A stretch of 60,028 nt of DNA from a gamma proteobacterium HIMB30 (GTDB lineage Bacteria; Pseudomonadota; Gammaproteobacteria; Pseudomonadales; Litorivicinaceae). The notes below the pieces were generated by a model. That model had not been told where the DNA came from. It made no database searches and saw only the letters and a list, made by a program, of their open reading frames with translations. The position numbers were made by a program, and so were the translations under genes. Positions 1-60,028 of this stretch are shown piece after piece. The stretch covers positions 1-60,028 of the forward strand of contig AGIG01000016.1 in assembly GCA_000227525.2 (NCBI GenBank). Direction: 5' to 3'. Positions within the stretch are counted from its first letter, which is position 1, and every line of letters begins with the position of its first letter.

Positions 1-103
1 CTAAGCCTTCTTTTTTAACCTGTGCACGTCTTTTCTCCATTTCTTGATCAACTCGAGCACGGAGAACTTGCAATTCATTCAAACTTAAATGATCCAATTC
101 CAC
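1..103 (-). CDS. H-NS histone-like protein, N-terminal part (cut by window edge)
   Basis: Partial gene running off the left edge. The visible 34 residues begin MELDHLSLNELQVLRARVDQ and continue as a charged, helical segment rich in Glu, Lys and Arg. This resembles the N-terminal dimerisation helix of H-NS/MvaT-type nucleoid proteins, which silence AT-rich DNA. The GTG start at 103 is chosen because AAAGGA lies 8-9 bases upstream. The DNA-binding C-terminus is outside the window, so the family call is from the N-terminal pattern only. Confidence 0.55.
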   Translation of the reverse strand, partial: MELDHLSLNELQVLRARVDQEMEKRRAQVKKEGL

Positions 104-150
104 AGAACGATTCCTTTATTTAGAAAATTAAAACATGAACTTAAGTGTGA

Positions 151-178
151 ATATTAGGTTAGTGATAAAGTAATTCAA
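151..178 (-). promoter_or_regulatory. Putative sigma-70 promoter of the H-NS-like gene
   Basis: On the minus strand TTGAAT (173-178) and TAATAT (151-156) are separated by 16 bases. Each box matches the consensus at four of six positions. The spacing to the GTG start at 103 leaves a leader of about 40 bases. The rest of the 104-254 gap is AT-rich and must also hold the dusA promoter, which I could not place. Confidence 0.35.
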
Positions 179-254
179 CAGCATTGAATCTGTTCAGACT
201 TAAAACATTTGGACGAGGTGGTTTTAATTATTCAATCTTCGGTAAACTGCGGAA

Positions 255-1247
255 ATGGCAATTCCCGCATATCGACTCTCAACAGCACCAATGATGGAGT
301 GGACTGATCGTCACTGGCGTGTATTTGCACGTACATTGACCCGAAAGGCATTGCTCTACACCGAAATGGTCACGGCGCAGGCTTTGATCCATGGTGACTT
401 AGAACGACTCACAGCGCATTCACCTGCCGAATATCCGCTTGCGCTACAAATCGGTGGGTCAAACCCTGAAGAACTCTTTCAAGCCACTGATCGAGTCAAA
501 GATCTCGGGTTTTTCGAAATTAACTTAAATCTCGGATGTCCGTCTGATCGAGTTCAAGCCGGATGTTTTGGCGCTGCTTTAATGGCCGATCCCCGACGTG
601 TGTCAGACTGTTTAAGTGCGATGTGTGATGCCAGTGGATCAAATGGTCCAAAAATCACAGCCAAGATACGGCTCGGAATCGATGACCAGAATCCTGAACA
701 CTCGCTCCCGGAGTTTATGACTATGCTGAATGATTCAAACATTAATCATGTCATTATTCACGCGCGAAAAGCGATTTTAGGTGGGCTGTCTCCTAAACAA
801 AATCGGGAAATACCACCATTGAATTACGAGTTAGTCCATCAAATGAAAAAAGAGTTTCCTGACATGGAAATTGTTTTAAATGGTGGATTAAAAACAATTG
901 CGCAATGTCAGGCTGAAGTCGGTTTACTTGATGGTGTGATGATTGGTCGCGCCGCATATCAAACTCCACAAATACTCTTGCAGGTCGATCGGCAATTTTT
1001 CCATGAAGAGCCGCCAAATCGTAACGCCTTTGAGGCTCTCTTGAGCTATCGATCATATGTTGAGAGTACACTGGCGCTTGGATTCCCTTTGAAACACCTG
1101 ACAAGGCACCTCGTCGGTCTGTATCATCAGATCCCTGGCGCTCGAAACTACCGGCGCATATTGAGCGAACGCGCTCATTTACCAGGAGCTGACTGGGCTG
1201 TCATTGAAGACGCACTGGCAGCCATTCCAAACGTAGAGAACCTATGA
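255..1247 (+). CDS. dusA: tRNA-dihydrouridine(20/20a) synthase DusA
   Basis: FMN enzyme that reduces uridines in the tRNA D-loop, using NADPH. The 330-residue length fits DusA. The N-terminus carries the STAPMMEWTDRHWR segment typical of DusA rather than DusB or DusC. The active-site Cys is Cys95 in NLGCPSDRVQAGCFGA, the FMN-phosphate motif NGGLKTI follows near residue 213, and the C-terminal helical RNA-binding domain contains HLVGLYHQIPGARNYRR. The start is at the only ATG before the conserved core; its ribosome-binding site is weak. The stop overlaps the tal start in ATGA, so the two are probably co-transcribed. Confidence 0.95.
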   Translation: MAIPAYRLSTAPMMEWTDRHWRVFARTLTRKALLYTEMVTAQALIHGDLERLTAHSPAEYPLALQIGGSNPEELFQATDRVKDLGFFEINLNLGCPSDRVQAGCFGAALMADPRRVSDCLSAMCDASGSNGPKITAKIRLGIDDQNPEHSLPEFMTMLNDSNINHVIIHARKAILGGLSPKQNREIPPLNYELVHQMKKEFPDMEIVLNGGLKTIAQCQAEVGLLDGVMIGRAAYQTPQILLQVDRQFFHEEPPNRNAFEALLSYRSYVESTLALGFPLKHLTRHLVGLYHQIPGARNYRRILSERAHLPGADWAVIEDALAAIPNVENL

Positions 1248-2176
1248 CAAGCACACTCGACCAATTACGAAACCTCAGCGTTGTTGTTGCAGATACCGCT
1301 GATTTTCAAGCAATTGAACAGTTCAAGCCCATTGATGCGACCACCAATCCATCACTGATCCTCAAACAGGCGCAGTCTCCTGTCACTCAGGAACTCATCT
1401 TGGAAACCCAACAACAATTAACAAGCGGCGTATTCCAATCAGTGAGTGAGGCTGCACTGGATTTGTCGATCCGATTTGGCTTCGAAATCGCCAAGCGGAT
1501 CACCGGCTATGTCTCAACCGAAGTCGATGCCCGTTTGTCATTCAATACCGAGGCTTCAATCGAACAGGCAAAGCAAATCATCGATCAGTACGCCAAGCTC
1601 GGTATTGCTAAAGAGCGAATTCTGATCAAGTTGGCGTCAACATGGGAAGGAATTCAGGCAGCGCGCGCTCTTGAAGCCCAAGGAATTGGCTGTAACCTCA
1701 CACTCTTATTCTGCGAGGCGCAGGCCATTGCCGCAGCCAATGCACAGGCGACACTCATCAGCCCTTTCGTCGGCAGGATTCGTGATTGGTACATCGCGAA
1801 AGGTGAGACACCTTCATCAGTGGAAACTGATCCAGGTGTATTGTCAGTGCGCCGGATTCTTGATTTATACAGCCGCCATAACGTTAAGACCATTGTGATG
1901 GGGGCTTCGTTCCGCACTGCGGATCAAGTGCTTGCGCTTGCTGGCTGCGATCGACTCACCATTTCGCCTACACTACTTCAAGAGCTCGAGGCGCGAACCG
2001 AGTCAGTCAACGCTCTGCGAAAATCCAAATCCTCTGGCGAGGCGCTGCCCGAGATTGATCGCGACACGTTTTTATTGCAAATCGCGGCTGATCCGATGGC
2101 CACTGAAAAATTAGCCGACGGCATCACGCGGTTTGTCAAAGATCAGGAAATACTCGAATCATTACTGGTCAGTTGA
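1244..2176 (+). CDS. tal: Transaldolase
   Basis: Non-oxidative pentose phosphate enzyme moving a dihydroxyacetone unit between sugar phosphates. The 310 residues match the TalA/TalB class: DATTNPSLIL near residue 31, the Schiff-base lysine Lys129 in ILIKLASTWEG, and GCNLTLLFCEAQAIAAANAQ then SPFVGRIRDWY. The start overlaps the dusA stop by four bases. The last 15 bases overlap the end of the convergent mlaA gene, leaving no room for a terminator between them. Confidence 0.96.
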   Translation: MTSTLDQLRNLSVVVADTADFQAIEQFKPIDATTNPSLILKQAQSPVTQELILETQQQLTSGVFQSVSEAALDLSIRFGFEIAKRITGYVSTEVDARLSFNTEASIEQAKQIIDQYAKLGIAKERILIKLASTWEGIQAARALEAQGIGCNLTLLFCEAQAIAAANAQATLISPFVGRIRDWYIAKGETPSSVETDPGVLSVRRILDLYSRHNVKTIVMGASFRTADQVLALAGCDRLTISPTLLQELEARTESVNALRKSKSSGEALPEIDRDTFLLQIAADPMATEKLADGITRFVKDQEILESLLVS

Positions 2177-2872
2177 GGGATCGTCCAAGAACGGATCGTC
2201 TAAGAAGAGATCGACGACGATTCCATCATTGATTTCATAACGACGGCGTTGCTCGTACGCGCTGCGTAACAGAACGTAGGGATCCCCAACCGATTTTGGC
2301 TCCATTCCGAGTAACTGTGCCCGGGTTTGGATTCCATCGCCGATCAAAAGCTCTGTGGTTCCGACCTCATCTTGCCAACTAATGGGGTTAAACGGTCGAT
2401 CACCAAACTTCCCACCCAAATCCCGAAGATTACTCGGTCCCAAAACTGGGAGCACAAGATAAGGACCTGAGCCAACGCCCCAATAAGCGAGCGTTTGCCC
2501 CAAATCCTCTTTTTCTCGCTCGATACCCATGGCGCCTGCCACATCAAAAAGACCAAGCAAACCAAAGGTGGTGTTGAAGACAAAACGAGTCAACGAGCGC
2601 GCCGCTTTACCGGGCTTCGCTTGCAACACTGAATTCACAGCAGTGATCGGTTCGCCGAGATTATTGAAAAAATTACTGACACCTTTACGAACTGGTGCGG
2701 GCGTCACGGCCTGATATCCTTCGGCAACCGGCTTTAACACGTACCGATCGGCTTTTTGATTGAACGAGAACATCGCACGATTCCATCCTTCAAATGGATC
2801 ATTTTCAGTTTCAGCATGCCCGACCAAAGGCACACACAGCAGAGCGATAACACACCACATTGCGCGAATCAT
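2162..2872 (-). CDS. mlaA: MlaA/VacJ family outer-membrane phospholipid transport protein
   Basis: MlaA sits in the outer membrane and, with the MlaBCDEF system, removes phospholipids from its outer leaflet. The 236 residues carry the family core: DPFEGWNRAMFSFN near residue 26, FFNNLGEP, the FVFNTTFGLLGLFDVA segment and the LPVLGPSNLRD motif. The N-terminus is an ordinary signal sequence ending ...VPLVGHA; I see no lipobox Cys, although MlaA is usually a lipoprotein. The ATG overlaps the hrpA stop by four bases, so it is transcribed after hrpA. The rest of the mla operon is not in the window. Confidence 0.9.
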   Translation of the reverse strand: MIRAMWCVIALLCVPLVGHAETENDPFEGWNRAMFSFNQKADRYVLKPVAEGYQAVTPAPVRKGVSNFFNNLGEPITAVNSVLQAKPGKAARSLTRFVFNTTFGLLGLFDVAGAMGIEREKEDLGQTLAYWGVGSGPYLVLPVLGPSNLRDLGGKFGDRPFNPISWQDEVGTTELLIGDGIQTRAQLLGMEPKSVGDPYVLLRSAYEQRRRYEINDGIVVDLFLDDPFLDDPSTDQ

Positions 2873-5800
2873 ACGTCTCGATAGTCCTTTAATGCATTCA
2901 GTAAGCGTTTAAACGACACTTTATCTCGTGTTTTTAATGTTTGTGCAAAACAGAGTACGCGAAACTCTTCGATTTGCCACCTCAATTCAACCAATGGCGG
3001 GTCTTGCGTACGCCAGTCAGCAGGATATGTCGGCCAGAGTTGCTTCAATTCTGACTCAATCTGATGAATCTCCTGTTGCCATTGCGCGTCCAATAAAAGA
3101 CGCGACTGCAACTTATCCAAGCGGATCTCGAGTGCTTTAAGATATCGATCGAGGTCAATCAATCGTTCAGGCGGCGTTTGGTTAAGAATATCTCCACATA
3201 ATTCAGTCATATGTGCTTTCATCGCAGCAATTGAGGTCAACCACGATGGCGGAATTTTCCCACCCAGACGCTGATTTAATTGCCGTTCGCGTGTTTTCGT
3301 AGACTGAAGTGCAGTGGCAATTTTTTTCGCCTGATCAACAAGCCTTTCCCTGACACGCTGTTTCGCGGTAACAAACGCATCGTGATCCATGATTTCAGTA
3401 CCAGTATCTAAGCAGGCAAGAACGATTAAACGCTGCAAACGCGCCTGATCGGTTTCATCATGACAGACGGAAACAACTGCCTTTTGATAGCTTGCATCCT
3501 TCGATTGGACGAAGCGAAACAGATCAGAGCACCGTTCTACAAGCAGTTGAGCTACCGCCGTTTGCTGCTGGATCGATGCATCCTTCGGATCATAAAGGCT
3601 CTTGAGGACTACATCCCCCTCATGCAATACAAGCCGCTGAAATTGCTTCATCTGAACCCCGCCAACTTGAGTCAAGGTCTCATGCTCCAGACGCAAGCCA
3701 GGCGGCCAATCGTGATATGTTTCTACGGATTCAATGCTTTGTACGGTTGTCACCTGTGAAGCCAGACGCCCTTGGAGCGCGCTCAAGTCGCGATCAACAT
3801 CCATCACCATGCCGTCTGAATCGACAACCTCAATCCGCAATTTTAATCTCGCATCTAACTGATGATCAGCCCAAACCAGCGGATCAATCGCTACGCCTGT
3901 CCGTTTGGTCACACAACGGGCGACAGCCTGACTCAAACTCTGTTGATCGGCCTCGATCACCGGCATGATTGTTTTGACGAAATCGGGAATTGGAACCAGT
4001 TGACGACGCACTGATTTCGGTAGTGCACGAATCATCGCTTCAACTTTGTCTTCAATTGCACCCGGAACCGTTCGCTCGAGATGATCGGGTTTGATCTGCA
4101 TCAGCGCTTCGATCGGAAGTTGAACAGTGATTCCGTCTTCGTCACGGCCAGGTGCAAATTGATAGCTGGCAGGAAGCGTTAAGTGCCCCAGTGCCAGTTG
4201 CTCCGGAAAATGGGCCGTATCAATTGGCACATTGGAGTCGAGCTTCAAATCATCAATCGTGAGATACAGCCGTTGCCTTTCAGAAGAACTCGATTTCTTC
4301 CACCATGTCTCGAGACTTCTCACATCAGTGACAGTGTCTGGAAAACGTGATGCAAACCACTCTGCCATATCATCGGGAGCTTTCATCAAATCAGCCCGAC
4401 GCAGCTTCGCCTCAATGTCAGCTGCTTCGGAAAAAATGGATTTGTTGTGCGTGATAAACGGTAGGCTCGTCCGTATCGCTCCGACGATCAGGCCCTCAGT
4501 GATCAATAATTGCCTCGCATGCGCCGCATCGATGGCGGCGTAACCAACAGTTTCCTTTTCAATCAGAGCCAGTCCAAACAGGCGCGTGGTTCGATAACAC
4601 AGAGCACGACCTTGCTTTTTGGACCAAAACGGCTCTGCATAGGAATATTTCAATAATCGCGGGACAGCGTCGATGACCCACTTCGGATCAATTTGAGCGA
4701 CGGTGCGTGCAATGACTCGATGAGTTTCAATCAGTTCTGCTGCCATAACCCAAGGTGCTTTGACCTGTAAGGCAGCTTTTGGAACACGAAAATGTCGATT
4801 CCTCACACCAAGATAATCATGCTCCTCACGATGACCGATTTGACTTGCAAGCCCTGTGAGTAAAGCGGTGTGAAAACCAACACGATCCAATTCCTCCGAT
4901 TGTGCTGCATGCTTTTGGTCCCTGAAGCTCAGAAGCGTCTGCCGATGAATTTCTCTCCACTCGCGCAACCGGTTGTAATTCAGCCCTTCGGTTAGACACC
5001 ATTGACGAAATTTTGAGTGACTCAACGCATCTCGCGATTCTTCAACTAGATTCCACAAGTTCAGCAAGGTGACAAATTCACTCGATGGATCAATCACCGT
5101 TTCGCTTGAGAAGCCAGGCTCTCTTGGATCCTGTATCGACAGCGCAGAAGCCACCACACTGACCTCCCAAAAGACATGACGTGTTTCGGCATCCAGCAAG
5201 ATTCGACCGATTCTCGGATCGAGCGGTAGCCGCGCCACACGGCGACCTAAGGGTGTCAACCGACCCCGAGGTGAAACTAGATCCAACTCGCGAAGCTGAT
5301 GAATACCATCACGAACAAGCTGTGGCTCCGGTGGATCAACGAATGGGAAATCCAGTGGATCGCCAAGATTGAGATCAAGGCACTGCAAGACCACTGAGGC
5401 CAGATTCGTTCTCAGGATCTCTGCATCCGTATACTGGGCACGGGATTGATAATCCTCTTGGTCAAACAGGCGAATAGCGATTCCAGGCTCCGTTCGACCA
5501 CACCGCCCCGACCGCTGATTGGCACTGGCCTGACTGATGGGCTCGATCGGCAAGCGTTGAATACGGCTACGCGGTGAATATCGGCTAATTCTTGCGAGCC
5601 CTGAATCAATTACATAACGAATGCCAGGGACCGTTAGAGAGGTTTCAGCGACATTCGTTGCGAGAACGATGCGTTGCATCCCCTGCCCAGTCGGATGAAA
5701 GATCCGCGTTTGCTCTTTCGCTCCAAGTCGGGCGTATAAGGGCAGCACATCCAATCGATCAACAGCCGCTTGTCGCAAAAAGTGAGACACATCGCGAATC

Positions 5801-6633
5801 TCGCGTTCACCGGGTAAGAAGACCAGGATGTCGCCCATGGGGCGTTGCTGGTTTCGATCAATTGCTCGCAAATCAAAGATTGATTGATGGATGGCTTGGG
5901 CAAGCCGAGTTCCATCCAATTTTGAGATGTCGACATCACGAATCGGCTGGTATTGCACTTCTACAGGAAATGTTCGTCCCGAAACCTGTATCACCGGAGC
6001 ATGATCAAAGTGCTCGCTAAATTTTTCATAATTGATCGTTGCCGAGGTCACAATGACCTTCAAATCAGGTCGCCGCGGAAGAATGGTTTTTAAAATTCCC
6101 AGCAGAAAATCAATATTCAGGCTCCGTTCGTGAGCCTCGTCGATAATGATCGTGTCATATCGCTTCAGCAGCGGATCGTCACGAAACTCAGCTAATAAGA
6201 GCCCATCGGTGACCAATTTGATCGCCGTATGATCAGAGCTTTGACGTTCAAATCGCACCTGATACCCACAGAGGTCCCCAAGCTCGGTCTTGAGTTCCTC
6301 GGCGATCCGATTGGCGACCGAACGTGCTGCCAATCGACGGGGTTGCGTGTGGACGATTTGTTGATCAACACCGCGCCCAAGTTTTAGACATAATTTAGGC
6401 AACTGCGTGGTCTTACCTGACCCCGTTTCGCCCACAACCACCACAACCTGATGTGTGGAAAGCGCGCGCTCAATGTCATCCAGCGCGTCGGTCACCGGAA
6501 GATCAGGAAATTCGAGCGTTAATAGCGCCCCTGGCCCAGCTTTGGGGTGCGGTATTTCACAACTGAACAATGACAAAGTTTTCTCACATTGTTTTGGCGA
6601 GGGGAAACTGAATGATTCCGAACAAAAAATCAA
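2869..6633 (-). CDS. hrpA: ATP-dependent RNA helicase HrpA (DEAH box)
   Basis: Large DEAH-box RNA helicase, known in E. coli for mRNA processing and ribosome rescue. At 1254 residues it is close to the usual 1300. Walker A GETGSGKT is at residues 68-75, DEAH at 165-168, motif III SAT soon after, and the QRSGRCGR motif VI near 380. A long C-terminal region (DUF3418 type) follows the helicase-associated domains. The N-terminus is about 20-30 residues shorter than in E. coli and its first 40 residues are poorly conserved, so the exact start (ATG at 6633) is uncertain. It is divergent from ppnN and followed by mlaA with a four-base overlap. Confidence 0.95.
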   Translation of the reverse strand: MIFCSESFSFPSPKQCEKTLSLFSCEIPHPKAGPGALLTLEFPDLPVTDALDDIERALSTHQVVVVVGETGSGKTTQLPKLCLKLGRGVDQQIVHTQPRRLAARSVANRIAEELKTELGDLCGYQVRFERQSSDHTAIKLVTDGLLLAEFRDDPLLKRYDTIIIDEAHERSLNIDFLLGILKTILPRRPDLKVIVTSATINYEKFSEHFDHAPVIQVSGRTFPVEVQYQPIRDVDISKLDGTRLAQAIHQSIFDLRAIDRNQQRPMGDILVFLPGEREIRDVSHFLRQAAVDRLDVLPLYARLGAKEQTRIFHPTGQGMQRIVLATNVAETSLTVPGIRYVIDSGLARISRYSPRSRIQRLPIEPISQASANQRSGRCGRTEPGIAIRLFDQEDYQSRAQYTDAEILRTNLASVVLQCLDLNLGDPLDFPFVDPPEPQLVRDGIHQLRELDLVSPRGRLTPLGRRVARLPLDPRIGRILLDAETRHVFWEVSVVASALSIQDPREPGFSSETVIDPSSEFVTLLNLWNLVEESRDALSHSKFRQWCLTEGLNYNRLREWREIHRQTLLSFRDQKHAAQSEELDRVGFHTALLTGLASQIGHREEHDYLGVRNRHFRVPKAALQVKAPWVMAAELIETHRVIARTVAQIDPKWVIDAVPRLLKYSYAEPFWSKKQGRALCYRTTRLFGLALIEKETVGYAAIDAAHARQLLITEGLIVGAIRTSLPFITHNKSIFSEAADIEAKLRRADLMKAPDDMAEWFASRFPDTVTDVRSLETWWKKSSSSERQRLYLTIDDLKLDSNVPIDTAHFPEQLALGHLTLPASYQFAPGRDEDGITVQLPIEALMQIKPDHLERTVPGAIEDKVEAMIRALPKSVRRQLVPIPDFVKTIMPVIEADQQSLSQAVARCVTKRTGVAIDPLVWADHQLDARLKLRIEVVDSDGMVMDVDRDLSALQGRLASQVTTVQSIESVETYHDWPPGLRLEHETLTQVGGVQMKQFQRLVLHEGDVVLKSLYDPKDASIQQQTAVAQLLVERCSDLFRFVQSKDASYQKAVVSVCHDETDQARLQRLIVLACLDTGTEIMDHDAFVTAKQRVRERLVDQAKKIATALQSTKTRERQLNQRLGGKIPPSWLTSIAAMKAHMTELCGDILNQTPPERLIDLDRYLKALEIRLDKLQSRLLLDAQWQQEIHQIESELKQLWPTYPADWRTQDPPLVELRWQIEEFRVLCFAQTLKTRDKVSFKRLLNALKDYRDV

Positions 6634-6696
6634 CTCACCGCTTTTTTCGTCACATGAAATATGTAACTCTCAGAGGGGTATGCATAGGATGTTTTC

Positions 6697-8085
6697 ATGA
6701 ATCGCCCAAGCGCCGTCACTGAGGCTATGACGCTTCTCGAGACCTCAATTCACCCCCGAAACCATCTCGCGTTTTTAAGCCAACACGAAGTTGATCGCCT
6801 CATCAATCGAACTGATGAAACACTCTATCCTCTGATTCGTAATTGCGCCCTGGCTGTTCTGAATAGCGGCGTCGCAACCGATGACAGTCTAGGATTATTC
6901 TCGCAATATCCAGACTTTGACATGGAATTTGAACGCCATCCACGAGGGCTACAGGTCACCTTAAAAAATGCGCCAGCTCAAGCATTCGTGGATGGGACAC
7001 TGATCGAAACAATTCATGATCAATTATTTGCCGTCCTACGTGATTTATTGCACAGCCGCGACAGCAGCCAAAATCTTAACGCGCTATCACCACGTGACTG
7101 CTCAAATCTTGTATTTCAACTCCTTCGCAATGCAAAGGTTCTCGAATCAAATCGAGAGCTTTCATGCATTGTCTGTTGGGGTGGTCACAGTATCAGTCAG
7201 GCTGAATATGACTACTCTCAGGCTGTCGGCCAAGAACTGGGTTTACGTCGGCTGGATATTTGTACCGGTTGCGGTCCTGGCGCTATGAAGGGGCCGATGC
7301 GTGGAGCAATCTACGCGCACAAACGCCAAAACTACACAGAAGGCCGATTGATTGGCATCAGTGAACCAGGAATCATCGCCGCTGAACCTCCGAATGGAAT
7401 GATATCTGAGCTTGTGATCATGCCCGATATCGAGAAGCGTCTTGAAGCATTTGTTCGAATCGCGCATGGAATCGTGATTTTTCCAGGCGGCGCTGGAACC
7501 GTTGAGGAAATGCTATACCTGCTCGCAATACTCGGTGACTCACGCAATACTCGCGACCCACTTCCAGTGATTCTCACAGGCCCCGCATCGTCAAGAGCTA
7601 CCATTGAGGCTTATGTTGAATTTTTAACTCTCACGCTGGGTGCGGATGCTGTTTCTCGAATGACAATCATTATCGGTGATCCAGTGACCGTGGCAGAGCA
7701 CATTCAACGTGGTCGCGAGGACGTCAAAAATTATCGATTAAGTACCAATGACGCGTATTACTTTAACTGGACACTGCACATCCCGAGCACCCTTCTGTCA
7801 CCCTTTGTCCCGACACACCAGTCGATGTTGGCACTGCAGCTCGACAAGGATCAACCACCTCAAAATCTCGCTTGTGAACTGCGTCGTTTGTTTTCTGGCA
7901 TCGTCGCAGGCAACGTCAAACCTGAGGTCCGGCGATCGATCGACTCACAAGGCCCCTTTCAGATTAAGGCAGATCCTCACCTTGTCGCAGCCATCGATCA
8001 GTTGTTGAACCGCCTTATCACTGAACAACGTATGAAGATGGATGGAGAGTATCAGCCCTGTTACAAAATAATCTCAACACGTTGA
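6697..8085 (+). CDS. ppnN: Nucleotide 5'-monophosphate nucleosidase PpnN (LOG family)
   Basis: PpnN (YgdH) splits the N-glycosidic bond of purine and pyrimidine monophosphates and is controlled by (p)ppGpp in E. coli. The 462 residues match the family length. The central LOG (lysine decarboxylase-like) Rossmann domain shows CTGCGPGAMKGPMRGA near residue 190 and the signature PGGAGTVEEMLY near residues 262-273, flanked by the N- and C-terminal domains special to PpnN. It starts 63 bases from the divergent hrpA. Its stop overlaps the TTG start of the next gene. Confidence 0.93.
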   Translation: MNRPSAVTEAMTLLETSIHPRNHLAFLSQHEVDRLINRTDETLYPLIRNCALAVLNSGVATDDSLGLFSQYPDFDMEFERHPRGLQVTLKNAPAQAFVDGTLIETIHDQLFAVLRDLLHSRDSSQNLNALSPRDCSNLVFQLLRNAKVLESNRELSCIVCWGGHSISQAEYDYSQAVGQELGLRRLDICTGCGPGAMKGPMRGAIYAHKRQNYTEGRLIGISEPGIIAAEPPNGMISELVIMPDIEKRLEAFVRIAHGIVIFPGGAGTVEEMLYLLAILGDSRNTRDPLPVILTGPASSRATIEAYVEFLTLTLGADAVSRMTIIIGDPVTVAEHIQRGREDVKNYRLSTNDAYYFNWTLHIPSTLLSPFVPTHQSMLALQLDKDQPPQNLACELRRLFSGIVAGNVKPEVRRSIDSQGPFQIKADPHLVAAIDQLLNRLITEQRMKMDGEYQPCYKIISTR

Positions 8086-8864
8086 AAAAATTAGAAATTA
8101 CTGGCGCTATTGTGCGTGCGATCATCCGCATCTTATTGCTTTTGGGTTGGTTTTTCGTTTCTTTGGTTCAGCAGACACTTGGGTTCATTTTGAGAACAGG
8201 TGACGGCCGCCATCTTCGACTTCGATTTTATCGCGGCGCATTGCGGATCCTCGGTATTCGCATTCGTGTTTATCATGAATTGAGCCCAAGACGCCCGCTA
8301 TTCGTTGTTGCCAACCATGTGTCTTATCTCGATGTGTTTATTTTAGGCGCGTTAATTCCAGCTGTGTTCGTATCTAAGCAGGAGGTGAGAGATTGGCCGG
8401 TTGTTGGTTGGGTGGCTTGGCTTCAACGCACTATATTTATTGCGCGAAGGCGATCGCGTGCGGGCGATGAGCTCAGACCCCTTGGCGACGCATTGGAAAA
8501 TGGCTTTAACATCATCATGTTCCCGGAGGGTACATCCACAGATGGGACAATCGTTCTCCCCTTTAAAAGCGCACTTTTTGAAGCACCAAGACGCGCAAAC
8601 GCGTACACACAGCCTGTCAGTTTGATCTATCGGGAACGCCATGGCGGCGTGCTATCCGACAAAGATCGTCAGTTTTACACGTGGGGAACGGACGCACCTT
8701 TTTTTAATCATTTCCTGAAACTGATTTTAAGGCCCGGTGTTCTGGTCGAGGTCTGGATTCGGAGACCAATCAGTCCCCAACTCGATCGTAAGCAACTGGC
8801 GAAACTCGCCGAAACGCGGGTCAGCGCTCCCTTAAGACATCGGGTAAATCGGGATTATTTTTAG
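8082..8864 (+). CDS. 1-acyl-sn-glycerol-3-phosphate acyltransferase family protein (PlsC type)
   Basis: Membrane acyltransferase that probably acylates lysophosphatidic acid or another lysophospholipid. An N-terminal hydrophobic segment (residues 8-35) is followed by the catalytic HX4D motif in NHVSYLD near residue 72 and the FPEGTS phosphate-binding motif near residue 147. The start is TTG at 8082, overlapping the ppnN stop, which suggests translational coupling. The stop overlaps the convergent acpS by four bases. A second, different acyltransferase is at 22585. Confidence 0.85.
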   Translation: MKKLEITGAIVRAIIRILLLLGWFFVSLVQQTLGFILRTGDGRHLRLRFYRGALRILGIRIRVYHELSPRRPLFVVANHVSYLDVFILGALIPAVFVSKQEVRDWPVVGWVAWLQRTIFIARRRSRAGDELRPLGDALENGFNIIMFPEGTSTDGTIVLPFKSALFEAPRRANAYTQPVSLIYRERHGGVLSDKDRQFYTWGTDAPFFNHFLKLILRPGVLVEVWIRRPISPQLDRKQLAKLAETRVSAPLRHRVNRDYF

Positions 8865-9241
8865 TCTTCAATCGTACAAAATGCAATCGCGTGGGTCCGC
8901 TCGTCGCTGATACTCAAATGGATCCGAGATCCGCATGCACTTCTTAAGGTCGCATTCTCGCTATTTAGGACGACCAAAGGCTTACCAAGCTCATCATGCG
9001 ATATTGCGATATCGTGAAAACCAAAGCCACGACCGATTCCCGTACCAAGCGCCTTGGCAATGGCCTCTTTGGCAGCAAATCGTTTTGCGAGGAAGCCCGC
9101 CTGCATCGATGGGTTCAACTGATGCAATTCAGTCAGTTCTTCGGCGGCAAGAATTCGCTTAGCGAAATGATCACCATGTCGTTTTACCGCATCATGGATC
9201 CGAGCGATTTCACACAGATCAACGCCAATACCAACGATCAT
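8861..9241 (-). CDS. acpS: Holo-[acyl-carrier-protein] synthase
   Basis: Transfers the 4'-phosphopantetheine arm of CoA to acyl carrier protein. The 126 residues are typical. The Mg-binding residues are visible as Asp8 in GIGVDLCEI and Glu59 in KRFAAKEAIAKALGTGI. It is the last gene of the rpoE-to-acpS run and overlaps the pdxJ stop by four bases (ATGA), as in many gammaproteobacteria. Confidence 0.96.
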   Translation of the reverse strand: MIVGIGVDLCEIARIHDAVKRHGDHFAKRILAAEELTELHQLNPSMQAGFLAKRFAAKEAIAKALGTGIGRGFGFHDIAISHDELGKPLVVLNSENATLRSACGSRIHLSISDERTHAIAFCTIED

Positions 9242-9972
9242 TGGCAGGCACGATCCATAATCTCACGGAACTCCCGCACTGCGGACGGCAAACCAACCAT
9301 CAGTGACCGTGCGACGAGGCTGTGACCGATATTCAATTCATTCATTCCATCGATTGCCGCGATCGAGCTCACGTTGAACTTGGTCAATCCATGACCTGCA
9401 TTCACAATCAAGCCCAAGCTCTGGGCAAAAGCTGAAGCTTCTTCCAGTCGTTCTAATTCACTCTCACAGGCTTCTGGTGTACTGGCATTCGCGTATTCCC
9501 CGGTGTGGAGCTCAATCACAGGAGCGCCAATATCGTACGCCGCCTGAATTTGATCCTGATCCGCGTCAATAAACAAACTGACCTCGATACCTGCATCTGT
9601 CAGCTTTGCAACCTGCGCTCCAAGTTCAGAAAGTTGCTTGACTACATTCAAACCGCCCTCTGTTGTGACTTCGCGTCGGTGCTCCGGCACGATGCAGCAC
9701 GCTTTTGGCATTGCTTTTAGGGCGATACGGACCATTTCATCAGTTGCGGCCATTTCCAGATTCATCGGAGTTCTCAAGTGACTTCTCAGCAACCAAACGT
9801 CCTCATCACGGACGTGACGGCGATCTTCACGTAGGTGAATCGTGATTCCGTCAGCACCGGCTTCCTCGACCGCCAGGGCCATTTGTAATAAATGGGGGTC
9901 TCGGCCGCCCCGCGCATTCCGTAAAGTGGCGACATGATCGATGTTCACGCCAAGTCTGACATATTGATTCAT
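9238..9972 (-). CDS. pdxJ: Pyridoxine 5'-phosphate synthase
   Basis: Condenses 3-amino-2-oxopropyl phosphate with deoxyxylulose 5-phosphate to form pyridoxine 5'-phosphate. A longer open frame reaches 10059, but the conserved N-terminus MNQYVRLGVNIDHVATLRNA starts at 9972, and that ATG overlaps the recO stop in ATGA; this gives 244 residues, the usual size. The phosphate-site stretches HLREDRRHV and the LNIGHSLVARS C-terminus are present. It lies between recO and acpS. Confidence 0.95.
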   Translation of the reverse strand: MNQYVRLGVNIDHVATLRNARGGRDPHLLQMALAVEEAGADGITIHLREDRRHVRDEDVWLLRSHLRTPMNLEMAATDEMVRIALKAMPKACCIVPEHRREVTTEGGLNVVKQLSELGAQVAKLTDAGIEVSLFIDADQDQIQAAYDIGAPVIELHTGEYANASTPEACESELERLEEASAFAQSLGLIVNAGHGLTKFNVSSIAAIDGMNELNIGHSLVARSLMVGLPSAVREFREIMDRACQ

Positions 9973-10631
9973 TGTATTTTTCCAGATTTCGTTAACATTT
10001 CCCGAGACACCAAACGTCTGCCATCCAGCGCAATATCGATTAATGACCGATGTAACCATTTGGCATGTCTCAAAGTCGCCGCACAGCCGTAATTGCTCGA
10101 GGCGAGCGACAGCCAGTCTTCTGAACTTAATGCATCAGGCTCTGCTCGATTCACCTCAACTAACTCTTGGTGCTTATGTAAGCGATACCAAGCCCCTTGT
10201 CGCAAGGTTTCGCCATGATGATCTCTATCAAGCACCGGATAGGTCCCAGCTGCCTCCAACAACCATCGCTCATACCGACGCAGAGCTCCTATTTCTCCGA
10301 GAGATACTTGCTTGACTGACTCTGTGTAGGTGTCAAATAAATTCTCAACCTCAGCGCCTTCAGGAATGATCCAGTGCGTAATTTCATTCACATAAAGCGC
10401 GCTGACCAATTCAACTCCGGTTAGAGGTAATCTGGGGCCGACGGATTCAATTTTCGACAAATTCGAGAGTTTTTTTGTCGTGAGCAGCTGGCCAAACAGG
10501 GGTTGGAATTCACTGACTTTTCCGGCGCCGCGGGCGAGACATCGAACCAAACGGTTATCATCCAATAAAACCGTTAATAACGCGCTAGTCTCTCGGTAGC
10601 GTTGCTTCCGGATAACCCAGAGCTTCTGCAT
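9969..10631 (-). CDS. recO: DNA repair protein RecO
   Basis: Helps load RecA onto SSB-coated single strands in the RecFOR pathway. The N-terminal OB fold is recognisable (RKQRYRETSALLTVLLDD ... ARGAGK), followed by a helical domain with LYVNEITHWIIPEGAEVENLFDTY. The 220 residues are slightly short for the family. The zinc cysteines seen in some RecO proteins are absent. The ATG at 10631 overlaps the era stop by one base (TGATG). Confidence 0.92.
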   Translation of the reverse strand: MQKLWVIRKQRYRETSALLTVLLDDNRLVRCLARGAGKVSEFQPLFGQLLTTKKLSNLSKIESVGPRLPLTGVELVSALYVNEITHWIIPEGAEVENLFDTYTESVKQVSLGEIGALRRYERWLLEAAGTYPVLDRDHHGETLRQGAWYRLHKHQELVEVNRAEPDALSSEDWLSLASSNYGCAATLRHAKWLHRSLIDIALDGRRLVSREMLTKSGKIQ

Positions 10632-11524
10632 CAGTCGGACTCGAAATAACCCAGCGACTTGAGAGCTCGCTCATCATTTGACCAGCTTGCGCGTACTTTG
10701 ACCCACAGTTTTAAAGCAACATGCGCATCAAGTAAGTTCTCCAATCGCTTCCGAGCTTCGATCCCAATTTGTTTTAATCGCGTACCGCCCTCACCGACCA
10801 AGATCGCCTTTTGACCATCACGCTCGACCGAGATCAATGCATGAATTCCGACCCGATCACCGCTGTGCTCGAATGATTCGATTTCAACAGTTGTCTCGTA
10901 AGGTACCTCATCTCCTAACTGACGCATTATCTGTTCTCGGACGATTTCAGCCGTTAAAAATCGTTCCGACCGATCGGTAATTTGGTCTTCTTCATACATA
11001 AACGGACCATCTGGCATTTGTAGTTTTAACGCGCCCAGTAATGGTTCCAAATTTAGATTTTTCAGTGCAGACACTGGAAAGACTTCGTCAAATCGATGTG
11101 TTTCGACAGTATTCTGAATGTGCGGCAGTAACTCATTCTTATTATTGAGTTTATCCACTTTATTAATAACCCAATACTTTGGTGCATCTGAACGTCTGAC
11201 TTTTTCGTAGACACGTTGATCAAGCTCATTCCAAATTTTGCCGTCTGTCAGCATTACAACCGCATCAACGCCTGATAACGCCTGCTCTGCAGTTTGGTTC
11301 ATCACGCGATTCATTGCTTTTGGTTGATCCGTATGCATTCCTGGCGTATCGACAAATGCAATCTGACACTCGTTTTCTGTCCAGATTCCGAGCACGCGGT
11401 GACGTGTCGTCTGAGGTTTTCGAGACGTAATGGATAACTTAAATCCGAGAATATGATTTAAAAGAGTCGATTTTCCAACGTTTGGCCGACCAACAATGGC
11501 AACAAACCCAAAACGTGTGGTCAT
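10631..11524 (-). CDS. era: GTPase Era
   Basis: Essential GTPase that binds the 3' end of 16S rRNA and helps assemble the 30S subunit. The G1 motif GRPNVGKS is at residues 12-19, then the DTPG switch II motif and NKVDK as G4. The C-terminal KH domain contains VGEGGTRLKQIGIEARKRLE. At 297 residues it has normal length. The start overlaps the end of rnc by four bases; era and rnc functions in 16S rRNA maturation are linked. Confidence 0.97.
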   Translation of the reverse strand: MTTRFGFVAIVGRPNVGKSTLLNHILGFKLSITSRKPQTTRHRVLGIWTENECQIAFVDTPGMHTDQPKAMNRVMNQTAEQALSGVDAVVMLTDGKIWNELDQRVYEKVRRSDAPKYWVINKVDKLNNKNELLPHIQNTVETHRFDEVFPVSALKNLNLEPLLGALKLQMPDGPFMYEEDQITDRSERFLTAEIVREQIMRQLGDEVPYETTVEIESFEHSGDRVGIHALISVERDGQKAILVGEGGTRLKQIGIEARKRLENLLDAHVALKLWVKVRASWSNDERALKSLGYFESD

Positions 11525-12201
11525 GAGGCGCTCAACTGCGACAGCGCATCAGCTGCCGCAGCTTGTTCAGCTTCTCGTCTCGAAGCACCCGTACCGATGG
11601 GATATTGCGCCAAGCCTTCAACTTGCACTTGCACTCGAAAGGTTTGCTGGTGCGCGGGGCCTAATACTTCAAGCACGCGATACACAGGTAGATTTCGCTT
11701 CTCTCGCTGCATCCATTCCTGCAGCGCCGTTTTTGGATCTTTATCGACCTGGTTGGGATTGACTGCTGCCAGTTCAGACTCGAGCCAAGTGATGATGCAG
11801 CTCTGACAGGCAGCCATTCCGCCGTCGAGAAAGACCGCTCCAATCACTGCTTCCATCGCGTCTGCCAGAATTGAATCTCTGCGTCGTCCACCGCTCTTGC
11901 GCTCCCCGCTACCCAATCGAATGGTTTCACCCAATTGTAGTCGTCTGGCGAGTTGTGATAAGGACTGCCCTCGCACGAGCGAGGCGCGCATCCGAGTTAA
12001 TTTGCCTTCTCGCGCCTCGGGGTAACGCCGAAAAAGAGCCTCAGCAACCACAAAATTCACAATAGAATCGCCCAAGAATTCAAGGCGCTCGTTATGTGAA
12101 GGACCCATGCTCCGATGGGTCAATGCCGACTCGAGATGTGAAATGTCCTTGAAACGATAGCCGAGCCGTGACTGTAAATCGTCAAGATTTGTTGAGCTCA
12201 C
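11521..12201 (-). CDS. rnc: Ribonuclease III
   Basis: Double-strand-specific endoribonuclease that processes rRNA precursors. The signature NERLEFLGDSIV is at residues 37-48 with catalytic Glu41 and Asp45, and the second acidic pair is in DAMEAVIGAVFLDGG. A double-stranded RNA-binding domain follows (residues about 155-222, ending REAEQAAAADAL). At 226 residues it is standard. It overlaps lepB upstream and era downstream by four bases each. Confidence 0.97.
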   Translation of the reverse strand: MSSTNLDDLQSRLGYRFKDISHLESALTHRSMGPSHNERLEFLGDSIVNFVVAEALFRRYPEAREGKLTRMRASLVRGQSLSQLARRLQLGETIRLGSGERKSGGRRRDSILADAMEAVIGAVFLDGGMAACQSCIITWLESELAAVNPNQVDKDPKTALQEWMQREKRNLPVYRVLEVLGPAHQQTFRVQVQVEGLAQYPIGTGASRREAEQAAAADALSQLSAS

Positions 12202-12947
12202 TGGATAATCCGGACTTCACTAAACGAGGGGATCGATAGCAACTCTTCCCAATGCATCCAGACGGCGAAAGCACGCCCAACGATCAATGAATCGTCAACA
12301 AACCCCCAAACACGACTGTCGTTTGAATTATCTCGATTGTCACCCATCACAAAGTACTGCCCTTCTGGAATTTCAATCGGGCCAAAATCACGTCCCTGCG
12401 TCATGCGGCGCCAGATTCGATGCTCACGGTCACCCAACTGTTCCGATGCTTCTTCTGTTAAGGGTGGGATAGTCAACGAACCATCCGGTGACACTCGAGT
12501 CAGCGTCTGAGCTTTGCCATTCACGTACACGACTTTATCGCGGTACTCAACGGTATCCCCCGGAATACCGACGACACGTTTGATGAAATTGATGCGCGGA
12601 TCTTCGGGATATTTAAATACCATGACATCACCGGGTTTCGGCTCTCCGACCTCAAGCACTGTATTTCCAAGAACCGGTAATCGCATCCCGTAGTCAAATT
12701 TATTCACCAGAATAAAATCACCGATTTTCAGCGTCGGCAACATTGAACCACTGGGAATTTGAAATGGCTCAAATAGAAAGGAGCGCAGGATCAGTACCAG
12801 AAACAGAACAGGAAAGAACGAACGACTGTAATCAATAATAATTCCAGGTTCTGCTCCATTTCGTTTGTTTTTGAAGTACAGCAGGTCCAAACCGTAAATC
12901 ACGCCTGATACAAGCACGATAATGACCAATATAAGCGTGAAGTCCAT
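12198..12947 (-). CDS. lepB: Signal peptidase I
   Basis: Membrane serine-lysine peptidase that removes signal peptides from exported proteins. Two N-terminal transmembrane segments (residues 3-22 and 43-60) come before the catalytic Ser68 in PSGSM and Lys123 in FIKRVVGIPGD. The late box VMGDNRDNSNDSR is present. At 249 residues it is shorter than the E. coli protein but like those of many gammaproteobacteria. It begins three bases after the lepA stop. Confidence 0.97.
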   Translation of the reverse strand: MDFTLILVIIVLVSGVIYGLDLLYFKNKRNGAEPGIIIDYSRSFFPVLFLVLILRSFLFEPFQIPSGSMLPTLKIGDFILVNKFDYGMRLPVLGNTVLEVGEPKPGDVMVFKYPEDPRINFIKRVVGIPGDTVEYRDKVVYVNGKAQTLTRVSPDGSLTIPPLTEEASEQLGDREHRIWRRMTQGRDFGPIEIPEGQYFVMGDNRDNSNDSRVWGFVDDSLIVGRAFAVWMHWEELLSIPSFSEVRIIQ

Positions 12948-12950
12948 TTC

Positions 12951-14747
12951 TTAATCTACCTTGAGTACGGCCAAAAAAGCGTCTTGTGGAATCTCAACAC
13001 GACCCACTTGCTTCATTCGTTTTTTTCCGGCCTTCTGTTTTTCCAATAACTTACGTTTCCGCGTTGCATCCCCACCATAACATTTTGCGGTGACGTTCTT
13101 ACGTAAGGCTTTGACGGTTGTGCGCGCTATGACATGGCGCCCAATCGCGGCCTGGATCGCAACATCAAACATTTGACGTGGAATGAGTTCGCGTAATTTT
13201 TCGGCTAACTCACGACCTCTCGATTGCGAGTGATCTTTATGCACAATGGCGGCAAGCGCATCGACGCGTTCACCATTAATCAGAATATCAAGTCTTACCA
13301 GAGGGCAGGATTCGAATCGAACAAAACTGTAATCGAGTGAACCAAATCCCCGCGTCGCTGATTTGAGCCGATCAAAGAAATCCATCACAACTTCGGCCAT
13401 TGGCAAATCAAACTCGATCTGCACTTGGCTACCCATATATTTCAAATCACGTTGAACGCCACGTTTTTCCACGCAAAGCGTCATGACCGAGCCGACGTAT
13501 TCGTTTGGAACCAAGATCGTTGCAGCCACAATTGGTTCACGCATTTCGTCGATTGAACCAATATCTGGTAGACGCGATGGATTGTCGACGTATCGCGTCT
13601 GACCGTCACTCGTTACGACCTCATAAACCACAGTCGGCGCTGACGTAATGAGGTCAAGATCATATTCGCGTTCAAGTCGCTCTTGGATGATCTCCATGTG
13701 CAGCATCCCGAGGAAACCACAACGGAATCCGAAGCCCAGTGCATCCGATGTCTCAGGTTCATACATCAAACTCGCATCATTCAACGTGAGCTTTTCAAGT
13801 GCCTCGCGGAAATCCTCGAAATCATCTGCAGAAACGGGAAATAGACCTGCATATACTTGCGGCTTGACCTTCTGAAATCCGGGAAGTGCATCGGTTTCAG
13901 CAAATTTTGAGTCAACCAAGGTATCACCGACGGGTGCGCCATGGATGTCTTTAATCCCAGCGATCATAAACCCGACCTGGCCAGCATGTAAGCTCGCTCT
14001 GGACAACCGTTTTGGCGTAAAGACTCCCACGTCTCCGACCTGCCAATCACGGCCTGTACTCTTAACACGTATCTTTTGCCCTTTCTTAAGCGCACCTTGG
14101 GTCACACGGACCAGTGACACCACGCCGAGATAGCTGTCGAACCATGAATCAATAATCAAAGCCTGAGTGGGCAGTGTACGATCCACCGATGGCGGTGGAA
14201 TTTTTTCAATCAGTTGCTCAAGCAGATCATCGATGCCTAATCCACTTTTTGCTGAACATGGGATGGCGTCCGATGCATCCAGACCGATAATGTTCTCGAT
14301 TTCTTCTTTGACACGGTCAGGCTCGGCCTGTGGCAGGTCCATCTTGTTGAGGACGGGAACAACTTCGAGTCCTTGTTCGATCGCGGTGTAACAGTTCGCA
14401 ACGGACTGCGCTTCAACGCCCTGTGCTGCATCAACGACCAACAAGGCCCCTTCACATGCATACAGCGAACGCGACACTTCATAGCTGAAATCAACATGAC
14501 CCGGCGTATCAATAAAATTCAACTCGTAGGTTTCCCCATTTTGAGCTGTGTAGTTCAGTGTCACGCTCTGGGCTTTGATGGTGATCCCACGTTCTCTTTC
14601 AATGTCCATTGAATCGAGAACCTGTGCTGCCATTTCTCGCTCGGAGAGGCCACCACAACGCTGGATGAATCTGTCAGCCAGCGTTGATTTGCCATGGTCA
14701 ATATGCGCGATGATCGAAAAGTTGCGAATGTGTGACGGGTCAGTCAA
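12951..14747 (-). CDS. lepA: Elongation factor 4 (LepA)
   Basis: Translational GTPase that acts on stalled or initiating ribosomes. The 598 residues show the G1 motif AHIDHGKST near residue 14, [14 protein letters not shown], and the LepA-specific C-terminal domain ending in [18 protein letters not shown]. It lies between mucD and lepB in the conserved order of this group. Confidence 0.98.
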
Positions 14748-14782
14748 GACTCCAATGCTCCTAGCGAAAAAATCGCGTTAGT

Positions 14783-16156
14783 TTACCGACCTAATCGCAA
14801 AGTGAGAAATGTTGAATTGCCACCACGCACAACTAATACCGGAATTGGTCGATCGGTTGGCAACGAATCCAGCATATTTTGCAAATCGGATACCTCTGAT
14901 ATCTCTCGACCGCCAACTTGGGTGATGATATCGCCAGCACGTAAACCGGCACTTAGCGCCGGATCGTCTCCGACTTCTTTTACCAAAATGCCACCTTGCA
15001 AATTGTTCTCTGATTGTAGGCTTTCCGGAACGTCATCAACGGTCATGCCGAGAATCGCTTTTGGTTGCGACGACATCGCCTGAGCCACTTGGTTCGCATC
15101 AGGGAGTTGCTCGATCGTGACATCGATGGTCAATCGATCACCTTGCCTGACCACATCGACAGGCACAGTCGTCCCCGGACGCACAAGACCTACCATGGGA
15201 GGTAGGTCAGACGAACGCTCGACATCTTTACCATTGAATCGAACGATGATATCTCCGGGCTGAATACCCGCTTTTCCGCCGGGCCCTGAGCTTGAGGCCT
15301 GCGCAATCAGGGCACCCATGGGTTTCTCGAGTCCGAAGCTCAACGCCAGATCACGGTTGACTTCTTGGATTAAAACACCCAGCCAACCACGTCTGACAAC
15401 CCCATCTTCCTGAATTTGTTCGGCAACATTCATTGCAAGATTCATCGGGATTGCAAACGACAAGCCCATAAACCCCCCAGACCGCGTGAAGATCTGCGAA
15501 TTAATTCCAACCACTTCGCCATCGAGATTAAACAATGGACCGCCCGAGTTACCCGGGTTGATCGCAACGTCCGTTTGAATGAACGGGACATAACTTTCAT
15601 CAGGCAGCGCACGACCAGTCGCACTGACGATACCTGCAGTCACGCTGTAGTCGAAGCCAAACGGCGATCCGATCGCAACAACCCACTGTCCACGTTTGAC
15701 ATCATCACTGTCAGCAATTTTGGCCACCGGAAGGTCAGTCGCATCGAGTTTGAGTACTGCAACATCCGATCTCGGATCAGTACCGACGATTTCAGCAATG
15801 AATTCTCGTCGATCATTCAGACGAACGATCACGGTTTCAGCACCTTCAACCACGTGATTATTTGTCAGTACGTAACCATCTTTTGAGATAATGAACCCGG
15901 AACCTAATGAGCGCCCTTCGCGTTCTTGAGGTGGCATTGGCACACCGCGTTCAAAGAATTCTCGAAAAAATGGTGGCAGATTTTGCAAATCAGGCATTTG
16001 TTGAGGACGGGAACTCGACTGGGAAGACCGGGTTGAGATATTAACGACTGCCGGGGATACGTCATCAACCAATTCCGTGAACTCGGGTAACTGTGCCTGC
16101 GCATTGAGGCTGACTGCGAGTACCAAACCGACAAGAATCTGCATCATTGATTTCAT
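14783..16156 (-). CDS. mucD: Periplasmic serine protease MucD/DegQ family
   Basis: Periplasmic HtrA-type protease and chaperone for damaged envelope proteins. A signal peptide ends at about residue 21 (NAQA). The triad is His101 in TNNHVVEG, Asp131 in RSDVAVLKLD and Ser204 in NPGNSGGPLF. Two PDZ domains follow (about 255-350 and 370-455). The 457 residues match MucD of Pseudomonas. It is the last gene of the sigma-E operon and overlaps rseC by four bases, so it should be raised when sigma-E is free. Confidence 0.94.
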   Translation of the reverse strand: MKSMMQILVGLVLAVSLNAQAQLPEFTELVDDVSPAVVNISTRSSQSSSRPQQMPDLQNLPPFFREFFERGVPMPPQEREGRSLGSGFIISKDGYVLTNNHVVEGAETVIVRLNDRREFIAEIVGTDPRSDVAVLKLDATDLPVAKIADSDDVKRGQWVVAIGSPFGFDYSVTAGIVSATGRALPDESYVPFIQTDVAINPGNSGGPLFNLDGEVVGINSQIFTRSGGFMGLSFAIPMNLAMNVAEQIQEDGVVRRGWLGVLIQEVNRDLALSFGLEKPMGALIAQASSSGPGGKAGIQPGDIIVRFNGKDVERSSDLPPMVGLVRPGTTVPVDVVRQGDRLTIDVTIEQLPDANQVAQAMSSQPKAILGMTVDDVPESLQSENNLQGGILVKEVGDDPALSAGLRAGDIITQVGGREISEVSDLQNMLDSLPTDRPIPVLVVRGGNSTFLTLRLGR

Positions 16157-16560
16157 TGGTTAATCCTTATTTGAAATGTCCGGGTCCAGTAACGACTGAA
16201 CAACCAACCTAATCCAACACCCGCGACTGACGTGATGGCTTGAAAGCCCTCACCCCAGCCGTACATCTGTCCGACAATGATCGGAACCATGAGTCCGATG
16301 AGTGGTGGCGCATAGAGTTTGACCATTTGTCCGGTTAACGACTGTTGACCGATATCCAGCACAACGACATCTCCTGCTTTCACAGAAGTGGGTTCACTGA
16401 GCGGAATTTCAAAGGTTTGTCCCGCAGATTTTCTGCTTAACCAGTCAGAACGACAACGGCCAAATTTGAGGCAACTGGCACAAAGGGAATGCGCGACCGA
16501 TTTCACGACCAGAGCGTGTGCGCTGACTGAAACCACTTCGACTGATCGCTGACAAGTCAC
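16153..16560 (-). CDS. rseC: RseC/SoxR-reducing-type membrane protein
   Basis: Small inner-membrane protein of the RseC/MucC family, an accessory to sigma-E regulation or to SoxR reduction. The 135 residues begin with a cysteine-bearing soluble part (CASCLKFGRC near residue 28), a VLDIGQQSLTGQMVKLYAPPL loop, and two membrane segments (residues about 82-98 and 103-122). It overlaps rseB upstream and mucD downstream by four bases each. Confidence 0.85.
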   Translation of the reverse strand: MTCQRSVEVVSVSAHALVVKSVAHSLCASCLKFGRCRSDWLSRKSAGQTFEIPLSEPTSVKAGDVVVLDIGQQSLTGQMVKLYAPPLIGLMVPIIVGQMYGWGEGFQAITSVAGVGLGWLFSRYWTRTFQIRINQ

Positions 16561-17528
16561 TTCGATCGACTCAACAATCCTTTGAGACCATCAACGTCCA
16601 GCGCATTGATGATTGTCTTTCCGGTTTCGGGCGGTATCTCACCGACGAGAGTCACCCTCAGAGTACCGCCCGATAACGCATAATCTTTGCCCAACGCAAC
16701 TGTAGGACCAAGAATCGCTTGCATATCTGGCTCTGGTCGCGAGCTTGTCAGCTCAAGGAAGATCGAAAAACTGCCAAGTCCATCGGTATACACCAGTGTA
16801 TAAACTCGATGACTCCCTGTCCGGGATGGCAGCGCGGAAACAAGTTGATACCCTGCTGGCAGCCAACTCGCTGGTGAAAATTGTAACACCGCATCAGGTC
16901 GGGTAATTGGATAGACCTTGACCTGCAAGGATTCTTCACCTGCGGCGATCTCTACCGATTGAGGACCAACAGTCAATTCTGAAAATTCAAATTGCTCGAG
17001 TGTTTGATTGTCAGCATTGAGTGTCTGAGATCTCAGCAACAAAGACGTGTCGTCGTCGACCCAGAAGCGATAGCTGTGGCGATGGCCATCCATCGACTCA
17101 ACCAAAACCAATTGCGCCGAGCGATCAGCGATCCGCTCAACGCCTCCGAGCGTGATTTGATAAGGCGCGTCGAAGATCTGCCTTGGCTCGGAATTAATGA
17201 TACCAGGCAGCGGATAGCCTTGACGCAAAACGTCGGGCCCTGGGCTTGCCTCAATCAGTGAGTTTCCGGACTGCGCCCGTTCAAGTGGCTGACCCGAGAG
17301 ACGCCTTAATCTTGCTGTCTCCTGCCCGTTGATCACATCATGTTCAAAAGCAAGGTTCGCCAACACGTCAGCTCGCTGATAAACGAGCTTTCCAGAATAC
17401 GAAAGAGAACGCGCGGCCATCGCCATGGATCTAAGCTTTTCTTTTGCTGGCTCAGAGCTAATTGCGAAAGCGTCGGAATGCATCGTCGCGAGCGCAAGAA
17501 AAAGTACGCCCAGATATCGAGACACCAT
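16557..17528 (-). CDS. rseB: Sigma-E regulatory protein RseB/MucB
   Basis: Periplasmic protein that binds the anti-sigma factor RseA and shields it from cleavage until lipid or lipopolysaccharide signals release it. The 323 residues start with a signal peptide (about 1-22). The LolA-like N-terminal fold shows LRSMAMAARSLSYSGKLVYQ, and the C-terminal domain includes SPASWLPAGYQLV and GSHRVYTLVYTDGLGSFSIFLE, both family hallmarks. Its ATG coincides with the last base of the rseA stop. Confidence 0.93.
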   Translation of the reverse strand: MVSRYLGVLFLALATMHSDAFAISSEPAKEKLRSMAMAARSLSYSGKLVYQRADVLANLAFEHDVINGQETARLRRLSGQPLERAQSGNSLIEASPGPDVLRQGYPLPGIINSEPRQIFDAPYQITLGGVERIADRSAQLVLVESMDGHRHSYRFWVDDDTSLLLRSQTLNADNQTLEQFEFSELTVGPQSVEIAAGEESLQVKVYPITRPDAVLQFSPASWLPAGYQLVSALPSRTGSHRVYTLVYTDGLGSFSIFLELTSSRPEPDMQAILGPTVALGKDYALSGGTLRVTLVGEIPPETGKTIINALDVDGLKGLLSRSK

Positions 17529-18190
17529 TACTCGATTGGCTCGTCTCGCCCCATGATTCGTGCTAGCGGGAGAACAGATGTTCCACCAACAATCGCAGTG
17601 TTTTCAGCGTGCCTGATCAGGTACGGACTCAAGCGATTACTCACTAACTGTTTCATATCCTGTTCAGTCAGAATTCTCGCAACTGGTCGACGCTCATTTG
17701 TATCAGGTGAACTCGTCATCCCCTCGACTGCGACGGTTTCCCTCTGAACGGGCATTTGAAACTTGATGATTTCTAACGGCTCAGACGTCGCAACCGTTTC
17801 CCGTGTATCAACCGGCGCAACGACTTTGACACCGATCACAACCGCAAATGCGATCGATGCAGCAATCGCCAGTTGCCCAGTCAGCGCGGCAAATCGATTA
17901 GGTAGCGGCTCCTTGGACGGGAGAAAAGTGACGTGTGACACATCATCCTGTTGCGTGTCGATGATTGGTTTGGCTTCTGCCACGCCATCGAGCTCTGCAT
18001 TAATTCGGTCCAATAGTGTGGTGCCAAGCATCTCCTCACCACGCATTGTGCTGCTGATCGCTTGACAAGATGCCCAATATCCCTTGAGGTCACCACGTGT
18101 TTTCGTTCCATCAAGGATCTTGCGTGCCTCGAATTCCGTTGCTTCCTGATCAACCAACGCTGACAAGGATTGCCGCAGGGTTTCGGTCAT
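17528..18190 (-). CDS. rseA: Anti-sigma-E factor RseA/MucA
   Basis: Single-pass inner-membrane protein whose N-terminal domain holds sigma-E. The first 65 residues (LRQSLSALVDQEATEFEARKIL ... YWASCQAI) are the sigma-binding domain. One membrane segment lies at about 103-124, leaving a periplasmic part of about 95 residues that should be cut by DegS- and RseP-type proteases. It lies 52 bases downstream of rpoE. Confidence 0.92.
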   Translation of the reverse strand: MTETLRQSLSALVDQEATEFEARKILDGTKTRGDLKGYWASCQAISSTMRGEEMLGTTLLDRINAELDGVAEAKPIIDTQQDDVSHVTFLPSKEPLPNRFAALTGQLAIAASIAFAVVIGVKVVAPVDTRETVATSEPLEIIKFQMPVQRETVAVEGMTSSPDTNERRPVARILTEQDMKQLVSNRLSPYLIRHAENTAIVGGTSVLPLARIMGRDEPIE

Positions 18191-18242
18191 TGAGTCACCA
18201 CTCCACTGTATCCAGTTGTTCTAATCATTGTTTATGACACTC

Positions 18243-18842
18243 TCATAACGAAAAAGTTCCCGGAAATTTCTGCGAAATTTCTTGAATCACGTTATCTCGA
18301 GCCCGGAAAATTCGGGATCGGACCGTTCCGATCGGGCAATTCATCGCCATCGCAATCTCATCATAGCTCAATCCTTCCAACTCTCGAAGTGTTAACGCGT
18401 GTTTTAAATCGTCAGGTAATTGCTCGATCGAATGAAGGATTGCCCGTTGCAACTCCTCTGCTCCAGCCTCCTCTTCTGGTGCTGCGATGTCCTGAAGCGC
18501 AAGTACTTCGCCCGTTCCGTCCTCATCAACAGAAACATCCTTAGCTTCTTTGGCGCGTGTCATGAGGTGATTTTTCGCAGTATTTACAGCGATTCGATAA
18601 AGCCACGTGTAAAATGCGCTCTCGCCCCGAAATGTATTGAGCGAACGGAAGGCTTTGACAAAGGTATCCTGCAACACATCCATCGCGTCACTCTGGTTGG
18701 AAACGAGACGACTGACCACAGACAGTAATCGTGATTGATATTTTAAGACCAAGAGATCAAACGCATGGCGATCACCCAATCGAGCACGATCGACCAACAA
18801 CTGGTCATTCTCAGCCCCGACTTTTTGAACTGGCGATTCCAT
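18243..18842 (-). CDS. rpoE: RNA polymerase sigma-E factor (AlgU/RpoE)
   Basis: ECF sigma factor for the envelope-stress response. The frame is open to 18992, but the conserved protein starts at the ATG at 18842 (MESPVQKVGAENDQLLVDR), giving 199 residues. Region 2 shows DVLQDTFVKAFRSLNTFRGES and TWLYRIAVNTAKN; region 4 shows LTLRELEGLSYDEIAMAMN and GTVRSRIFRAR. It is divergent from nadB, as in Pseudomonas. On its upstream side TTGTCC and CATATT are spaced by 17 bases, a plausible housekeeping promoter. I did not find a clear sigma-E autoregulated promoter. Confidence 0.96.
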   Translation of the reverse strand: MESPVQKVGAENDQLLVDRARLGDRHAFDLLVLKYQSRLLSVVSRLVSNQSDAMDVLQDTFVKAFRSLNTFRGESAFYTWLYRIAVNTAKNHLMTRAKEAKDVSVDEDGTGEVLALQDIAAPEEEAGAEELQRAILHSIEQLPDDLKHALTLRELEGLSYDEIAMAMNCPIGTVRSRIFRARDNVIQEISQKFPGTFSL

Positions 18843-18910
18843 ACCCAAACGCGTTTTCTCAAGAATTTCAAAGACTAATATGACATGTACCAGATAAAAG
18901 GACAAGCAGC

Positions 18911-20506
18911 ATGACGGCCGAACCACAGCTTCATCAAGTTGATGTGCTGGTTCTAGGAGCTGGTGCAGCAGGATTAACAGCCGCACTATCAATTCCCAAG
19001 AATCTGTCTGTCGCAGTACTGACTAAAGATCCCAGTGGCGGTTCAACCCGCTGGGCTCAAGGCGGTGTGGCTGCAGTGATTGATGACCAAGACTCCATTG
19101 AGAGTCACGTCGACGATACGCTCATTGCAGGAGCAGGTTTATGCCATCAGACAGTTGTGCAGCATGTGGTCTCCAGCGCTCGAGAAGCGATCGATTGGCT
19201 GATTGATCAAGGAGTCGCATTCACCAAAGCAGAAGAGTCATTTCATCTGACACGTGAAGGCGGTCATTCCCATCGCAGGATTTTGCATGCCGCCGATGCC
19301 ACTGGATGGGCCATTCAAGACGCACTGGACCGTCGTGCAAGCGCAGCCGACAACATCAGTTTCTACCATAATTTTATCGCGGTTGATTTGTGTTTTGATC
19401 GCGGCCGCGGACCGCGAACCCAACGTGTCCGTGGTTGCTATGTGTTGAATAAACAAACCGGTGAGGTGGATACGTTCCTTGCACATGCCGTGATTTTAGC
19501 CACAGGTGGTGCGAGCAAGGTTTATAAATATACATCGAATCCAGATGGTGCAAGCGGCGATGGAATTGCGATGGCATGGCGGGCTGGGTGTCGTGTGGCA
19601 AATATGGAATTCAATCAATTTCACCCAACTTGCTTATTTCATCCCGAGGCAAAATCGTTTTTGATTTCAGAGGCGGTTCGTGGCGAAGGTGGTGTCCTAC
19701 GGCTATCGGATGGAACGGAATTCATGCCAGGCTTTGATCCGCGGGCAGAACTTGCACCACGCGATATCGTTGCCAGAGCAATCGATCATGAAATGAAGCG
19801 AATCGGCGCTGATCACGTCTATCTTGATATCACCCATCGGGAGCCAGAATTCATCAAGAGTCACTTTCCAACAATTTATCAGCGTCTTATAGAGCTCGAC
19901 ATCGATATGACAAAAGATTGGATTCCTGTGGTTCCAGCAGCACATTACACCTGCGGTGGAGTATTGGTCGATCTACAAGGAGAAACCGATTTAGCAGGAC
20001 TTTATGCAGTGGGCGAAGTGAGTTCGACCGGCCTTCACGGCGCTAACCGGATGGCTTCAAACTCATTATTGGAATGCATCGTTTATGGCCGGTCAGCAGC
20101 ACACCACATTGCACAAACGGTCCATGCGGAGGTCGCGTATGCTGACGTCGAACCGTGGGATGCATCCCAGGTAATCGACAGTGATGAGAACGTTGTCATT
20201 GCCCATAACTGGGCTGAGATACGCCGTTTCATGTGGGACTATGTCGGAATCGTCAGAACAGACAAACGGCTTCAGCGCGCCCTGAACCGTGCACAATTAC
20301 TGGCGCGAGAAATTCATGATTTTTATTCCAACTATCGAATCACAGCGCATTTAATCGAACTGCGGAATTTGGTGGTGGTTGCGGAATTGATTATTCGTGC
20401 AAGTCTGAAACGTGAAGAATCACGCGGATTGCACTTTACTCTGGACCACCCCGATCTATCAAAGCATCCGAGTGATACTGTGTTAATTCCAGGAAAAGAG
20501 CGCTGA
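18911..20506 (+). CDS. nadB: L-aspartate oxidase
   Basis: Flavoenzyme that oxidises L-aspartate to iminoaspartate in the first step of NAD synthesis. The 531 residues have the FAD GAGAAG motif near residue 17, [12 protein letters not shown] near residue 46 (no covalent-FAD His, as in all NadB), the FHPTCLF segment, [19 protein letters not shown], and [10 protein letters not shown] with [15 protein letters not shown]. It is divergent from rpoE with 68 bases between the start codons. Confidence 0.97.
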
Positions 20507-20507
20507 A

Positions 20508-20783
20508 TTATTGGGCAGCAAGGTGATGTCGTAATCGTTGTAAACTGAACGAGTGGCAGAGCCCAATCCAATGTATCGCGCCAACGGCCGGCCCGCGGTT
20601 CAGGACACAATAGCTGAACAGGCCAAAGCGCCATTCGTTAAAATCCCGACAGTCCAACGCACGCGTCTTTCCATCGATCGCCACAACCATGGCTTGATCA
20701 CAGGTCGCGAAGGTTATGCTTCGAAATCGCGGTTTTGATATGAAGCACCCATGAGACCCCGTTAACCAGGCAAGCACTCTCAC
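20508..20783 (-). CDS. YgfX-like short protein downstream of sdhE (possibly truncated)
   Basis: A 91-residue frame whose ATG overlaps the sdhE stop by four bases, the position of ygfX (cptA) in many gammaproteobacteria. The C-terminal half (VVAIDGKTRALDCRDFNEWRFGLFSY ... SLQRLRHHL, split here) follows the pattern of the YgfX C-terminal domain. The two membrane helices that should come first are missing, since normal YgfX is about 135 residues. It could be a shortened member or a decayed one. Function cannot be inferred beyond position. Confidence 0.45.
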   Translation of the reverse strand: MRVLAWLTGSHGCFISKPRFRSITFATCDQAMVVAIDGKTRALDCRDFNEWRFGLFSYCVLNRGPAVGAIHWIGLCHSFSLQRLRHHLAAQ

Positions 20784-21055
20784 GCTTGTGGCGATGTGAC
20801 GGAAAGATCACCACTTGCCTTGCGAACAAGCAAAACAATACGGGCAAGATCTTGATCGTCTGGAAGTCGAAACCCTCGTAGCCACTCCCAGATATCTTGG
20901 TCCTCACAGTCAAGCAGTCGGCGATACGCTCTTTGATCATCAGCGGACAAACTCAGATACTGATGCTGGGTAAAAGGCATCAACATGACGTCGATTTCGA
21001 GCATGCCGCGACGCGAATGCCAGCTAAGTCGGTTGAATTCAGTGCGATCGTCCAT
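20780..21055 (-). CDS. sdhE: FAD assembly factor SdhE
   Basis: Small protein (YgfY/CptB) that attaches FAD covalently to the flavoprotein of succinate dehydrogenase. The hallmark RRGMLEID, with the conserved RGxxE, is at residues 14-21 counted from the ATG at 21055. The frame extends to 21085 but the shorter start fits the family. The rest (FTQHQYLSLSADDQ ... LLDCEDQDIWEWLRGF) matches closely. It is divergent from ygfZ, 43 bases away. The SDH-like flavoprotein at 55762 lacks the His that SdhE normally serves, so its partner is probably a standard SdhA elsewhere. Confidence 0.93.
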   Translation of the reverse strand: MDDRTEFNRLSWHSRRGMLEIDVMLMPFTQHQYLSLSADDQRAYRRLLDCEDQDIWEWLRGFRLPDDQDLARIVLLVRKASGDLSVTSPQA

Positions 21056-21098
21056 ACTCCCTCCGTTGAGAGAACAGTGTAGCATTCAAGGACTCGGT

Positions 21099-21890
21099 AT
21101 GACTTCACCATTTGGATTGATTCAGTTTCGCGGCGATAACGCACTTCCGGTTTTACAAGGCCAGTGCACGCAAATGGTGAATAACCTCAGCGAAGGATAT
21201 GCACCACTGCTCGCGTTCTGCGATCCAAAAGGACGCATGTATGGGTCAGGACGACTGGTCGTCCATCAGGGGATCGTCAGTCTCATCACCCCCACTGATC
21301 AGTCAGAAGCCCTACTCACCCGATTGAAACCTTTTTTGATGCTGTCGAGGGTTGCAGCCGAAATCACATCGACCCCTGTCGCGCTGACATCGCAAACTGA
21401 TCTTGAACCGTCCATGAGCCATCACGACTCAACAGTGACACGCATCGGAGAGTACGGAGGAACTCAGTGGGTGATTGGTGATCCGACTGCTGAACACAGC
21501 CTTTCCGCTGATACGTCACGACTGTTGAGTGGACTCGGGTATGTGCGCTCCTACTCTGCTGAACAGTGTATCCCTCAGCAAGCGCACTATCAGATGCTCA
21601 ATGGTGTCAACTTTCAAAAAGGGTGCTACACCGGACAAGAGGTCATCGCACGTTTGGAGCACTTAGGGCAGAGCAAGAAGCATTTGTGGATTTATCAAGG
21701 CTCAGAACACCTTGATGGGCAAACACTGCAGCTCGAGGGTCTTCAACTCCCTGTTTTTGACGCCGTTACAACAATCGACGGTTCAACGGCCTTAGTTCTC
21801 GCACCCGTTGGTCTTGCATCAGAACAGCTGATCAATGTGCCCTTCGAAATTACCAGACAAGTCGAGGGGCAGCGTCCAGTCAAGCTCTGA
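21099..21890 (+). CDS. ygfZ: Folate-binding protein YgfZ
   Basis: Tetrahydrofolate-dependent helper in repair and assembly of iron-sulfur enzymes, related to the glycine-cleavage T protein. The signature KGCYTGQEVIAR is at about residues 174-185. The frame extends to 20985, but I choose the ATG at 21099 because AAGGA is 7 bases upstream and the conserved FGLIQFRGDNALPVLQGQ follows at once. The resulting 263 residues are a little short for the family. The last 72 bases overlap the convergent ung. Confidence 0.92.
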   Translation: MTSPFGLIQFRGDNALPVLQGQCTQMVNNLSEGYAPLLAFCDPKGRMYGSGRLVVHQGIVSLITPTDQSEALLTRLKPFLMLSRVAAEITSTPVALTSQTDLEPSMSHHDSTVTRIGEYGGTQWVIGDPTAEHSLSADTSRLLSGLGYVRSYSAEQCIPQQAHYQMLNGVNFQKGCYTGQEVIARLEHLGQSKKHLWIYQGSEHLDGQTLQLEGLQLPVFDAVTTIDGSTALVLAPVGLASEQLINVPFEITRQVEGQRPVKL

Positions 21891-22544
21891 CTGACCGTTA
21901 GCTTTTAACAATCGGTTAATCGCCGAGAAAGGTCGAGAACCGAAAAAGCCACGATGTGCTGATAGCGGCGATGGATGCACGCATTCAATTACGCCCTGAT
22001 TTTCGGGAATCAATGCCTTCAACTGCTTTGCATCATTACCCCACAAACAGAAAACGCGATAGGTTGAATCTGAGGCCAATTTCTCAATCACTCGATTGGT
22101 TAACGCCTCCCAACCTAAATTTCGGTGACTCCCTGCTTCACTTGGTCTCACCGACAAGACTCGATTCAATAGCAACACGCCATTCGAAGCCCAGCGCGAG
22201 AGGTCGCCAGACATCGGCCATGGGTATCCGAACTCAGCCTGCCATTCCTTTAAGATATTTCGCAGCGATGGCGGCATGGGAACACTATGACGCACCGAGA
22301 AAGCAAGCCCCATGGCCTGATCTGGGCCGTGATAGGGGTCTTGTCCAACGATGACGGCGCGACACTGTTTTGGCGAGCATAGCTCAAACGCTCGAAATCG
22401 GTCTGTATGACTCGGATAGCTCACCTCATCAAGAAGACGCCGCGAGCATTGCGTCTCAATCAATTGCAGTTCTGTCTCGCCAAGGTAATCTCGCCAGGCG
22501 CTCGGAAATCCGGAAAAGATTGCATCTGATTGCATTGTTGTCAT
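21819..22544 (-). CDS. ung: Uracil-DNA glycosylase
   Basis: Family 1 enzyme that removes uracil from DNA. The water-activating motif GQDPYHGPDQAMGLAFSV is near residue 66, LLLNRVLSV follows, and the DNA-intercalating HPSPLSAHRGFFGSRPFS loop is near the C-terminus. The frame is open to 22616; ATG codons at 22544 and 22535 are both reasonable and I use the first (241 residues). Its 3' end overlaps ygfZ by 72 bases on the other strand. Confidence 0.95.
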   Translation of the reverse strand: MTTMQSDAIFSGFPSAWRDYLGETELQLIETQCSRRLLDEVSYPSHTDRFRAFELCSPKQCRAVIVGQDPYHGPDQAMGLAFSVRHSVPMPPSLRNILKEWQAEFGYPWPMSGDLSRWASNGVLLLNRVLSVRPSEAGSHRNLGWEALTNRVIEKLASDSTYRVFCLWGNDAKQLKALIPENQGVIECVHPSPLSAHRGFFGSRPFSAINRLLKANGQSELDWTLPLDLSGNFEGHIDQLF

Positions 22545-22560
22545 CCATTGTCGGTATAAT
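22530..22560 (+). promoter_or_regulatory. Putative promoter of the 22585 acyltransferase
   Basis: A perfect -10 box TATAAT at 22555-22560 is followed by CGCGG and lies 24 bases before the ATG at 22585. A weaker -35 (TTGCAT, 22530-22535) has a long spacing of 19 bases. The site lies within the start of the divergent ung gene. Confidence 0.5.
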
Positions 22561-22584
22561 CGCGGTTTCGAATAAGGATAACGA

Positions 22585-23715
22585 ATGACCGATATTTCTG
22601 ATATTGCGCCATACAAGGATCAGGACGTTCCACAAGTCATCAACAGACTGCTCCAAGATGACGAGTTCATCAAAGCCGTCGGTCAACTCAAGTTCAAAGC
22701 CTGGTATTCATTCTTCAGTCCATTCCTCAAACCAAGGATCCGCGCGTTTCTGCGTCAGCAAGCGAGTCAGATTCACAGCGTTCGTGACTTCCAAGAACTC
22801 GTCGCACCCCAGTTAGCAAAAGTTTTGTCATCGACCACGGAAACCTTCACAGTCTCGGGTCTCGACCAGTTAGATCCCAAAAAGTCTTATCTATTTCTCA
22901 GTAACCATCGGGATATTGTGATGGACCCGGCCTTCGTCAATTGGGCCCTATACAACGGCGGCTTTGACACAGTCCGCATCGCCATTGGCGATAATTTGGT
23001 GAAAAAACCGTTTGTCGGCGATTTAATGCGGATCAATAAAAGCTTTATCGTCAAGCGAAGCGTATCAGGCCCTCGCGAGATGTTACAAACCTACTCCGCG
23101 CTCTCTGCATACATCAGACAATCGATTGAAGAAAGGCACTCAATCTGGATCGCTCACCGAGAGGGTCGGGCCAAAGACGGTATCGATCGCACAGATCCAG
23201 CAATCCTGAAAATGCTAGCCATGGTTGGAAAATCTCGAGCTGAATCCTTTCAGGACGCCGTCACTGCGATTCGTCCCGTACCGGTGTCAATATCTTACGA
23301 ATTTGATCCTTGCGCCCCGTTGAAAGCGCGCGAATTATCAATTAAAGAACGTGATGGCGCCTACACTAAGCGCCCAGACGAAGATGTTCAGTCCATCGCG
23401 ATGGGAATTATGGGGTGGAAAGGTCGCGTACATTTGCATTTCGGTGAGCCGATCACAGATGTACCAGAGACGCCGCAAGCTCTCGCGAGCATCATTGATC
23501 GTCAAATCATTCTCGGGCAACGAGTATTTGATACCGGACGGTTGGCCGACGCACTCCTGACTCAATCCTCATTACCCGACGACTTGCTACCCGACGTGCA
23601 AGATCGCTTTCAGTCGCTGATCTCAGGGACACCTGAAAAATATCGCGCCAAGTTATTGGAGATTTATGCGAACCCGCTCCGGCAGTTCACCCTTCATCAA
23701 CAAGGCGAGCTCTAG
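22585..23715 (+). CDS. Glycerol-3-phosphate / lysophospholipid acyltransferase family protein
   Basis: The 376-residue protein has a PlsC/PlsB-type domain: HX4D in SNHRDIVMDPAFVNW near residue 110, a second conserved block around residues 150-160 (FIVKRSVSGPREM), and a third HREGRAKDGIDRTDP near residue 192. It lacks predicted transmembrane spans, so it is probably peripheral to the membrane. TAAGGATAACG before the ATG is a usable ribosome-binding site. The last 63 bases overlap the convergent LuxR-type gene. The acyl donor and acceptor cannot be told. Confidence 0.8.
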   Translation: MTDISDIAPYKDQDVPQVINRLLQDDEFIKAVGQLKFKAWYSFFSPFLKPRIRAFLRQQASQIHSVRDFQELVAPQLAKVLSSTTETFTVSGLDQLDPKKSYLFLSNHRDIVMDPAFVNWALYNGGFDTVRIAIGDNLVKKPFVGDLMRINKSFIVKRSVSGPREMLQTYSALSAYIRQSIEERHSIWIAHREGRAKDGIDRTDPAILKMLAMVGKSRAESFQDAVTAIRPVPVSISYEFDPCAPLKARELSIKERDGAYTKRPDEDVQSIAMGIMGWKGRVHLHFGEPITDVPETPQALASIIDRQIILGQRVFDTGRLADALLTQSSLPDDLLPDVQDRFQSLISGTPEKYRAKLLEIYANPLRQFTLHQQGEL

Positions 23716-24276
23716 GCGATCATTCACTGGCGTCTTTTGGAAAATGTTACTCAGGTGTGCTTTGACTGTCCGCTCGGTCACGCCCATTTCCCGCGCGATT
23801 CGTTTATTTGTTAATCCACGTCCAATCCATCGAGCGACCTCATGTTCCCTCGGGGAAAGTTCACCGCATAAGAAACCAACAATTGCATCTCGATCGACGG
23901 TAATTTCCTCAACAACCTTCTCCATCACAGATCGTGGCACCCAATACGATCCCGAAGACAATGTCGATACGATGGATTGCAACTTATCAATCGCGTCGTA
24001 CAGCGAATACCCATGACATCCTGCTTTGACCAATAAGATGGCAATGTCTTCTTCATAATTCTGATCGAACACACAGAATTTCGTTTGATCGGTCGAACTC
24101 ATTTCAGTCACCGCCTGACTGAGCCCAGCTCGACCGTCTGAGAATAGATAAATGCAGATATCCAAAGCCTCAATCGTTTCAGACGGACTCAGTCGACAGA
24201 TATGGATTCCAGGGAGTCGTCTCCAAGCATCGGGTAATTCGATCATTGCGTCGCAACGCACGCCAATACGCATCAT
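23653..24276 (-). CDS. LuxR-type transcriptional regulator with degenerate receiver domain
   Basis: The 207-residue protein has a C-terminal LuxR/NarL helix-turn-helix at about 141-195 (LSPREHEVARWIGRGLTNKR ... TERTVKAHLSNIFQK). The N-terminal part has receiver-like length and fold pattern, but the segment ALDICIYLFSDGRAG (38-52) aligns with the phosphorylation strand with Tyr at the position of the acceptor Asp. The acidic pair near the N-terminus is also missing. It probably works without phosphorylation. It is divergent from a YbaK-like gene, with a perfect palindrome between them. Confidence 0.8.
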   Translation of the reverse strand: MMRIGVRCDAMIELPDAWRRLPGIHICRLSPSETIEALDICIYLFSDGRAGLSQAVTEMSSTDQTKFCVFDQNYEEDIAILLVKAGCHGYSLYDAIDKLQSIVSTLSSGSYWVPRSVMEKVVEEITVDRDAIVGFLCGELSPREHEVARWIGRGLTNKRIAREMGVTERTVKAHLSNIFQKTPVNDRLELALLMKGELPERVRINLQ

Positions 24277-24333
24277 TCTTGTTCACCTCTGACCACAGTA
24301 TGCATCGAATTACTTGTTAGAAAGTGACGCGAG

Positions 24334-24351
24334 TGGTGCACATTTGCACCA
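24334..24351. promoter_or_regulatory. Perfect palindrome between LuxR-type and YbaK-like genes
   Basis: TGGTGCA and TGCACCA (7 bases each) flank CATT at 24334-24351. A related half site, TCGCACCGG, follows at 24353-24361. The palindrome is 58 bases upstream of the LuxR-type start and roughly 55-110 bases upstream of the possible starts of the divergent gene, a suitable place for an operator. Confidence 0.5.
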
Positions 24352-24387
24352 GTCGCACCGGTTGCATTTAAGTTTCAGACTACTCAT

Positions 24388-24891
24388 ATGAGTTGTGTTA
24401 TGCTACGTGAACAAGACGCAAGCAGGCGGCTGCACCTGATAATGAAGACAATTACCCCACCACTCGGTCTTCTCGAATTTTTAGATCGCGTGAATAGCAA
24501 CGCAAAGATTTACGAAATCAAATCCACAGCGGACCAACTCAGCTTGGCACTCGGATGCCGAGATGAGGATATTTTGACCGCGAGTCTGATCCTGCACCCG
24601 CATCGAGCCCCACGCATTGCTGTACATCCCTGGAATCAGGATCCGGACATTCAGGACAACGAGCGACGCGCAAGCTCGATGCAGAGTTATCTATTGACTG
24701 GCTATCCCAATCAGTGGATGCCGCCGTTTGGACTACCGCATCTACTTCAAACTCAGATCTCAACACTCGTGCTCGAGTCCCCATGCTTATATATTCCCGC
24801 TGGAATCCAATACGGATGGATGGCAATCACCCCCGAAGAATTGATCAGCCTCACGGATTACGCGCATTGGAGCCGAGTGTTTGCAGCTTAA
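24388..24891 (+). CDS. YbaK/aminoacyl-tRNA editing-like domain protein, degenerate
   Basis: The 167 residues fit the fold pattern of the YbaK/ProX editing domain that hydrolyses mischarged tRNA: a LALGCRDEDILTASLILHP strand-helix block, then LLTGYPNQWMPPFGLP (compare TGYxxGxxxPFG) and the C-terminal IPAGIQYGWMAITPEELISL (compare the GAG..... PxdL motif). The Lys that normally follows the GC..... block, needed for activity, seems replaced. The start is uncertain: ATG 24388 has no clear ribosome-binding site, and ATG 24442 would give a 149-residue protein. It may be a non-catalytic homolog. Confidence 0.6.
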   Translation: MSCVMLREQDASRRLHLIMKTITPPLGLLEFLDRVNSNAKIYEIKSTADQLSLALGCRDEDILTASLILHPHRAPRIAVHPWNQDPDIQDNERRASSMQSYLLTGYPNQWMPPFGLPHLLQTQISTLVLESPCLYIPAGIQYGWMAITPEELISLTDYAHWSRVFAA

Positions 24892-25496
24892 TAGACTGCT
24901 AATAAACCACCTGCCAGCACAAACAACATCCCAAAAAATTGCTCCTGACGTCGCATTAAGCGTTCCGAATTGAGTAACGGACGTAACGAGTGAGCGAGCC
25001 ATGCGTAGGTCAACATAACAACTGTATCGATCACCAATGATGTCACTGCAAGAATGACATACTGTGGGATCAATTCCGCGCTCTGGTTAATAAATTGAGG
25101 GAAGAAAGCAGCCAGAAAAACAAATGCTTTAGGGTTCATAATATTAATCAAAATGGCGCGGTTAAATAGAACCGATTTAGGGACGACCCCCGATCCCGCC
25201 ACCAACTCGACCTTCGGCCAAATGAATTTAGACACACCGATCCATACCAGATACAGGACGCCGGCCCACTGCAGAATCAAAAAGGCACTCGGACTCGTGG
25301 CAAAAATTGCACCCAGACCGATGCCAACGACCGTCAGTTGCACCAATAAGCCCACCTGTAATCCGGCGATCGCAGGGATTGCTGGACGAAATCCGTAGCT
25401 CAAGCTCGTAGAAAGTGTATTGATACATCCAGAACCTGGTGAGATGGAGATGACCAGCATCGCCAGCACATAAGCAAGCCAAACCTCAAATGTCAT
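24888..25496 (-). CDS. LysE/RhtB family amino-acid exporter
   Basis: Membrane protein of 202 residues with about six hydrophobic segments. The family features are the N-terminal SPGSGCINTL stretch near residue 19 and NIMNPKAFVFLAAFFPQF near residue 118. Members export amino acids such as homoserine, threonine or lysine; the substrate here is unknown. The stop overlaps the end of the YbaK-like gene by four bases and the start lies three bases after the CPXCG gene, so it is likely co-transcribed with it. Confidence 0.88.
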   Translation of the reverse strand: MTFEVWLAYVLAMLVISISPGSGCINTLSTSLSYGFRPAIPAIAGLQVGLLVQLTVVGIGLGAIFATSPSAFLILQWAGVLYLVWIGVSKFIWPKVELVAGSGVVPKSVLFNRAILINIMNPKAFVFLAAFFPQFINQSAELIPQYVILAVTSLVIDTVVMLTYAWLAHSLRPLLNSERLMRRQEQFFGMLFVLAGGLLAVY

Positions 25497-25498
25497 GG

Positions 25499-25693
25499 TT
25501 AGTCGTCATCACGCTTCACGCTCACTCGAAACTGGTGATCATCGTCAACTGTTAATTCAAACAAAATTGGACAACAACACACCTGACAATCCTGCCAGTA
25601 CTCCTGGCTACCAGCACTGATATCGACATCAGTTTGCTGAAATTCACCACAGTAGGGACACATAATTTCAACGAAATCCCACATTTTTTTCAT
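25499..25693 (-). CDS. CPXCG-motif cysteine-rich protein
   Basis: Small 64-residue protein of the CPXCG family (function unknown). It has MCPYCGEFQQTDVDISAGSQ, then EYWQDCQVCCCPI, so two Cys pairs suited to binding one zinc. The open frame continues to 25915, but homologs begin just before the CPYCG motif. I choose ATG 25693 (MKKMWDF), which GGGAG precedes closely; ATG 25684 is an alternative. It is followed three bases later by the RhtB exporter. Confidence 0.85.
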   Translation of the reverse strand: MKKMWDFVEIMCPYCGEFQQTDVDISAGSQEYWQDCQVCCCPILFELTVDDDHQFRVSVKRDDD

Positions 25694-25736
25694 TTGCTCC
25701 CTAGAGACCTGACCAACGTCGAACAACGGCGGAAAT

Positions 25737-25768
25737 AACAAAATCATTCGACTGCGAATGATTTTGTT
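25737..25768. repeat. Perfect 14-base inverted repeat with 4-base loop
   Basis: AACAAAATCATTCG and CGAATGATTTTGTT flank ACTG. In RNA from either strand it would form a stable hairpin. It lies 44 bases upstream of the CPXCG gene start, in its leader or promoter. It lacks a one-sided T run, so it is not a clear terminator; an operator or a leader hairpin is more likely. Confidence 0.6.
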
Positions 25769-25901
25769 AAGGGCTTTGTGCTCTGAAACCAAGCAGTGAC
25801 GCCAAAGCTTTCCGTCAGGCACTCTTGAACTCCTTAGATGGCAAAAATTTTGACCTGCAATAATGCGCGCTAACCCATTCAAAATAAATGAATTTTTTGG
25901 C

Positions 25902-25935
25902 TTGCGATGAGACAAAAAAAGAATACACTGCGCGC
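25902..25935 (+). promoter_or_regulatory. Promoter with GC-rich discriminator for the 25967 gene
   Basis: TTGCGA (25902-25907), 16 bases, then TACACT (25924-25929) followed directly by GCGCGC. The same arrangement stands before speD. Transcription from here would begin after the ATG at 25907, which supports the GTG start at 25967. Confidence 0.55.
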
Positions 25936-25966
25936 TTCGTTAATCAGACTTTGGGAGTACACGCTG

Positions 25967-26293
25967 GTGTTAGAAGTGATCATGCTCACGCTTGGTTTTG
26001 CTGGGGGATTTGTTTACTTCGCAGCGTACTTCAGCCTCACGCGTGGCTGGATCAGTGGAACGGGCTATGTGTTCCACGGTAGTTCAGTGGTCAGTTGCAT
26101 CATGGTGGCATCATCAAGCATTTACTCCGAAGCATGGCCTTCCGCTGTCATCAATGTAGTTTTCATCGTTGTGGGTGCCGTGTTCATGGCGAAAAAAGCC
26201 ATTACCGACGCAACCGCCATTCCACCGACTGTCGTCGACGCTTCAGAGCTGACGTTTCAGTCCGACACTGAAACCGTGACGGCAGCTGCTTGA
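25967..26293 (+). CDS. Small multi-pass membrane protein, CBU_0592-like pattern
   Basis: A 108-residue protein with three hydrophobic segments (about 4-22, 35-52 and 56-75) and a polar C-terminal tail of about 30 residues rich in Thr, Ala and Val. The pattern GFVYFAAYFSLTRGWISGTGYVFHG followed by a small-residue helix resembles short membrane proteins of the CBU_0592 type, of unknown function. The frame opens at 25907, but the GTG at 25967 has GGGAG 9 bases upstream and lies downstream of the likely promoter, so I use it. Confidence 0.65.
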   Translation: MLEVIMLTLGFAGGFVYFAAYFSLTRGWISGTGYVFHGSSVVSCIMVASSSIYSEAWPSAVINVVFIVVGAVFMAKKAITDATAIPPTVVDASELTFQSDTETVTAAA

Positions 26294-26465
26294 GCCCGCT
26301 CGCTGCCTCAGCGGTCGGTAGCAACTGATATCCTCGCTGCCATACCGAGAGATCGGCGATATCTGTAAATGAGCACCGCGCTTTGGCACCGTGCTCGAAT
26401 GACGGAGCGCGCGTCACCGACCTGATCGACATCTCATAACTTTTTGTTCTTTGCATATTTTTTCC
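26294..26465. other. Intergenic segment without a recognisable gene
   Basis: Between the small membrane protein and the speD promoter. A minus-strand frame (26202-26480) exists but has no family features and reads through the end of the upstream gene. GAGCAC/GTGCTC (around 26369-26394) could form a weak 6-base stem. I see no clear terminator. Confidence 0.4.
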
Positions 26466-26499
26466 TTGCACACCGGCCAAAAATCAATACACTTCGCGC
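26466..26499 (+). promoter_or_regulatory. speD promoter with GC-rich discriminator
   Basis: TTGCAC (26466-26471), 16 bases, TACACT (26488-26493), then TCGCGC. It matches the promoter at 25902 in -10 sequence, spacing and discriminator. A start near 26500 gives speD a leader of about 110 bases. GC-rich discriminators are typical of promoters sensitive to growth rate or ppGpp. Confidence 0.55.
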
Positions 26500-26543
26500 T
26501 ACTTGAGCTGATAACACGAGGATTTATGCTCTTTTAATCGCGC

Positions 26544-26604
26544 GATACCTCCAAAACGACGAGTGGATCGCATGAATATTTTTTTATTGGATCCAGGGGG
26601 TATC
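26544..26604 (+). promoter_or_regulatory. Structured speD leader that pairs over the ribosome-binding site
   Basis: GATACCTCC (26544-26552) can pair with GGGGGTATC (26596-26604), nine pairs with one G-U. Inside it TGGATC (26564-26569) pairs with GATCCA (26590-26595), directly next to the outer helix so that they could stack. The outer helix covers AGGGGG, the only Shine-Dalgarno-like sequence before the TTG start at 26612. Folding would therefore block translation. No known riboswitch class was recognised. Confidence 0.5.
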
Positions 26605-26611
26605 ACCTGAA

Positions 26612-27058
26612 TTGAGCACAACCTTGACTGCGGTTGCCACGGCGAGTTGGCCACAACACGATCAAATCGAAGATCGAGATCAATCACTCGATCACTTCAT
26701 TTGTAAAGACGGCGAAGTTTTCGCTGGAACACATCTCATCATCGATCTCTGGGGCGCCAAAGGCCTCGATTGCCTCGAGCGGATGGAAGCAGCAATGCGA
26801 GCATGCGTCGATGAATGCAACGCCACACTCTTGCACATACACCTGCACCACTTCACGCCGAATGGCGGGATTAGTGGCGTCGCTGTGTTGGCTGAATCGC
26901 ACATCTCCGTGCATACGTGGCCTGAAAAAGATTACGCAGCTTTCGATGTGTTTATGTGTGGTGATTCGAATCCTCACCGTGCAGTCGAAATTTTAGGTCG
27001 CTATTTCCACCCCTCTCGGTCGGAAGTTCTTGAAGAACGCCGCGGTAAAATCCGTTAA
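26612..27058 (+). CDS. speD: S-adenosylmethionine decarboxylase proenzyme (short, class 1B type)
   Basis: Makes decarboxylated AdoMet, the aminopropyl donor for spermidine. The 148 residues contain the self-cleavage site LAESHISVHTWPE; cleavage would fall between Glu95 and Ser96, with Ser96 becoming the pyruvoyl group. About 35 extra residues precede the core (GTHLIIDLWGAKGL at about 39). The start is TTG at 26612, as no ATG or GTG in frame lies between the stop upstream and the core. speE follows with a one-base overlap (TAATG). Confidence 0.92.
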   Translation: MSTTLTAVATASWPQHDQIEDRDQSLDHFICKDGEVFAGTHLIIDLWGAKGLDCLERMEAAMRACVDECNATLLHIHLHHFTPNGGISGVAVLAESHISVHTWPEKDYAAFDVFMCGDSNPHRAVEILGRYFHPSRSEVLEERRGKIR

Positions 27059-27897
27059 TGCGCTACCAAGAGACGCTCTATCCTGAGTGGGGGCAAAATT
27101 TTCAACAAGGGCAAACTTTGTTCGAGGCCGCCACTGACCATCAACAGCTGGTGATTTTCGAAAATCCAAGATTCGGCCGGGTCATGGCTCTCGATGGTGT
27201 AATACAAACCACTGAAGCTGATGAATTTGTGTACCACGAAATGATGGTCCACGTGCCGATGAATACGCATCCTGACCCACGAAACGTATTGATTATCGGT
27301 GGCGGTGATGGCGGTATTCTGCGCGAAGTGTTGAAACACCCAAGCGTTGAATCAGTGACACAGGTCGAAATCGATCGTGCCGTCGTGGATATGTGCATCG
27401 AATATTTTCCCAAACATTCCGACGGCGCATTCAATGATCCACGTCTTGATTTGGTCATTGATGATGGTGCACGTTTTATTGCCAGTAACCAAGCACAGTT
27501 CGATGTCATCATCACAGATTCGACTGACCCAATCGGTCCTGGTGAAGTACTTTTCGAATCGGACTTTTACCAAGGGTGCGCTAGAGCATTGACGGACATC
27601 GGCATTTTGATCACGCAAAATGGTGTGCCTTTCATGCAAGGTGACGAAGTCACCAATACATATCGCCGTTGGCAATCTTCGTTTCAAACGCGGACGTTTT
27701 ATTTGACACCGGTACCGACCTACGCAGGCGGTGCGATGGCCATGGGTTTCGCCAGCAAATCAACACTCACGATCCCGTCAGTTCTTGATCTGACTGAGCG
27801 ATCGCGAGTATTGCCTCGGTTGAGATACTACACACCTGAGATCCATCATGGCGCTTTTGGCTTACCGCAATATGTGCAGGATTTGATGGTCGATTAG
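27058..27897 (+). CDS. speE: Spermidine synthase
   Basis: Transfers the aminopropyl group from decarboxylated AdoMet to putrescine. The 279 residues match the family: YQETLYPEWGQNF at the start, the dcAdoMet-binding GGGDGGILREV near residue 82, and the catalytic-site block DSTDPIGPGEVLFESDFYQG near residue 155. It is translationally coupled to speD and ends with a four-base convergent overlap with the DUF167 gene. Confidence 0.97.
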   Translation: MRYQETLYPEWGQNFQQGQTLFEAATDHQQLVIFENPRFGRVMALDGVIQTTEADEFVYHEMMVHVPMNTHPDPRNVLIIGGGDGGILREVLKHPSVESVTQVEIDRAVVDMCIEYFPKHSDGAFNDPRLDLVIDDGARFIASNQAQFDVIITDSTDPIGPGEVLFESDFYQGCARALTDIGILITQNGVPFMQGDEVTNTYRRWQSSFQTRTFYLTPVPTYAGGAMAMGFASKSTLTIPSVLDLTERSRVLPRLRYYTPEIHHGAFGLPQYVQDLMVD

Positions 27898-28223
27898 TGA
27901 CCAATTGAGGCAAGCTGTTTCGCGAGTGAATCAGACGCCTCTTCGGACATTTCGATCACCATACTTTTGTGCTTCGATTTCGCCCCACTCATAAGCTGAA
28001 CACGGCTTGTCGGAATACCCGCTGCGAGCGCAATCGATTGCATAATCGCTTGGTTCGCTCGCCCCTCAATCGGTGGTGCTTTAATTGAGAGTTTCAGCCG
28101 TCCGTCGAGCTCTCCATTCGCGCGAGTTTCCTTGGCTCCTGAGCGAATCGCGAGTTGCACCAACCACTGATTATTCCCTCTCCATATCAGCCACGACGGA
28201 AGTTCGAGAGAAATTTTGTGCAT
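27894..28223 (-). CDS. DUF167 (YggU) family protein
   Basis: A 109-residue protein with the DUF167 fold pattern: VQLAIRSGAKETRANGELDG, LKLSIKAPPIEGRANQAIM and the C-terminal MSGAKSKHKSMVIEM. The function of the family is unknown. The frame opens at 28313, but the ATG at 28223 has GGAG 8-9 bases upstream and gives the family length. It is divergent from panD, 43 bases away. Confidence 0.85.
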   Translation of the reverse strand: MHKISLELPSWLIWRGNNQWLVQLAIRSGAKETRANGELDGRLKLSIKAPPIEGRANQAIMQSIALAAGIPTSRVQLMSGAKSKHKSMVIEMSEEASDSLAKQLASIGH

Positions 28224-28250
28224 CGCAGTATTCTCCTTTATGATGCGCGC
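28216..28250 (+). promoter_or_regulatory. panD promoter with GCGCGC discriminator
   Basis: TTGTGC (28216-28221), 17 bases, TATGAT (28239-28244), then GCGCGC directly. It lies just ahead of the GGGAGGA ribosome-binding site and the ATG at 28267. The -35 box is inside the start of the divergent DUF167 gene. Confidence 0.5.
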
Positions 28251-28266
28251 TTTCAGGGAGGATTCC

Positions 28267-28668
28267 ATGTTACGGACGATGATGATCGGTAAGCTACACC
28301 GAGTCACTACCACAGCTGCCGAAGTCGATTACATTGGTTCATGTGCAATCGATCAACACTTGATGGATGCAGCTGGCATTCTTCCTAACGAACAAATTCA
28401 CCTCTGGAACACCACAACCGGCGAGCGATTAGTCACCTATGCGATCGAGGCACCGCGTGGTTCAGGAATCATCTCGGTCAATGGATCAGCCGCTCACCGC
28501 GCTCGAGTTGGCGACATTCTGATTCTCGCGGCCTTCGGCCAGTTCACTGAGATCGAAGCAAAGACACACTCACCGCAGGTTATTTTCGTCAACCAGCACA
28601 ATCAAATCATTACCAAGGCAGAGGCAACCGCGCTAGGTGTGATGACCGACCCGGTTCCGAATCCTTGA
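28267..28668 (+). CDS. panD: Aspartate 1-decarboxylase
   Basis: Pyruvoyl enzyme that makes beta-alanine for pantothenate and CoA. The 133 residues show the self-processing site Gly24-Ser25 in YIGSCAID, the substrate-binding region near Arg54 (GERLVTYAIEAPRGSGIISVNG) and NGSAAHRARVGDILI. The ATG at 28267 is preceded by GGGAGGA at ideal spacing. The 3' end overlaps the convergent DUF3422 gene by 36 bases. Confidence 0.95.
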   Translation: MLRTMMIGKLHRVTTTAAEVDYIGSCAIDQHLMDAAGILPNEQIHLWNTTTGERLVTYAIEAPRGSGIISVNGSAAHRARVGDILILAAFGQFTEIEAKTHSPQVIFVNQHNQIITKAEATALGVMTDPVPNP

Positions 28669-29835
28669 TAGCGTCCACCAAACAAGGCCGATGATCACTG
28701 GCGCTACACCTGCCTTAACCCAATCTTTCATGGCTGGATCAACGAACGGTTCGATCATCGGCGAGATCAGTCCAACACCATAGTAAGCAATGGCCACAGT
28801 CGAAAGACCTTCGACCGCCGATTGCAACCGAATTTGTCTGACCGCACTTTGGTCGAGACTTGCGAGCAAATCACGGGTTTGGCTTTGTAGATTCAATTGC
28901 AACTGAGTTCGAAGTAGCTGCGCCCTTTCGTCGATCTGATCGGCTAACTCTGAACGCCGACGCATCACCGTCTCAGCGGTCGATACAGCCGGCGTCAATC
29001 GACGCTTCAGGAAATGACGGATACCCACATAGCCCTCAAGACCATGTGCTTTTAGTTGATCCAGACGCTGAAATACGAGTTCATGATAGGCCTGATTTGC
29101 ACCTACTCGCCACGCCAGTTTTTCCCAAACTGAATGTAACTCGCTTTCCTGAGCTGACAATGATGCCAACGTCGCCATCATCGCGTCGTGTTCCATCGCC
29201 TCTGTTGTTTCGCGTGGAAGATTATTTGCAACACGCTGCAGAATCGGATGTACGGCTCGGATCCGATCCATACCCATCACAGCAAGCGTACGATAAGTCT
29301 CGATTTCTAAAATCATCTGTAACAATCGGCCGGCCGGCTCATCGCCTGGATCTTGCGCAAACGATACCGTCCAGGATGTAAAACCGGCATTATCTGGTGT
29401 GAAGTTACTCCCGGCTGTTACGGCACCCTGTCGTAAGGTACTCACGGCTTCAACGTCGACTGGCATCTCGCCGCCCACGGATGATGTCAATCGCGCAAGC
29501 ACCAACACATCCTGCGGAGCTCGATCAAGCCATGCTGAGTCGGCAACTTCCGTAAATTGAAGACCTTTCGGTACCACTTGCGTGATTGCGACAAACTCTG
29601 TGTGACGCTCGACTCGAATCCAGGAGTCGCCCCCCGGACGCTCCCAATGTCCCTGGAAATCCTCCGGGAAATCTTTGATCCGTTCTTTGAGCCAGGCTCT
29701 GACTTCATCTCTTGATTTTGGAGAGACTCGAACGCAAATGTGAACCAGCCTGCATGTCGCACTCAAAATCGGGAAGGGACGGGCGTGCAGTTCTCGGCTA
29801 GCGTCTAAACGAATACGATGCGGGTCGTGTTGCAT
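28633..29835 (-). CDS. DUF3422 family membrane protein
   Basis: The 400 residues match the DUF3422 family. It begins with the characteristic RELHARPFPIL, continues through a soluble domain with FQGHWERPGGDSWIRVERHTEF and long helices (about 175-335) with coiled-coil character, and ends in two membrane helices (about 345-365 and 375-392). The function is unknown; the layout suggests an inner-membrane-anchored cytoplasmic domain. The 3' end overlaps panD by 36 bases. Confidence 0.85.
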   Translation of the reverse strand: MQHDPHRIRLDASRELHARPFPILSATCRLVHICVRVSPKSRDEVRAWLKERIKDFPEDFQGHWERPGGDSWIRVERHTEFVAITQVVPKGLQFTEVADSAWLDRAPQDVLVLARLTSSVGGEMPVDVEAVSTLRQGAVTAGSNFTPDNAGFTSWTVSFAQDPGDEPAGRLLQMILEIETYRTLAVMGMDRIRAVHPILQRVANNLPRETTEAMEHDAMMATLASLSAQESELHSVWEKLAWRVGANQAYHELVFQRLDQLKAHGLEGYVGIRHFLKRRLTPAVSTAETVMRRRSELADQIDERAQLLRTQLQLNLQSQTRDLLASLDQSAVRQIRLQSAVEGLSTVAIAYYGVGLISPMIEPFVDPAMKDWVKAGVAPVIIGLVWWTLSRIRNRVGHHT

Positions 29836-29846
29836 AAATAATCAAG

Positions 29847-29909
29847 TTAGAAGATTGAAATACAACCGGTCAATAAAGTGAACAGACCAAACAACAAAAC
29901 AACACGCAT
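29847..29909 (-). CDS. 20-residue lipoprotein-like small ORF
   Basis: ATG at 29909 reads MRVVLLFGLFTLLTGCISIF and stops at 29847. It has a Lys/Arg-containing start, a hydrophobic stretch and a lipobox LLTGC, so mature protein would be only a lipidated Cys plus four residues. TGGAG lies 6 bases upstream of the ATG. It follows the TRAP permease by 51 bases and precedes the DUF3422 gene on the same strand. It could be a real micro-lipoprotein or chance; no family is recognised. Confidence 0.5.
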   Translation of the reverse strand: MRVVLLFGLFTLLTGCISIF

Positions 29910-29960
29910 AAAGGACTCCAGAAGGTAACGCTCGATGGTGAGATTAAACCATAGATCGGG

Positions 29961-32114
29961 CTACGATGGCGTCACGCTGAACAACTGATTGCGACGATGG
30001 GTTAAAACGGCAACTACGCCTACCAATATCGCGCCAATGACATTACTCATCAGATCGAGTGGCACAAAACATAGGGCGGATCCAATGACTACGAGTGGCC
30101 AGTGCCATAAGGCTAAGGGGCCTTCTGAAAAACGAGCGATGATCACGTTGATTGCATAAATACCGAAAAGCGCAAAAAATCCAATCTGACACATCTCAAT
30201 GAAGGTTCCATTCACAAGCGGTGTGTAGGCAAACAAAAGTGGCACCACATAGAGTCCTTTGGCCGCCTTCCATGACTGAAACCCTGTCGCCATGGGTGGA
30301 GACTTGGCAATCCCAGCAGCAGTAAAGGCTGCCAGACAGACAGGCGGTGTGACATTACTGTCCTGACTTAGCCAAAAGATAATCAGATGAGCCACGAGCA
30401 AAAAGCCCATCAGTGCGTCTGCATCAACCAACATCGGTCGCATCGTCATTGCGACCTCAAAAGGAACAGCTGACATCAAAGCGGCAGCCTCCTCGAGAGA
30501 CATTCCAGTCATCACTTTGGCCGCATGTGGGCTATCGACCAGCATGAACATGGCTGCCTGCGCCGGATCTGTCAGACCTACCATTAATTGTTCGACGATC
30601 AATGTATCCGCCAATATCCCGGCTAAAGCCGGCGCGCACAAAATCGCCATGATGATATAGGCTGCTGTCACCGGGAGACCCATCCCCAATACCAGAGAGG
30701 CGAGCCCGATGAGCAATATCGCAATCACTAGCGAGCCTTGGGACCATTGCGCGATCATCAGCGAAAAGCCATTTCCGATTCCACTCGTGACAATCGCGTT
30801 GTTAATCACACCGATTGCCACCATCAGGATAGCGGTCAAAATTCCACCGCGGATCCCAAACAGACACGCCTGACAAACGCGCGTGAAATTCATTACGTTC
30901 GATTGCATATCATTGGAATCTACAATGCGACCGATAACCCACGAGATCCAGGAAGCCGCAATGAGAACGCCGATGGCTCCGGATGCCGCAAATGACGGCG
31001 TCACTCCAGTCATCAAAAGATAAATCATCACTCCGAGTGGAATCACGAATGTCAGCGCACCTGAAATAATTTTTGCGCGACTGATCGACATATCGATTCC
31101 TTCACCAACACGATGCTTGACTGCCTCGATTCGCACCACGAACGCGACCGACAGGAAATAAAGAAATGCAGGAATAACTGAGACAGCCACGATTGTTGCG
31201 TAGGGAATCGAGGTATAACTTGCCATGACAAAGGCGCCCGCACCCATGATTGGAGGCATCAATTGACCACCCGTCGATGCAGCTGCTTCAATCCCGGCTG
31301 CAAACCGACCTCTGAAACCTGATGACTTCATCAATGGGATCGTAATGACGCCTGTCGATGCCGTATTCGCAACGGCTGAGCCACTGATGGTCCCTGTCAG
31401 CGCAGATGATAAGACCGCGACGAAGGCCGCCCCACCTCTGATTCTTCCAGCGACAACTTTCGATACCTCGATCACAAAATCGCTGGCGCCAGAGACAACC
31501 AAAAAACCCCCAAAAATCATAAACAGTGTAATGTTCGAGGATGAGATATTCGCTAAGATGCCGAACAATCCTTCATCGTTGTATATGGTCCGAAATAACA
31601 CGTCATCCAGTGGAAGACTTGCCGTTCTAAAGACTCCTGGAAGATACTCACCCAAAAACAGGATGTAGGAAATCGACACGACGATCAGGAAAGGGATCAC
31701 CCATCCCGAGACACGTCTTGAAAAATCGAGAGCCGCGACAATCAGAAGTAACCCAGCAGTCCAATCAATAATGTTGAATTGCCAAGATTGGCCGGTAATA
31801 GCGAGAGTTTCTTCATAAATTCGCGATTCCGCGGCAACAACCCAACAAGCCGCGGCAGCCACAGCTCCACCATAAATCAAATCAAAGGCGAGATTTGATC
31901 GGCCAAAAAGTCTGCTCGGAAAAACAACACTGGCGAGAAAAGCGAAACCACCAAAGTGGATCGCATTCTGCCAAATGGGCGCCTCATTAATCAGCAAATT
32001 GGTCATCACATGCCAGCATGCGAAACATACAGCAAACACGATCAAGCCCCATCGTAGGCTCGATAGCTCTGCAGACGGCTCGTCAAGTGACAACCAATGC
32101 TCACGAGTCATCAA
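29961..32114 (-). CDS. TRAP transporter permease, fused 4TM/12TM (TAXI type)
   Basis: Sodium-driven uptake permease with the small (DctQ) and large (DctM) parts fused. The 717 residues are highly hydrophobic. The N-terminal four-helix part (about 20-140) is followed by the DctM part, with GTISGSAVANTASTGVITIPLMK near residue 242 and ASTGGQLMPPIMGAGAFVMA near 275, and the matching second half with GMGLPVTAAYIIMAI near 475. It works with the TAXI binding protein encoded just upstream, from which it is separated by a terminator hairpin. TAXI systems are known to carry glutamate or 2-oxoglutarate; the neighbours suggest a C5 dicarboxylate. Confidence 0.93.
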   Translation of the reverse strand: MMTREHWLSLDEPSAELSSLRWGLIVFAVCFACWHVMTNLLINEAPIWQNAIHFGGFAFLASVVFPSRLFGRSNLAFDLIYGGAVAAAACWVVAAESRIYEETLAITGQSWQFNIIDWTAGLLLIVAALDFSRRVSGWVIPFLIVVSISYILFLGEYLPGVFRTASLPLDDVLFRTIYNDEGLFGILANISSSNITLFMIFGGFLVVSGASDFVIEVSKVVAGRIRGGAAFVAVLSSALTGTISGSAVANTASTGVITIPLMKSSGFRGRFAAGIEAAASTGGQLMPPIMGAGAFVMASYTSIPYATIVAVSVIPAFLYFLSVAFVVRIEAVKHRVGEGIDMSISRAKIISGALTFVIPLGVMIYLLMTGVTPSFAASGAIGVLIAASWISWVIGRIVDSNDMQSNVMNFTRVCQACLFGIRGGILTAILMVAIGVINNAIVTSGIGNGFSLMIAQWSQGSLVIAILLIGLASLVLGMGLPVTAAYIIMAILCAPALAGILADTLIVEQLMVGLTDPAQAAMFMLVDSPHAAKVMTGMSLEEAAALMSAVPFEVAMTMRPMLVDADALMGFLLVAHLIIFWLSQDSNVTPPVCLAAFTAAGIAKSPPMATGFQSWKAAKGLYVVPLLFAYTPLVNGTFIEMCQIGFFALFGIYAINVIIARFSEGPLALWHWPLVVIGSALCFVPLDLMSNVIGAILVGVVAVLTHRRNQLFSVTPS

Positions 32115-32136
32115 TGACTCCCTCGGTTTTGTGACA

Positions 32137-32173
32137 CGAACAAAACAAAGAGGCTGGGGAATCCCTAGCCTCT
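32137..32173 (-). terminator. Intra-operon terminator between TAXI binding-protein and permease genes
   Basis: On the minus strand AGAGGCTAGGG and CCCCAGCCTCT form an 11-base stem with one G-U pair and a 3-base loop (32149-32173), followed by TTTGTTTTGTT. It lies 13 bases after the binding-protein stop and 35 bases before the permease start. Partial termination would give more binding protein than permease, as is usual for such transporters. Confidence 0.75.
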
Positions 32174-32185
32174 CATTGTTTGCCG

Positions 32186-33196
32186 TTATTTGGCGATAAG
32201 ATGCGCCGGAATATTGAGGCCAACTTCTTTGTAGTACTTAGCTGCGCCAGGATGCAAAGGAACTGGCAGACCGTCCATTGCTTTTTCGACCGCCATCACC
32301 TTCGTTGCAGGATGGATCGCCTGCAGGAACGAAAGATTTTCAAACATGGTTTTGGTGAGCAAATACACATGGTTCTCATCGACATTTGCATTCACTGCCA
32401 AGAAATTAGGCTGTGCGACTGTTTGAATATCAGCAGTCTGGCCAGGATATGTACCCGCCTTCAAGGTGTAAGGAGTCCAGAGAAGACGATCGCCGTCCAT
32501 CTTTTTGGCCTCTTCCGGAGTGACGTTCAAAATGGTGAACTTCCCTTCGTTACCAGCCATCAGTTTTGTGATGGCGCTGGTTGGCGGTCCTGATGGGATC
32601 CCAGCTGCAACGATTTGGCCATTCGCCAACGCATCAGCAGTCGGCGTATACCCGGCATACATCAGCTCGAAATCTTTATCCATGTCGAGTCCCAATCCTG
32701 AGAGAAGCACTCGGTTCGAGCCGATCGTTCCAGAATTCTGCTTACCCATGCCTGCGCCCTGACCTTTCAGCGCCAGCAAATCAGACACAGTGCCGTTTTT
32801 CACCACACTATTGGAAACAACGAATTGCTCAACATTCTGCCAAAGCATCGTGACCGAACGGAGGTTTTTCTGAGGAGCTGACACCGGCCCTGTACCAGTC
32901 GCAGCGTATGACCCAAATAGCCCCTGTAGGATCGCAAAATCGGCCGTGCCGGCACCCATCGCCTGAACATTGGCACCAGAACCGGCTGAGTTCACAGCCG
33001 TTAAGCTAAACTTCTGTTTGGGTAACAGCTTAACTTTCGACAAGGTTGCAATCGCTGTACCCACGGGATGGTATGTGCCACCCGTCGAGGCCGTGTTTAA
33101 AACATAGTCTTTCGCATTTGCGATAGCCATGCCCGACATAGTCAATGAACCTGCTAACAGGCCTGCTGACAAAGCAATAAGAGAACGACGTTTCAT
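32186..33196 (-). CDS. TAXI-family TRAP transporter substrate-binding protein
   Basis: Periplasmic solute-binding protein of the TAXI class. A signal peptide (residues about 1-27, ending ANA) precedes NTASTGGTYHPVGTAIA and AVNSAGSGANVQAMGAG, the typical ligand-site patterns, and DFAILQGLFGSYAATG. The frame opens at 33229; the ATG at 33196 (MKRRSLIAL) gives a normal signal peptide and has GGAG 9 bases upstream. It belongs to the same operon as the SDR and L-2-hydroxyglutarate oxidase genes. Confidence 0.92.
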   Translation of the reverse strand: MKRRSLIALSAGLLAGSLTMSGMAIANAKDYVLNTASTGGTYHPVGTAIATLSKVKLLPKQKFSLTAVNSAGSGANVQAMGAGTADFAILQGLFGSYAATGTGPVSAPQKNLRSVTMLWQNVEQFVVSNSVVKNGTVSDLLALKGQGAGMGKQNSGTIGSNRVLLSGLGLDMDKDFELMYAGYTPTADALANGQIVAAGIPSGPPTSAITKLMAGNEGKFTILNVTPEEAKKMDGDRLLWTPYTLKAGTYPGQTADIQTVAQPNFLAVNANVDENHVYLLTKTMFENLSFLQAIHPATKVMAVEKAMDGLPVPLHPGAAKYYKEVGLNIPAHLIAK

Positions 33197-33248
33197 CTGT
33201 AAGGACTCCGTACTGTTTATTTTCATCATCGTTTAGGTCGTCCTGACC

Positions 33249-34037
33249 TCATGCATTGATGGAACGAACTGCTCCACCATCAACTCGGATTTGACTGCCT
33301 GTGATATAACCTGCTTGTTCGCTGGCTAAAAAGGTCAGTACAGCACCGAATTCCGAGGGTTTTCCGTAACGCCCCGCCGGTATGGTTGCAATCGAGTTTG
33401 CTCTGGCCTGATCCTCAGAAATATTGAGGCTCTTTGCCGTCGCAGCATCGATGGCTTGAGTTCGTGGGGTCTCCACCCGTCCCGGCAACACCATATTACA
33501 GGTAACGCCGTCAGAAGCGACCTGTTCAGCCAATGTTTTGATGTAGCCACCAACAGCTGACCGCAGAGTATTTGATACTGCAAGCTTCGGAATCGGAATA
33601 ATCATCCCTGACGAACCGATAACGACAATGCGACCAAAGCCGGCCGCTTTCATCCGATCGACTGCGGTATCGATGATTTCAATGAGGCCAACCACCATGG
33701 CATCAAACTCTCTCGTCCAAACGTCAGATGCGATACCTGGGGCCATGCCAGGCGCCGGACCACCAGAATTGGCAACCAGAATATCGATGCGTGGTAGTGC
33801 TTTGATTGATTCGCACAACGATTGCCGAGATTCCGCGTCAAACAGGTCGCACTCCAAGGTATCAGCGGTTCCACCATCTGCCACGATGCGCGCTTTCACA
33901 TCACTCAATACATCCCCGCGCCGCGCAACCAAAATGACGTGCGCTCCTTCGTTTGCTAACTGCAATGCTGTTGCTTCGCCAAGTCCTTGCGAGGCGCCCA
34001 TGACAAGCGCTGTGCGCCCTTTGAGTCCAAGATCCAC
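33249..34037 (-). CDS. SDR-family oxidoreductase with altered catalytic motif
   Basis: Rossmann-fold protein of 262 residues. The nucleotide motif is GASQGLGEATAL near residue 15, and NSGGPAPG stands for NAG. After the catalytic-type Ser (VIGSSGMIIP) the usual YxxxK is not found: the aligned stretch reads VSNTLRSAVGGYIKTLA, with Ser for Tyr and Arg for Lys. This matches an atypical BKR-like SDR subgroup. The C-terminal GSQIRVDGG is normal. It is 9 bases after the L-2-hydroxyglutarate oxidase stop, so it may act in the same pathway. Confidence 0.85.
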   Translation of the reverse strand: MDLGLKGRTALVMGASQGLGEATALQLANEGAHVILVARRGDVLSDVKARIVADGGTADTLECDLFDAESRQSLCESIKALPRIDILVANSGGPAPGMAPGIASDVWTREFDAMVVGLIEIIDTAVDRMKAAGFGRIVVIGSSGMIIPIPKLAVSNTLRSAVGGYIKTLAEQVASDGVTCNMVLPGRVETPRTQAIDAATAKSLNISEDQARANSIATIPAGRYGKPSEFGAVLTFLASEQAGYITGSQIRVDGGAVRSINA

Positions 34038-34046
34038 TGATAATCC

Positions 34047-35249
34047 TTATTGTTCTAACGTATCCAAAATGTATTCAGCGAACGCAAAACTCGCGGTAAA
34101 AGCCGGACTGATCGCGTTCAAGATATGAATCACCCGTTCGTCAGGAACCACGACAAAATCATTCACAAGATGTTGCGTCTTCGCATCAAATATCTGTGAC
34201 CGAATCCCGACTTTTACAAGGCTACGCTCGAGGTTTTGTGCTTCAACCCCTGTGATAATTTTTGACAGCTCGCGACAGACGCCCTGGAGTCGCATCAGCT
34301 TCATCTCACGCATTGATAGCGTTCGAAGACCATTGGTGTTTTTTAAAAACTTGCCGATCAAAGACGCTGTGAGTGATAGCCCATCCCGCAAAGTCACACC
34401 GTCAAGACCCTGATAATTCTCACGCCCAATCACAGGTGTCGAGCTCGGTCCAAAATATACTTCGCCTTGTTGATTGTGTGCAGAATGAACACCCAAGAAC
34501 GGCAGATTCAGGTCTGGAACCGGATAGACAAGCCGTTGCATCGAGAAATCTGGATCTTTGTGTTTCCAATACTTTCCTTTAAACGGCTGGAAACTGTACT
34601 GCGTCGTCAAACCTGCCTGCTCAGCCACTCGATCGGCAAAGAGTCCAGCAGCGTTGATCACAGTGCCTGCCTCAAAAGTACCCATTCGCGTTTGGACTGT
34701 TCCTCGGCGTGCATCAATTGCTGTTGCCGGCGTCTGGTAATGAATCGTTGCTCCAAGGTTCACGACATCACGACGCACGTTCTCTGCAACTTGCTTTGGG
34801 TTGACCACCGATGTAATCGGGACGTACAGCGCTTGATCGAACTGCGTATTCACTCGCGGCTCAAGCTCCAACGCCTCTTGCCCGGTGATTCGGTGAATTT
34901 CGACACCATTCACCAAACCACGCTCGAGTAAAATTTCCATCGAATCCAACGAGGATTCAGACGGTGGCACCAAAAGTTTGCCGCAACGGTCACTCCATAA
35001 TTCATGCGCATCGACATAGTCGAGCATCTTTCGAGCACCGGAAACGCATAATTGAGCGCGTAGACTTCCCTCCGAATAGTAGATGCCAGAGTGGACCACC
35101 CCAGAATTACGTCCCGTCCCATGAGCAACAGAGGTCGCTTCTTTTTCAAGCACAACCATTCGCGATTTTGGATACCTTCGCAACCATTCACGCGCGAGCG
35201 TGAGTCCAATGATGCCACCGCCGATGATTAAACAATCACACCGTTTCAT
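34047..35249 (-). CDS. lhgO: L-2-hydroxyglutarate oxidase/dehydrogenase
   Basis: FAD enzyme oxidising L-2-hydroxyglutarate to 2-oxoglutarate, usually passing electrons to the membrane quinone pool. The FAD motif IIGGGIIGLTLA is at residues 8-19, then HGTGRNSGVVHSGIYY near residue 43 and the FQPFKGKYWK and HSAHNQQGEVYFGPSS blocks seen in LhgO. The ATG at 35249 is used because it overlaps the upstream stop in TAATG and gives 400 residues. It lies between an AEC transporter gene and the SDR gene. Confidence 0.88.
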   Translation of the reverse strand: MKRCDCLIIGGGIIGLTLAREWLRRYPKSRMVVLEKEATSVAHGTGRNSGVVHSGIYYSEGSLRAQLCVSGARKMLDYVDAHELWSDRCGKLLVPPSESSLDSMEILLERGLVNGVEIHRITGQEALELEPRVNTQFDQALYVPITSVVNPKQVAENVRRDVVNLGATIHYQTPATAIDARRGTVQTRMGTFEAGTVINAAGLFADRVAEQAGLTTQYSFQPFKGKYWKHKDPDFSMQRLVYPVPDLNLPFLGVHSAHNQQGEVYFGPSSTPVIGRENYQGLDGVTLRDGLSLTASLIGKFLKNTNGLRTLSMREMKLMRLQGVCRELSKIITGVEAQNLERSLVKVGIRSQIFDAKTQHLVNDFVVVPDERVIHILNAISPAFTASFAFAEYILDTLEQ

Positions 35250-36181
35250 TAAAGGTTCATCCAATTCATTGTTTCAGCAATCCAAAGCACGATCGGGACT
35301 GACACGATCGCAAGCACCGTTTGAATCGCAACGATTCCAGCCATCAAAGGCGCATCTCCACCCAATTGCCGCGCTAGAATAAAGCTTGAGGGCGCGGTCG
35401 ATACACACATTAATAGGAGACCAACCAGGAGCCACTCAGATTCAAGATCCAACCAGATCGCGAGACCAATAAATAGAAACGGTTTAATCATCAGTTGGAT
35501 CACAACCGCCAGTAGCGCCAATCCCAGACCACTCCGAAGCGCATTCCACTGCAAACCAGCTCCCAAACACAAAACACCCATGGGCAAAGCCGCTTGGCCG
35601 ACAAGGTCAAGGCCGGTGATTGGGAATACATAAGGTAGGTTAAGTAGCCTGCCGAATCCACCGAGAACGCAAGCAATGATCAATGGATTTTTGACAATCT
35701 CACGGAAAACGCGACGTGATAAGGCACCCGTATGTCCGGCAGTCATGATCACCACACAACTGATATTCAGAACCACAATGAAGATCGCAGCAGCGATTCC
35801 CAAGTGAGGGAGTAAGCTCGGATTTAACCCTGAAATCAATGCCAGTGAAATAAAGGTGTTGAACCGGACCGACCCTTGATAGAGTGATGTAAAACTTGAA
35901 TATTGCTCGCCGAGCAACCGAAATTTCCAAGCGATCAGCAGGACTGCGGTGATTAACCCCAGGGTTCCATACATGGAACCAACCAGACTTGCCCAAGGAA
36001 TATCCAAGCTTGGCGCTTTGATAATCACAGCTGCCAACAAGCTCGGCATCAATACCCAATAGGAGATTTTTTCCAGTCCACGCCAGACAACGTCCTCGAT
36101 TCCGGCAAATTTTTTCAACCCGAAACCAAATCCAAGAATCCATGCAATCGGCAAAACAGCATCTGCAATCAAGCTGATCAT
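35249..36181 (-). CDS. AEC (auxin efflux carrier) family transporter
   Basis: A 310-residue membrane protein with about ten hydrophobic segments in two similar halves. It has the N-terminal LPIAWILGFGFGLKK and the C-terminal APSSFILARQLGGDAPLMAGIVAIQT, typical of the AEC family. Bacterial members move malate, malonate or other organic acids. It starts directly after the EamA gene and overlaps lhgO by one base, so an organic-acid role connected with 2-hydroxyglutarate is plausible. Confidence 0.87.
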   Translation of the reverse strand: MISLIADAVLPIAWILGFGFGLKKFAGIEDVVWRGLEKISYWVLMPSLLAAVIIKAPSLDIPWASLVGSMYGTLGLITAVLLIAWKFRLLGEQYSSFTSLYQGSVRFNTFISLALISGLNPSLLPHLGIAAAIFIVVLNISCVVIMTAGHTGALSRRVFREIVKNPLIIACVLGGFGRLLNLPYVFPITGLDLVGQAALPMGVLCLGAGLQWNALRSGLGLALLAVVIQLMIKPFLFIGLAIWLDLESEWLLVGLLLMCVSTAPSSFILARQLGGDAPLMAGIVAIQTVLAIVSVPIVLWIAETMNWMNL

Positions 36182-37063
36182 CTAGCCATTCGCCTTGTTT
36201 CGCTTTGACTGATGCATCCGATAGCTAAAGAGTCCGATCAGCGCACTCAAGAGCAAAGCGCCGCCAATCAAATCATTGAGCCGGGGAGCCTCAGCGACCA
36301 ATAACCAGACAATGACTGGACCGATCAGAGTTTCCAGAAGCAGGTACAAACCGACCTCGGGTGCAGGCAGATATTTCGGTGCGATCGTGATCAGCGCGAA
36401 AGACACTGGCACCGTGAAGCAGGCATTGAATAACACCAACCAAAACGTACCATCGGGTATTGAAACTGAGGATATGAAAAACCACAGAGCAATCGCAACG
36501 AGGAGACTCGCAGCCCCATATAACGGCCAAATGTTCTCGCCAGGATGGTGACGAGTCAGGCTGATACCAAGGCCTGTTAAGGCAGGCACCATCACAGCCG
36601 CAAGCCAACCTTCAATCGGCGTACCAATCGGAATCGCCGAACCAGCGATCGATGCACCAATCAGAGCGACGACAATCGCAAGCCAAAGCGCTGTATCGGT
36701 ACGTTCGCGGAAAATAACCCAGCTCGCCATCGCGGATGCGAGTGGCGTCATCGCGATGAAGACGAGCATGGTGGGCGCACCTAAATAAGTGACACCGAAC
36801 ACAAATGCCATCGAGGAAAGACCAAATGACAGCAAAATACCGAGTGATAACCAACTTGGGGTCGTCAATTGCGCAGCAAAATCTTTTGGCGAGCGAAGGA
36901 TCGCAAAGCACCAAATCACAACACAAACGCCAAGGCCTCTCCAAAAAGAAATCACATAAGGATCGCCGTCAATTAACCGCAACACGCCGGAGTCTGGGGA
37001 CAGCACCAGGACACCGATAATCATCAACAGGGTTCCGTATGCGTAGGTTGAAAGTGTTTTCAT
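36182..37063 (-). CDS. EamA/DMT family transporter
   Basis: Ten-helix drug/metabolite transporter type protein of 293 residues, with two EamA repeats (about 1-135 and 145-285). The frame is open to 37123, but ATG 37063 (MKTLSTYAYGTLL) overlaps the upstream exporter stop in ATGA and starts directly at the first helix. Family members export amino acids, nucleosides or other metabolites; no substrate can be assigned. Confidence 0.87.
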   Translation of the reverse strand: MKTLSTYAYGTLLMIIGVLVLSPDSGVLRLIDGDPYVISFWRGLGVCVVIWCFAILRSPKDFAAQLTTPSWLSLGILLSFGLSSMAFVFGVTYLGAPTMLVFIAMTPLASAMASWVIFRERTDTALWLAIVVALIGASIAGSAIPIGTPIEGWLAAVMVPALTGLGISLTRHHPGENIWPLYGAASLLVAIALWFFISSVSIPDGTFWLVLFNACFTVPVSFALITIAPKYLPAPEVGLYLLLETLIGPVIVWLLVAEAPRLNDLIGGALLLSALIGLFSYRMHQSKRNKANG

Positions 37064-37668
37064 GGAATCAAGATCAATCCTGCCGCAGCAGTCAAAGCAG
37101 CTGCTGTAAACCGAGACAACCATTTCGAGCTTTCACCGTCTTCAAGACGGGTTTGTAACCATCGTCCACCGAAAGCGTACAGTCCGATCGCCGCAATCTC
37201 GATCAGCAAAAACGTACCACCCATGACCGCCACCTGAGGTGCGATTGCCTCAAATGGGTCAATAAACTGCGGAAAAAACGCGTAGAAAATCAGGATAAGT
37301 TTTGGATTCGTCAATGCGACCAACGCCTCTGAACGCGCCATCATCCACATCGTCTTCTTAATTTCCATCGCGGATTCTGTCTTCACAATGGCATGCAATG
37401 CTTGCCATGCCATCCAGAGAAGATAACCAGCGCCAATCAGACGAAGCCACTGAAATGCGTCAGCGCTCAGCGCCAATAGAGCCTCGAGCCCAAGAGCCAA
37501 CAGGATCAGCATGACCACCATCGCGGGAAGTCGAGCGAGACCGGCGAGTGTTGCGTGACGGGCTGTAGTCCGGGTGCCATGAACGAGTGCCAATAAATTA
37601 TTGGGTCCAGGAAAGAAATTCATCCCGATACAGGCTGGTAGAAAAATCCACCATTGAGCCGCATTCAT
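37060..37668 (-). CDS. LysE/RhtB family exporter
   Basis: A 202-residue, roughly six-helix membrane protein. It has the family N-terminus FFPGPNNLLALVHGTRTTARH near residue 17 and the VALTNPKLILIFYAFFPQF block near residue 116. It is the first gene of the 29847-37668 operon and is divergent from the histidine phosphatase gene, 39 bases away. A second RhtB exporter is at 24888. Confidence 0.9.
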   Translation of the reverse strand: MNAAQWWIFLPACIGMNFFPGPNNLLALVHGTRTTARHATLAGLARLPAMVVMLILLALGLEALLALSADAFQWLRLIGAGYLLWMAWQALHAIVKTESAMEIKKTMWMMARSEALVALTNPKLILIFYAFFPQFIDPFEAIAPQVAVMGGTFLLIEIAAIGLYAFGGRWLQTRLEDGESSKWLSRFTAAALTAAAGLILIP

Positions 37669-37707
37669 ACATTACCTCTATTGATCAGACGCGGGAGTGT
37701 ACATCGG

Positions 37708-38289
37708 ATGATTCAGCGACGTTGGCAATTGTTTTTGGTTTTTTTACTTTTCTCGCATAGCAATCTCACTGCGGCCGCTGAGACGAGCCATATCAGTTTG
37801 AGTGAAGCATTGAAAACCCAAGGAACGGTGATCATGTTCCGCCATGCGCTCGCTCCCGGATTCGGTGATCCATCCAATTTTCGAGTTGATGACTGCAGCA
37901 CACAACGCAATCTCGATAGCCGTGGTCAGGACCAATCAAGGGCCATTGGTTCACAACTGAGAGCCTTGGGTTACGCTGCTGATGCGGTGTTTTCAAGCCC
38001 ATGGTGTCGGTGTCTTGAGACCGCTCAATTGATGGATGTTGGACCGGTTCGTAAATCCGAAGGACTCGGTTCCTTTTTCGAAGGTCATGTCGATCGCAAT
38101 CAAACACTCAAACAACTTAGCCATCAATTGGATGCCATCGCCAATGCGAAGCAGCAACCAGTCATCATGGTGACGCATCAGGTAGTCATCAGCGCTGTCA
38201 CCGGGTTGGGGACTTCCTCGGGTGAAGCAATCTTGTATGATCCACAGACAGACCAATCTCGACGGGTTCGCTTAAACAACAATGACTGA
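37708..38289 (+). CDS. Exported histidine phosphatase family protein
   Basis: Histidine acid phosphatase/phosphoglycerate-mutase-type protein of 193 residues. It has a signal peptide (about 1-24, ending TAAAE). The catalytic pair is Arg45-His46 in MFRHALAPG (RHA instead of the common RHG) and His157 in VTHQVV. The ATG at 37708 is preceded by GGGAG; the frame extends to 37654 but lacks a suitable start. It is likely periplasmic. The stop overlaps the GMC gene start by 8 bases. Its substrate is unknown. Confidence 0.8.
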   Translation: MIQRRWQLFLVFLLFSHSNLTAAAETSHISLSEALKTQGTVIMFRHALAPGFGDPSNFRVDDCSTQRNLDSRGQDQSRAIGSQLRALGYAADAVFSSPWCRCLETAQLMDVGPVRKSEGLGSFFEGHVDRNQTLKQLSHQLDAIANAKQQPVIMVTHQVVISAVTGLGTSSGEAILYDPQTDQSRRVRLNNND

Positions 38290-39865
38290 TCGAACACACG
38301 CTGACACATTAATTATCGGAGCCGGCAGCGCAGGTTGTGTTCTGGCCAATCGATTATCGCAAAACCCCGATCATCAGGTCGTCCTTGTCGAAGCGGGTGG
38401 CAAGGATTCTTGGCATTGGATCCACATTCCGGTTGGCTATCTCTACACCATGGGTAATCCGAAGACCGACTGGTGCTATCAAACAACAGCTCAGCCAGGA
38501 CTGAATGGGCGCAGTCTCGCCTATCCGAGGGGCCGAGTCCTGGGCGGATGTTCAAGTATCAACGGGATGATCTACATGCGAGGCCAGGAGGCGGATTATG
38601 ACGCATGGGGAAATGATTGGTCTTGGGACGACGTGCTGCCCTATTACATGCGGTCCGAAAATTATCACCGTGGTGCGGATGCGCATCATTCTGACCAAGG
38701 CGAACTACTGGTCCAACAGCAACGTTTGAAATGGGACATTCTCGAAACATTTAAACAAGTGTGTGAAGACTCCGGTTTTACTGATCGACCTGATTTCAAC
38801 TGCGGTGATAACAGTGGCGTCGGATACTTCGAGGTGAACCAGAAGCATGGCGTGCGGTTTTCATCTGCTCGCGCATTCCTCCATCCAATCCGGCATCGTT
38901 CCAATCTCCACGTCATGACGAAAACGCTCAGCGAGCAACTCATATTCGATGGCGAACGCTGTATCGGTATGGATGGAACCCAGCGAGGAAAACCGGTCGC
39001 GATCCGAGCCGACCGAGTGATTTTAGCGGCGGGCGCAATTGGCTCACCCGCACTTCTAGAACGGTCCGGAATTGGTTCAGAGGATGTCCTGAAACCACTC
39101 AACATCAATGTCAAAACACACCTTCCGGGTGTTGGAGAAAACCTACAAGATCATCTGCAAGTACGACTTCAATATCGCCTCGAACATGGGGATACTTTGA
39201 ACCAACGGGCAAATTCTTGGCTTGGCCGGATTAAGATGGGTTTACAGTATGCGTATAACCAATCCGGACCACTTTCGATGGCGCCAAGTCAGTTGGGCGC
39301 GTTCTTCAAGTCGAGCGATGAAGTTGACCGCGCAGATCTTGAATTTCACATCCAACCAATGAGTGCTGACAAGTTGGGTACCGATTTGCATCCGTTCCCG
39401 GGAATGACTGCAAGCGTTTGCCAACTGCGCCCTCAGAGCCGTGGGACAACGCACATCGCTGGCACTCGGGCATCTGACGCACCAGTCATCGATCCACAAT
39501 ATCTCTCGGCGTCCTACGATCGCCAAGTGGTCTGTCAGGCAATCGAAAAAACCCGCGCGTTAATGGATCACCCTCTACTTCAAGATTTTGCGCCCACCGA
39601 GCATCGTCCGGGCAGAACACAGACAACGCATGATGAATTAGTTCAGGCTGCTGGCGAGGTCGCAACAACCATTTTTCACCCGGTTGGTACGGCAAAAATG
39701 GGATCTGATGCAGATCCAACCACAGTTGTGTCACATCGGCTGGAAGTGCACGGAATTCGAGGTTTGTACATTGCTGATGCGTCAGTGATGCCGACAATTA
39801 CAAGCGGTAACACGCACGCGCCCGCAGTCATGATTGCTGAACGTCTGGCTGAATGGCTGAATTAA
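38282..39865 (+). CDS. GMC-family FAD-dependent alcohol oxidoreductase (choline-dehydrogenase-like)
   Basis: The 527 residues carry the FAD motif IIGAGSAGCVLANRL at about 11-25, the GMC signature YPRGRVLGGCSSINGMIYMRG near residue 81, and the active-site region HPVGTAKMG with GNTHAPAVMIAERLA at the C-terminus. Members oxidise alcohols such as choline or polyethylene glycol and pass electrons to the respiratory chain. It lacks the BetA-specific context (no betB or transporter), so the substrate is open. Confidence 0.9.
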   Translation: MTDRTHADTLIIGAGSAGCVLANRLSQNPDHQVVLVEAGGKDSWHWIHIPVGYLYTMGNPKTDWCYQTTAQPGLNGRSLAYPRGRVLGGCSSINGMIYMRGQEADYDAWGNDWSWDDVLPYYMRSENYHRGADAHHSDQGELLVQQQRLKWDILETFKQVCEDSGFTDRPDFNCGDNSGVGYFEVNQKHGVRFSSARAFLHPIRHRSNLHVMTKTLSEQLIFDGERCIGMDGTQRGKPVAIRADRVILAAGAIGSPALLERSGIGSEDVLKPLNINVKTHLPGVGENLQDHLQVRLQYRLEHGDTLNQRANSWLGRIKMGLQYAYNQSGPLSMAPSQLGAFFKSSDEVDRADLEFHIQPMSADKLGTDLHPFPGMTASVCQLRPQSRGTTHIAGTRASDAPVIDPQYLSASYDRQVVCQAIEKTRALMDHPLLQDFAPTEHRPGRTQTTHDELVQAAGEVATTIFHPVGTAKMGSDADPTTVVSHRLEVHGIRGLYIADASVMPTITSGNTHAPAVMIAERLAEWLN

Positions 39866-40143
39866 CGCCCTCGTTGTGTGTCGATAAAGTCGTCCAGCCA
39901 ACGTGAGCCTTTGAGCTCTTGAATCCGTTCAACCTCAGCTTTCAAATCGTCGATCACAGGTTCCAGTTGGGAATCATGGATATCAGCAAATTCAACCATA
40001 TTGCACAGTTGTATATGCATATTGACCAGCATGTAATACGCGTTATTCTCGACCATCAGCGCCCGCGAGCGATCGGGCGATTCCTGCATCAACTGGTTTG
40101 TGACCTTGGCAAACGCCTCGAAATCAAAGATTCTATTTGACAT
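39862..40143 (-). CDS. Conserved-looking hypothetical protein
   Basis: A 93-residue acidic, helical cytoplasmic protein beginning MSNRIFDFEAFAKVTNQLMQ. It has no signal peptide, membrane segment or cysteine pair. I do not recognise the family. It overlaps the end of the GMC gene by four bases on the other strand and is divergent from the VOC gene. Confidence 0.55.
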   Translation of the reverse strand: MSNRIFDFEAFAKVTNQLMQESPDRSRALMVENNAYYMLVNMHIQLCNMVEFADIHDSQLEPVIDDLKAEVERIQELKGSRWLDDFIDTQRGR

Positions 40144-40187
40144 GACATGTCCCCAAAACGGTGTAACAACGACAGCACGAGGTATCT

Positions 40188-40607
40188 ATGGCTAGCGCAC
40201 CTTTTCATCTAGCATTCCCTGTCTCTGATCTCGAGGCAACCAAAGATTTCTTTATTGATGTCCTTGGTTGCAAGACAGGACGCACGTCTGATCGATGGAT
40301 TGATTTCGATTTTTTCGGACATCAGGTCGTCGCGCATCTTGCAGAGGACGAGACAACCGATGCGCCAACCAACCCAGTCGATGGCAAGCAAGTTCCAGCA
40401 AGCCATTTCGGAGTGATTCTAGACTGGGAGGATTGGCATCAGCTGGCCGATCAGTTGAAAGCCGCCAACATTGAGTTTTTGATTGAACCGAATATTCGCT
40501 TTGAAGGCGAGGTCGGTGAGCAAGCCACCATGTTTTTCACAGAACCTTCCGGAAATGCGCTTGAATTCAAATCATTCAAAGACATGTCACAAATATTTGC
40601 GACTTAA
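40188..40607 (+). CDS. VOC (glyoxalase/bleomycin-resistance fold) family protein
   Basis: The 139 residues show the paired beta-alpha-beta-beta-beta modules of the family: [24 protein letters not shown] at the start and [19 protein letters not shown] in the second module, ending [15 protein letters not shown]. His9, His68-region and Glu in NALEFK are candidate metal ligands. Members include dioxygenases and glyoxalases; the reaction cannot be assigned. Confidence 0.85.
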
Positions 40608-40617
40608 TCTTTGATTT

Positions 40618-40634
40618 GTGCACTGCGAGTGCAC
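40618..40634. promoter_or_regulatory. Palindrome upstream of the 40677 gene
   Basis: GTGCACT and AGTGCAC, 7 bases each, flank GCG. It lies 43-59 bases before the ATG at 40677, a normal position for an operator. No T run follows, so a terminator of the VOC gene is less likely. Confidence 0.4.
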
Positions 40635-40676
40635 TACCTTTGTCGATAACACCAAGAACAATAATGAGGAAGGTGT

Positions 40677-41057
40677 ATGAAGACAGAGACCCTGGCTGCG
40701 GAGGCTGTGTTACTCGCTGTCGAGGACAGTGTCATTAACGGCCACTCGCAGGGGATTCATTTTGATTCATGGGATCACGTGTTTTCCGATGGCGGTCCTC
40801 TGTTTGACGTACTGATTGATTACGAAGCATTCGAGCCTTTCACCGGAGCCGATTTACCAACGCGTGAACAAGTTCAATTGGTTTATGAAACCTATCGTTC
40901 AAGGCTCCATGTTCTCAGTTGGATGCCTCCCACTCAGGCATTTTTACAAGCAATACAAATCGATCAATTCTTTCCATCTGCACAAGCAGCCTTCGCAGTG
41001 CGCCCAGCATCGATCGACGCACTCAGGAAGCTTCTGAAAAGCGAATTCGCGCTCTAG
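40677..41057 (+). CDS. Hypothetical protein
   Basis: A 126-residue acidic protein without signal peptide or membrane segments, beginning MKTETLAAEAVLLAVEDSVI. AGGAAGG is 6 bases before the ATG, a strong ribosome-binding site, which supports a real gene. I recognise no family. The stop overlaps the convergent DsbA-family gene by four bases. Confidence 0.6.
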   Translation: MKTETLAAEAVLLAVEDSVINGHSQGIHFDSWDHVFSDGGPLFDVLIDYEAFEPFTGADLPTREQVQLVYETYRSRLHVLSWMPPTQAFLQAIQIDQFFPSAQAAFAVRPASIDALRKLLKSEFAL

Positions 41058-41710
41058 GCATTGGGCTCGGCGAGCAGGTCTGTGATGTCTGCGAGCATGG
41101 CATCTGCCCCCTGATGTCGCACTGCGATCGGAAATGCTTCTCCTCGATGCACCAGCAGGACACTTGGGTATCCATCGACCTGAAGTCGCTCGGCTAATTG
41201 CCGCTGCTCCTCATGCACAGCTCGGACATCATCAGAAGCTAATGCTTCCGCGAAGCTGTCACGACGAAATCCAAATGCCTCAGCTAAGTCGCATAAGGTG
41301 TCAAAGTCCCAAACATTCCTCGCTTCCGTGTAATAGGCATCCTGAATTCGCTCGCCGAAGGCTTCCCCACGCCCCGCGAGTCGCTCGGCAGCAATGACTG
41401 CCCGACAACTGATATAAGTTGTCCGCGGTGGGGGTGGTGTTTGCTCCCAATACGTGTGATCAAAGGTGACACCACAAGTCGACTGAATGCGATCCCAGGT
41501 TCGTTTTAGATATTCCACCATGTCTTCCGGCATTGGAACGTCTGAATCGGCGGCCAGACCACCAAGTAACGACACCACCGGCAGATCATCAGTTAATTGC
41601 GCTTTTAGCGCTTTCCAAGTTGGACGGAATCCATAACACCAGCTACACATCGGGTCATGGACGTAAATCAATACGCTCTCTGGCGCATCCGTTTCAGTTG
41701 TCGTCACCAA
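41054..41710 (-). CDS. DsbA-family thioredoxin-fold protein (FrnE/HCCA-isomerase type)
   Basis: The 218 residues have no signal peptide, so the protein is probably cytoplasmic. The N-terminal HDPMCSWCYGFRPTW carries the CSWC pair (Cys22, Cys25). A helical insert and a C-terminal QVDGYPSVLLVHRG, with the cis-Pro of thioredoxin folds, follow. It is the last gene of the ADH-SSADH-CMD operon and overlaps the CMD gene by 17 bases. A role in glutathione- or thiol-linked catabolism is inferred, not shown. Confidence 0.85.
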   Translation of the reverse strand: MVTTTETDAPESVLIYVHDPMCSWCYGFRPTWKALKAQLTDDLPVVSLLGGLAADSDVPMPEDMVEYLKRTWDRIQSTCGVTFDHTYWEQTPPPPRTTYISCRAVIAAERLAGRGEAFGERIQDAYYTEARNVWDFDTLCDLAEAFGFRRDSFAEALASDDVRAVHEEQRQLAERLQVDGYPSVLLVHRGEAFPIAVRHQGADAMLADITDLLAEPNA

Positions 41711-42068
41711 TCACTTCCATTGCATTACGGAGAGAATCAAGCCCCGCCGGGAATCCACAATACACAGCGATCTGCATACAGACATCCCGAATTTCTTCAG
41801 GACTGACTCCGTTATTTAGAGCCCCTCTCACATGACCTTTAAATTCGTGCGGACGATTCAACGCGGCAATCATCCCAAGGTTGATCAATGAGCGATCACG
41901 ATCTGAGAGCACTTCTCGGTTCCAAATCTCATCCCAAGCGACACGGGTCACAAAATCCTGCATTGGCATCGTCAGTTCATCAGCCTGAGATAACGCCCGA
42001 TCAACGAATGCATCCCCCATGACTTTGCGGCGCTTTTGCAGCCCTTTTTCAAAACTGTCTTGGCTCAT
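41694..42068 (-). CDS. Carboxymuconolactone decarboxylase family protein
   Basis: A 124-residue all-helical protein. It shows WNREVLSDRDRSLINLGMIAALNR and the tail HVRGALNNGVSPEEIRDVCMQIAVYCGFPAGL, typical of PcaC-like proteins. The AhpD-type CxxC is absent, so it is more like the decarboxylase branch. The ATG at 42068 overlaps the SSADH stop in ATGA. It is in a catabolic operon with alcohol and aldehyde dehydrogenases. Confidence 0.85.
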   Translation of the reverse strand: MSQDSFEKGLQKRRKVMGDAFVDRALSQADELTMPMQDFVTRVAWDEIWNREVLSDRDRSLINLGMIAALNRPHEFKGHVRGALNNGVSPEEIRDVCMQIAVYCGFPAGLDSLRNAMEVIGDDN

Positions 42069-43507
42069 ACCTTGATTCCGATGCATCCATATTTAGTTTC
42101 CAGGAATTCTTCGATCCCATGAGGTCCGCCTTCACGGCCAAGCCCTGATTCCTTGACGCCACCAAAGGGTGCAACTTCAGTTGAAATAATTCCTGTGTTA
42201 ACCCCAATGATTCCGTAATCAAGAGCTTCATAGACTCGGAATGTTCGTGACAATTCTTCGGTGTAAAAGTACGCAGCCAGCCCGTAAGGCGTGTCGTTGG
42301 CTAATTGAATCGCCTCGGCTTCATGATCGAAGCGGTAGATTGGCGCAACCGGCCCAAAGGTTTCTTCTGAGGCCATCCGCATCTCTTTGGTGACGCCCAC
42401 GAGCACTGTCGGAGAATAAAATAACGGTCCGGCATCATGCGCTGATCCACCACAGACGGCGGTCGCTCCTTTTGCCAGCGCGTCGTCAACATGCGCTTCG
42501 ACTTTGGCCTTGCCGTCAGCATTAATCAACGGCCCAATCTCTGATCCCTCTGTCTTGCCATCAGCCACCTTCATCGATTTGACGCGCTCAACGAAAGCAT
42601 CCACAAATCGATCATGAATCCCGCTTTGCACCAAAATCCGGTTTGCACAGACACATGTTTGTCCTGCGTTCCGGAATTTACACAAAATCGCACCATCAAC
42701 TGCCGCATCGAGATCCGCATCGTCGAATACGATAAACGGTGCATTGCCGCCGAGCTCCAATGACAGTTTCTTCACACTGTCTGCACATTGCCGATACAAG
42801 ATTTTGCCAACCTGTGTTGACCCGGTAAAAGTGACTTTGCGAACACGACTGTCTCCAGTCAAAACCGCTCCAATGCCCGGCGCATCCATGCCAGTCACAC
42901 AGTTGATCACACCTGCAGGCATACCTGCCTGATTGGCCAACTCGCAAACAGCCAAGGCGGTCAGTGGTGTGTCCTCAGAGGGCTTAATCACCACTGTACA
43001 ACCAGCAGCAAGTGCCGGTGAGACCTTTCGAGTGATCATGGCTAATGGAAAATTCCACGGAGTAATTGCTGCCACCACACCGACTGGTTGTTTGATAGCA
43101 AGGATTCGCTTATCGGTCATGTGTGGATTGATCACATCACCATAAATTCGCCGACCTTCCTCCGCAAACCAGTCGACAAAGCTTGCGCCATAAGCAACTT
43201 CACCGCGCGCCTCGGCGAGTGGTTTACCCATTTCCTCAGTAATGAGCGCCGCCAACATGTCCGTATGTTCTGTAATCAGGTTGAACCACTTGCGAAGAAT
43301 AATCGCCCGGTCTTTGGCAGTCAGTGCAGCCCACTTTGGAAATGCAGCCTCAGCAGCATCGATCGCTTTCGCACAATCCTCTGCTGACAGATCAGCAACT
43401 GACTCCACAACCTGCCCAGACGCCGGATTGATTACATCAAAGGTTGCACCCGATGACGCGCTGACCCACTCTCCATTGATTAACGATAATGATTGGTATA
43501 ACGACAT
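42065..43507 (-). CDS. gabD: NAD(P)-dependent succinate-semialdehyde dehydrogenase type aldehyde dehydrogenase
   Basis: Oxidises an aldehyde to an acid; closest in pattern to GabD, which turns succinate semialdehyde into succinate. The 480 residues show [15 protein letters not shown] near residue 148, the catalytic Glu in [20 protein letters not shown] and the catalytic Cys in [12 protein letters not shown]. The C-terminal [16 protein letters not shown] is typical. The start at 43507 has GAGTG just upstream. It is 7 bases downstream of the alcohol dehydrogenase. Exact substrate not proven. Confidence 0.85.
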
Positions 43508-43514
43508 TTTACAC

Positions 43515-44642
43515 TCACTCAAAACACACAATTTGACGAACCGCCTGGCCTTCCGCCAGTCGTTCCATCGCCGTATTAATCTCAGTTAACTCAAGCGTAT
43601 GTGAAATCATCCGCTCAACGGGTAATAACCCCTTCTTGTGAAGCGCAATAAAATTTGGAATGTCTCGTGATGGGACACAAGACCCAACATACGATCCCAT
43701 CAAAGCACGTTCCTCAGCAACTAATCTCGCTGCTGCAAGCGACAATCGATCGGATGGATTCGGTAATGCCGCGGTCACGGTGCGTCCACCGCGTCGAGTC
43801 ACGTCAATTGCTAAATCCAAAGCAGGCATCACACCAGCAAATTCGGCAGCCAAGTGCACACCACCCGATGACAATGATTTCACCTGATCGACGGCGTCCG
43901 GATCTCTTGCATTCACAAAATGATCTGCACCTAACTCGCGCGCCAGCTCTTCCTTATCCGGATTGGCGTCGATCGCAATGATTTGCCGTGCTCCGCCGGC
44001 ATGAGCCCCTAATAATGCCGACAGCCCGACACCACCAAGACCTATGATTGCGACTCGCTCACCAGCATGCATTTTTGCGGTATTCAGGACCGCACCACAT
44101 CCGGTCAATACAGCACAACCAAAGACCGCTTGAACGGTTGGATCAAGATCAGAGTCGATCGGTACCAGACTCCGTCGATGGCTCACTGCATAGTCGGAAA
44201 AGCAGGAAATCCCCAAGTGATGATTGATCACTTCACCATTGACAGAAATCCGTTTTGCTCCGGACAACAAACTCCCATTGGTGTTGTGCTCAAGACCCGG
44301 TTCGCAAAGCGCCGGACGACCTTCAGCACAGCAATCGCAGTGACCACAACTGGGAACAAAAACCATCGAAACCCGCTGCCCTATTTTCAGATCGCTTGAT
44401 CCAGGTCCGGTTTTGACCACTTCCCCGACCGCTTCATGTCCGAGAGCAACCGGCGTTGGACGCGGACGATCACCGTTGATAACTGATAGATCAGAATGAC
44501 AAACACCAGCTGCTAAAATTTTGACGAGCACCTCGTCCGGACCTGGATCTGCTAACTCAGCTTCGACAATCTGCAGCGGTTGGGTCTCTGTAAACGGTCG
44601 ATCGAAACCCATGCGTGGTAGTAACGAAATGCGTGTTTTCAC
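43515..44642 (-). CDS. Zinc-dependent alcohol dehydrogenase
   Basis: Medium-chain dehydrogenase of 375 residues. Catalytic zinc ligands are Cys48 in GVCHSDLSV and His69 in ALGHEAVG. The structural zinc loop has Cys99, Cys102, Cys105 and Cys113 (PSCGHCDCCAEGRPALCEPG). The nucleotide motif is GLGGVGLSALLGA. It is the first gene of the four-gene operon ending at 41054. Next to an SSADH-type gene it could oxidise 4-hydroxybutyrate or another hydroxy acid or alcohol. Confidence 0.9.
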   Translation of the reverse strand: MKTRISLLPRMGFDRPFTETQPLQIVEAELADPGPDEVLVKILAAGVCHSDLSVINGDRPRPTPVALGHEAVGEVVKTGPGSSDLKIGQRVSMVFVPSCGHCDCCAEGRPALCEPGLEHNTNGSLLSGAKRISVNGEVINHHLGISCFSDYAVSHRRSLVPIDSDLDPTVQAVFGCAVLTGCGAVLNTAKMHAGERVAIIGLGGVGLSALLGAHAGGARQIIAIDANPDKEELARELGADHFVNARDPDAVDQVKSLSSGGVHLAAEFAGVMPALDLAIDVTRRGGRTVTAALPNPSDRLSLAAARLVAEERALMGSYVGSCVPSRDIPNFIALHKKGLLPVERMISHTLELTEINTAMERLAEGQAVRQIVCFE

Positions 44643-44832
44643 GGGATTTTCTCCAGGTTGTTCTTTTTGATCCCGTTCGTGGGAGTGCTCACATTAGGTG
44701 AGCTTCAGTACTGAATCAAGTCAGCTTCGTTTGATCGATTCGATGAATGACACGAACAGCAGTCGACTGAGATACCAGCAACGATATCGGATAATCTAGT
44801 ACCCTCAATGAATACGCGTCGACAATTCAATG
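44643..44832. other. Upstream region of the alcohol dehydrogenase operon with a palindrome
   Basis: This gap must hold the operon promoter and the end of the EamA transcript. GCTCAC (44687-44692) and GTGAGC (44698-44703) flank ATTAG, 45-61 bases before the ADH start. No T run follows in either direction, so it looks like an operator. I see no convincing gene; the minus-strand frame 44705-44890 overlaps the EamA gene and has no features. Confidence 0.4.
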
Positions 44833-45711
44833 CTAAGCAAGCTTCCTTCCGACATAGACCGTCAAGGCAACAAGCGACGCAAATATCCAAACGTCGAGTG
44901 TCACGACTTCGCCGAGCAAAATGCTACCCCATAAGAGTGTCAGAAACAGTTGCAACAGCTGTACTTGACCCACTTCAGCGATTCCACCAAGAGCAAGCCC
45001 GGTATTCCAGGCAAAAAAGCCAAAGAACATCGAAAAGAACCCAAGACCAAGCAGAGCGAGCAGAGAACTTTCTGGCCGCACCCAGAAAAACTCAGGCCAC
45101 ACCATGAACGTTGCGACAATAGAAATCGGCGATAACAACACGAGTGACCAGCAGATTACCCATGGACCCGGCCGACGTTTCGCTAGATCACCTGCGATAA
45201 CATATCCTGACGAGGCCATCAAAGCTGCCAAAACGAGCCACAAATCGGCCCAACTGACCGAGCCCTCCTGCTCTTTTAGGGTAAATAAGATAACGAGACC
45301 TGCTCCAGCCAGAGCACACAACCAGAATCCGATTCGTGCGCGGTATCCATGCACAATCGCACTGAGGCCTGCTGTCACCAAGGGCAAGATTCCGAGAACC
45401 ACTGCACCATGATAGGAAGGAACCGTCTGTAACCCGATTGCCATGGCCAGCGGAAACCCGAAAATTAAACCTAAACCACTGATGACTAATGGCTTAATCT
45501 CCAGCCGTGTTGGTCGTGTTGAACGGCTCAAAGTAATCCAAATACAGGCAGCGGCAGCGGCAATCACCGCTCGAATCGTTGTAATAAACGTCGGAGAGAA
45601 GTCAGCCAATGCGATTGCCGTCAAAGGTAACGTTGCTGCAAAACACAATACGCCAATCAAGCCAAGCAAGTATGCGTATGCGATTGTGTGTCGTCTCAGT
45701 ATGTTGAACAA
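44833..45711 (-). CDS. EamA/DMT family transporter
   Basis: A 292-residue protein with about ten hydrophobic helices in two EamA repeats (about 12-140 and 152-290). It has FSPTFITTIRAVIAAAAACI in the first repeat and GLALGGIAEVGQVQLLQLFL in the second. The substrate is unknown. It is divergent from the GNAT gene, 44 bases away, and differs clearly in sequence from the EamA gene at 36182. Confidence 0.87.
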   Translation of the reverse strand: MFNILRRHTIAYAYLLGLIGVLCFAATLPLTAIALADFSPTFITTIRAVIAAAAACIWITLSRSTRPTRLEIKPLVISGLGLIFGFPLAMAIGLQTVPSYHGAVVLGILPLVTAGLSAIVHGYRARIGFWLCALAGAGLVILFTLKEQEGSVSWADLWLVLAALMASSGYVIAGDLAKRRPGPWVICWSLVLLSPISIVATFMVWPEFFWVRPESSLLALLGLGFFSMFFGFFAWNTGLALGGIAEVGQVQLLQLFLTLLWGSILLGEVVTLDVWIFASLVALTVYVGRKLA

Positions 45712-45755
45712 CTTTTGAAATCCCCAATATCTAAATTGTCGGAGGTGACTGAGTC

Positions 45756-46229
45756 ATGTCTTACACGCTGATCCAAGAAACTCGCGAACGACTGCAGGCG
45801 ATGAATACTGTCGTTGCATCGTCAATCACCGCATGGAATCTCGTCGGTCGACTGCATCGCTTCAGTGTGGAGGCCTATCGCTATCGTGAATCGGATTGGA
45901 TCGATCATCAATTCTACGGACTTCGCGATCAGAACAACACACTCTCTGCTATTTTGGCTCTCACTAATGATGCCTTGGAGTTACCGGGAGATTTGAGCTG
46001 TCTGCAGATCCATGGACTGTATGTGCATGCAAACTGTCAGCGTCAAGGCGTCGGACAACGGCTGGTCGATCACGCAATACACCTTGCGCGAACGAGGGAT
46101 CTCAATGCCGTCTTCGTGAAATCTCATCAGAGCGCCGTCTCTTATTTTGAGAAGCTGGAATTTCAATTAATTCCGGTGATCGATGAAGTCCGTGACTATC
46201 CTTATCGTTTGGTACGATCCGTCATATAA
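45756..46229 (+). CDS. GNAT family N-acetyltransferase
   Basis: A 157-residue acetyl-CoA-dependent acyltransferase. The core shows the strand LSCLQIHGLYVHANCQRQGVGQRLVDHAI (split motif: the acetyl-CoA loop QRQGVGQ near residue 94) and the C-terminal AVSYFEKLEFQLI. The acceptor is unknown. GGAGG precedes the ATG. The last 28 bases overlap the convergent gene at 46202. Confidence 0.85.
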   Translation: MSYTLIQETRERLQAMNTVVASSITAWNLVGRLHRFSVEAYRYRESDWIDHQFYGLRDQNNTLSAILALTNDALELPGDLSCLQIHGLYVHANCQRQGVGQRLVDHAIHLARTRDLNAVFVKSHQSAVSYFEKLEFQLIPVIDEVRDYPYRLVRSVI

Positions 46230-46576
46230 CGATCGACTTCGAACAGATGTCGCCCAGCATCGAAGTATGGGCGCATTGAATCGTTGAGTCGTCGCACTTC
46301 ATCGCGAATGATCGCTTCATCAGTTTCGTTCCAACGGGCTTCCGTTTGTTTAAGATAATACGAAGACAATCTTTCGAGCTCCTCAAACACTGCTGCGTTG
46401 TGATAGCGAAGTTCAGCATCAATGGCTTGCCTGATGGCCTCATTTTGAGCTTCCATTCGGGCCATTTCAGTTGCGACCTCAGCCTCCCACCATGGACGTT
46501 CGGAAGCACTGACAGTTGCAGATGACAACAGAATCAATGCAAGATGCGTAGAGCGTTTTCTAACTAAATACAACAT
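46202..46576 (-). CDS. Exported hypothetical protein, charged and helical
   Basis: A 124-residue protein with a likely signal peptide (LALILLSSATVSA, ending about residue 25), followed by a highly charged helical region rich in Glu and Arg (WEAEVATEMARMEAQNEAIR), with coiled-coil character. No family recognised. ATG 46576 is chosen over the upstream TTG. It is divergent from the 46595 gene, with only 18 bases between start codons. Confidence 0.55.
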   Translation of the reverse strand: MLYLVRKRSTHLALILLSSATVSASERPWWEAEVATEMARMEAQNEAIRQAIDAELRYHNAAVFEELERLSSYYLKQTEARWNETDEAIIRDEVRRLNDSMRPYFDAGRHLFEVDRYMTDRTKR

Positions 46577-46594
46577 CAGATCCAAAGGCAAAAC

Positions 46595-47485
46595 ATGACT
46601 CTCAAAGTAGGTTTTATCGGTCTCGGAACGATGGGGTTACCGATGGCCCGTCATATAATTAATCGGGGATTCAAACTAAAACTTTACGCGCGACGCGCTG
46701 AAGTGTTTGAGGGTAAGGCAAGAGCACTGATTGATCAGGGCGCCAAACCGTCCCTCACTCTGTCTGAAGTAGTGGCAGATGTTGATGTCGTGATCACCAA
46801 TGTCACAGGTACTGCTGATGTTGAATCGATCCTGATTGGTCCAGATGGTGCGATCCACAGTGCGTCGCCAGGCACACTGTTCGTTGATCATTCGACGATC
46901 GATCCTGCACGCACAATGCAGATTGCCTCGACACTGCGTGAGGTGGGGATGGACTTTGTTGATGCACCCGTCTCAGGCGGCGTTTGGGCATCAGAAGAAG
47001 GTCGTTTAATCGTGATGCAAGGTGGCCATCCAGACGCATGTGAGCAAGCGAATCAGGTCATCGAATGCTACGCCAAAATGATCACTCGGGTGGGTGACGC
47101 CGGCCATGGACAGATTGCGAAACTCAGCAACCAGATTGCACAAACCATTACCATCGAAGGCGTGGCTGAGTGCTTGACCTTTGCGAAAAATCTAGGCGCG
47201 GATCCTCAGGCGGTATTTGCAGCGATCAAAGATGGCATGGGTGGCAGCCAGATGATGTCACTGATGGCTCCAAAAATGATTGCCGAAGATTTTGATGCTG
47301 GAATCGAGGCACGGCTGCATGCCAAAGACGTGGCAATTGCGCTCGAAACAGCGAAGTCTCGACAGCTTCCTCTACCCTGCCTCGAATTCGTTGGAAGCCA
47401 ATATCAAACAATTATGGAGCAAGATCTTGGGACCCGTGACTCATCCATTTTGTTTGATCTGTTACGACAACTGAAAGAACGTTAA
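46595..47485 (+). CDS. 3-hydroxyisobutyrate dehydrogenase family oxidoreductase
   Basis: Beta-hydroxyacid dehydrogenase of 296 residues, of the type that includes tartronate-semialdehyde reductase and 4-hydroxybutyrate (GHB) dehydrogenase. The nucleotide motif GFIGLGTMGLPMARHI is at residues 6-21, the substrate loop DAPVSGGVWASEEGRL near 127, and the catalytic Lys in GHGQIAKLSNQI near 176. Near an SSADH-type gene it could reduce succinate semialdehyde or a similar aldehyde acid; this is inference. The stop overlaps the convergent fpr gene by four bases. Confidence 0.9.
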   Translation: MTLKVGFIGLGTMGLPMARHIINRGFKLKLYARRAEVFEGKARALIDQGAKPSLTLSEVVADVDVVITNVTGTADVESILIGPDGAIHSASPGTLFVDHSTIDPARTMQIASTLREVGMDFVDAPVSGGVWASEEGRLIVMQGGHPDACEQANQVIECYAKMITRVGDAGHGQIAKLSNQIAQTITIEGVAECLTFAKNLGADPQAVFAAIKDGMGGSQMMSLMAPKMIAEDFDAGIEARLHAKDVAIALETAKSRQLPLPCLEFVGSQYQTIMEQDLGTRDSSILFDLLRQLKER

Positions 47486-48213
47486 CTCGCCCGTTGCATG
47501 ACAAATGCGCGCTCCTGAACGAATTCGCCGGGAGCGCGATTGGTTCCATGCGCAAATCCGAGCCCTTCGAGGCGACTTCGCAGGTCTTTATTGAATTCTG
47601 GTGAACCACAAATCATCACTCGATCCTCATCGACCGACCACGAGGTCAGACTCAGATCTGACCACAAGGCGCCGCTATCGATTCGTTCAGTGATTCGTCC
47701 GGGAGTTTCAAATGGCTCACGGGTCACGGTCGGATAATAGGTGATTGGAAGCGACCTTAATAAATCACCATAGGCAAGTTCTTGAGTGGTTCTCACAGTG
47801 TGTGTCACGATCACTTCTTCAAAACGCTCAAACGTCTGCTGATCACGAATGATCGATAAAAATGGCGCCAGACCGGTACCGGTTGCAACGCACCATAAAC
47901 GTTTGCCTGGTTTCAAATTGTCAAGGACCAGAGTTCCGGTCGGCCGATCGCCGACTTCGATTTGATCACCCACTTGAATATCCTTGAGACGCTCGGTGAG
48001 TGGGCCGCCGGGCACCTTGATCGAAAGAAACTCAAGATGCGCTTCATGCGGCGCTGACGCGATGCTGTAGGCGCGTAGTACATCATCATCAGCCATCCCA
48101 ATCATCGTAAATTGACCGGCTTTAAACGAGCGAATATCAGGGCTACGGGTTGTTTTGAACGAAAACAAGGCATCTGAATAATGCTCGACGTCGAGCACAG
48201 TTTCTAAATTCAT
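47482..48213 (-). CDS. fpr: Ferredoxin/flavodoxin-NADP+ reductase
   Basis: FAD enzyme exchanging electrons between NADPH and ferredoxin or flavodoxin. The 243 residues show the FAD motif RAYSIASAP near residue 49, the GTGLAPFLSIIRD NADP-pyrophosphate block near 113, and the C-terminal CGSPEFNKDLRSRLEGLGF. The size and motifs match bacterial subclass I Fpr. Confidence 0.92.
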   Translation of the reverse strand: MNLETVLDVEHYSDALFSFKTTRSPDIRSFKAGQFTMIGMADDDVLRAYSIASAPHEAHLEFLSIKVPGGPLTERLKDIQVGDQIEVGDRPTGTLVLDNLKPGKRLWCVATGTGLAPFLSIIRDQQTFERFEEVIVTHTVRTTQELAYGDLLRSLPITYYPTVTREPFETPGRITERIDSGALWSDLSLTSWSVDEDRVMICGSPEFNKDLRSRLEGLGFAHGTNRAPGEFVQERAFVMQRAS

Positions 48214-48246
48214 TGGGTTGTGAGTCTCTTCTCTGATGAGGTTCGT

Positions 48247-48462
48247 CTATTGGCCTGTTTCAGAATCGAGCGAGTGGATAAACGCATGAGCAAGGCGATC
48301 ACTAAACCGTCTTAAAAAACTCACTTCTGTTAACTCAATGGCTTCCTCAGACAGCTGATAATCCACTGACTCTTCACCCAATAAGTTGTTTGTATCCAAT
48401 CGATACACGATCCCGTCTTTGTTGATCATGACAGGATTTTTGCCCACGTCAAAATACCGCAC
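48247..48462 (-). CDS. Hypothetical small protein
   Basis: A 71-residue acidic protein beginning MRYFDVGKNPVMINKDGIVY, with no membrane segment or signal peptide. I choose the GTG at 48462 because TGGAGGA is 6 bases upstream; the frame also contains a TTG at 48480. It is in line with the GDPD gene upstream and fpr downstream. Family not recognised. Confidence 0.6.
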   Translation of the reverse strand: MRYFDVGKNPVMINKDGIVYRLDTNNLLGEESVDYQLSEEAIELTEVSFLRRFSDRLAHAFIHSLDSETGQ

Positions 48463-48491
48463 GGACAGTCCTCCAGACAAATATATAGGGA

Positions 48492-49223
48492 TTAGTATCC
48501 AATTTTCAGGGCCTTGAGCTCATCGAGTAGTCTTAGAGGATCATCAGTAAACACCGAATCAATTAAATCCGAGGGTAAGGATGCAAGTTGTTTCGCAGAA
48601 TTCACTGTGTAGGCGCAAACCTTGAACCCTCGCCCGACAGCCAACTCGATGGCTTGACCATCGAGATAATCAATATCTAGGTGTATGGAGACGACTCCCA
48701 GCGACTCGAGTGCATCAAGCGGCACATCGGCAAGTCGAACAGTCGCAATACCAACATCAAGCTCAGGACGACACCCACGAATCAACTGAATAACATCGAA
48801 CGAAAATGAAGAGAGACGTACCTGTGATGCCTTGAGTTCTGCCCGGTCAAATGCATCCAGGGTCGCATCAACAACCCGCTGCACTTCTTGGTCATGCACT
48901 TTAATCTCGAGATGGAGAAACAAATCTTGATTCTTGGCCGCTCGCATCCACTGCTCCGCCAATGGAATATATTGCGTTGGGCAGATATGGTGAGTAATCA
49001 GCGGAATTTGAGTGAGCTCAGCGCTGGTCAGCGATAAGACTGAGCGAGGATCGCCTGTCATCCGTCGCAAAGACTCGTCGTGAAAAATCACGGCGACGCC
49101 ATCGGCTGCAACAGAAATGTCGCATTCGATCTGTTTAATCTGTTGGGCGGCCGTGTCATGAATCCCCGCCATTGAGTTTTCAGGGACTCGGCTTGCAGAT
49201 CCGCGATGTGCAATACAGTTCAT
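48492..49223 (-). CDS. Glycerophosphodiester phosphodiesterase
   Basis: Hydrolyses glycerophosphodiesters to glycerol 3-phosphate and an alcohol. The 243 residues show the signature AHRGSASRVPENSMAG near the start with catalytic His, Glu in IECDISVAADG, and the second His in VIFHDESLRRMTG. It has no signal peptide, so it is cytoplasmic (UgpQ-like). The ATG at 49223 is preceded by AGAGG; the frame extends to 49277 but overlaps the divergent gene. 33 bases separate the two starts. Confidence 0.9.
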   Translation of the reverse strand: MNCIAHRGSASRVPENSMAGIHDTAAQQIKQIECDISVAADGVAVIFHDESLRRMTGDPRSVLSLTSAELTQIPLITHHICPTQYIPLAEQWMRAAKNQDLFLHLEIKVHDQEVQRVVDATLDAFDRAELKASQVRLSSFSFDVIQLIRGCRPELDVGIATVRLADVPLDALESLGVVSIHLDIDYLDGQAIELAVGRGFKVCAYTVNSAKQLASLPSDLIDSVFTDDPLRLLDELKALKIGY

Positions 49224-49256
49224 AAACACCTCTCTAATGGAGTCTGACAGAGTTTT

Positions 49257-50300
49257 ATGACAAAACGTGTGACACAACTCTCAATTCCACCACTAGCGCT
49301 CAGAAACGCCGCGTTAGATGCAGTTGACAACGGAGAGCCCTATTCGTTGTGGGCAGATCAATTTAGCTGTTTAGACGAATTGCAAATCATTTCGGGCCCG
49401 TCAACCGAGCGGGCATCGAAGATCATTCGGATCGGGGCATGGAATCTTGAACGCGGTCGAGACTGGAGAGAGGCTTCCAAGGTCATTCGTGAGCAGAGGC
49501 TCGATATCGTGTTATTGAGTGAAATGGACTATGGCATGAGTCGATCCGGCCAGGTGCACACAACTCAACAATTGGCCGAAGAGCTCGGCTGGCACGGACT
49601 CTTTGCTGTCGAATTTGTCGAGCTTGAACTGGGTCATGCCTGGGAGCCTGTGACACCCATGGACCCTGAAAATATCGCCGGGTTACATGGCAATGCGATC
49701 ATCAGTCGTTTTCCATTGATGAAGCCTTGGTTACATCGGTTTCAGTTCAGTGACGGAAGTTGGTGGCACCGTCAATTCAACGAGCCTCGACTGGGTGGGC
49801 GGATTGCGCTCGGTGCGCTCATCGAAACAGCGATTGGTGATGTGCAAATCATGACTACGCATCTTGAAAACAATCAAGGACCGGCCGAACGCGCCAAGGC
49901 CGTGGCTGAACTTTTTCAAACACGAATCGATGATCATCCGTGTGTCTTCGGTGGCGACCTCAATACATCCACGTTCAACCCAACACAGCACACCGATCCA
50001 TTTCGCGAACGATCGCGACTTTCAGCGATCACTCCTGATCGATTTCGAAATCCTGTGCCCTTTGAACCACTTTTTGAACTCGCTCACGCGACAGGTTTTC
50101 AATGGGGAACATGCAACACCGGTGACGTTACACAACGTCCGAGGGAACGAGGATATCCGCGCGCACCGTTGGGACGGATTGATTGGCTTTTCATCAAACA
50201 ATTAATTGCACAGCATGCACAGACCATCCCCGCGATCGGAACTGATGGCAGAACACTGTCGGACCATGACCTCATCACCTGTGAGATCAGGCTTACTTAG
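49257..50300 (+). CDS. Endonuclease/exonuclease/phosphatase family protein
   Basis: The 347 residues carry the EEP fold of Mg-dependent phosphodiesterases: RIGAWNLERGRDW near residue 58, ILSEMD-type VLLSEMDYGM near 87, TTHLENN near 200, FGGDLNTS near 224, and the C-terminal SDHDLITCEI. No export signal is seen. Targets of the family range from nucleic acids to sphingomyelin and inositol phosphates. The neighbouring GDPD gene suggests a phosphodiester or phospholipid link. Confidence 0.87.
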   Translation: MTKRVTQLSIPPLALRNAALDAVDNGEPYSLWADQFSCLDELQIISGPSTERASKIIRIGAWNLERGRDWREASKVIREQRLDIVLLSEMDYGMSRSGQVHTTQQLAEELGWHGLFAVEFVELELGHAWEPVTPMDPENIAGLHGNAIISRFPLMKPWLHRFQFSDGSWWHRQFNEPRLGGRIALGALIETAIGDVQIMTTHLENNQGPAERAKAVAELFQTRIDDHPCVFGGDLNTSTFNPTQHTDPFRERSRLSAITPDRFRNPVPFEPLFELAHATGFQWGTCNTGDVTQRPRERGYPRAPLGRIDWLFIKQLIAQHAQTIPAIGTDGRTLSDHDLITCEIRLT

Positions 50301-50682
50301 GTTCGGCCGTTTTGGACTCGCATTGCCAAACTGTCGTCACCATCTCCCAATTGAGTTCAGGATCCTTTTCAGCCAGCCGGCGTAGAGTTGCTGCGCGAAA
50401 CGTCGTCTCGCCCATCCGGCCGCTAAATTTATCCAGATGAAAGAACCTCGAATACAGAATATTCAGACGTTGTGTTGCCATTGTGAGAAGACTATCTGTG
50501 TTCACAACCACCGCCAGCGGGTCAAGCGTACCAAGCTTTTGATGTTGCCAGGCGACTGTTCCATCAGATTTTGGCATGAAGGTTAATTCTTCACGATCAA
50601 GGCTGTCATGACGACAAACCCAAGTCTCTGCCATGGCAAGCGGTGTTGTCAGTAAACACCAGGTCATAATCAATCGTCGCAC
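50293..50682 (-). CDS. Exported hypothetical protein
   Basis: A 129-residue protein with a short signal peptide (RLIMTWCLLTTPLAMA, ending about residue 19) and a mature part with two Cys (CRHD and WQCESK) that could form a disulfide in the periplasm. The GTG at 50682 has GGAGGA 6 bases upstream and is preferred to the longer frame reaching 50829, whose N-terminus looks unlike a protein start. Family not recognised. It overlaps the EEP gene end by 8 bases. Confidence 0.6.
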   Translation of the reverse strand: MRRLIMTWCLLTTPLAMAETWVCRHDSLDREELTFMPKSDGTVAWQHQKLGTLDPLAVVVNTDSLLTMATQRLNILYSRFFHLDKFSGRMGETTFRAATLRRLAEKDPELNWEMVTTVWQCESKTAEPK

Positions 50683-50854
50683 AATTTTTCCTCCGTGCTT
50701 CAATAATCGGTCGAAGCCATCAAAACATGATATCGAAATGCGGTATTCGACTACGAGTCGCTTGCAGTCGCCAATAAATCTGTGCACGATGCTTAGACCA
50801 AGGTGGTACATAACGACATGGATCGTCACTGACCCGATTAATCAGGAGTAAGTG

Positions 50855-51025
50855 ATGAGTACAGACCACAAGCAAGCAGGCACTTTTTTTCCTCACCAAA
50901 TGTCGAAAGATGAATTTGCGAGTTGGTGGAATCAGATCAATGAACAGTCAACAGAGACACCAAACAAGGCCCCAGGGGTTATTTATCTGGGACAAGACGC
51001 GGTTGAGGAAGCCGATTCTCTCTAG
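50855..51025 (+). CDS. Small hypothetical protein (56 residues)
   Basis: ATG at 50855 reads MSTDHKQAGTFFPHQMSKDE and continues to TAG at 51025. AGGAG lies 9 bases upstream. It is acidic, soluble, with no Cys. Twelve bases after its stop the hydrolase gene begins on the same strand, so the two probably form an operon. The FPHQMSKDEFASWWNQI part looks amphipathic; no family recognised. Confidence 0.6.
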   Translation: MSTDHKQAGTFFPHQMSKDEFASWWNQINEQSTETPNKAPGVIYLGQDAVEEADSL

Positions 51026-51036
51026 TTTGCGCATCG

Positions 51037-51831
51037 ATGCTTAAGCAGTTTGAGGCATCCGACCAAGCAAAACTATCCTATTATGACAGTGGCCAGGGAC
51101 GGCTCGTGTTGTTTCAGCATGGCTTTTCAATGGATCACCGCCAGGTCATCGAAATTTGGCCAGATCTCGACAAGATGCGATTGATTTGTCTTGATGTCCG
51201 GGGCCACGGGTTCACTGAATTGGCATCCCCAGATACGCTGACAATCCAACACACGGTCCGAGACTTGCTAGCGCTTTTCGAGCATCTCGGTCAGACACCA
51301 ACGATCGTGGGCGGCATTTCTTTAGGTGCAGCGATCACCATGGAGTTGACCAAACACCTCGAGATCGAGCAGTTGATCGTGTGTCGCCCTGCTTTTGCAC
51401 CCGATGGCGATACCTCACATTTTGATGTGTTTCGTCGTCTTCGGGATATCATGCAGTCTGAACCCCAGCACCAATGGGCAGAAAGTCTCGAACAGCAACC
51501 TGAATTTCAGAGCCTTGCGGAGACAGCGCCGCGCAATCAGGAAACCTACCGACGACTTCTGGAGCATCCACGCCTTCAGGAACTGATGATTTGGATGGAT
51601 GCTCTCGAAACCGAGGTGATGACAATCACTGGATCTGAACTTGGTCAGCTGAACTGTCGTACCGACATCATCGGACAAGAACAGGATGCACTCCACCCTG
51701 CTCAACTCGCCCGATCACTGTCACGCCAGATTCCTCATGCAAGACTCCATTATGTGGTCTCAGGTGGGTCTTCCGACGACGCCTATTGTGCGTCCATGCA
51801 AAGCACATTAACTCAGATCTTAACGTCCTGA
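51037..51831 (+). CDS. Alpha/beta hydrolase
   Basis: A 264-residue alpha/beta-hydrolase fold protein. It has the oxyanion-side motif FQHGFSMDHR near residue 27, the nucleophile elbow GGISLGAA near residue 92 with catalytic Ser, and a late acidic residue in IIGQEQDALHP near 217. The usual C-terminal catalytic His is not obvious: the C-terminal GGSSDDAYCASM has none. The substrate is unknown. Confidence 0.82.
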   Translation: MLKQFEASDQAKLSYYDSGQGRLVLFQHGFSMDHRQVIEIWPDLDKMRLICLDVRGHGFTELASPDTLTIQHTVRDLLALFEHLGQTPTIVGGISLGAAITMELTKHLEIEQLIVCRPAFAPDGDTSHFDVFRRLRDIMQSEPQHQWAESLEQQPEFQSLAETAPRNQETYRRLLEHPRLQELMIWMDALETEVMTITGSELGQLNCRTDIIGQEQDALHPAQLARSLSRQIPHARLHYVVSGGSSDDAYCASMQSTLTQILTS

Positions 51832-51834
51832 GTT

Positions 51835-52251
51835 TTAGTCAAGTTGAAACCTCGTCAGCGCAGTTGTTGACGGCAGATATAACGGATGTTTTGGCTCGCC
51901 AGCCTTGGTTCGCCCAAAACACAGCGGATCATCAAATTGATCAATCAGACGGTATCGGAATGGACACCGCACTGCACCGTTCCCCCAAGCCAAAATCACG
52001 ACATCGGCCTGATCGGCCGTTTCAACGATCACAGCATCATTTTTTGCAGATAGCCGTCGTTGGTGTGTACCCAACCGCTCTGGGTAGGGTGTTGATTCAG
52101 GAATCAGATTCACTAGCACGTAGCCCTCGAAACCTTGTGCATCCAATAATCCAATCAGCCGACGATTGGTCGGATCATCGAAGGTATCGTCAGCAGTGGA
52201 CGGGTTGAGGCCAATGATACAAGCGATCGGACCGGTGCCCCAATGGCGCAC
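51835..52251 (-). CDS. DUF1643 domain protein, 5' end unclear
   Basis: The 138 residues from the GTG at 52251 show the DUF1643 pattern: GLNPSTADDTFDDPTNRRLIG, VLVNLIPESTPYP and VILAWGN. Function of the family is unknown. The similarity appears to extend upstream (CCGRRRYRLVRHWG), and the frame is open to a TAA about 20 codons earlier, but there is no ATG, GTG or TTG there. Either a rare start (CTG or ATC) is used, or the gene has lost its start. Confidence 0.75.
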   Translation of the reverse strand: MRHWGTGPIACIIGLNPSTADDTFDDPTNRRLIGLLDAQGFEGYVLVNLIPESTPYPERLGTHQRRLSAKNDAVIVETADQADVVILAWGNGAVRCPFRYRLIDQFDDPLCFGRTKAGEPKHPLYLPSTTALTRFQLD

Positions 52252-52306
52252 CAGACGATAGCGGCGTCGGCCACAACACGACCACTCGCTGAATCGTCTG
52301 ATCTGT

Positions 52307-52732
52307 TTATGCGTCAGCTGTTAAACCAGCCGCTTGGATCGCGGCAATTGCAAGTTCCTCATCGTTATCTGAGGTGTCGCCAGTGACACCAACCGCACCG
52401 ATGATTCCGCCTGCCTCATCGCGAACCAACACGCCGCCTGCAACAGGGACCAATGATCCGTTGCACAAAGCATTCATTGCTTGAATAAAGTACGCTTGCT
52501 GCTCAGCTCGCTCGCCGAGCTTTCGACTGCTGAGCCCCATCATCACTGCACCGTGTGCTTTACCCTTGGCGAGATCAACGCGAATTGGTGAGGCGCCATC
52601 TTGACGTTGCGAGGCAATCACAGCACCCCCTGCATCGACAACAACGGCAGTCATTGGTTTTAAATCGGCACGTTTGGTTGCAGCATCGATGATGTGACTC
52701 ACAATCGCGTTTGCGGTTTCTAGATTGAGCAT
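52307..52732 (-). CDS. GlcG/HbpS family heme-binding-like protein
   Basis: A 141-residue cytoplasmic protein of the GlcG/HbpS (DUF336) fold: LETANAIVSHIIDAATKRADL, MTAVVVDAGGAVIASQRQDGASP and GGVLVRDEAGGIIGAVGVTGDTSDNDEELAIAA (parts quoted). Some members bind heme and sense iron stress, others occur in glycolate or diol operons. No partner gene is adjacent, so a function cannot be set. AAGGAGGTCATC upstream of the ATG is a very strong ribosome-binding site. Confidence 0.87.
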   Translation of the reverse strand: MLNLETANAIVSHIIDAATKRADLKPMTAVVVDAGGAVIASQRQDGASPIRVDLAKGKAHGAVMMGLSSRKLGERAEQQAYFIQAMNALCNGSLVPVAGGVLVRDEAGGIIGAVGVTGDTSDNDEELAIAAIQAAGLTADA

Positions 52733-53241
52733 GATGACCTCCTTCGTCAGCCCTACATGATGAGGGATCTCTCGAATGTTTCAATTCTCAAAAACTTTTT
52801 CATCTATTGTATTGACAAATCGTTTACCCAAAAAACCTGTGGATAACTTCTTGGATAAAAACTGAAGCATTGAGCCAACGCCACATCACACCTGCACTTG
52901 ATGCGTTTGATCAATTTTTAATCATTAAAATTAATATCAATTTAAACAATAATTTAAAACACTTTTCTCGTAATTAAGTAAAAAAAATACCCGAAGCAAT
53001 TCATTTTGAGAATTCGCGCGACTTGACTAATGGCCTGTGGAAAGAGTTCGACGAAGTTCCTTAACTTTTTATTGATCTGTTTCACACCTCAATCAGCTGA
53101 CGACACAGACAGTTCGGCGATGAATCACACGTTGCTCAACACGTTTTTCGCCAAATGGACCCGGTCAACTTGACGTCATTGGCAGTTGATGGGCTCGCTG
53201 AGGACAGTGGTTCATCAGTTTGTAACAGTGATCTTTCGAGG
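52733..53241. other. AT-rich intergenic region with a perfect DnaA box
   Basis: No convincing gene lies in this half-kilobase. TGTGGATAA (52838-52846) is a perfect DnaA box on the minus strand (TTATCCACA). A weaker relative, CTTGGATAA, lies 12 bases on (52850-52858), and TGTGGAAAG at 53037-53045. Between them, 52905-52990 is extremely AT-rich with a near-palindrome AATTTTTAATCATTAAAATT. It could be a DnaA-binding regulatory or origin-like site, or an H-NS-type target. dnaA itself is not near. Confidence 0.4.
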
Positions 53242-53270
53242 TTGGCCGTGCTGCAAGAGGTGCGTATACT
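53242..53270 (+). promoter_or_regulatory. Promoter of the XRE-type regulator gene
   Basis: TTGGCC (53242-53247), 17 bases, TATACT (53265-53270), with TGCG just before the -10 as an extended element. It lies 23 bases before the ATG at 53294. Confidence 0.6.
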
Positions 53271-53293
53271 TTCCGGACTATCAAGGACGCGTT

Positions 53294-53560
53294 ATGAAAC
53301 CATCACAGTTTAAAGCATGGCGAAAATCACTCAAGATGACCCAGAAAGAGGCAGCATCTGCGCTTGGCCTGAAATCACGCATCATTCAGTACTACGAAAA
53401 AGGTGAGCGAAACGGAGAAAAATTCGCCATTCCCAAAGCCATCACCCTTGCTTGCTACGCCCTAACACTGGGGGTCGATTCGTATTCGGGTCCTGAGCCT
53501 GATAAAAAAAAAGATAAGAAACTCCGAGCCCGCAATCGCTCAGCTTCGTTCAGACCGTGA
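53294..53560 (+). CDS. Small XRE-type helix-turn-helix protein
   Basis: An 88-residue DNA-binding protein with one helix-turn-helix at about residues 5-45 (FKAWRKSLKMTQKEAASALG and SRIIQYYEKGER). The C-terminal tail is very basic (KKKDKKLRARNR). The frame extends to 53186, but ATG 53294 has AAGGA 5 bases upstream and lies after the likely promoter. Targets are unknown. It stands alone beside the AT-rich region. Confidence 0.8.
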   Translation: MKPSQFKAWRKSLKMTQKEAASALGLKSRIIQYYEKGERNGEKFAIPKAITLACYALTLGVDSYSGPEPDKKKDKKLRARNRSASFRP

Positions 53561-53614
53561 TCTCATGACTTTGCAGGGAAAGTTCAGCTAAACTTCGCGA
53601 AAAAAGGAATCGTA

Positions 53615-54124
53615 ATGGCGACGTACAGTGCGCGTCTCGCACTTTTGACAGCCTTGATTTGTGTTGGACTACTGGCCGCCGCCTTCTACATGGAGTACGT
53701 CAGTGGACTGGTTCCCTGTGCATTGTGTCTGGCCCAACGCGCTATGTTCGCCTTGATAGGCGTCGCATGCTTTCTTTACATGTTGCCGTTTTACGTATCT
53801 CGACTCATTTTCTCGATTGCTGCCTTTATCAGTTCAAGCCTCGGTATATGGCTCGCCTCCAGACAACTATGGTTACAATCGCTTCCAGAAGACCAAGTGC
53901 CCGCGTGTGGGCCAGATATCTATTTTATGATCGAGCGGTTTCCGATAGCAGAAAGCTTGCAAACTATGCTCATGGGCTCTGGAAGTTGCGCTGAAGTGCA
54001 ATGGACGTTCTTAACACTTTCGATTCCCGGATGGACGTTGCTGTTCTATTTGCTCACCGCATGCATATCAATCGTACTCATGATATTTCGCGGTCCTCGG
54101 CCGTTTAGACTATTTAAACATTGA
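53615..54124 (+). CDS. dsbB: Disulfide bond formation protein DsbB
   Basis: Inner-membrane protein that reoxidises DsbA and passes electrons to quinone. The 169 residues have four membrane helices. The first Cys pair is Cys35-Cys38 in PCALCLAQR, and the second periplasmic pair is Cys98 (VPACGPD) and Cys125 (GSGSCAEVQW). AAAAAGGAATCG precedes the ATG. The cytoplasmic DsbA-like protein at 41054 is not its partner. Confidence 0.94.
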   Translation: MATYSARLALLTALICVGLLAAAFYMEYVSGLVPCALCLAQRAMFALIGVACFLYMLPFYVSRLIFSIAAFISSSLGIWLASRQLWLQSLPEDQVPACGPDIYFMIERFPIAESLQTMLMGSGSCAEVQWTFLTLSIPGWTLLFYLLTACISIVLMIFRGPRPFRLFKH

Positions 54125-54260
54125 GCGCGATCGTCGAAATCATTCAGAGTCACTGCTGTCTATACCCAAGCGACCACAAAGTGCGACCAACAACTGCTAA
54201 TTGCTAAAGCGGGATCTTTTCGCTTCCAACCGTCAACTCCAAATCACCAGTGCCGAAATA
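54125..54260. other. Intergenic region after dsbB
   Basis: No gene is seen. AAGCG (about 54208) and CGCTT (about 54221) could form a weak stem after dsbB but with a long loop and no T run. The composition turns strongly AT-rich from about 54255 toward the promoter region of the next operon. Confidence 0.4.
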
Positions 54261-54279
54261 TAAGAAAAAATTACATTAT
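54261..54279 (+). promoter_or_regulatory. Putative LysR-type operator upstream of the SDH-like operon
   Basis: TAAGAAAAAATTACATTAT is found again, with one mismatch, at 60005-60023 in front of the LysR gene. It contains the T-N11-A pattern of LysR sites (TAA-N7-TTA dyad). It lies 86 bases before the ATG of the first gene. A second dyad, AACGA-TTT-TCGTT, is at 54292-54304. Confidence 0.6.
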
Positions 54280-54305
54280 TTTTAAAAAAATAACGATTTT
54301 CGTTT

Positions 54306-54373
54306 CACTATCATTGGTTATGATTTGAACATGAAAACGCACTATCATTGGTTATGATTTGAACATGAAAACG
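54306..54373 (+). repeat. Tandem duplication of a 34-base unit spanning the start codon
   Basis: Two exact 34-base copies lie head to tail (54306-54339 and 54340-54373). Each holds the dyad ATCAT-TGGTT-ATGAT, a TATGAT -10-like box and an ATG followed by AAAACG. The second copy's ATG (54365) is the operon's first start codon. The first copy's ATG (54331) opens an eight-codon ORF, MKTHYHWL, that stops at 54357. Confidence 0.85.
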
Positions 54374-55105
54374 AAAGATCAAACATTAACGGTGTCCATC
54401 GATCGCTTCGATGGGACATCGCACTATCAGACGACTCACGACGTTCCCACCCGCGATAATCAAACGGTGCTTGACGTTGTGACATGGATTCAACAACACG
54501 ATGATCCGACGCTGTCGTATCGATTCGCGTGTCGAGTGGGTATGTGCGGCTCCTGTGCGATGAATATTAATGGCGAACCCAAGTGGTCATGTCGTACGCA
54601 TGTCAGCAAAGTGGTCGACGCCGGATCGGCTTTACGAATCTCACCACTTCGGAATATGCCGATATTACGAGACCTATCAGTCGATATGACGCCGTTTTTC
54701 GATAAATGGACGCAGGCCGTCGGCTATTTTGTGCCAACACAAACCAAAGATGATCCGTTGCCGGCCATTAAGTCCGACGACCGAGACCGCGCCAAGGCAA
54801 ACCAATCGATCGAATGCATCAACTGCGGAATTTGTTATTCCGCCTGTGATGTGGTCGCAGCAAATGATGCTTATCTGGGTCCTGCTGCCCTGAATCGTGC
54901 CTGGACGTTGGTGAATGACGAACGAGATGGCGGAGCGAAAGAGCGTCTGGAAGCGGTCAGCAGTGATGCAGGGTGTCACAATTGCCACTCTCAACATGGT
55001 TGCTCGACATATTGCCCCAACCTGCTGGCACCCGCGACCTCAATTGCCGGACTGAAGCGGCAGACCTTACTCAACCTGCTACCTTGGGGCTCGCACGATG
55101 ATTGA
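54365..55105 (+). CDS. Succinate dehydrogenase/fumarate reductase-like iron-sulfur subunit
   Basis: Electron-transfer subunit of a complex II-like enzyme. The 246 residues carry a 2Fe-2S ferredoxin domain with Cys56, Cys61, Cys64 and Cys76 (CRVGMCGSC). The C-terminal domain has 151-CINCGICYSAC-161 for the 4Fe-4S cluster and Cys207, Cys213, Cys217 (CHSQHGCSTYCP) for the 3Fe-4S and remaining sites; Cys204 is extra. YLGPAALNRAW is conserved. ATG 54365 is chosen over the TTG at 54359. It overlaps the next gene by 8 bases. The order B-anchor-anchor-A differs from the standard sdhCDAB. Confidence 0.9.
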   Translation: MKTKDQTLTVSIDRFDGTSHYQTTHDVPTRDNQTVLDVVTWIQQHDDPTLSYRFACRVGMCGSCAMNINGEPKWSCRTHVSKVVDAGSALRISPLRNMPILRDLSVDMTPFFDKWTQAVGYFVPTQTKDDPLPAIKSDDRDRAKANQSIECINCGICYSACDVVAANDAYLGPAALNRAWTLVNDERDGGAKERLEAVSSDAGCHNCHSQHGCSTYCPNLLAPATSIAGLKRQTLLNLLPWGSHDD

Positions 55106-55430
55106 CGCGCGACTGTATTTACTCCAAAGGCTGACAGCGATTGCGATGTTGCCACTAATTGCGACACATCTGATTCTGATGATCGTTGCGATTAATGGTG
55201 GTTTGACTGCAGAAGAGATCCTAGGTCGGACCCAAGGGTCGGTTGGTTGGGCGCTGTTTTATGGCTCTTTCGTCATCTTTGCTGCAATTCACGGAGCGAT
55301 TGGATTCCGAACCATTGCCTACGAGTGGTTAATTCCGAATATCCGGATTTGCAGTGTGGCATCATTCGGTCTTTTGATTGTTCTCATTGGTCTTGGTCTC
55401 CGTGCCGTCTATGCGGTGATCGTATTATGA
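55098..55430 (+). CDS. Complex II-like membrane anchor subunit 1
   Basis: A 110-residue protein with three membrane helices (about 12-33, 49-70, 82-105). YLLQRLTAIAMLPLIATHL and GAIHGAIGFRTIAYEW hold His residues in helices 1 and 2 that could bind heme b, and an Arg suited to a quinone site. It resembles the FrdC/SdhD-type anchors of other complexes only in pattern. It overlaps both neighbours (8 and 4 bases). Confidence 0.8.
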   Translation: MIDARLYLLQRLTAIAMLPLIATHLILMIVAINGGLTAEEILGRTQGSVGWALFYGSFVIFAAIHGAIGFRTIAYEWLIPNIRICSVASFGLLIVLIGLGLRAVYAVIVL

Positions 55431-55762
55431 AACATCGATCTCACCCGTTATGGAAAGCATTTGTTGTCCATCGAATTTCAGGACTCGCCTTAGCACTGTT
55501 TCTGCCAGTTCATTTTTTCGTCCTCGGACTTGCGCTTGAGGGTGCTGAGTCGTTGAATGCTGCTCTGAAATTCTCGGAATTACCTTTCGTGAAATCCGCT
55601 GAAGTACTTTTAGTCCTGCTTCTCGCAGTCCATTTGCTCGGTGGTATTCGAATTCTCATCCTCGAACTCACACAGTTGTCCTGGGATCAACGCATACTGA
55701 ATCGGAGTGCGTTTAGCTTGTCCGTTGTTATCGCAGGAATTTTTCTTTGGAGTGCTGTCTGA
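55427..55762 (+). CDS. Complex II-like membrane anchor subunit 2 (SdhC-like)
   Basis: A 111-residue, three-helix protein (about 14-34, 52-75, 88-108). FVVHRISGLALALFLPVHFF holds the HRxSG motif of cytochrome b556 (SdhC), whose Ser and Arg shape the quinone site, and LLAVHLLGGIRILILEL holds the heme-binding His and the HxxGGIR motif. ATG 55427 overlaps the previous stop in ATGA, and the stop overlaps the flavoprotein ATG (TGATG). Confidence 0.83.
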   Translation: MKHRSHPLWKAFVVHRISGLALALFLPVHFFVLGLALEGAESLNAALKFSELPFVKSAEVLLVLLLAVHLLGGIRILILELTQLSWDQRILNRSAFSLSVVIAGIFLWSAV

Positions 55763-57510
55763 TGACATATCAAACTATCACAACTGATATTTTAATCTTG
55801 GGTTCAGGTGGGGCCGGATTATTTGCGGCATTACATGCCAAAAAACAGGACCCAAATCTGTCCGTGACCATCGCTGTCAAAGGATTACTCGGAAAGTGTG
55901 GGTGCACGCGAATGGTGCAGGGCGGATACAACGTCGCACTCGCGCCAGGTGACTCGGTCGAACGACATTTCATGGATACCATCGAGGGAGGCAAATGGCT
56001 CCCACATCAAGAAATGGCATGGACCCTCTGTCAAACTGCTCCCGAGCGAATTCGAGAACTTGAAAACGAACTCGGATGCTTTTTTGATCGGAACCCCGAT
56101 GGATCGATCCATCAAAAAGCCTTTGCGGGCCAGACATTCGATCGCACTGTGCACAAAGGGGACTTGACGGGCATCGAAATCATCGGTCGTCTCATGGAGC
56201 AAGTCCACGCGAGGGGTGTTCGTAAACTCGAGGAGCATCGTGCGATCGAGTTGATTCGTTCCAAATCGGATGGGCGCATCGCTGGTGTTTTGATGATCGA
56301 CATGCGCTCGGGCGATTTCGTCTTCGTCCGTGCAAAGACCGTTCTGATGGCGACAGGTGGAGGGCCGACCATGTATCGCTATCACACCCCGTCCGGCGAC
56401 AAGAGTATGGATGGACTTGCGATGGCCTTACGCGCTGGTATCACATTACGAGATATGGAAATGGTGCAATTCCATCCAACCGGTCTACTGGGAGGTGAAG
56501 GAACCCGGATGACGGGTACTGTCCTCGAGGAGGGTTTACGTGGTGCAGGCGGCCACTTGCTCAACGGACACAAAGAACGGTTCATGTTCAAGTATGACGA
56601 ACGTGGAGAACGCGCCACGCGCGATATTGTTTCGCGCGGAATTTACGAGGAAATGCGGAGTGGCCACACCTCGCCACTTGGTGGCGTGTATATCGCCATG
56701 GGACATTTGGGCGCGGAGAATGTTTCGAAAAAATTCGCCGGAATGGTCAAACGGTGTGCAGACTGCGGATTCGATCTCGCCGGTGGCTTGGTCGAGGTCG
56801 TACCAACAGCACATTATCTGATGGGAGGCGTCATTGTATCGCCAGATACTCGAACAGAGATTCCAGGCTTGTTCGTCGCTGGTGAAGATGCCGGCGGCGC
56901 GCATGGCTCGAATCGCCTCGGTGGCAACGGAGTTGCCAACTCAACGGTCTTTGGCGGGATCGCTGGTGATCAAATGGCACAAGAATCGTCAGGAATTGCC
57001 CACTACGCTGAGCCGGATCATCAAGCAATCGATCAAGCCATCGAAAGGACCTTGTTCCCATTGACGCTCAGTGGCGGATCAATACATGAGATTCGAGAGG
57101 ACCTCCTTCATTCAATGTGGGACCACGTCGGTGTCATGCGGACCGAGGACGCTCTACACCAAGGGCTGACAAAAATTCGGGCGTTACGCACCGAATTACA
57201 ATCAACCGGGGTCGCATTGAAAGCGCGGTCGTTCAATATGGCATGGCATGAGTGGCTTAATCTGGAAAGCTTGATTGAGACCTCTGAAGTGATCTGCCTC
57301 TCGGCTCTCGCAAGAGATAATTCAAGAGGTGCACACTTCCGTGAGGACTATCCCGAGGCAGGAGACTTTGAGTCATCGTTCTTCACTACTGCGAGTCTTT
57401 CAAGCCAGGGATATCAAGTCGATCGGCGTCCGGTTGAGTTTACGCGAGTGAGACCTGGTGAAACGCTACTCGATCGCGAAGAGCTTTTGGCTGACGAGGT
57501 GACTTCATGA
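55762..57510 (+). CDS. Succinate dehydrogenase/fumarate reductase-like flavoprotein subunit, atypical
   Basis: The 582 residues form an SdhA/FrdA-type flavoprotein. FAD motif LILGSGGAGLFAA is at 11-23. The covalent-FAD His of SdhA (in SHTVSAQGG) is replaced by Cys48 in GCTRMVQGG. His238 (QFHPTG), Arg287 (ATRDIVSR), His351 (PTAHYLMGG) and the late NRLGGN Arg are kept. The loop before EGLRGAGG is about six residues longer than in E. coli SdhA, and the substrate-contacting Thr next to Glu appears as Glu256. The Cys suggests non-covalent FAD, as in NadB or fumarate reductase-direction enzymes; the loop suggests another substrate. ATG 55762 overlaps the previous stop. Confidence 0.9.
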   Translation: MTYQTITTDILILGSGGAGLFAALHAKKQDPNLSVTIAVKGLLGKCGCTRMVQGGYNVALAPGDSVERHFMDTIEGGKWLPHQEMAWTLCQTAPERIRELENELGCFFDRNPDGSIHQKAFAGQTFDRTVHKGDLTGIEIIGRLMEQVHARGVRKLEEHRAIELIRSKSDGRIAGVLMIDMRSGDFVFVRAKTVLMATGGGPTMYRYHTPSGDKSMDGLAMALRAGITLRDMEMVQFHPTGLLGGEGTRMTGTVLEEGLRGAGGHLLNGHKERFMFKYDERGERATRDIVSRGIYEEMRSGHTSPLGGVYIAMGHLGAENVSKKFAGMVKRCADCGFDLAGGLVEVVPTAHYLMGGVIVSPDTRTEIPGLFVAGEDAGGAHGSNRLGGNGVANSTVFGGIAGDQMAQESSGIAHYAEPDHQAIDQAIERTLFPLTLSGGSIHEIREDLLHSMWDHVGVMRTEDALHQGLTKIRALRTELQSTGVALKARSFNMAWHEWLNLESLIETSEVICLSALARDNSRGAHFREDYPEAGDFESSFFTTASLSSQGYQVDRRPVEFTRVRPGETLLDREELLADEVTS

Positions 57511-58451
57511 TTTCTCTCGATCTCATCGAATCCACCGCGAACGAATTGATGCGAAAGGCAGCAGTGGAGATCCCTTGCGATTATTTGACAGCGCTTCAAC
57601 AGTTGACCGCTGAGGAAGAGGCGAGCTTGTCGTGTTTTGTTCTGGAGACCATGCTCGAGAATTACGAAGCAGCGGAAACCGATGGACGACCAATGTGTGG
57701 TGATACCGGCTGTCCTCGTTGGTATGTCAAATTTGGCAACGAAAGTCGGGTTGAGGGAGGTGGAGTTGGCCTCGAAGCTGCTCTTAGACGGGCAACAGCG
57801 CAAGCGACCCATGATATTCCGTTGCGTCCCAACCGCGTACACCCGCTATCGCGCGCCGACCATAACAATAACGTCGGGATTGGAGCACCAGAGATTGAGT
57901 ATGGATTCGAACCCGATGGCGAATGGATCGATATCACGACCGTACACAAGGGTGGCCTTTTTGGAACTGACTATCGAATGTTGTTCCCAAGTGATGGTAT
58001 CGCTGGTATTCGACGCTTTTTTCTCGATTCCTTAGCCGCATTTGGGAAGCGCGGGCTTGCGTGCCAACCGGCGATCATAGGCATTGGGCTTGGTGGTTCA
58101 AAAGATGCATGCATGGTGCTTGGCAAACGTGCCGCGTGTCTCCGGACTGTTGGCGATCAAAACCCCGATCCAAAAATTGCAGAACTTGAAGAGGAACTGA
58201 AAGAGTTAGGTAACAGCATTGGCATGGGACCCATGGGTTTTGTCGGTAAATCAATGGTCGTGGACTGTCATATCGAAGTCGGCTACTGCCATACCGGGGG
58301 AATGCAAATGAGCATTCATGCATTTTGCCTGTCATCTCGCCGCGCGACCGCGCGCTTGTATCCAGATGGCCGCACTGAATACCGTACAGACCCACAATGG
58401 TTCACACCATATCAGCGTAGAGAGACAGTGGAATGGCTAAACAGTCCCTAA
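57507..58451 (+). CDS. Class I fumarase-type hydratase, alpha subunit
   Basis: Catalytic half of a two-subunit iron-sulfur hydro-lyase (fumarase, L-tartrate dehydratase or mesaconase type). The 314 residues keep three cluster cysteines: Cys64 in MCGDTGCP, Cys186 in LACQPAIIGIGLGGS and Cys274 in HAFCLSSRRA. The motif GMGPMGFVGKSM is present, but the following VVDCHIEVGYCHTGGMQMSI differs from the usual HPASLPVA stretch, which argues against a plain fumarase. It overlaps the flavoprotein stop by four bases. Confidence 0.87.
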   Translation: MISLDLIESTANELMRKAAVEIPCDYLTALQQLTAEEEASLSCFVLETMLENYEAAETDGRPMCGDTGCPRWYVKFGNESRVEGGGVGLEAALRRATAQATHDIPLRPNRVHPLSRADHNNNVGIGAPEIEYGFEPDGEWIDITTVHKGGLFGTDYRMLFPSDGIAGIRRFFLDSLAAFGKRGLACQPAIIGIGLGGSKDACMVLGKRAACLRTVGDQNPDPKIAELEEELKELGNSIGMGPMGFVGKSMVVDCHIEVGYCHTGGMQMSIHAFCLSSRRATARLYPDGRTEYRTDPQWFTPYQRRETVEWLNSP

Positions 58452-59107
58452 GAAAAATCCGCCTGAGCACAAATCCGACTGAGGACGAGCTACGCGCACT
58501 CAAACTGGGTGACGTTGTGTATTTGCATGGCAGTGTCTACACCGCACGCGAAGGGGTCTACATTCGAGTCGTTGAAGATAAGCATCCATTACCTTTGGAA
58601 CTTCCAAAAGAAAGTGCTGCCAACTTTCACTGCTCCCCTGCCGCCTCGATCAATGATGATGGATCGATCAACATGGGTGCGGTCACTGCAACTGCATCAT
58701 TTCGATTCAGTAAATGGCTGGATGACTGGTTTAAAGTCTCCGGGGCGAAGTTGATTCTCGGCAAAGGGGGAATGACTTCAAACGACTACCGTCGAGACTT
58801 CGTACCAAATGGCGCGATTTATTTGACAACGGTTGGGTATGGAACGGGAGCACTTCTCGGACGCGGCGTACAACGTGTGCGTGATGTCTATTGGTCCGAT
58901 GATCTTGGTCTTGCACAAGCGATTTGGCTGATTGATGTCGAAGAGTTTGGTCCATTTATTGTTGAGAGTGACTTTGAGGGCAATAGTCTTTTCGAACGCG
59001 AAAACGCACGTGTTGCAGAGACGCTGACTCGCGCATATGAAGGGACTCGACCGGCAGTACTCAAACGCTTTGGAGAAACCGACGACCGCACCGATGAGTT
59101 GATTTAA
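58433..59107 (+). CDS. Class I fumarase-type hydratase, beta subunit
   Basis: Partner (swivelling C-terminal domain) of the alpha subunit at 57507. The 224 residues start LRALKLGDVVYLHGSVYTAR, corresponding to the LxaGdxvxlsGxiytaRD of the family, then LGKGGMTSNDYRRDFVPNGA near residue 109. It overlaps alpha by 19 bases, so both are translated together. In a complex with alpha it would hydrate the product of the dehydrogenase encoded upstream. Confidence 0.87.
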   Translation: MAKQSLRKIRLSTNPTEDELRALKLGDVVYLHGSVYTAREGVYIRVVEDKHPLPLELPKESAANFHCSPAASINDDGSINMGAVTATASFRFSKWLDDWFKVSGAKLILGKGGMTSNDYRRDFVPNGAIYLTTVGYGTGALLGRGVQRVRDVYWSDDLGLAQAIWLIDVEEFGPFIVESDFEGNSLFERENARVAETLTRAYEGTRPAVLKRFGETDDRTDELI

Positions 59108-59983
59108 TCAACTTTCGCGGCCGACCGTATCCATCAACGTCGCCGCGAGCAAATCAATCAGCGGAGCCTTGGTGGTATTGCGGCGGTTAATGAGCCCGAT
59201 ATCACGCCCGACTGGACCATTTTCCAGTTTAAAGCGCTTGACTGGACGCAAATCTGGTATCGATACACAACTTCTTGGGACCATGGATACTCCTAAATTG
59301 TGCGACACCATCGTTGCGATGGTATCCAAGCTCTCGAGCTCCATGGTCTCTTGCACTGGAATTTTTTGTTTCTGCAACCACTCGTCGATTGCGCTGCCTA
59401 CCAGCGCACGACGTGAAAATCGAATAAATGGGCGAGTGCGAATAATCTCCAGGGGATCGGCTAAATGCTCTTCAGCAGAGGCAATTAACTCAATCGACTC
59501 AAGGGCGACACTGGTGAATTGAACGTTGTGCGGCAAACGGACCGGCTTGGTGACGATCGCCGCATCCAGCACACCCCGTTCAACTTGTGAAATCAGCTCA
59601 ATCGATAAGCCTGGGTAAACGCGAACATGCAAGCTGTCATGGCGCTTCTGTAATTCTTTCAACGCAATTGGAACCAAGCCACTCAGACTCGTTGGCACCG
59701 CGCCGAATGATAGCTCGCCACGAATCTCGAGATTCATTGAATCAGGAACCATCGCGTCATATCTCTCTACGACATCACGCGCCTTCTGTAAGATCCGTTT
59801 ACCAAGCTCAGTCAACGTGGGTACACGAGTTGATCGATCGAATAGTGAGACTCCGAGCTCATCTTCAAGATGTTTCATCTGCTGGCTAACGGTCGCATGC
59901 GTCACAAAAGCAACATTCGCGGCTGCAGTAAAGCTCCCCTCTTCTGCTACTTTGATAAACGTACGCAAGCGCCGAATCGACAT
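59108..59983 (-). CDS. LysR-type transcriptional regulator
   Basis: The 291 residues have the N-terminal winged helix (MSIRRLRTFIKVAEEGSFTA with ATVSQQMKHLEDELGVSLFD) and a two-lobed effector domain from about residue 90. It faces the end of the hydratase operon (one base after the beta-subunit stop). Its upstream sequence shares a 19-base element with the operon's promoter region, which suggests it controls both. The effector is probably the dicarboxylate used by the pathway. Confidence 0.9.
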   Translation of the reverse strand: MSIRRLRTFIKVAEEGSFTAAANVAFVTHATVSQQMKHLEDELGVSLFDRSTRVPTLTELGKRILQKARDVVERYDAMVPDSMNLEIRGELSFGAVPTSLSGLVPIALKELQKRHDSLHVRVYPGLSIELISQVERGVLDAAIVTKPVRLPHNVQFTSVALESIELIASAEEHLADPLEIIRTRPFIRFSRRALVGSAIDEWLQKQKIPVQETMELESLDTIATMVSHNLGVSMVPRSCVSIPDLRPVKRFKLENGPVGRDIGLINRRNTTKAPLIDLLAATLMDTVGRES

Positions 59984-60004
59984 GCAAAATCCCCATCAAT
60001 TTCG

Positions 60005-60023
60005 TAAGAAAAAATTACACTAT
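60005..60023 (-). promoter_or_regulatory. Putative LysR-type operator in front of the LysR gene
   Basis: TAAGAAAAAATTACACTAT (plus-strand reading), 22-40 bases before the LysR ATG at 59983. It matches 54261-54279 at 18 of 19 positions and has the dyad GTAA-N6-TTAC with the base before it. This is the expected place for autoregulation. Confidence 0.6.
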
Positions 60024-60028
60024 CTGTG

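Follow-up and report, generated by a model that had tools for sequence, protein, structure and literature searches.

The window, a stretch of 60,028 nucleotides from the gammaproteobacterium HIMB30, carries six open reading frames on the + strand at positions 54365 to 59107, with overlaps of 1 to 19 bases between successive frames. They encode, as the earlier note on this DNA had described, an iron-sulfur subunit, two membrane anchors, a flavoprotein, and the two halves of a hydratase. A gene for a LysR-type regulator is convergent to this operon, and operator-like sites are found upstream of the operon and in front of lysR:

54261..54279, + strand: operator-like site TAAGAAAAAATTACATTAT, upstream of the operon
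54365..55105, + strand: iron-sulfur subunit B (SdhB/FrdB family), with Fer2_3 and 4Fe-4S dicluster domains (TIGR00384, 195 bits)
55098..55430, + strand: membrane anchor 1, SdhD-like (Sdh_cyt, 31 bits; H-x3-G-x-R read from the sequence)
55427..55762, + strand: membrane anchor 2, SdhC-like (Sdh_cyt, 42 bits; HRxSG and H-x3-G-x-R read from the sequence)
55762..57510, + strand: flavoprotein A, proposed 3-sulfopropanoate dehydrogenase (FAD_binding_2, 238 bits; Succ_DH_flav_C), of its own clade and with a Cys/Glu signature
57507..58451, + strand: alpha subunit of the hydratase, proposed 3-sulfoacrylate hydratase (Fumerase, 230 bits), of its own clade
58433..59107, + strand: beta subunit of the hydratase (Fumerase_C, 76 bits)
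59108..59983, - strand: LysR-type regulator (HTH_1 and LysR_substrate), convergent to the operon
60005..60023, + strand: second operator-like site of this kind, preceding lysR and, beyond the contig break, also tctC

For gene B, the list of open reading frames has a TTG at 54359, and position 54365 is used here; for anchor 2, the ATG was taken, while the list opens the frame at an earlier TTG. Profile matches cover all of the complex II family domains (flavoprotein, iron-sulfur subunit, and membrane anchors) and both domains of a class I Fe-S hydratase (Fumerase, 229.9 bits against a cutoff of 25; Fumerase_C, 76.1 bits against a cutoff of 22.2).

Related loci elsewhere made up a sample of 87 (80 loci plus 7 plasmid loci), in which gene neighbors were surveyed by tblastn with annotated queries. 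All six genes are present in 72 of the 87, and their order and strand are kept in 72 of these 72. The conserved six-gene arrangement is therefore not due to chance. LysR relatives, mostly 40 to 50% identical, adjoin the operon in 48 of the 87 loci. The two operator-like sites are the only matches in the 60 kb with at most two mismatches (mean of 0.00 in 100 shuffles), and similar GTAA-N7-TTAC sites precede gene B in the sister genome G056 and in locus L029. The regulator may act at predicted TAA-N7-TTAC sites.

Clades and residues of the flavoprotein and the hydratase

The genome encodes a separate sdhCDAB on contig C2, whose products are 57, 39, 70, and 71% identical to E. coli SdhC, SdhD, SdhA, and SdhB, respectively, and contig C35 encodes another class I fumarase; a search of the genome with the FumaraseC_C model gave no match for fumC. 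The flavoprotein of the operon is only 33 to 35% identical to E. coli SdhA, FrdA, and NadB and to the SdhA and NadB of its own genome. In a tree built from one in five of the 74 clade rows together with references (14 of 18 reference rows kept), it belongs to a separate clade (support 100/100) outside the SdhA and FrdA clades. The alpha subunit of the hydratase likewise forms its own clade (100/99) in a tree of every sixth of 87 rows, in which the reference rows sit on long branches. It groups with neither FumA nor TtdA; TtdA is drawn beside the clade (89/80) on a very long branch, and the deeper order is unsure. Because a separate sdhCDAB and another fumarase exist and both clades are distinct, we reject the reading of the operon as ordinary TCA genes. 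The earlier note had named sole sdh and fumarase genes falling inside ordinary clades as what would speak against its proposal, and neither the gene content nor the two trees bears that out.

The hydratase shares with FumA, TtdAB, and mesaconase the Fumerase and Fumerase_C families and a two-subunit make-up, and among solved structures both subunits match 7xky best, a fumarate hydratase of two subunits. It differs from these class I hydratases in its own clade and in 15 positions that are at least 97% conserved within the clade and carry a residue that none of the 11 reference rows has (counting only positions where at least six references agree).

The flavoprotein retains His242, Arg286, His354, and Arg399 (E. 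coli SdhA numbering), which we take to be the catalytic residues, in 76 of 76 rows. In the same 76 rows, Cys replaces the FAD-linking His45 and Glu, preceded by an insertion, replaces Thr254 of the substrate site. These rows comprise 74 of the 87 loci, the window, and G056, and 74 of them are distinct (L089 equals L111, and L030 is the same contig as that of G056); the 13 loci left out either have no flavoprotein in the available DNA (nine) or have one that is cut or split (L068, L095, L099, and L108). Flavoproteins from Natribaculum, Haloarcula, Methylobacterium, and Rhodococcus keep the same four residues and are changed at the same two flavin and substrate positions. The complex has the four-subunit make-up, cofactor domains, and catalytic residues of succinate dehydrogenase and fumarate reductase, but is set apart from them by its low identity, its clade, the two substitutions with the insertion, the gene order B-anchor-anchor-A, and the company of SuyAB and sulfite genes.

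Putative sulfonate genes beside the operon and a proposed pathway

On the DNA of the sister species, the end of contig C21, with lysR, and the start of contig C1, with tctC, align with 6 bases between them; by this collinearity, C21 appears to continue into C1 across the contig break, with lysR facing the genes there. Contig C1 starts with tctC, tctB, tctA, and genes for a TPP enzyme and an alpha/beta hydrolase, tauE, and a gene for an MR/MLE enzyme, and it continues with comC, slcC, suyB, suyA, an IclR gene, and genes for a three-subunit molybdo-enzyme (SoeABC-like). In the sister species, contig C37 (soe-like genes, suyAB, slcC, and comC) overlaps contig C15 (comC, lysR, and the operon) exactly over 121 bases. 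By homology and synteny, the genome of the window possesses sulfolactate dehydrogenases and a sulfo-lyase, although family cutoffs are not reached. The best family model for ComC is L-sulfolactate dehydrogenase (226 bits against a cutoff of 500), and its best solved structure is piperideine-2-carboxylate reductase; the top model for SlcC is phosphoglycerate dehydrogenase, under cutoff; SuyB matches galactarate dehydratase as its sole model, also under cutoff; and SuyA has no Pfam match. We therefore treat ComC, SlcC, and SuyAB as putative sulfolactate enzymes.

From the genes, their order and neighbors, the residues, the clades, and the co-occurrence described below, we infer that the operon very probably serves organosulfonate breakdown. 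It is likely the entry of a C3-organosulfonate pathway that leads from 3-sulfopropanoate through 3-sulfoacrylate to sulfolactate. 3-Sulfopropanoate, which is succinate with a sulfonate in place of one carboxylate, is the probable substrate of the complex. The four-subunit complex II homolog would oxidize it to 3-sulfoacrylate and deliver the electrons to quinone by way of its iron-sulfur and b-heme subunits, and the two-subunit Fe-S hydratase would add water to give 3-sulfolactate. In the genome of the window, a tricarboxylate-type transporter may import the substrate, SlcC and ComC would interconvert the sulfolactate enantiomers, SuyAB would split (R)-sulfolactate into pyruvate and sulfite, and the SoeABC-like complex would oxidize the sulfite or TauE would export it. 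Other genomes may route sulfolactate through Xsc instead. The choice of 3-sulfopropanoate draws on its structure and on a thesis statement rather than on a substrate-specific gene: PMC11489063 cites the thesis of J. Mayer for a degradation of homotaurine by Roseovarius nubinhibens that passes through 3-sulfopropionate, then sulfoacrylate, then sulfolactate.

Tricarboxylate-type transporters would also suit sulfosuccinate, which could be oxidized to sulfofumarate and hydrated at the sulfonate carbon to an oxaloacetate bisulfite adduct that releases sulfite and oxaloacetate. The chemistry is neat, and the six genes and a sulfite exporter would suffice. Yet ComC, SlcC, and SuyAB would be left without a use, and among titles in the literature searched we found no such pathway, so that we regard this route as very improbable.

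The direction of the reactions is open to argument from the flavoprotein. When the FAD-linking His of E. coli fumarate reductase is lost, reduction is spared and oxidation is not, and the Cys at this position hence counts against an oxidative reading. It would suit a reverse use, in which sulfolactate is dehydrated to sulfoacrylate and the latter reduced to 3-sulfopropanoate as an electron sink. We consider such use extremely unlikely, given that desulfonation genes and genes for oxidation or export of sulfite occur in many hosts, that many hosts are presumably aerobes, and that hydration of fumarate-type acids is downhill. In favor of reverse use, in Paracoccus wurundjeri on sulfofucose, which is metabolized via sulfolactate, the cluster MDP0926751-0926761 of fumarate/tartrate-type genes with a TauE homolog is described as rising (PMC12421959), and this cluster may be the operon described here; against it, the route attributed to the Roseovarius thesis runs the opposite way to such a reduction (PMC11489063).

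Distribution of the operon and alternative routes

In the order, 145 genomes were searched, and one besides that of the window has a close flavoprotein (88%), the other matches listed being 33 to 37% identical; SuyB was found in three of the 145, including both flavoprotein carriers. Seventeen plasmid records have the flavoprotein (E value of 1e-150 or better), 13 have SuyB (at least 60%), and 6 have both, versus 0.003 expected if independent, a figure that assumes independence of records that related plasmids do not have. In Methylobacterium radiotolerans, a 64% flavoprotein and a 35% hydratase stand with SuyA, SuyB, SlcC, ComC, and TauE; in Rhodococcus RHA1, A, B, and the hydratase are 15 to 20 kb from SuyAB, SlcC, and ComC; and in Paracoccus, flavoprotein relatives are near the same genes. 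Two haloarchaea have A and B next to TauE and a UxaA pair, and an ArgH/Lyase_1 protein is encoded in between. The hydratase partners may be of at least three kinds: two are class I hydratases that diverge from each other, and the third, in the haloarchaea, would be a protein of the argininosuccinate-lyase superfamily.

Sulfite genes (TauE, YeiH, or SorA-type) are present in 44 of the 87 loci. Where at least 2.5 kb of flank follows the beta gene, they occur in 41 of 70 loci and are missing from 29. SuyB or Xsc is found in 34 of 40 operon genomes, and SuyB in 12 of 40 other operon genomes. Within the family sample, which comprises 198 genomes, SuyB or Xsc is present in 22 of the 24 operon genomes versus 114 of the 174 others (one-sided Fisher test, P = 0.006); SuyB alone is not enriched in this sample (6 of 24 versus 32 of 174, P = 0.30).

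A gene for methylmalonate-semialdehyde dehydrogenase lies directly behind the operon in Pseudomonas MPC6. This CoA-acylating enzyme, encoded right behind the beta gene, better suits a release of malonate semialdehyde, as would follow if water were added at the sulfonate-bearing carbon of 3-sulfoacrylate and the resulting bisulfite adduct fell apart into sulfite and malonate semialdehyde. We retain such direct desulfonation as a rival because of this locus and because SuyB and Xsc are both missing from 6 of 40 operon genomes (G146, G155, G174, G175, G178, and G179). Five of the six have TauE, YeiH, NIPSNAP, or SorA genes at the operon locus (L032, L078, L079, L085, and L087), and hydratase-only loci (L056, L076, L081, L082, and L091) adjoin TauE or SorA. 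We nonetheless judge it unlikely. The dehydrogenase gene is found in only 1 of the 87 loci, and there would be no use for ComC, SlcC, and SuyAB, whose genes are beside the operon in the genus of the window and accompany relatives of A in Methylobacterium, Paracoccus, and Rhodococcus. Moreover, the usual view of iron-sulfur hydratases is that they chelate the carboxylate adjacent to the newly added hydroxyl, which points to sulfolactate as the product.

The earlier note had proposed a dedicated route in which a succinate analog is oxidized and then hydrated, with methylsuccinate, mesaconate, and citramalate as its example. The route fits our findings, and the example is disfavored because the recurrent neighbors are sulfite exporters and dehydrogenases, sulfolactate dehydrogenases, and SuyAB. 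Genes that would suit methylsuccinate or another C5 dicarboxylate, with CoA activation and cleavage of citramalyl-CoA after citramalate, do occur: CoA-transferase III, FAS1-type dehydratase, HpcH/HpaI lyase, and MmgE/PrpD are encoded across lysR in 8 of the 87 loci (PrpD in 7), all of them SAR116-type, and a CoA-transferase gene sits between alpha and beta in L080, L084, L101, and L104. Class I fumarases are also described as able to hydrate mesaconate (PMC12290011). However, in the same paper, the one found on methylsuccinate, this compound is oxidized as a CoA ester by an acyl-CoA dehydrogenase. The C5-type neighbors are limited to the Puniceispirillum-type SAR116 lineage, with no match to the four families in the window, L128, or the sister's L026 and L129, and the C5 route leaves SuyAB and the sulfite genes of 44 loci unexplained. 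Five of six SAR116-type genomes tested have Xsc matches (two of them partial and below cutoff), and sulfonates would therefore be handled there too. As a general reading, the C5 route is quite improbable; it may apply to the Puniceispirillum-type loci.

Relation to known sulfonate metabolism

Our favored reading, in which 3-sulfopropanoate is converted to sulfolactate, agrees in its chemistry with the Roseovarius route, and the operon is present in several Roseovarius and Paracoccus; it differs in that the passage on the thesis names no genes. It would extend the degradation of sulfolactate by SlcC, ComC, and SuyAB, named in PMC12421959, whose genes adjoin the operon in the genome of the window and operon relatives elsewhere: a reduced precursor would be turned by the operon into the sulfolactate that they use. 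Within the literature searched, such a supply is described only in the thesis statement, and searches that included enzyme names found no named genes for the conversion of 3-sulfopropanoate to sulfolactate. As put in a passage of PMC11489063 (2024), bacterial degradation of 3-sulfopropionate and 3-hydroxypropanesulfonate was unreported save for that thesis. The same source describes the formation of 3-sulfopropionate from sulfoquinovose, the head group of the plant sulfolipid, by Enterococcus gilvus and its use as an electron acceptor by Bilophila.

On balance, we lean toward the broader view that a distinct and widespread complex II family with the Cys/Glu signature, spanning Bacteria and Archaea and partnered by three or more different hydratases, respires an organosulfonate and is the missing entry of aerobic 3-sulfopropanoate degradation. 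If this is true, the operon would provide the genes for aerobic breakdown of 3-sulfopropionate, a step of the sulfur cycle in which the carbon is eaten and the sulfur released, and the Cys45/Glu254 signature would find such genes. The labels succinate dehydrogenase, fumarate reductase, and fumarate hydratase in the plasmid records examined would then be misnomers, and a complex II homolog would pass the electrons of a sulfonate directly into respiration.

The operon and its flavoprotein

An ORF and domain search of the window, which is the entire contig C21 of a 2.17-Mb genome, found the six mutually overlapping genes where an earlier note had placed them, and in the families that it had claimed.

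54365-59107, + strand: iron-sulfur gene B, two anchor genes, flavoprotein gene A, hydratase alpha and beta genes
59108-59983, - strand: lysR, behind the operon in convergent orientation
54306-54373: perfect 34-base tandem duplication, spanning the start of gene B

The ATG of the first copy of the duplication meets a stop 8 codons on, and no such duplication was seen upstream of the operon in G056 (a sister species carrying the operon) or in the homologous locus L029. The suggestion that the operon is separate from the TCA cycle called for a standard sdh elsewhere, and a separate sdhCDAB is indeed present on contig C2. A second class I fumarase is encoded on contig C35; fumC had no match in this genome with the family model used. 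The motif TAAGAAAAAATTACAYTAT occurs twice in 60 kb (none expected), once before the operon and once before lysR. Similar GTAA-N7-TTAC sites precede gene B in both G056 and L029, as well as lysR in G056, and we infer that the window's LysR binds the putative TAAGAAAAAATTACAYTAT sites.

We aligned 76 flavoprotein rows (74 distinct) with E. coli SdhA, whose residue numbers are used here. His242, Arg286, His354 and Arg399 are conserved in all 76 rows. At His45, the FAD-linking residue, every row has Cys, and at Thr254 every row has Glu, with an insertion immediately ahead of the latter site in the rows shown. Because the catalytic residues are kept while His45 and Thr254 are replaced, the alignment suggests that the chemistry is the same and that the substrate site and flavin linkage differ. 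If the flavin is unlinked at the Cys, this would argue for reduction over oxidation. Both replacements also occur in flavoproteins of Methylobacterium, Rhodococcus, Natribaculum and Haloarcula.

Distribution and neighboring genes

Since SdhA is a homologue, the flavoprotein search matched 144 of the 145 genomes of the order; a close copy (88%) was found only in the same-genus relative G056, the other matches listed being 33-37% identical. A scan of public genomes with alpha as the query yielded 405 matching stretches; the best 80 were retained, and almost all of these have Alphaproteobacteria, or a genus of the class, in their titles. Among plasmids the alpha family has a sharp edge: 12 records show 68-79% identity, and the following one drops to 35%. 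In trees, the window's proteins and two other gammaproteobacterial rows form one branch inside a mostly alphaproteobacterial family, and the operon was therefore likely gained by transfer.

We surveyed 87 loci (the best 80 of 405 stretches plus 7 plasmid loci). All six genes are present in 72, always in the same order and strand. Of the 87 loci, 39 have a TauE-type exporter, 12 a YeiH-type exporter and 8 a SorA-type sulfite dehydrogenase; at least one of these three is present in 44 loci, and 48 have a LysR relative. None of the three types was found in 29 of the 70 loci having at least 2.5 kb of sequence behind the beta gene. The window's genome has 9 TauE-family genes, so single TauE neighbors carry little meaning; the weight of the sulfonate argument is on the repeated neighbor pattern and the link to SuyAB, the putative sulfolactate sulfo-lyase.

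A TPP enzyme (L128:3083-4657) and an MR/MLE enzyme (L128:5919-7157) are each near the operon in 7 of 87 loci, and both also occur on contig C1 of the window's genome. A TauD/TfdA-family dioxygenase (family checked by domain search on the L060 copy) adjoins the hydratase genes in L040, L060, L086 and L091, with no dehydrogenase in the stretches surveyed. In L080, L084, L101 and L104, a CoA-transferase III type gene sits between the alpha and beta genes. Behind the operon on the plasmid of the arsenite oxidizer NT-25 are a TRAP transporter and then an annotated sulfolactaldehyde 3-reductase and a succinate-semialdehyde dehydrogenase (L109:20369-22894), which could feed in other C3 sulfonates. 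On a Paracoccus pantotrophus DSM 11072 plasmid (L144:12767-16951), the matches begin a third of the way into the flavoprotein, the earlier part being absent, and continue with alpha, beta, YeiH and NIPSNAP; B and the anchors had no match there, and this copy thus looks truncated.

Association with putative sulfolactate genes

Contig C1 starts with tctC, tctB, tctA (Pfam), a TPP enzyme, an alpha/beta hydrolase, tauE and an MR/MLE enzyme. Next, on the opposite strand, are comC (Ldh_2), slcC (2-hydroxyacid dehydrogenase family), suyB (galactarate/altronate dehydratase family) and suyA. After one gene of the first strand, gntR, the opposite strand continues with iclR and a three-subunit molybdo-enzyme with a DmsC-type anchor. 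The putative names ComC and SlcC (sulfolactate dehydrogenases), SuyAB and Soe were given on the grounds of similarity and synteny; with the C1 proteins, every family model for these names stayed below its cut-off. ComC came nearest (best model L-sulfolactate dehydrogenase, 226 bits versus a cut-off of 500); among solved structures, piperideine-2-carboxylate reductase ranked first for it and L-sulfolactate dehydrogenase third. The end of C21 and the start of C1 share no sequence overlap. Because both are collinear with a single stretch of G056, where 6 bases separate them, the two contigs very likely join.

G056 contigs C37 and C15 share an exact 121-base overlap within comC, which brings soe-like genes, suyAB, slcC, comC, lysR and the operon into a single row. 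Between lysR and comC lies a tctC-like stretch with an apparently decayed start (L026:12489-12864), with no tctB or tctA between it and comC. SuyB turned up in 3 of the order's 145 genomes, the two operon carriers included, and in none of the four other genus members sampled. Xsc was found in neither operon carrier.

Related gene sets recur in other hosts. Paracoccus versutus carries, within ~26 kb, the operon, YeiH, NIPSNAP, TauE, lysR, comC, slcC, tct genes and suyAB. Methylobacterium radiotolerans combines in ~14 kb a 64% flavoprotein and a hydratase of just 35% with a TPP enzyme, TauE, SlcC, ComC and a UxaA pair (SuyA; SuyB 72%). In Rhodococcus RHA1, a distance of 15-20 kb separates A, B and a hydratase from SuyAB, SlcC and ComC; the queries used gave no TauE match in this region. 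In Natribaculum and Haloarcula, A and B (A 48-51%) adjoin an ArgH/Lyase_1 protein, TauE and a UxaA pair. The large member of this pair matches SuyB at only 33-35%, and Haloarcula has an additional Ldh-family gene. The argininosuccinate-lyase-like protein beside the haloarchaeal flavoprotein, TauE and UxaA pair (L164:10203-11705, L165:8284-9786) may be a hydratase of unrelated origin that fills the same role. In Cupriavidus sp. P-10 the operon is present, with no SuyB within the stretch examined. Among plasmid records, 17 have A, 13 have SuyB at 60% or more and 6 have both.

Across 40 operon genomes, SuyB is present in 12, Xsc in 28 and either in 34. In a family sample of 198 genomes (24 operon carriers, 174 others), SuyB or Xsc is more frequent with the operon (22/24 versus 114/174, P = 0.006), as is Xsc alone (21/24 versus 106/174, P = 0.007), while SuyB alone is not enriched (6/24 versus 32/174, P = 0.30); these P values ignore kinship.

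Proposed pathway

3-Sulfopropanoate is succinate with a sulfonate in place of one carboxylate. The earlier note offered methylsuccinate to mesaconate to citramalate as an example; we propose 3-sulfopropanoate to 3-sulfoacrylate to sulfolactate. A hydratase of L-malate geometry would yield (R)-sulfolactate, because the CIP priorities swap, and (R)-sulfolactate is the SuyAB substrate according to PMC12421959. The main rival is direct desulfonation, by which 3-sulfoacrylate would give sulfite and malonate semialdehyde.

According to PMC11489063, 3-sulfopropionate degradation had gone unreported save in a thesis on Roseovarius nubinhibens, where the route passes through sulfoacrylate and sulfolactate. 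In a Paracoccus on sulfofucose, a fumarate/tartrate-like cluster that includes a TauE homologue rises (PMC12421959), and this cluster may be the operon described here. The accessible parts of PMC12890257 and PMC11659671 name none of the operon genes. We recognized no publication assigning these genes to the proposed role in the literature searched, subscription journals and the thesis lying outside it.

The SAR116 branch of the operon family may do something else. For the operon itself, gene context gives good support to a sulfonate pathway that would lead to sulfolactate, and 3-sulfopropanoate is our best guess for the substrate of the putative dehydrogenase.
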